From Desulfuromonadales bacterium C00003068 (GTDB lineage Bacteria; Desulfobacterota; Desulfuromonadia; Desulfuromonadales; Desulfuromonadaceae), in NCBI GenBank assembly GCA_001751155.1, contig MAXR01000086.1, positions 1,670 through 12,401 of the forward strand: DNA of 10,732 nucleotides, given 5' to 3'. Below are positions 1 through 10,732 of this stretch, one piece after another (within the stretch, counting starts at the first letter, position 1; every line of letters starts with the position of its first letter). The notes under the pieces are model-generated. The model made no database searches. It had not been told where the DNA came from and was given only the letters and a program-made list of their open reading frames with translations. A program made the position numbers and the translations under genes.

Positions 1-96
1 CGAAAATCTGGTCTCAAGCCAACTGTTTCTCGCTACGGCTCGTCAAGCCCGACAGCCTGCTAGCATAAATTACCGTATCAAGAAAAGGAACACATT

Positions 97-387
97 ATGG
101 TCCGCGAAAACATGACTCAAAAAATCAACTGGCTCGGCACTGAGTATCAGGTCAAAATTACTTGGGAAACCGAGGATAATGACATTCAATTTATCCGCTG
201 CCTGATCAACAACAAAGAGATTGTCCGTTATTTTAGGGGACGCTGGACAGACCCGAGTGGCAAGCGTCACGATAGAAATGAATTTTTACGCCTACAAAAA
301 AGCTGTATGGATAAATTCAAGCATGAACGCTACACGACTCAAGCCATCGCACCATTATTTACCATCTTGCTCGGCGAGCAAATGTAA
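97..387 (+). CDS. Small hypothetical protein, 96 aa
   Basis: I do not recognise a family. The 96-residue product is soluble-looking, with no signal peptide or membrane segment, and is rich in charged and aromatic residues. It reads MTQKINWLGTEYQVKITW near the start, then a basic middle part with RYFRGRWTDPSGKRHDR, and ends in a hydrophobic stretch (IAPLFTILLG). The ATG at 97 follows AAGGAA at 85-90 with a 6-base spacer, which supports this start; a second in-frame ATG at 112 (Met6) has no comparable site. The next gene begins 41 bases after its stop with no hairpin between, so the two are probably co-transcribed. The basic middle part and the S4-domain neighbour would fit a nucleic-acid-related role, but that is only inference. 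Confidence 0.75.
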   Translation: MVRENMTQKINWLGTEYQVKITWETEDNDIQFIRCLINNKEIVRYFRGRWTDPSGKRHDRNEFLRLQKSCMDKFKHERYTTQAIAPLFTILLGEQM

Positions 388-428
388 CCCATAGGAAGCA
401 AGACTTCCGATTGAAAGAGAGTCACAAT

Positions 429-635
429 ATGGATTTTGATCTAGACGGTCATGAATTTATCGAATTGAATAATTTACTTAAAGTAACAGGTCTGTGCCAT
501 AGCGGTGGCATGGCAAAAATGGTTATTGCGGATGGCGCAGTGTTGGTCGATGGCAACACTGAAACACGTAAGCGCTGCAAGATACGCAGCGGTCAAACAG
601 TCACTTTTGAAGCTACAGAGATTACTGTTAAATAA
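429..635 (+). CDS. ybcJ: YbcJ-type S4 RNA-binding protein, 68 aa
   Basis: Small stand-alone S4 domain protein. Family members are about 70 residues and are thought to bind structured RNA; the precise target is not established. The visible S4 core runs from about residue 11 (IELNNLLKVTGL) through GGMAKMVIADGAVLVDG to the strongly conserved ETRKRCKIRSGQTVTF. As I recall it, E. coli YbcJ has the same ETRKRCKI-x-GQTV block and nearly the same length. I choose the ATG at 429 because AAAGAGAG lies just upstream at good distance; an in-frame TTG at 411 would add six residues (KESHN region) and has no better site. It is the last gene of its short plus-strand unit and is followed by a strong hairpin. 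The symbol is by homology only. Confidence 0.85.
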   Translation: MDFDLDGHEFIELNNLLKVTGLCHSGGMAKMVIADGAVLVDGNTETRKRCKIRSGQTVTFEATEITVK

Positions 636-740
636 CGTTGTTGTAAAAAATGATGAACAACACCAAAAATTAGCACTCAAAAAAAGCAAAAAAACAAAGA
701 TCAATCAATCCTACTCCGACCAATACATCATCGACACACC

Positions 741-773
741 AAAGGGCCGCACAGTCAGACTGTACGGCCCTTT
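741..773 (+). terminator. Hairpin terminator after the S4 gene
   Basis: AAAGGGCCG (741-749) pairs perfectly with CGGCCCTTT (765-773). After a C/A mismatch, ACAGT (751-755) pairs with ACTGT (759-763) around a CAG loop. The plus-strand tail is TTTATTGTGT, a moderately T-rich run, so termination fits best for the plus-strand transcript. The minus-strand phosphoesterase gene ends at 798, so the same hairpin may also stop that transcript, although its tail on that side (GGTGTGTCG) is poor. Confidence 0.75.
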
Positions 774-797
774 ATTGTGTCATTCTATGGTAACGAT

Positions 798-1709
798 TTA
801 AGCTTCTGCTTTAATCGCCTCAACAATTTCAGCCAAGACACGATCGGCATCGGCATAAGCAACCTGACAGGTGCCAACAGCCTTATGGCCACCACCACCG
901 TACTTGAGCATCAACGAGCCAACATCAACTTTTGCCGTACGGTTTAAGACGCTATAACCCACCGAGATAGCGACAAACTCTTTGCCTCGACCATCGATCA
1001 TCCGAATAGAGATATTAGTCTCAGGAAACAGTGAATAGATTAAGAAGCGGTTGCCCGGCGGCATCCCTGTCAAACCACGTGCATCGGTAATGGCAATAGG
1101 GCCATCGACCTTGGTCTGCTTGGTCAAAAACTCTTTACACTGGGCATCGTTTTCAAAATAGAGTTTAACTCTTTCTTGAATATCCGTATTTGCCATAATC
1201 GTTTCAATGGATTGCGTCCGCAGCGCTTCCATCAACTCACGCATCAGTTGTAAATTACTGATGGTGAAACTTTTGTGATAACCCAGCCCCGTGCGTGGAT
1301 CACACAGGAAACCGAGCAATACCCAGCCGGTTGGATTGAGGATTTCGATTTCACTCAGTTGCGCCGAATCAACACGATCAACATATTTGAGCATCTCATC
1401 GAATTTGGCCAAACGCGGATCTTTATAGTAGTCATAGATCACTCGAGCAGCACTCGGTGCTTCAGCACTACACCCCTGATATTGCCCTTCAAGGGACATT
1501 CTCTCATGCTCGCTACTGTGATGATCAAACCACAAACCACAGCCTGGCACATAAGGGACATTGGCCAACACATCGTCTTTAGTCACATCGACCTTGCCAT
1601 CCTGAAGATCTTTAGGATGAGCATATTCCATCGAATCGATCACACCAAGCTCTTTTAATAACGCGGCACAAGCGATGCCATCAAAATCTGAACGGGTCAA
1701 TAAACGCAT
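798..1709 (-). CDS. DHH/DHHA1-family phosphoesterase, 303 aa
   Basis: Metal-dependent phosphoesterase of the DHH superfamily, of the group often labelled exopolyphosphatase-related; NrnA-like nanoRNase or other nucleotide phosphatase activity is equally possible. Visible motifs: TRSDFDG near residues 5-11 (metal-binding D8 and D10), WFDHHSSE with D62-H63-H64, YVDRVDS with D111 and D114, and the DHHA1 substrate-binding loop KYGGGGHKAVGT at 269-280. It is a complete two-domain protein of normal length and probably cytoplasmic. I start it at the ATG at 1709, preceded by GAGGAG (1720-1725), because the conserved TRSDFDG motif follows immediately. A longer in-frame start at 1769 would add a 20-residue hydrophobic/basic leader not expected in this family. 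It lies 80 bases after the TRAP permease gene, so read-through is possible but a functional link is unproven. Confidence 0.9.
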   Translation of the reverse strand: MRLLTRSDFDGIACAALLKELGVIDSMEYAHPKDLQDGKVDVTKDDVLANVPYVPGCGLWFDHHSSEHERMSLEGQYQGCSAEAPSAARVIYDYYKDPRLAKFDEMLKYVDRVDSAQLSEIEILNPTGWVLLGFLCDPRTGLGYHKSFTISNLQLMRELMEALRTQSIETIMANTDIQERVKLYFENDAQCKEFLTKQTKVDGPIAITDARGLTGMPPGNRFLIYSLFPETNISIRMIDGRGKEFVAISVGYSVLNRTAKVDVGSLMLKYGGGGHKAVGTCQVAYADADRVLAEIVEAIKAEA

Positions 1710-1789
1710 TGTATAAAATCTCCTCAATAAAAATATAAAAGTCAGATGAACTTTACCAATTCCAACCAAATCTCACAACACCTTCTAAT

Positions 1790-3094
1790 CTAATGAAGCC
1801 AATTAGGTAACCACAACACCAACTGAGGCCATACGATCAGAAGAAACAGGCACAGGAAAAAGGAGGGTAAAAAAAGACTTACCCCGCGAAACACCTGACC
1901 AAGAGGAACATCTTTAGCCATGGAAGAAACGATAAAGGTGTTAACGCCAACAGGTGGAGTCACTGCGCCCATGGTGGTGACAACAGTAATCAACACCGCG
2001 AACCATAGCGGATCATAACCCAGCTGCTGGGCAACAGGAAAAAAGATCGGTATGGTAATAATCAGCAGCGCTAAGGCATCCATAATCGCCCCGCCAATCG
2101 CATAGATAATACAGATCAGGGAGATAATGATGATTGGTGACAGATCCGCCTGTGACACCTGTTCTGCCACCTGATAGGGTAAGCGGGTAATGGTCAGAAA
2201 ACGACCAAAAACAACGGCGCCAAAAATAATCATCATAATCATGCAGGAGATGCGCAAGCTATCATCCACAGCGCAAACAAACTTACGCCAACTCATATGG
2301 CCACCCAACACACTAATAAGCAGGGCCAAAGCACTTCCCGCAGCACCGGCTTCACTAGGGGTAAAGAAGCCGAGCAATAAACCCAACATCACCAGAGCAA
2401 ACAACAGCAGCATTTCGATAGCACCGGGCAATGCCGCCATTTTTTCGCGCCATGATGTTTTGCCGCCTGCGGGACCAAGTTCGGGCCGGACGAAACAGCT
2501 CACCAACACAGTTATCAAAAATAACCCCGTCAACAAAGCCCCAGGAACAAGCCCCGCCCAAAAAAGGCTAGCAATTGACTGGCCCGTTTGCAAACCAATT
2601 AAGATCAGCACCACCGACGGCGGAATCACTACACCGAGAGTCGCGCCAACGGCAACAGAGCCCGTGCTAAGCAGTGGGCTATAACCATATTTCTTCATCT
2701 GCGGTAAGGCGACGCTACTCATGGTTGCTGCGGTGGCGGTATTGGAACCACAAATGGCGGCAAAACCTGCACAGGCAAGAATGGTGGCAATGGCTAACCC
2801 ACCACGCACCCCACCCATCCAAACATGAGCCGCCTTGTAAAGGCGTTCGTTAACACCTGAGTGAAAGCAGATCTGGCCCATTAAAACAAACAATGGGATA
2901 ACAGTTAAACCATAGGACGAAAAAACCTTCCACGATTCTGCACCGATCATCCCCATTGCAGCGGGTAGATTGACCACATTCCAAAAGCCGATAAAACCGA
3001 CAATGGCCATGGCAAAGCCGACAGGAACACGCAGCGCAAAAATCACCACTAACAAAACGATAATACCGACAATCCCAAGGGCAAATAAACTCAT
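1790..3094 (-). CDS. dctM: TRAP transporter large permease (DctM)
   Basis: Large membrane subunit of a tripartite ATP-independent periplasmic transporter, which carries the substrate across the inner membrane using a sodium or proton gradient. At 434 residues it has the usual length, and it consists almost entirely of hydrophobic helices (roughly twelve). Family landmarks are visible: GSNTATAATMSSVALPQM around 116-133, GFFTPSEAGA at 242-251, and GAVTPPVGVNTF at 376-387. The start ATG (3094) overlaps the stop of the small permease gene in an ATGA arrangement, so translation is probably coupled. The symbol denotes the family; the substrate cannot be read from this subunit and need not be a C4-dicarboxylate. 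Confidence 0.95.
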   Translation of the reverse strand: MSLFALGIVGIIVLLVVIFALRVPVGFAMAIVGFIGFWNVVNLPAAMGMIGAESWKVFSSYGLTVIPLFVLMGQICFHSGVNERLYKAAHVWMGGVRGGLAIATILACAGFAAICGSNTATAATMSSVALPQMKKYGYSPLLSTGSVAVGATLGVVIPPSVVLILIGLQTGQSIASLFWAGLVPGALLTGLFLITVLVSCFVRPELGPAGGKTSWREKMAALPGAIEMLLLFALVMLGLLLGFFTPSEAGAAGSALALLISVLGGHMSWRKFVCAVDDSLRISCMIMMIIFGAVVFGRFLTITRLPYQVAEQVSQADLSPIIIISLICIIYAIGGAIMDALALLIITIPIFFPVAQQLGYDPLWFAVLITVVTTMGAVTPPVGVNTFIVSSMAKDVPLGQVFRGVSLFLPSFFLCLFLLIVWPQLVLWLPNWLH

Positions 3095-3594
3095 GAGCGA
3101 CCCCGATTGTTGGATGAAAAAAGGACGATAAAAAAATCAGTCACCAGGGCTAATCCTAACGCGACAAACCCTAATGCTACCGCAAACACAACGGGGTAAT
3201 AGACCACTTGCAGGGTTTCTGAAAGTTCGCCGAGGCGCCAGATACCCAATGCTCTCTGACCACAATGCCAACTGACCAACAGAAAAAAACTGCCACTGAG
3301 GACAAACGAAAACAACACCAGCGTTTTTTCCAACCACGCGGGCAAATGGCCCTTTAATAAAGTCACAGTAATATGCCCCTTGCCGCGCTGCGTTGCAGCA
3401 AGGGCAAAGGCCGCAGCCAGTGCCCCTGAGAAGCCCATCAATTCAAAGGTCCCCTTCACTGGAACCCATACTGCGCGCAGTACCATATTTGAGCAGGCCA
3501 GTAGCACCATCAACACCATGAAAAATCCCGCGAGGCACAACAGCCCTAAACTGATTTTTTTATTCACTGTTTCTAAATACGGTAGCAACTTCAA
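3091..3594 (-). CDS. dctQ: TRAP transporter small permease (DctQ)
   Basis: Small membrane subunit that partners DctM. The 167-residue protein shows four hydrophobic segments at about 16-36, 52-69, 90-109 and 132-160, the standard DctQ topology. Between the second and third segments it has GKGHITVTLLKGHLP, the usual H-I-x-V-x-LL region of the family. The start is a TTG at 3594, only three bases after the TAA of the binding-protein gene; AAAGGGA inside the end of that gene provides the ribosome site at about 8 bases. Its TGA overlaps the ATG of the large permease. The tight packing of the three genes argues for a single co-translated transporter. Confidence 0.92.
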   Translation of the reverse strand: MKLLPYLETVNKKISLGLLCLAGFFMVLMVLLACSNMVLRAVWVPVKGTFELMGFSGALAAAFALAATQRGKGHITVTLLKGHLPAWLEKTLVLFSFVLSGSFFLLVSWHCGQRALGIWRLGELSETLQVVYYPVVFAVALGFVALGLALVTDFFIVLFSSNNRGRS

Positions 3595-3597
3595 TCG

Positions 3598-4647
3598 TTA
3601 CATCCCTTTTGTCAGCGTATGCTCTGCTTGAGTTTTCAACCTTAAAACATCAGCCATTACAGCATCAGCGTCAATACCTCGACTCGATGCGGCACTGTGC
3701 CAGTTCGCCAACAATGGCTCCATTTTTTGTTCTGCTAATACTTGATCTTGCTCCGACAAATTGATCTGCTCAATCTGGTATGTTTCGCTAGCCCACTTGA
3801 GTGAGTCGGCAACATGGGCATCCATATAGCGACCTGTCCATAACGCCTGTTCACGAGAGAGGTCCGTCAACACCTCTTGCTGCTGGGCTGAAAGGCTATT
3901 CCATTTTTCAAGATTCATCACCACGGCAAAGGGATACACTTGGAAGTTCGTCAACGTTTCATAACGACAGTACTCAGCAAAATTGAGATCCTTGAGTACT
4001 TCCATCGAAGAGAGCAACCCCTTAACTAACCCTTTTTGAAGGGCTTCGGGTGTTTGCGACATCGGCATTGAAACAGGTGTTGCCCCCAATTTGTCCAAGA
4101 TCTGTGATGCAATTCCCGAGGCGCGAAGTTCTAGTCCAGCCAAATCCTCTAAACTGCGCACAGGAACCTGACTCATAATACACGTGGGCGCGCTGGTAAA
4201 CATGGCCAGTACTTTTACTTGAGCGAACTCTTTAGGTTGATATTTTTGGTACAGATCCCACAGCACGCTACTCGCCACAGTGGATGATTTAAAACCTAGC
4301 GGCAATTCAGTTACGGTTGTCATTGGGAAAGCGCCGGGCTGATATGACATGCACAGACAACCGATATCGGCTTGCCCTGCAATGACACCAGCAAGCATAT
4401 CTTTGGCACCTAGCAGAGTGCCACCAGGAAAGGTATTGATCGCCAAACTTCCGCCGCTGTCCTGCTCAACCTGTTCTTTCCAATGCTCCATCTGCACGCA
4501 GGGAAATGTCGTTGCAGGGGGAAAGTTAGCATAAGAGAGCGTCACAGTTTCCTGCGTCGCAGCGGCATCTGTCGTGGTCTCATCACGTTGACAGCCACTG
4601 ACTAAAAGAGCCAAAAGTACACACCACACAACCAACCAGCGAACCAT
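3598..4647 (-). CDS. dctP: TRAP transporter substrate-binding lipoprotein (DctP)
   Basis: Periplasmic solute receptor of the TRAP system, here predicted to be a lipoprotein: the N-terminus is a hydrophobic helix ending in LLVSGC, with C19 as the acylated cysteine, followed by a Thr/Ala-rich linker. The mature part follows the DctP fold pattern: TLSYANFPPATTF near 36-48, FPGGTLLGAKDMLAGVIAGQADIG at about 73-96, and SLEDLAGLELRASG at about 165-178. Arg175 of the last block is in the position that binds the substrate carboxylate in many members. Unusual for this family are extra cysteines C50, C97, C99, C156 and C227. AGGAGG (4652-4657) lies four bases before the ATG. The upstream fusion gene ends 47 bases away without a terminator-like hairpin, which suggests one operon. 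Substrate unknown. Confidence 0.92.
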   Translation of the reverse strand: MVRWLVVWCVLLALLVSGCQRDETTTDAAATQETVTLSYANFPPATTFPCVQMEHWKEQVEQDSGGSLAINTFPGGTLLGAKDMLAGVIAGQADIGCLCMSYQPGAFPMTTVTELPLGFKSSTVASSVLWDLYQKYQPKEFAQVKVLAMFTSAPTCIMSQVPVRSLEDLAGLELRASGIASQILDKLGATPVSMPMSQTPEALQKGLVKGLLSSMEVLKDLNFAEYCRYETLTNFQVYPFAVVMNLEKWNSLSAQQQEVLTDLSREQALWTGRYMDAHVADSLKWASETYQIEQINLSEQDQVLAEQKMEPLLANWHSAASSRGIDADAVMADVLRLKTQAEHTLTKGM

Positions 4648-4694
4648 AAAACCTCCTCAAAACAGTTAATAACTCTACACAAGAACAACACACC

Positions 4695-7600
4695 CTAAAA
4701 CAGTGGGCACCCTTGACCTAAACAATCTGAATTCAGTTGATGCTGATCGCACGGGAGCCATTCCTGTGCCACCAAAGGTAGGGGTAGATAGTGTTGCGAT
4801 AATTTTGCCGCCTGTTGTAACGACACCACACAATCACGGTTACAACACCGCGCGGCATTAAAGTCGGCAAGTTCCTTAAGTACGCGTTGCACCACAGTCT
4901 GTACTGTTTGGCGCTGATCAGCCTTCACGGGATTAGCCTCAAGAATCAGACTAAAGGCAATGCCAACGCCAACCGCAGCGCCACAAATACCATTATAGGC
5001 ACAACTACCACCAATCACTTGCGAACCGCGCCGAATGCCAGTAGCGAGTACCGTATCACCAAGCTTGCCGCCTCGATTACGATACGTCGCTAAGATAACC
5101 GCCGGAACAAGGGCATGGAATTGCGGCCCATGTAACGGAATAGCTGGATGGCGACGCACCTGATGAAACAGCCGTAACATATCCGTTTCTGTCGAACTAA
5201 AGCAAATACTCTCAATGGCACGAACAGAATCGGTACTATGACACTGATCGCACACATAATGACCCTGCTCACAATTTTCACTCGCCTCGACGTGACGACC
5301 ACAATAATGACATTCTTGACGGCTAAATAACGTTTCATAAATCAGCGGCGCGCCACACACCATACATCCCTGAGATTTTTTTTCGCTAGCAGCCATCTTA
5401 CCAGCATGGGCACCATCAACTTCTTCGAACTGCTGCGGCGGCAACGCGCAATTACAGCTGGAGCTAAACTCAACATTGGTGATATGCCCCGCCTCATCAA
5501 GGTGATACAGCTGTGAGCCGGCAGCCGAAGCTTCAACGGCAGAGACGTGAAACACCTGTCCCGGAACGACAACCTGACCGCTGGCTAACTGCAGCGTTGG
5601 AAATGGCCCTGGATACATCACCCGCACAGTGGCTTCAGGTTCAGGTTTAGCGGCACGAAATGTTAGCGAATAAAAAGGGTGGCCTTGTACTAAACGGTAA
5701 GAAACCCGCTTTAAACAAAAGAACGCATGAAAGCCACTCTCGTCAAGCAAGCCATTTAAATCCTTTTGGCTCAGCGCCCCAGCAATACACTCACCACGCA
5801 ATACTTCATCGTTTCGAATCGCCGCATCGGGTTCGGTTTCGCACACCACATCGGCAACGACTAACCGGCCACCAGGCTTGAGAACACGGAAGATTTCAGC
5901 AAACAAGCGCCGCTTGTCGCTGGATAAGTTCAACACGCAATTGGATAAGATCAGATCAACACTGTTATCGGCAACGGGAAGTTGTTCAAGAAAGCCCTTG
6001 CGGAAATCGAGGTTATCATAGCCTAAGTTTTCACTTACCCCCTTGGTTCCACGACGAGCCAAGTCAAGCATGGGGTCGAGCATATCGACACCAATTACCT
6101 GACCACTGCTGCCCGTTAAACGGGCGGCAATAAAGCACTCCACACCACTACCGCAACCGAGGTCTAATACCGTCTCCCCGGGACAAATCTCGGCATCGAG
6201 AACGGGGCTACCACAGCCATAACCACGTAAGCGAAATTCAGCCGGGATATGACTGATAATCTCAGCTTCATAACAGACTGGATTGAGGATATCTTCCTTG
6301 GTGTCACCAACGGCTTCGGCGTAGAAATTTTTAACGACGCTGCGGCTATCATCTTGTGTCAACGCCAACAGACAATTTGAATGGAGCAACGCCACCTTAC
6401 CGTGCGCGCCACAACTCTCCAAACAATCACCCATTTTCAGGCGCAAAGCTGGCCCCTGGTGCTCGTCAAAACGATGGGCCACTGACTGGATCAATTCAAC
6501 TGCCAACATTTCATACAGGGGCAAGTAGGGGTCATCGCTGACAAAGGTTTGCGCATAATGGTAGCTGTGATCACTATCGCCGCCACCTAAGATAAAGTGC
6601 CATGGCGACGACTGAGAGACACAACTGCTGCGCCGAATTTGCTCTAAGACATCACTGTTGCGCCAACTATGAGCCAAACTATTTTCAATAGGAGTTGCCA
6701 GCTCGGCAACAGCCACCAATGCCGCAGAAGGATACAGTGCCCCATCGGCACCAATCGCCACCGAGTTCCAGCCGCAGCCGCTGCCATCATGGATGGTTCC
6801 AGGCGGTGCAAACACCTGTGTTTTTAAGGCATCGAGATTATCAATACTGATGCCGCGCTGCTGGGCACGTTGCCACGCCTCGACAAATGGCGCAAAAATC
6901 TGTGTGGGTTCAACATACAGGTCGGCTTTACCGCGACCGCAAATAAAATACCACATAAAATGAACATTACTGGCGCCACAGTCTGCGGCAATATCAACCA
7001 CTGCGGCCATATCATTGAGATTATCCCGCTCCACACACATTGACAGCGTGAAGGCCCGAGACTGTTCGCGCAACCACTTCATCTGGGTTTGCAGCTGAGC
7101 AAAACTACCAGCACCGCGAATATGATCATGGCGCGCGGCCAAACCATCGACACTCAGCTGAAGGTGAAAACGACTCCAATCCCACTCAACAGATTGAAGA
7201 ACGGGCTGTAAGCTCATCCCATTCGTCAACACCGCGACATGAGCCCCTGCGTAGGATTGAATGTGTTGGACAATATCGACAAAACGGGGATGAACAAACG
7301 GTTCGCCACCGGTAAGGGCAAACACCCGGCAACCAAGTTCTGCCGCTTCGTCGACGCGCTGAACAATTGTTTCATAACTCAATTCATCCGCTTCTTGCGG
7401 CCCAGAGGTAAACAAACAATGGCGACAACTCAAATCGCAGCGGTTGGTAATATGTAACCACAGCTCGCTCAAACGATCCGTTTCAAGGTTGGCATATCGG
7501 CCTAAATAGGTGGTTGGTGGCCCCGCCGGTAAACGCTGAAGAAAACGCTGAACAATCGGATCATCGGTGATCTGTTCACCGGCAATCAGCTGCTGTAAAA

Positions 7601-7709
7601 TCTGATCGCCTGCCCTGTTAGGAACAAACCAACTCGGCACATCGCCGCGTAAATAGATGCCACCTTGCGGATGGTCGAGCCGTTGCCATGCCGTTACATC
7701 AAAACTCAT
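4695..7709 (-). CDS. Radical SAM + ArsM-like methyltransferase + DUF5714-like fusion protein
   Basis: A 1004-residue cytoplasmic multidomain enzyme. Residues 1-75 resemble a PqqD-type segment (IYLRGDVPSWFVPN, then GDQILQQLI). Residues 82-350 form a radical SAM barrel with the cluster motif CDLSCRHC (C91, C95, C98) and the SAM-side TGGEP at 133-137. Further cysteines (C312, C363, C429, C433, C446) may hold an auxiliary SPASM-like cluster. Residues 475-690 are a class I methyltransferase: VLDLGCGSG at 514-522, VIGVDM at 538-543, LSNCVLNLSSDK at 588-599, LKPGGRLVVAD at 610-620. It has the arsenite-methyltransferase signatures YGCG (C499), SNCVLNL (C591) and GECIAGAL (C641). Residues 780-823 carry CxxC pairs typical of zinc ribbons. 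The end (GGSCAYNGICGAAVG, 900-914, then CC-x3-C) resembles DUF5714/C-GCAxxG-C-C proteins. It starts at ATG 7709 after GGTGA and is first gene of the TRAP operon. The exact reaction is unknown; domain calls are firm except the PqqD-like and SPASM parts. Confidence 0.88.
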   Translation of the reverse strand: MSFDVTAWQRLDHPQGGIYLRGDVPSWFVPNRAGDQILQQLIAGEQITDDPIVQRFLQRLPAGPPTTYLGRYANLETDRLSELWLHITNRCDLSCRHCLFTSGPQEADELSYETIVQRVDEAAELGCRVFALTGGEPFVHPRFVDIVQHIQSYAGAHVAVLTNGMSLQPVLQSVEWDWSRFHLQLSVDGLAARHDHIRGAGSFAQLQTQMKWLREQSRAFTLSMCVERDNLNDMAAVVDIAADCGASNVHFMWYFICGRGKADLYVEPTQIFAPFVEAWQRAQQRGISIDNLDALKTQVFAPPGTIHDGSGCGWNSVAIGADGALYPSAALVAVAELATPIENSLAHSWRNSDVLEQIRRSSCVSQSSPWHFILGGGDSDHSYHYAQTFVSDDPYLPLYEMLAVELIQSVAHRFDEHQGPALRLKMGDCLESCGAHGKVALLHSNCLLALTQDDSRSVVKNFYAEAVGDTKEDILNPVCYEAEIISHIPAEFRLRGYGCGSPVLDAEICPGETVLDLGCGSGVECFIAARLTGSSGQVIGVDMLDPMLDLARRGTKGVSENLGYDNLDFRKGFLEQLPVADNSVDLILSNCVLNLSSDKRRLFAEIFRVLKPGGRLVVADVVCETEPDAAIRNDEVLRGECIAGALSQKDLNGLLDESGFHAFFCLKRVSYRLVQGHPFYSLTFRAAKPEPEATVRVMYPGPFPTLQLASGQVVVPGQVFHVSAVEASAAGSQLYHLDEAGHITNVEFSSSCNCALPPQQFEEVDGAHAGKMAASEKKSQGCMVCGAPLIYETLFSRQECHYCGRHVEASENCEQGHYVCDQCHSTDSVRAIESICFSSTETDMLRLFHQVRRHPAIPLHGPQFHALVPAVILATYRNRGGKLGDTVLATGIRRGSQVIGGSCAYNGICGAAVGVGIAFSLILEANPVKADQRQTVQTVVQRVLKELADFNAARCCNRDCVVSLQQAAKLSQHYLPLPLVAQEWLPCDQHQLNSDCLGQGCPLF

Positions 7710-7763
7710 AACATTTCACCAAAATAAGATTTTCCGATAAGAGATATTAGCAACAAGGTCGCA

Positions 7764-7792
7764 ACATTACCACTACAGGACAATGGACTCAA
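7764..7792 (-). promoter_or_regulatory. Candidate sigma70 promoter for the fusion/TRAP operon
   Basis: On the minus strand TTGAGT (7787-7792) and TAATGT (7764-7769) are separated by 17 bases, about 55 bases upstream of the fusion-gene ATG. The match is moderate, and I see no obvious operator or riboswitch in the 115 bases between this gene and its upstream neighbour. Confidence 0.3.
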
Positions 7793-7812
7793 CCTTAACA
7801 ATTGAGCCATTA

Positions 7813-7839
7813 GCACAAACCAACCTATCTAGTTTGTGC
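7813..7839 (-). terminator. Perfect 8-bp hairpin at the end of the orphan gene
   Basis: GCACAAAC (7813-7820) and GTTTGTGC (7832-7839) are exact inverted repeats around an 11-base loop. The stem overlaps the last codons and the TAG stop of the minus-strand orphan gene. There is no T-run after it on either strand, so it may be a weak terminator, an mRNA 3' stabilising stem, or a protein-binding palindrome upstream of the fusion operon. Confidence 0.4.
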
Positions 7840-8193
7840 AGCAACCTCTTCGTATACCGCTAACAACCCGTCGGGTCGAAAACAACAGCTTCGTACCGTA
7901 TCGCTACCGTCATTTTTTTTCGTTGCCCAATCGATCACTTCAACTTTTTTGCGCCAATGTCGGGAAAATGTTCCACAGTGGCATTTTTCGTTTAACTGGA
8001 GCAACTCTGTCCACATTTGTTCCATATCTAACAAGTGAAAATCATCAACGGTTACGGTGGTGATTAGCCGTTTCAAGAAATAGTCCACACGTTCGATCTG
8101 TGGCTCGCCACCCACTTCAGAGCACCACTGAATAAAGGGCAACTCTTCAGTCCGTTTTTTCTCAATTTGCTGTCGTAAGTCAGTCTGATTCAC
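7825..8193 (-). CDS. Hypothetical protein, about 122 aa
   Basis: I do not recognise a family. The product is a soluble, charged protein with no signal peptide or membrane helix. It has an N-terminal helical, lysine/glutamate-rich part (LRQQIEKKRTEELPF), a middle predicted to be alpha/beta (VDYFLKRLITTVTVDDFHLLD), and a cysteine/histidine cluster, KCHCGTFSRHW, with a later CC pair (RSCCF). The cluster could bind a metal, but too few ligands are visible to be sure. The start is uncertain: the GTG at 8193 has GGGGGA four bases upstream and is my choice; an in-frame TTG at 8205 gives a 126-residue product but lacks a ribosome site, and the ATG at 8209 is in another frame. It is divergent from the FKBP gene and lies 115 bases upstream of the fusion gene on the same strand, separated by a hairpin. 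Confidence 0.65.
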   Translation of the reverse strand: MNQTDLRQQIEKKRTEELPFIQWCSEVGGEPQIERVDYFLKRLITTVTVDDFHLLDMEQMWTELLQLNEKCHCGTFSRHWRKKVEVIDWATKKNDGSDTVRSCCFRPDGLLAVYEEVAAQTR

Positions 8194-8214
8194 ACGATCC
8201 CCCAATCATTCGAT

Positions 8215-8243
8215 ACAATAAAAAATCCAAAACAAGAATGTAA
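8215..8243 (-). promoter_or_regulatory. Weak candidate promoter for the orphan gene
   Basis: Minus-strand TTACAT (8238-8243) and TATTGT (8215-8220) are 17 bases apart and lie about 22 bases upstream of the chosen GTG start. The region is AT-rich, so a chance match is quite possible. Confidence 0.22.
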
Positions 8244-8245
8244 CA

Positions 8246-8274
8246 TTGACATGCAGATAAATTCCTCATAATCT
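8246..8274 (+). promoter_or_regulatory. Near-consensus sigma70 promoter for the FKBP gene
   Basis: A perfect -35 box TTGACA (8246-8251) is followed after exactly 17 bases by TAATCT (8269-8274). Transcription would begin near 8281, giving a leader of about 26 bases that contains the ribosome site GAAAGGA (8294-8300). This suggests strong, housekeeping-type expression. Confidence 0.7.
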
Positions 8275-8306
8275 CAGAAAAACATTGTTTCTTGAAAGGA
8301 ATTTTT

Positions 8307-8789
8307 ATGTTTAATGCAAAAAAAGGGGATACTGTCAAAGTCCACTACACAGGACGACTAACAGACGGTACAGTTTTTGACACTTCGGAAGACAAAGAGC
8401 CATTGCTGTTTATGCTCGGTAAAAAAGAGGTGGTTGAAGGATTTGATGCGGCCGTTATGGGAATGGTCCCAGGTGAAAAAAAGACCGTAACCATTCAAGC
8501 GACGCAAGCCTACGGTGAATCAAAACCTAACTTAATTGAAGTGATCAAACGCAGCAACTTGCCTGCCGATGTCGATTACAAAGTGGGTTCACAAATCGAG
8601 ATCACTAATCAGGATGAATCAGTGTTTCATGTCATGGTGACCAATACAACCGATGACGAAGTCACTTTTGACGGCAATCATCCTCTCGCTGGTAAAGAAC
8701 TAATCTTTGATATCCGCGTAGAAGATGTAACGCCAAAGCTAGAATGTGAAAACAACCCCCTGGAAGCGATCATGGGGAAACTGGACTAA
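8307..8789 (+). CDS. SlyD-like FKBP-type peptidyl-prolyl isomerase, 160 aa
   Basis: Cytoplasmic folding catalyst that isomerises Xaa-Pro bonds and usually also acts as a chaperone. The FKBP core opens with KKGDTVKVHYTGRLTDGTVFD (from residue 5) and includes VVEGFDAAVMGMVPGEKKTV at about 42-61. An insert-in-flap chaperone domain occupies about residues 71-121, after which NHPLAGKEL (124-132) closes the FKBP fold; this insertion defines the SlyD-like group. The histidine/cysteine-rich metal-binding tail of E. coli SlyD is missing: the protein ends soon after VEDVTPKLE, so a nickel-delivery role is unlikely. I start at the ATG at 8307, six bases after GAAAGGA; an in-frame TTG at 8292 lies within that site and is rejected. 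The gene is monocistronic, between its own promoter and a strong terminator. Confidence 0.93.
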   Translation: MFNAKKGDTVKVHYTGRLTDGTVFDTSEDKEPLLFMLGKKEVVEGFDAAVMGMVPGEKKTVTIQATQAYGESKPNLIEVIKRSNLPADVDYKVGSQIEITNQDESVFHVMVTNTTDDEVTFDGNHPLAGKELIFDIRVEDVTPKLECENNPLEAIMGKLD

Positions 8790-8813
8790 AGTAGAGATTT
8801 ATTCTGCTGCAAA

Positions 8814-8846
8814 AAAAAGCCCGTCAACGTTGTTGGCGGGCTTTTT
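8814..8846. terminator. Bidirectional rho-independent terminator
   Basis: A 15-bp stem of AAAAAGCCCGTCAAC (8814-8828) with GTTGGCGGGCTTTTT (8832-8846), interrupted only by one T-G wobble, closes a GTT loop. Because the stem ends in A/T runs on both sides, it works for transcripts from either direction: the FKBP gene ending at 8789 and the GGDEF gene ending at 8848. Confidence 0.92.
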
Positions 8847-8847
8847 A

Positions 8848-9966
8848 CTATTCGGTAACTTCAGCGTGACAACAACAATTACGCCCTTGGTCTTTCGCTT
8901 GATATAAACAACGGTCGGCCACCTCAACCATACTATTGAGCGTTACATCGGCGACACGCTCCAATGGGCAAAAAGCAACACCAAAACTAGCGGTCAAACG
9001 GATCGACTGTGGCCCGCAATCAATTAAAAACTCTGCGACCAATTTCCTCATCCGCTCAGCCATCACTAAAGCACCGGCTTTATCCGTTTCTGGCAACACA
9101 ACTACAAACTCTTCACCACCATAGCGAGCGATCCAATCAACCCCTTGCCGCAAACTATTCGCCAAGCACTGAGCAACTTGCTTCAATACCTTGTCGCCCG
9201 TTTGGTGGCCATAATGATCATTAATCATTTTAAAATGATCGATATCACACATGACCAATGACAACGACTGGCGATAACGCTGAGCACGCTTGATTGAGCC
9301 AGGAAAGATATCATTAAAATAGCCGCGATTAAAGAGGCCTGTTAACGGATCTCGAACCGCGAGCTCAGCAATTTCAGTATTACGCTTTTTTATAGTATCT
9401 AATGCTTCATTGAGTTGACCGTTTGTCTGCTCAAGTTCTCGCTTTTGCTGCAAGGCTCCTTCATAGGTTGACAACAACAAATCAAGAATTTGCGAACGCT
9501 CAGAATTAATAACATGGCGATTACCACCGAAATAGACTTCAACGCCCGCCTCACCGATAGGGTGTGAGCGCAATTGTTGATTCAGAAGGATATTGCTAAT
9601 CTGAGCCAGCAGCAAAGCATTATCAAAGGGCTTGGTGACAAAATGGTCGGCACCACACTCCAAACCACGAACAATATCTTCTGGCTCTGATAGCTGCGTT
9701 AAGAGCACAACCGGAATATTTCTAATCTGCGGGGTGTTTTTTATCGTTTCACAGAGAGCGAAACCATCAATTTCTGGCATCAAAACATCACTAATAATCA
9801 ACGCAGGAGTGTTTGACTGCAACCATGTCAAGGCAGCATGTGCATCCTCAACATATACGGCATCAAAGCCATTATCGATCAAAAACTGCTTGAGAACGAG
9901 TGCCTGAGTATGACTATCTTCAACAATAAGCAACGTATCGGGAGCGACATCTAATAGATTAACCAT
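8848..9966 (-). CDS. Response regulator with GGDEF output (diguanylate cyclase)
   Basis: Predicted to make cyclic di-GMP from GTP when its receiver domain is phosphorylated. Numbering from the ATG at 9966 (372 aa), the receiver domain spans about 10-130, with acidic pair E16-D17, phospho-acceptor D60 (IISDVLMPEIDG), T90 and K112 (VTKPF). A long helical linker (about 140-205), including VYFGGNRHVINSE and a coiled-coil-like stretch, leads to the GGDEF domain, which begins at RDPLTGLFNRGYF and has an active-site GGEEF at 283-287. The inhibitory I-site is degenerate: the position expected to read RxxD reads QGVD, with an Arg one residue too far. The start has GGAA about six bases upstream; a TTG at 9978 would add only four residues. 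It follows cheB by 49 bases without a terminator, suggesting that a chemosensory kinase phosphorylates it, as in WspR. Confidence 0.93.
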   Translation of the reverse strand: MVNLLDVAPDTLLIVEDSHTQALVLKQFLIDNGFDAVYVEDAHAALTWLQSNTPALIISDVLMPEIDGFALCETIKNTPQIRNIPVVLLTQLSEPEDIVRGLECGADHFVTKPFDNALLLAQISNILLNQQLRSHPIGEAGVEVYFGGNRHVINSERSQILDLLLSTYEGALQQKRELEQTNGQLNEALDTIKKRNTEIAELAVRDPLTGLFNRGYFNDIFPGSIKRAQRYRQSLSLVMCDIDHFKMINDHYGHQTGDKVLKQVAQCLANSLRQGVDWIARYGGEEFVVVLPETDKAGALVMAERMRKLVAEFLIDCGPQSIRLTASFGVAFCPLERVADVTLNSMVEVADRCLYQAKDQGRNCCCHAEVTE

Positions 9967-10015
9967 ATAAATTTCCAAGAATTATTAGCCCAAATGGATT
10001 CACAAATGGGGTGAT

Positions 10016-10732
10016 TCATTTAGCAGCTAACGCTACAAGCTGCAGACCAATTTTTGCCGGGGGCAAATGGTAATCGCCGACACCAAGCTGTGCCGCGGCA
10101 CCAGGCATGCCGTAAACAACACAACTTGCTTGATCCTGAACCAGTGTCACAGCCCCAGTGTTTTTCATTGCCAACATCTCTTGAGCACCGTCGCGCCCCA
10201 TACCCGTTAACATAACACCAATCGCTTTTTTGCCATAATTTTGTGCAGTACTGCCGAAAAGATAAGAAACGGCTGGCCGTACACTATGGAAAGGGGGATC
10301 GTAATTCAATGAAAGAACCCCTTGTCGATTAATACCCAAATGAGCACCATCAGGAGCAAAATATACCCGCCCAGCTTGCACCGTTTCTCCAGCATTGGCA
10401 ACGGAAATAGGTAGCGCACAGCTTTGCGATAACCACTTAACCATCCCAGCAATAAAACCGACGGAAATATGCTGGACAACGACAATGGGTAAAGGAAAAT
10501 CGGCAGGCAACTCACGCAACAAGGTCTGTAGCGCAACGGGCCCCCCTGTTGAAGAACCGATAACAACTAAACGATAGTCCAAGACTTTCTTAGCCACGGC
10601 ATGAACCATTACCGGCGGTGCTACAACAGTAAGCTTTGACACTTTTACTCCCGCCATTTCACGCAATGTCCTGATAAAGGTCTCGGCTTCCTGTTGGGCA
10701 TGTGCTGACCCTGGCCCAGGGGGCTTAGGCAC
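10016..10732 (-). CDS. cheB: CheB protein-glutamate methylesterase, N-terminus off the window
   Basis: Removes methyl groups from (and deamidates) glutamates of chemoreceptors, resetting adaptation. Only the last 238 residues are in view. They begin in the linker after a receiver domain (VPKPPGP is typical of its end) and contain the whole methylesterase domain. The catalytic triad is visible: Ser in IGSSTGGP (S61 of the visible part), His in VVQHIS (H88) and Asp in LTGMGRDGA (D181). The stop is TGA at 10016-10018. The frame is open to the window edge and its first codon there, GTG, is not a credible start. A receiver domain upstream is therefore expected but not seen. The diguanylate cyclase gene follows 49 bases downstream on the same strand. 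It could be a standard CheB or the WspF-type of an alternative pathway. Confidence 0.93.
   Translation of the reverse strand: MPKPPGPGSAHAQQEAETFIRTLREMAGVKVSKLTVVAPPVMVHAVAKKVLDYRLVVIGSSTGGPVALQTLLRELPADFPLPIVVVQHISVGFIAGMVKWLSQSCALPISVANAGETVQAGRVYFAPDGAHLGINRQGVLSLNYDPPFHSVRPAVSYLFGSTAQNYGKKAIGVMLTGMGRDGAQEMLAMKNTGAVTLVQDQASCVVYGMPGAAAQLGVGDYHLPPAKIGLQLVALAAK

Follow-up and report, generated by a model that had tools for sequence, protein, structure and literature searches.

The fusion gene and its domains

The window, a 10,732-nucleotide stretch of the genome of Desulfuromonadales bacterium C00003068, carries one large gene lying between TRAP transporter genes and a short conserved gene (Table 1). 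Frame translation of this gene runs uninterrupted from an ATG to a stop codon, and the plus-strand reading of the same interval is riddled with stops. The original prediction had joined radical SAM, ArsM-like and DUF5714 modules in a single chain, and this was borne out by the intact frame and by Pfam, which placed Radical_SAM at residues 87-239 (64.5 bits), Methyltransf_31 at 510-657 (108 bits) and DUF5714 (PF18978) at 832-1004 (188.2 bits, above the gathering cut-off of 26.2). The cluster motif CDLSCRHC (C91/C95/C98) and the SAM-binding motif VLDLGCGSG are both present in the translation as described, and the approximate count of 39 cysteines proved exact; 24 of these are invariant in a 38-row alignment. 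Beyond the three expected modules, structural comparison and the alignment added two features previously unnamed: an N-terminal domain and a cysteine-rich, zinc-ribbon-like stretch (782-823), invariant in the same alignment.

Table 1. Features of the window and of the fusion protein encoded in it
Feature	Position	Strand	Remarks
TRAP transporter genes: DctM 1790-3094, DctQ 3091-3594, DctP 3598-4647	1790..4647	-	starts 47 bp downstream of the fusion
RRE-like / radical SAM / ArsM-like / zinc ribbon / DUF5714 fusion, whole gene, 1004 aa	4695..7709	-	
Residues 1-66, RRE/PqqD-like N-terminal domain	7512..7709	-	by predicted fold (AF2)
Residues 79-262, radical SAM core	6924..7475	-	Pfam PF04055 at 87-239
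Residues 91-98, CDLSCRHC, CxxxCxxC cluster motif	7416..7439	-	C91, C95 and C98 invariant in 55/55 rows
Residues 263-450, SPASM-like region without SPASM cysteines, GGGDxDHS motif	6360..6923	-	only C433 and C446 conserved
Residues 451-760, ArsM-like methyltransferase	5430..6359	-	C499/C591/C641; C752 and C754 near end
Residues 770-831, zinc-ribbon-like	5217..5402	-	C782, C785, C800, C803, C813, C820, C823; alignment and AF2
Residues 832-1004, DUF5714	4698..5216	-	invariant C903, C955, C956, C987, C996, C1001; Pfam 188.2 bits
Conserved 126-aa protein	7825..8205	-	115 bp upstream of the fusion, same strand

The zinc ribbon/DUF5714 end (residues 770-1004) is modelled with a pLDDT of 94.2 (AF2) and contains 13 invariant cysteines. 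It is similar to MbdU (by name a metal-binding double selenoprotein), whose model NF045648 gives 113.8 bits (cut-off 600). Frame translation revealed no in-frame TGA in the window gene, so the two selenocysteines of the MbdU type are absent. The parallel drawn earlier with C-GCAxxG-C-C proteins proved weak, as the C_GCAxxG_C_C similarity is sub-threshold (16.4 bits against a cut-off of 27). Judged by position and frame, 44 of the 51 DUF5714 matches in the order lie inside a fusion or a piece of one. Stand-alone DUF5714 genes were also seen beside a radical SAM protein (L125:7311-9417 and L126:5677-7795); the radical SAM protein at L125 has an HMPTM-type zinc ribbon, and the L126 neighbour falls in the same protein cluster.

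Occurrence of the fusion

At least 33 of the 136 genomes of the order have the fusion in one open frame covering 996 or more of its 1004 residues, and it is therefore not an assembly artefact; sequencing error, raised at the outset as a possible source of the joined frame, is thereby ruled out. The number of fusion genomes in the order rises to at least 42 of 136 when nine are included in which a contig end or an interrupted frame breaks up the protein, leaving aside one (G057) in which only residues 894-1003 matched. Phylum-wide, at least 34 of 395 genomes carry it: 28 in one frame, two split into neighbouring genes (G290, G351) and four cut by contig ends. These counts, and that of ArsS across the phylum, are lower bounds, since at most six (fusion, order), two (fusion, phylum) or five (ArsS, phylum) candidates per genome were scored. 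Named MAGs with different accession numbers contribute six more loci. Four of the one-frame genomes of the order (G027, G035, G075 and G089) contain a member of a second clade, at about 43% identity, which in G089 is the sole copy. Two fusion copies, L063 (G030) and L064 (G031), have interrupted frames, through either decay or assembly error.

The suggested search for the modules as split genes in one operon was successful. At L113 and L114 a radical SAM-ArsM gene neighbours a DUF5714 gene, the two overlapping by four bases at L113 (G290), and at L122 (G506) separate ArsM and ArsS genes are neighbours of a MerA-like FAD enzyme and a VTT protein.

The ArsM-like module

Among NCBIfam models, the window fusion best matches the arsenite methyltransferase PRK11873, at 217.9 bits and under the cut-off of 263, which was also missed by all four stand-alone ArsM proteins scanned (231-255 bits). 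Among solved structures, sequence comparison places arsenic methyltransferases nearest (E about 5e-38). The arsinothricin ArsM model NF040538 matches residues 579-752, and because the match extends this far, the C-terminal part of ArsM must also be present. C499, C591 and C641 align on C72, C174 and C224 of solved ArsM, whose C72A and C224A mutants are among the structures matched, and all 55 proteins of the alignment (the window protein, other fusions, two split forms and the distant relative L121) have cysteine at these three positions. C479 pairs with an additional cysteine of ArsM; 30 of the 55 rows have cysteine there and 25 another residue, which is histidine in the second-clade fusions. 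The predicted fold of residues 451-760 agrees with solved ArsM and, with the arsenic-site cysteines, upholds the proposed ArsM likeness. As a separate observation, five genomes of the survey (G011, G013, G046, G075 and G102) hold ArsM-like frames with one in-frame TGA, which are candidate selenocysteine-containing arsenite methyltransferases.

The radical SAM half

The radical SAM half shares 24% over 153 aa with ArsS. DUF3641 (PF12345), the C-terminal domain of ArsS, gave no Pfam match in the window fusion at E 0.1, and is present in the ArsS of L122; TIGR04167 (ArsS; cut-off 300 bits) had no match at E 1e-60 in the window's genome. The parallel with the arsenosugar radical SAM enzyme thus stands for the common radical SAM core, but the homology does not extend beyond it. 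A structural match to the sactipeptide maturase 5wgg (CteB) covers model range 6-414 (VIA alignment, AF2 model). Pfam PqqD did not match the window protein at E 0.1 and scored 27.6 bits in L121. Between residues 262 and 452, the only columns with at least 15 cysteines in 55 rows are C433 and C446, and the cysteines of the SPASM auxiliary clusters are gone. This half is not ArsS-like; its predicted fold is close to that of sactipeptide maturases, minus the SPASM cysteines.

An alternative reading is a RiPP maturase, in which the RRE-like domain would bind a leader peptide, the chain would modify cysteines and the ArsM-like domain would methylate a thiol or a peptide-bound metalloid. The loss of SPASM cysteines across the fusion family argues against this, as does the ArsM set of arsenic cysteines, which it would leave unexplained. 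Clustering of frames of at least 70 aa also brought up no small precursor gene recurring across families, although the 126-aa gene upstream of the fusion does recur in the window's genus. We consider a RiPP maturase decidedly improbable.

A very distant relative at L121:7456-9942 (-) is an 828-aa PqqD/radical SAM/SPASM-like/ArsM protein without DUF5714, and may represent an ancestral form of the fusion. It aligns cysteines, in an uncertain stretch of the alignment, at Asp378 and Asp380 of the fusion.

As the radical SAM half does not resemble ArsS, ArsS-type radical chemistry cannot be assumed, and an arsenic enzyme with another radical step has to be weighed: transfer of 3-amino-3-carboxypropyl, as by ArsL, or the attachment of arsenic to a lipid or an amino acid. 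The evidence from the ArsM-like module applies to it equally, the arsinothricin ArsM model reaches well into that module, and ArsL with ArsM is a known pair in the accessible part of one report (PMC8552651). The mode of SAM cleavage is not readable from a canonical CxxxCxxC alone, however, and the exclusion of ArsS and the shared neighbours described below point to the ArsS niche, leaving this alternative unlikely in our judgement.

Mutual exclusion with ArsS

ArsS (TIGR04167, E 1e-60) was found in 54 of the 136 genomes of the order, but in just two of the 42 with the fusion (G072, G107) against 52 of the other 94 (Fisher 2.6e-9). Shuffling ArsS labels within families gave a mean of 7.1 shared genomes, with two or fewer at P 0.0012-0.0015, and at genus level p was 0.004. 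Across the phylum, at least 120 of 395 genomes have ArsS, including one of the 34 fusion genomes (G480) where 10.3 were expected (Fisher 4.1e-5, or 9.7e-5 outside the order, with genomes treated as independent). These three genomes have both systems. TIGR04282 and TIGR04283, used as controls in the order, showed no exclusion with the fusion, and the crude exclusion of a VTT-FAD control (Fisher 1.1e-4) disappeared within families (P 0.25).

The eight top-scoring stand-alone ArsM genomes of the phylum survey (273-312 bits) all contain ArsS; the next such genomes without the fusion (G301, G294 and G169, 208-209 bits) contain none. Within the order, a separate ArsM at E 1e-40 accompanies ArsS in only 13 of 54 genomes, so the ArsM and ArsS pair is not clear-cut there. 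Related proteins of the fusion type occur in many anaerobic bacteria, seemingly standing in for separate organoarsenical enzymes.

Genomic neighbourhood

Loci were compared after three of the 62 listed (L058, L117, L139) had been set aside, in which the greedy frame caller returned no fusion frame; the 59 counted include the split forms L113 and L114, L121 and contig-end pieces. Within 8 kb of the fusion, 15 of 59 loci have a gene for a TIGR04282 'arsenosugar' glycosyltransferase and 11 have both TIGR04282 and TIGR04283; these figures become 12 and 9 of 56 without three loci (L162, L163 and L172) that were fetched after such neighbours had been seen. The match at L059 is weak (62 bits), while the two glycosyltransferases at L137 score 224.7 bits (cut-off 134) and 257.5 bits (cut-off 182). 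The remaining 44 loci, the window included, have no TIGR04282 in the stretch examined. Loci with this gene come from 9 of the 23 bacterial families sampled, and on a tree of 55 proteins the linkage requires 8 changes, at least 7 of them forced by well-supported branches, against a shuffled mean of 12.5; it is thus clustered yet recurs in several branches. Other neighbours among the 59 are DUF3047-like proteins (8, several weak at 57-69 bits), VTT proteins (14) and FAD enzymes (11).

None of 21 control loci fetched for other matches has TIGR04282, one of them (L128) being a 3' piece of a fusion and another (L129) carrying a TIGR04283-like gene. Twelve ArsS loci were chosen, not at random, two (L158, L159) for a glycosyltransferase match on the same contig; one (L166) lacked an ArsS frame, and among the remaining 11, VTT and FAD genes are close by at 5, TIGR04282 at 2 and DUF3047 at 1. 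The 'arsenosugar biosynthesis' labels of TIGR04282 and TIGR04283 are database names, the former a 'hypoth_equivalog'. Since these genes are so common in the order (116 and 121 of 136 genomes, respectively), only their adjacency counts. With that reservation, the glycosyltransferase neighbours and the ArsS exclusion together back the arsenosugar lead of the original prediction. At L162:4591-6813 (+) a VTT membrane domain is fused to a MerA-like FAD oxidoreductase; 106 of 136 genomes of the order match some part of this protein (E 1e-80), and it adjoins the fusion or ArsS in several.

The setting of the window itself is plain. No TIGR04282/TIGR04283-type glycosyltransferase lies in the 3.0 and 4.7 kb flanking the gene, nor in the wider flanks of two loci from one-contig genomes of the window's genus (L044, L046). 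The window's genome (89% complete) yielded no Acr3, and its TIGR04283 match, at 180.2 bits, is just under the cut-off of 182. The TRAP transporter genes look to be co-transcribed with the fusion, and their clustering with it is confined to the window and a relative 94% identical to it (L008/L043). The 126-aa upstream protein had no Pfam or NCBIfam match at E 0.1; its gene recurs in the window's genus and was found at 10 loci, representing 9 distinct places, in the window's family.

Second-clade loci are differently surrounded, with a sulfonate-type ABC binding protein alongside at L060, L061 and L062, and a CobW-like GTPase and an aquaporin-type (MIP) channel at L059, L060 and L061. Given this and the plain setting of the window, arsenosugar need not be the end product everywhere. 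The CobW-like GTPase at L060 is joined by MoaA-like and MBL proteins, which, like the MbdU resemblance of the DUF5714 end, would suit another soft element (antimony, selenium, tellurium or mercury) as substrate, or the maturation of a metal cofactor. The glycosyltransferases named for arsenosugar and the ArsS exclusion speak against such a substrate or cofactor role, to which we give very little credence.

Proposed role and significance

On balance we lean towards the fusion being a one-chain enzyme for carbon-arsenic bond formation that replaces a separate ArsM and ArsS pair, an activity predicted from sequence, models and genome distribution. We infer sequential chemistry on one substrate along the chain, and the two different uses of SAM proposed earlier are supported as likely. 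In the first step, the conserved cysteines would hold As(III) and the ArsM module would methylate it with SAM to mono- or dimethylarsenite, a methylating activity suggested by the predicted fold and the cysteines. The radical SAM module may then reductively cleave another SAM and pass part of it to the methylated arsenic, the simplest case being 5'-deoxyadenosyl, as with ArsS; genome distribution and neighbours point to this step. Least certainly, the zinc ribbon/DUF5714 end could hold the trivalent arsenical between steps, or feed electrons, a role guessed for DUF5714 from its invariant cysteines. In lineages with adjacent arsenosugar-type glycosyltransferase genes, the product would pass on to a sugar, whereas in the window's genus, where none were seen alongside, the end product may be a simpler organoarsenical.

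More tentatively, and with less confidence than in the activity itself, a radical SAM protein of the peptide-maturase type may have been recruited independently of ArsS, lost its auxiliary-cluster site and been joined with ArsM and an arsenic carrier rich in thiols, so that one polypeptide methylates and adenosylates As(III) and replaces ArsM and ArsS across many anaerobic families.

According to the accessible portions of two reports, oxo-arsenosugar synthesis includes the adenosylation of arsenic by a radical SAM enzyme, named ArsS in work cited there (PMC12159101); SsArsS works together with SsArsM at the start of the arsenosugar pathway, and in the route to arsinothricin As(III) receives a 3-amino-3-carboxypropyl group from ArsL (PMC8552651). 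ArsS and ArsL are the two radical SAM enzymes forming carbon-arsenic bonds that those portions name. In openly licensed literature we found no mention of DUF5714 and, among the titles listed, no description of the fusion architecture, although absence there is not proof; the part of a selenoproteome review available covers ArsM selenoprotein fusions and MbdU, and not this architecture. If the proposed role is correct, the fusion would add a third radical SAM lineage to those that form carbon-arsenic bonds, one found in anaerobes and unrelated to ArsS and ArsL. It would show how complex organoarsenicals could arise in organisms that lack ArsS, provide a gene marker for that capacity and offer a single protein in which to dissect two SAM chemistries on a toxic element, while DUF5714 gains a testable role.

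Comparison with known systems

With ArsM and AS3MT (4fr0, 4kw7, 5evj, 8xt7), residues 451-760 have the predicted fold, the SAM site and the C72/C174/C224 cysteines in common, but the window module is fused into a 1004-aa chain, falls below the PRK11873 cut-off and does not keep C479 constant. The ArsM selenoprotein fusions NF041536, NF041537 and NF047649, judged by model names and table rows, likewise combine ArsM with a second thiol- or selenol-rich domain, but this is DUF2284, AhpD or UXPK-star, and radical SAM is absent. MbdU (NF045648) and stand-alone DUF5714 proteins share the zinc ribbon and DUF5714 layout and its cysteine pattern; the window's fusion, in contrast, encodes no selenocysteine and embeds this unit in a larger chain. 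The peptide maturases 5wgg, SkfB (6efn) and PqqE (6c8v) appear, from the model, to have a radical SAM core and SPASM-like arrangement like that of the fusion, and 5wgg alone among them seems also to match its N-terminal part, whereas the fusion is missing the SPASM cluster cysteines and has no recognised precursor peptide. Finally, ArsS (TIGR04167) shares the CxxxCxxC radical SAM core and, at some loci, genomic partners with the fusion, and the genome distributions of the two are complementary. The fusion differs in having no DUF3641, in its radical SAM lineage, in its RRE-like and SPASM-like parts and in being joined to ArsM.
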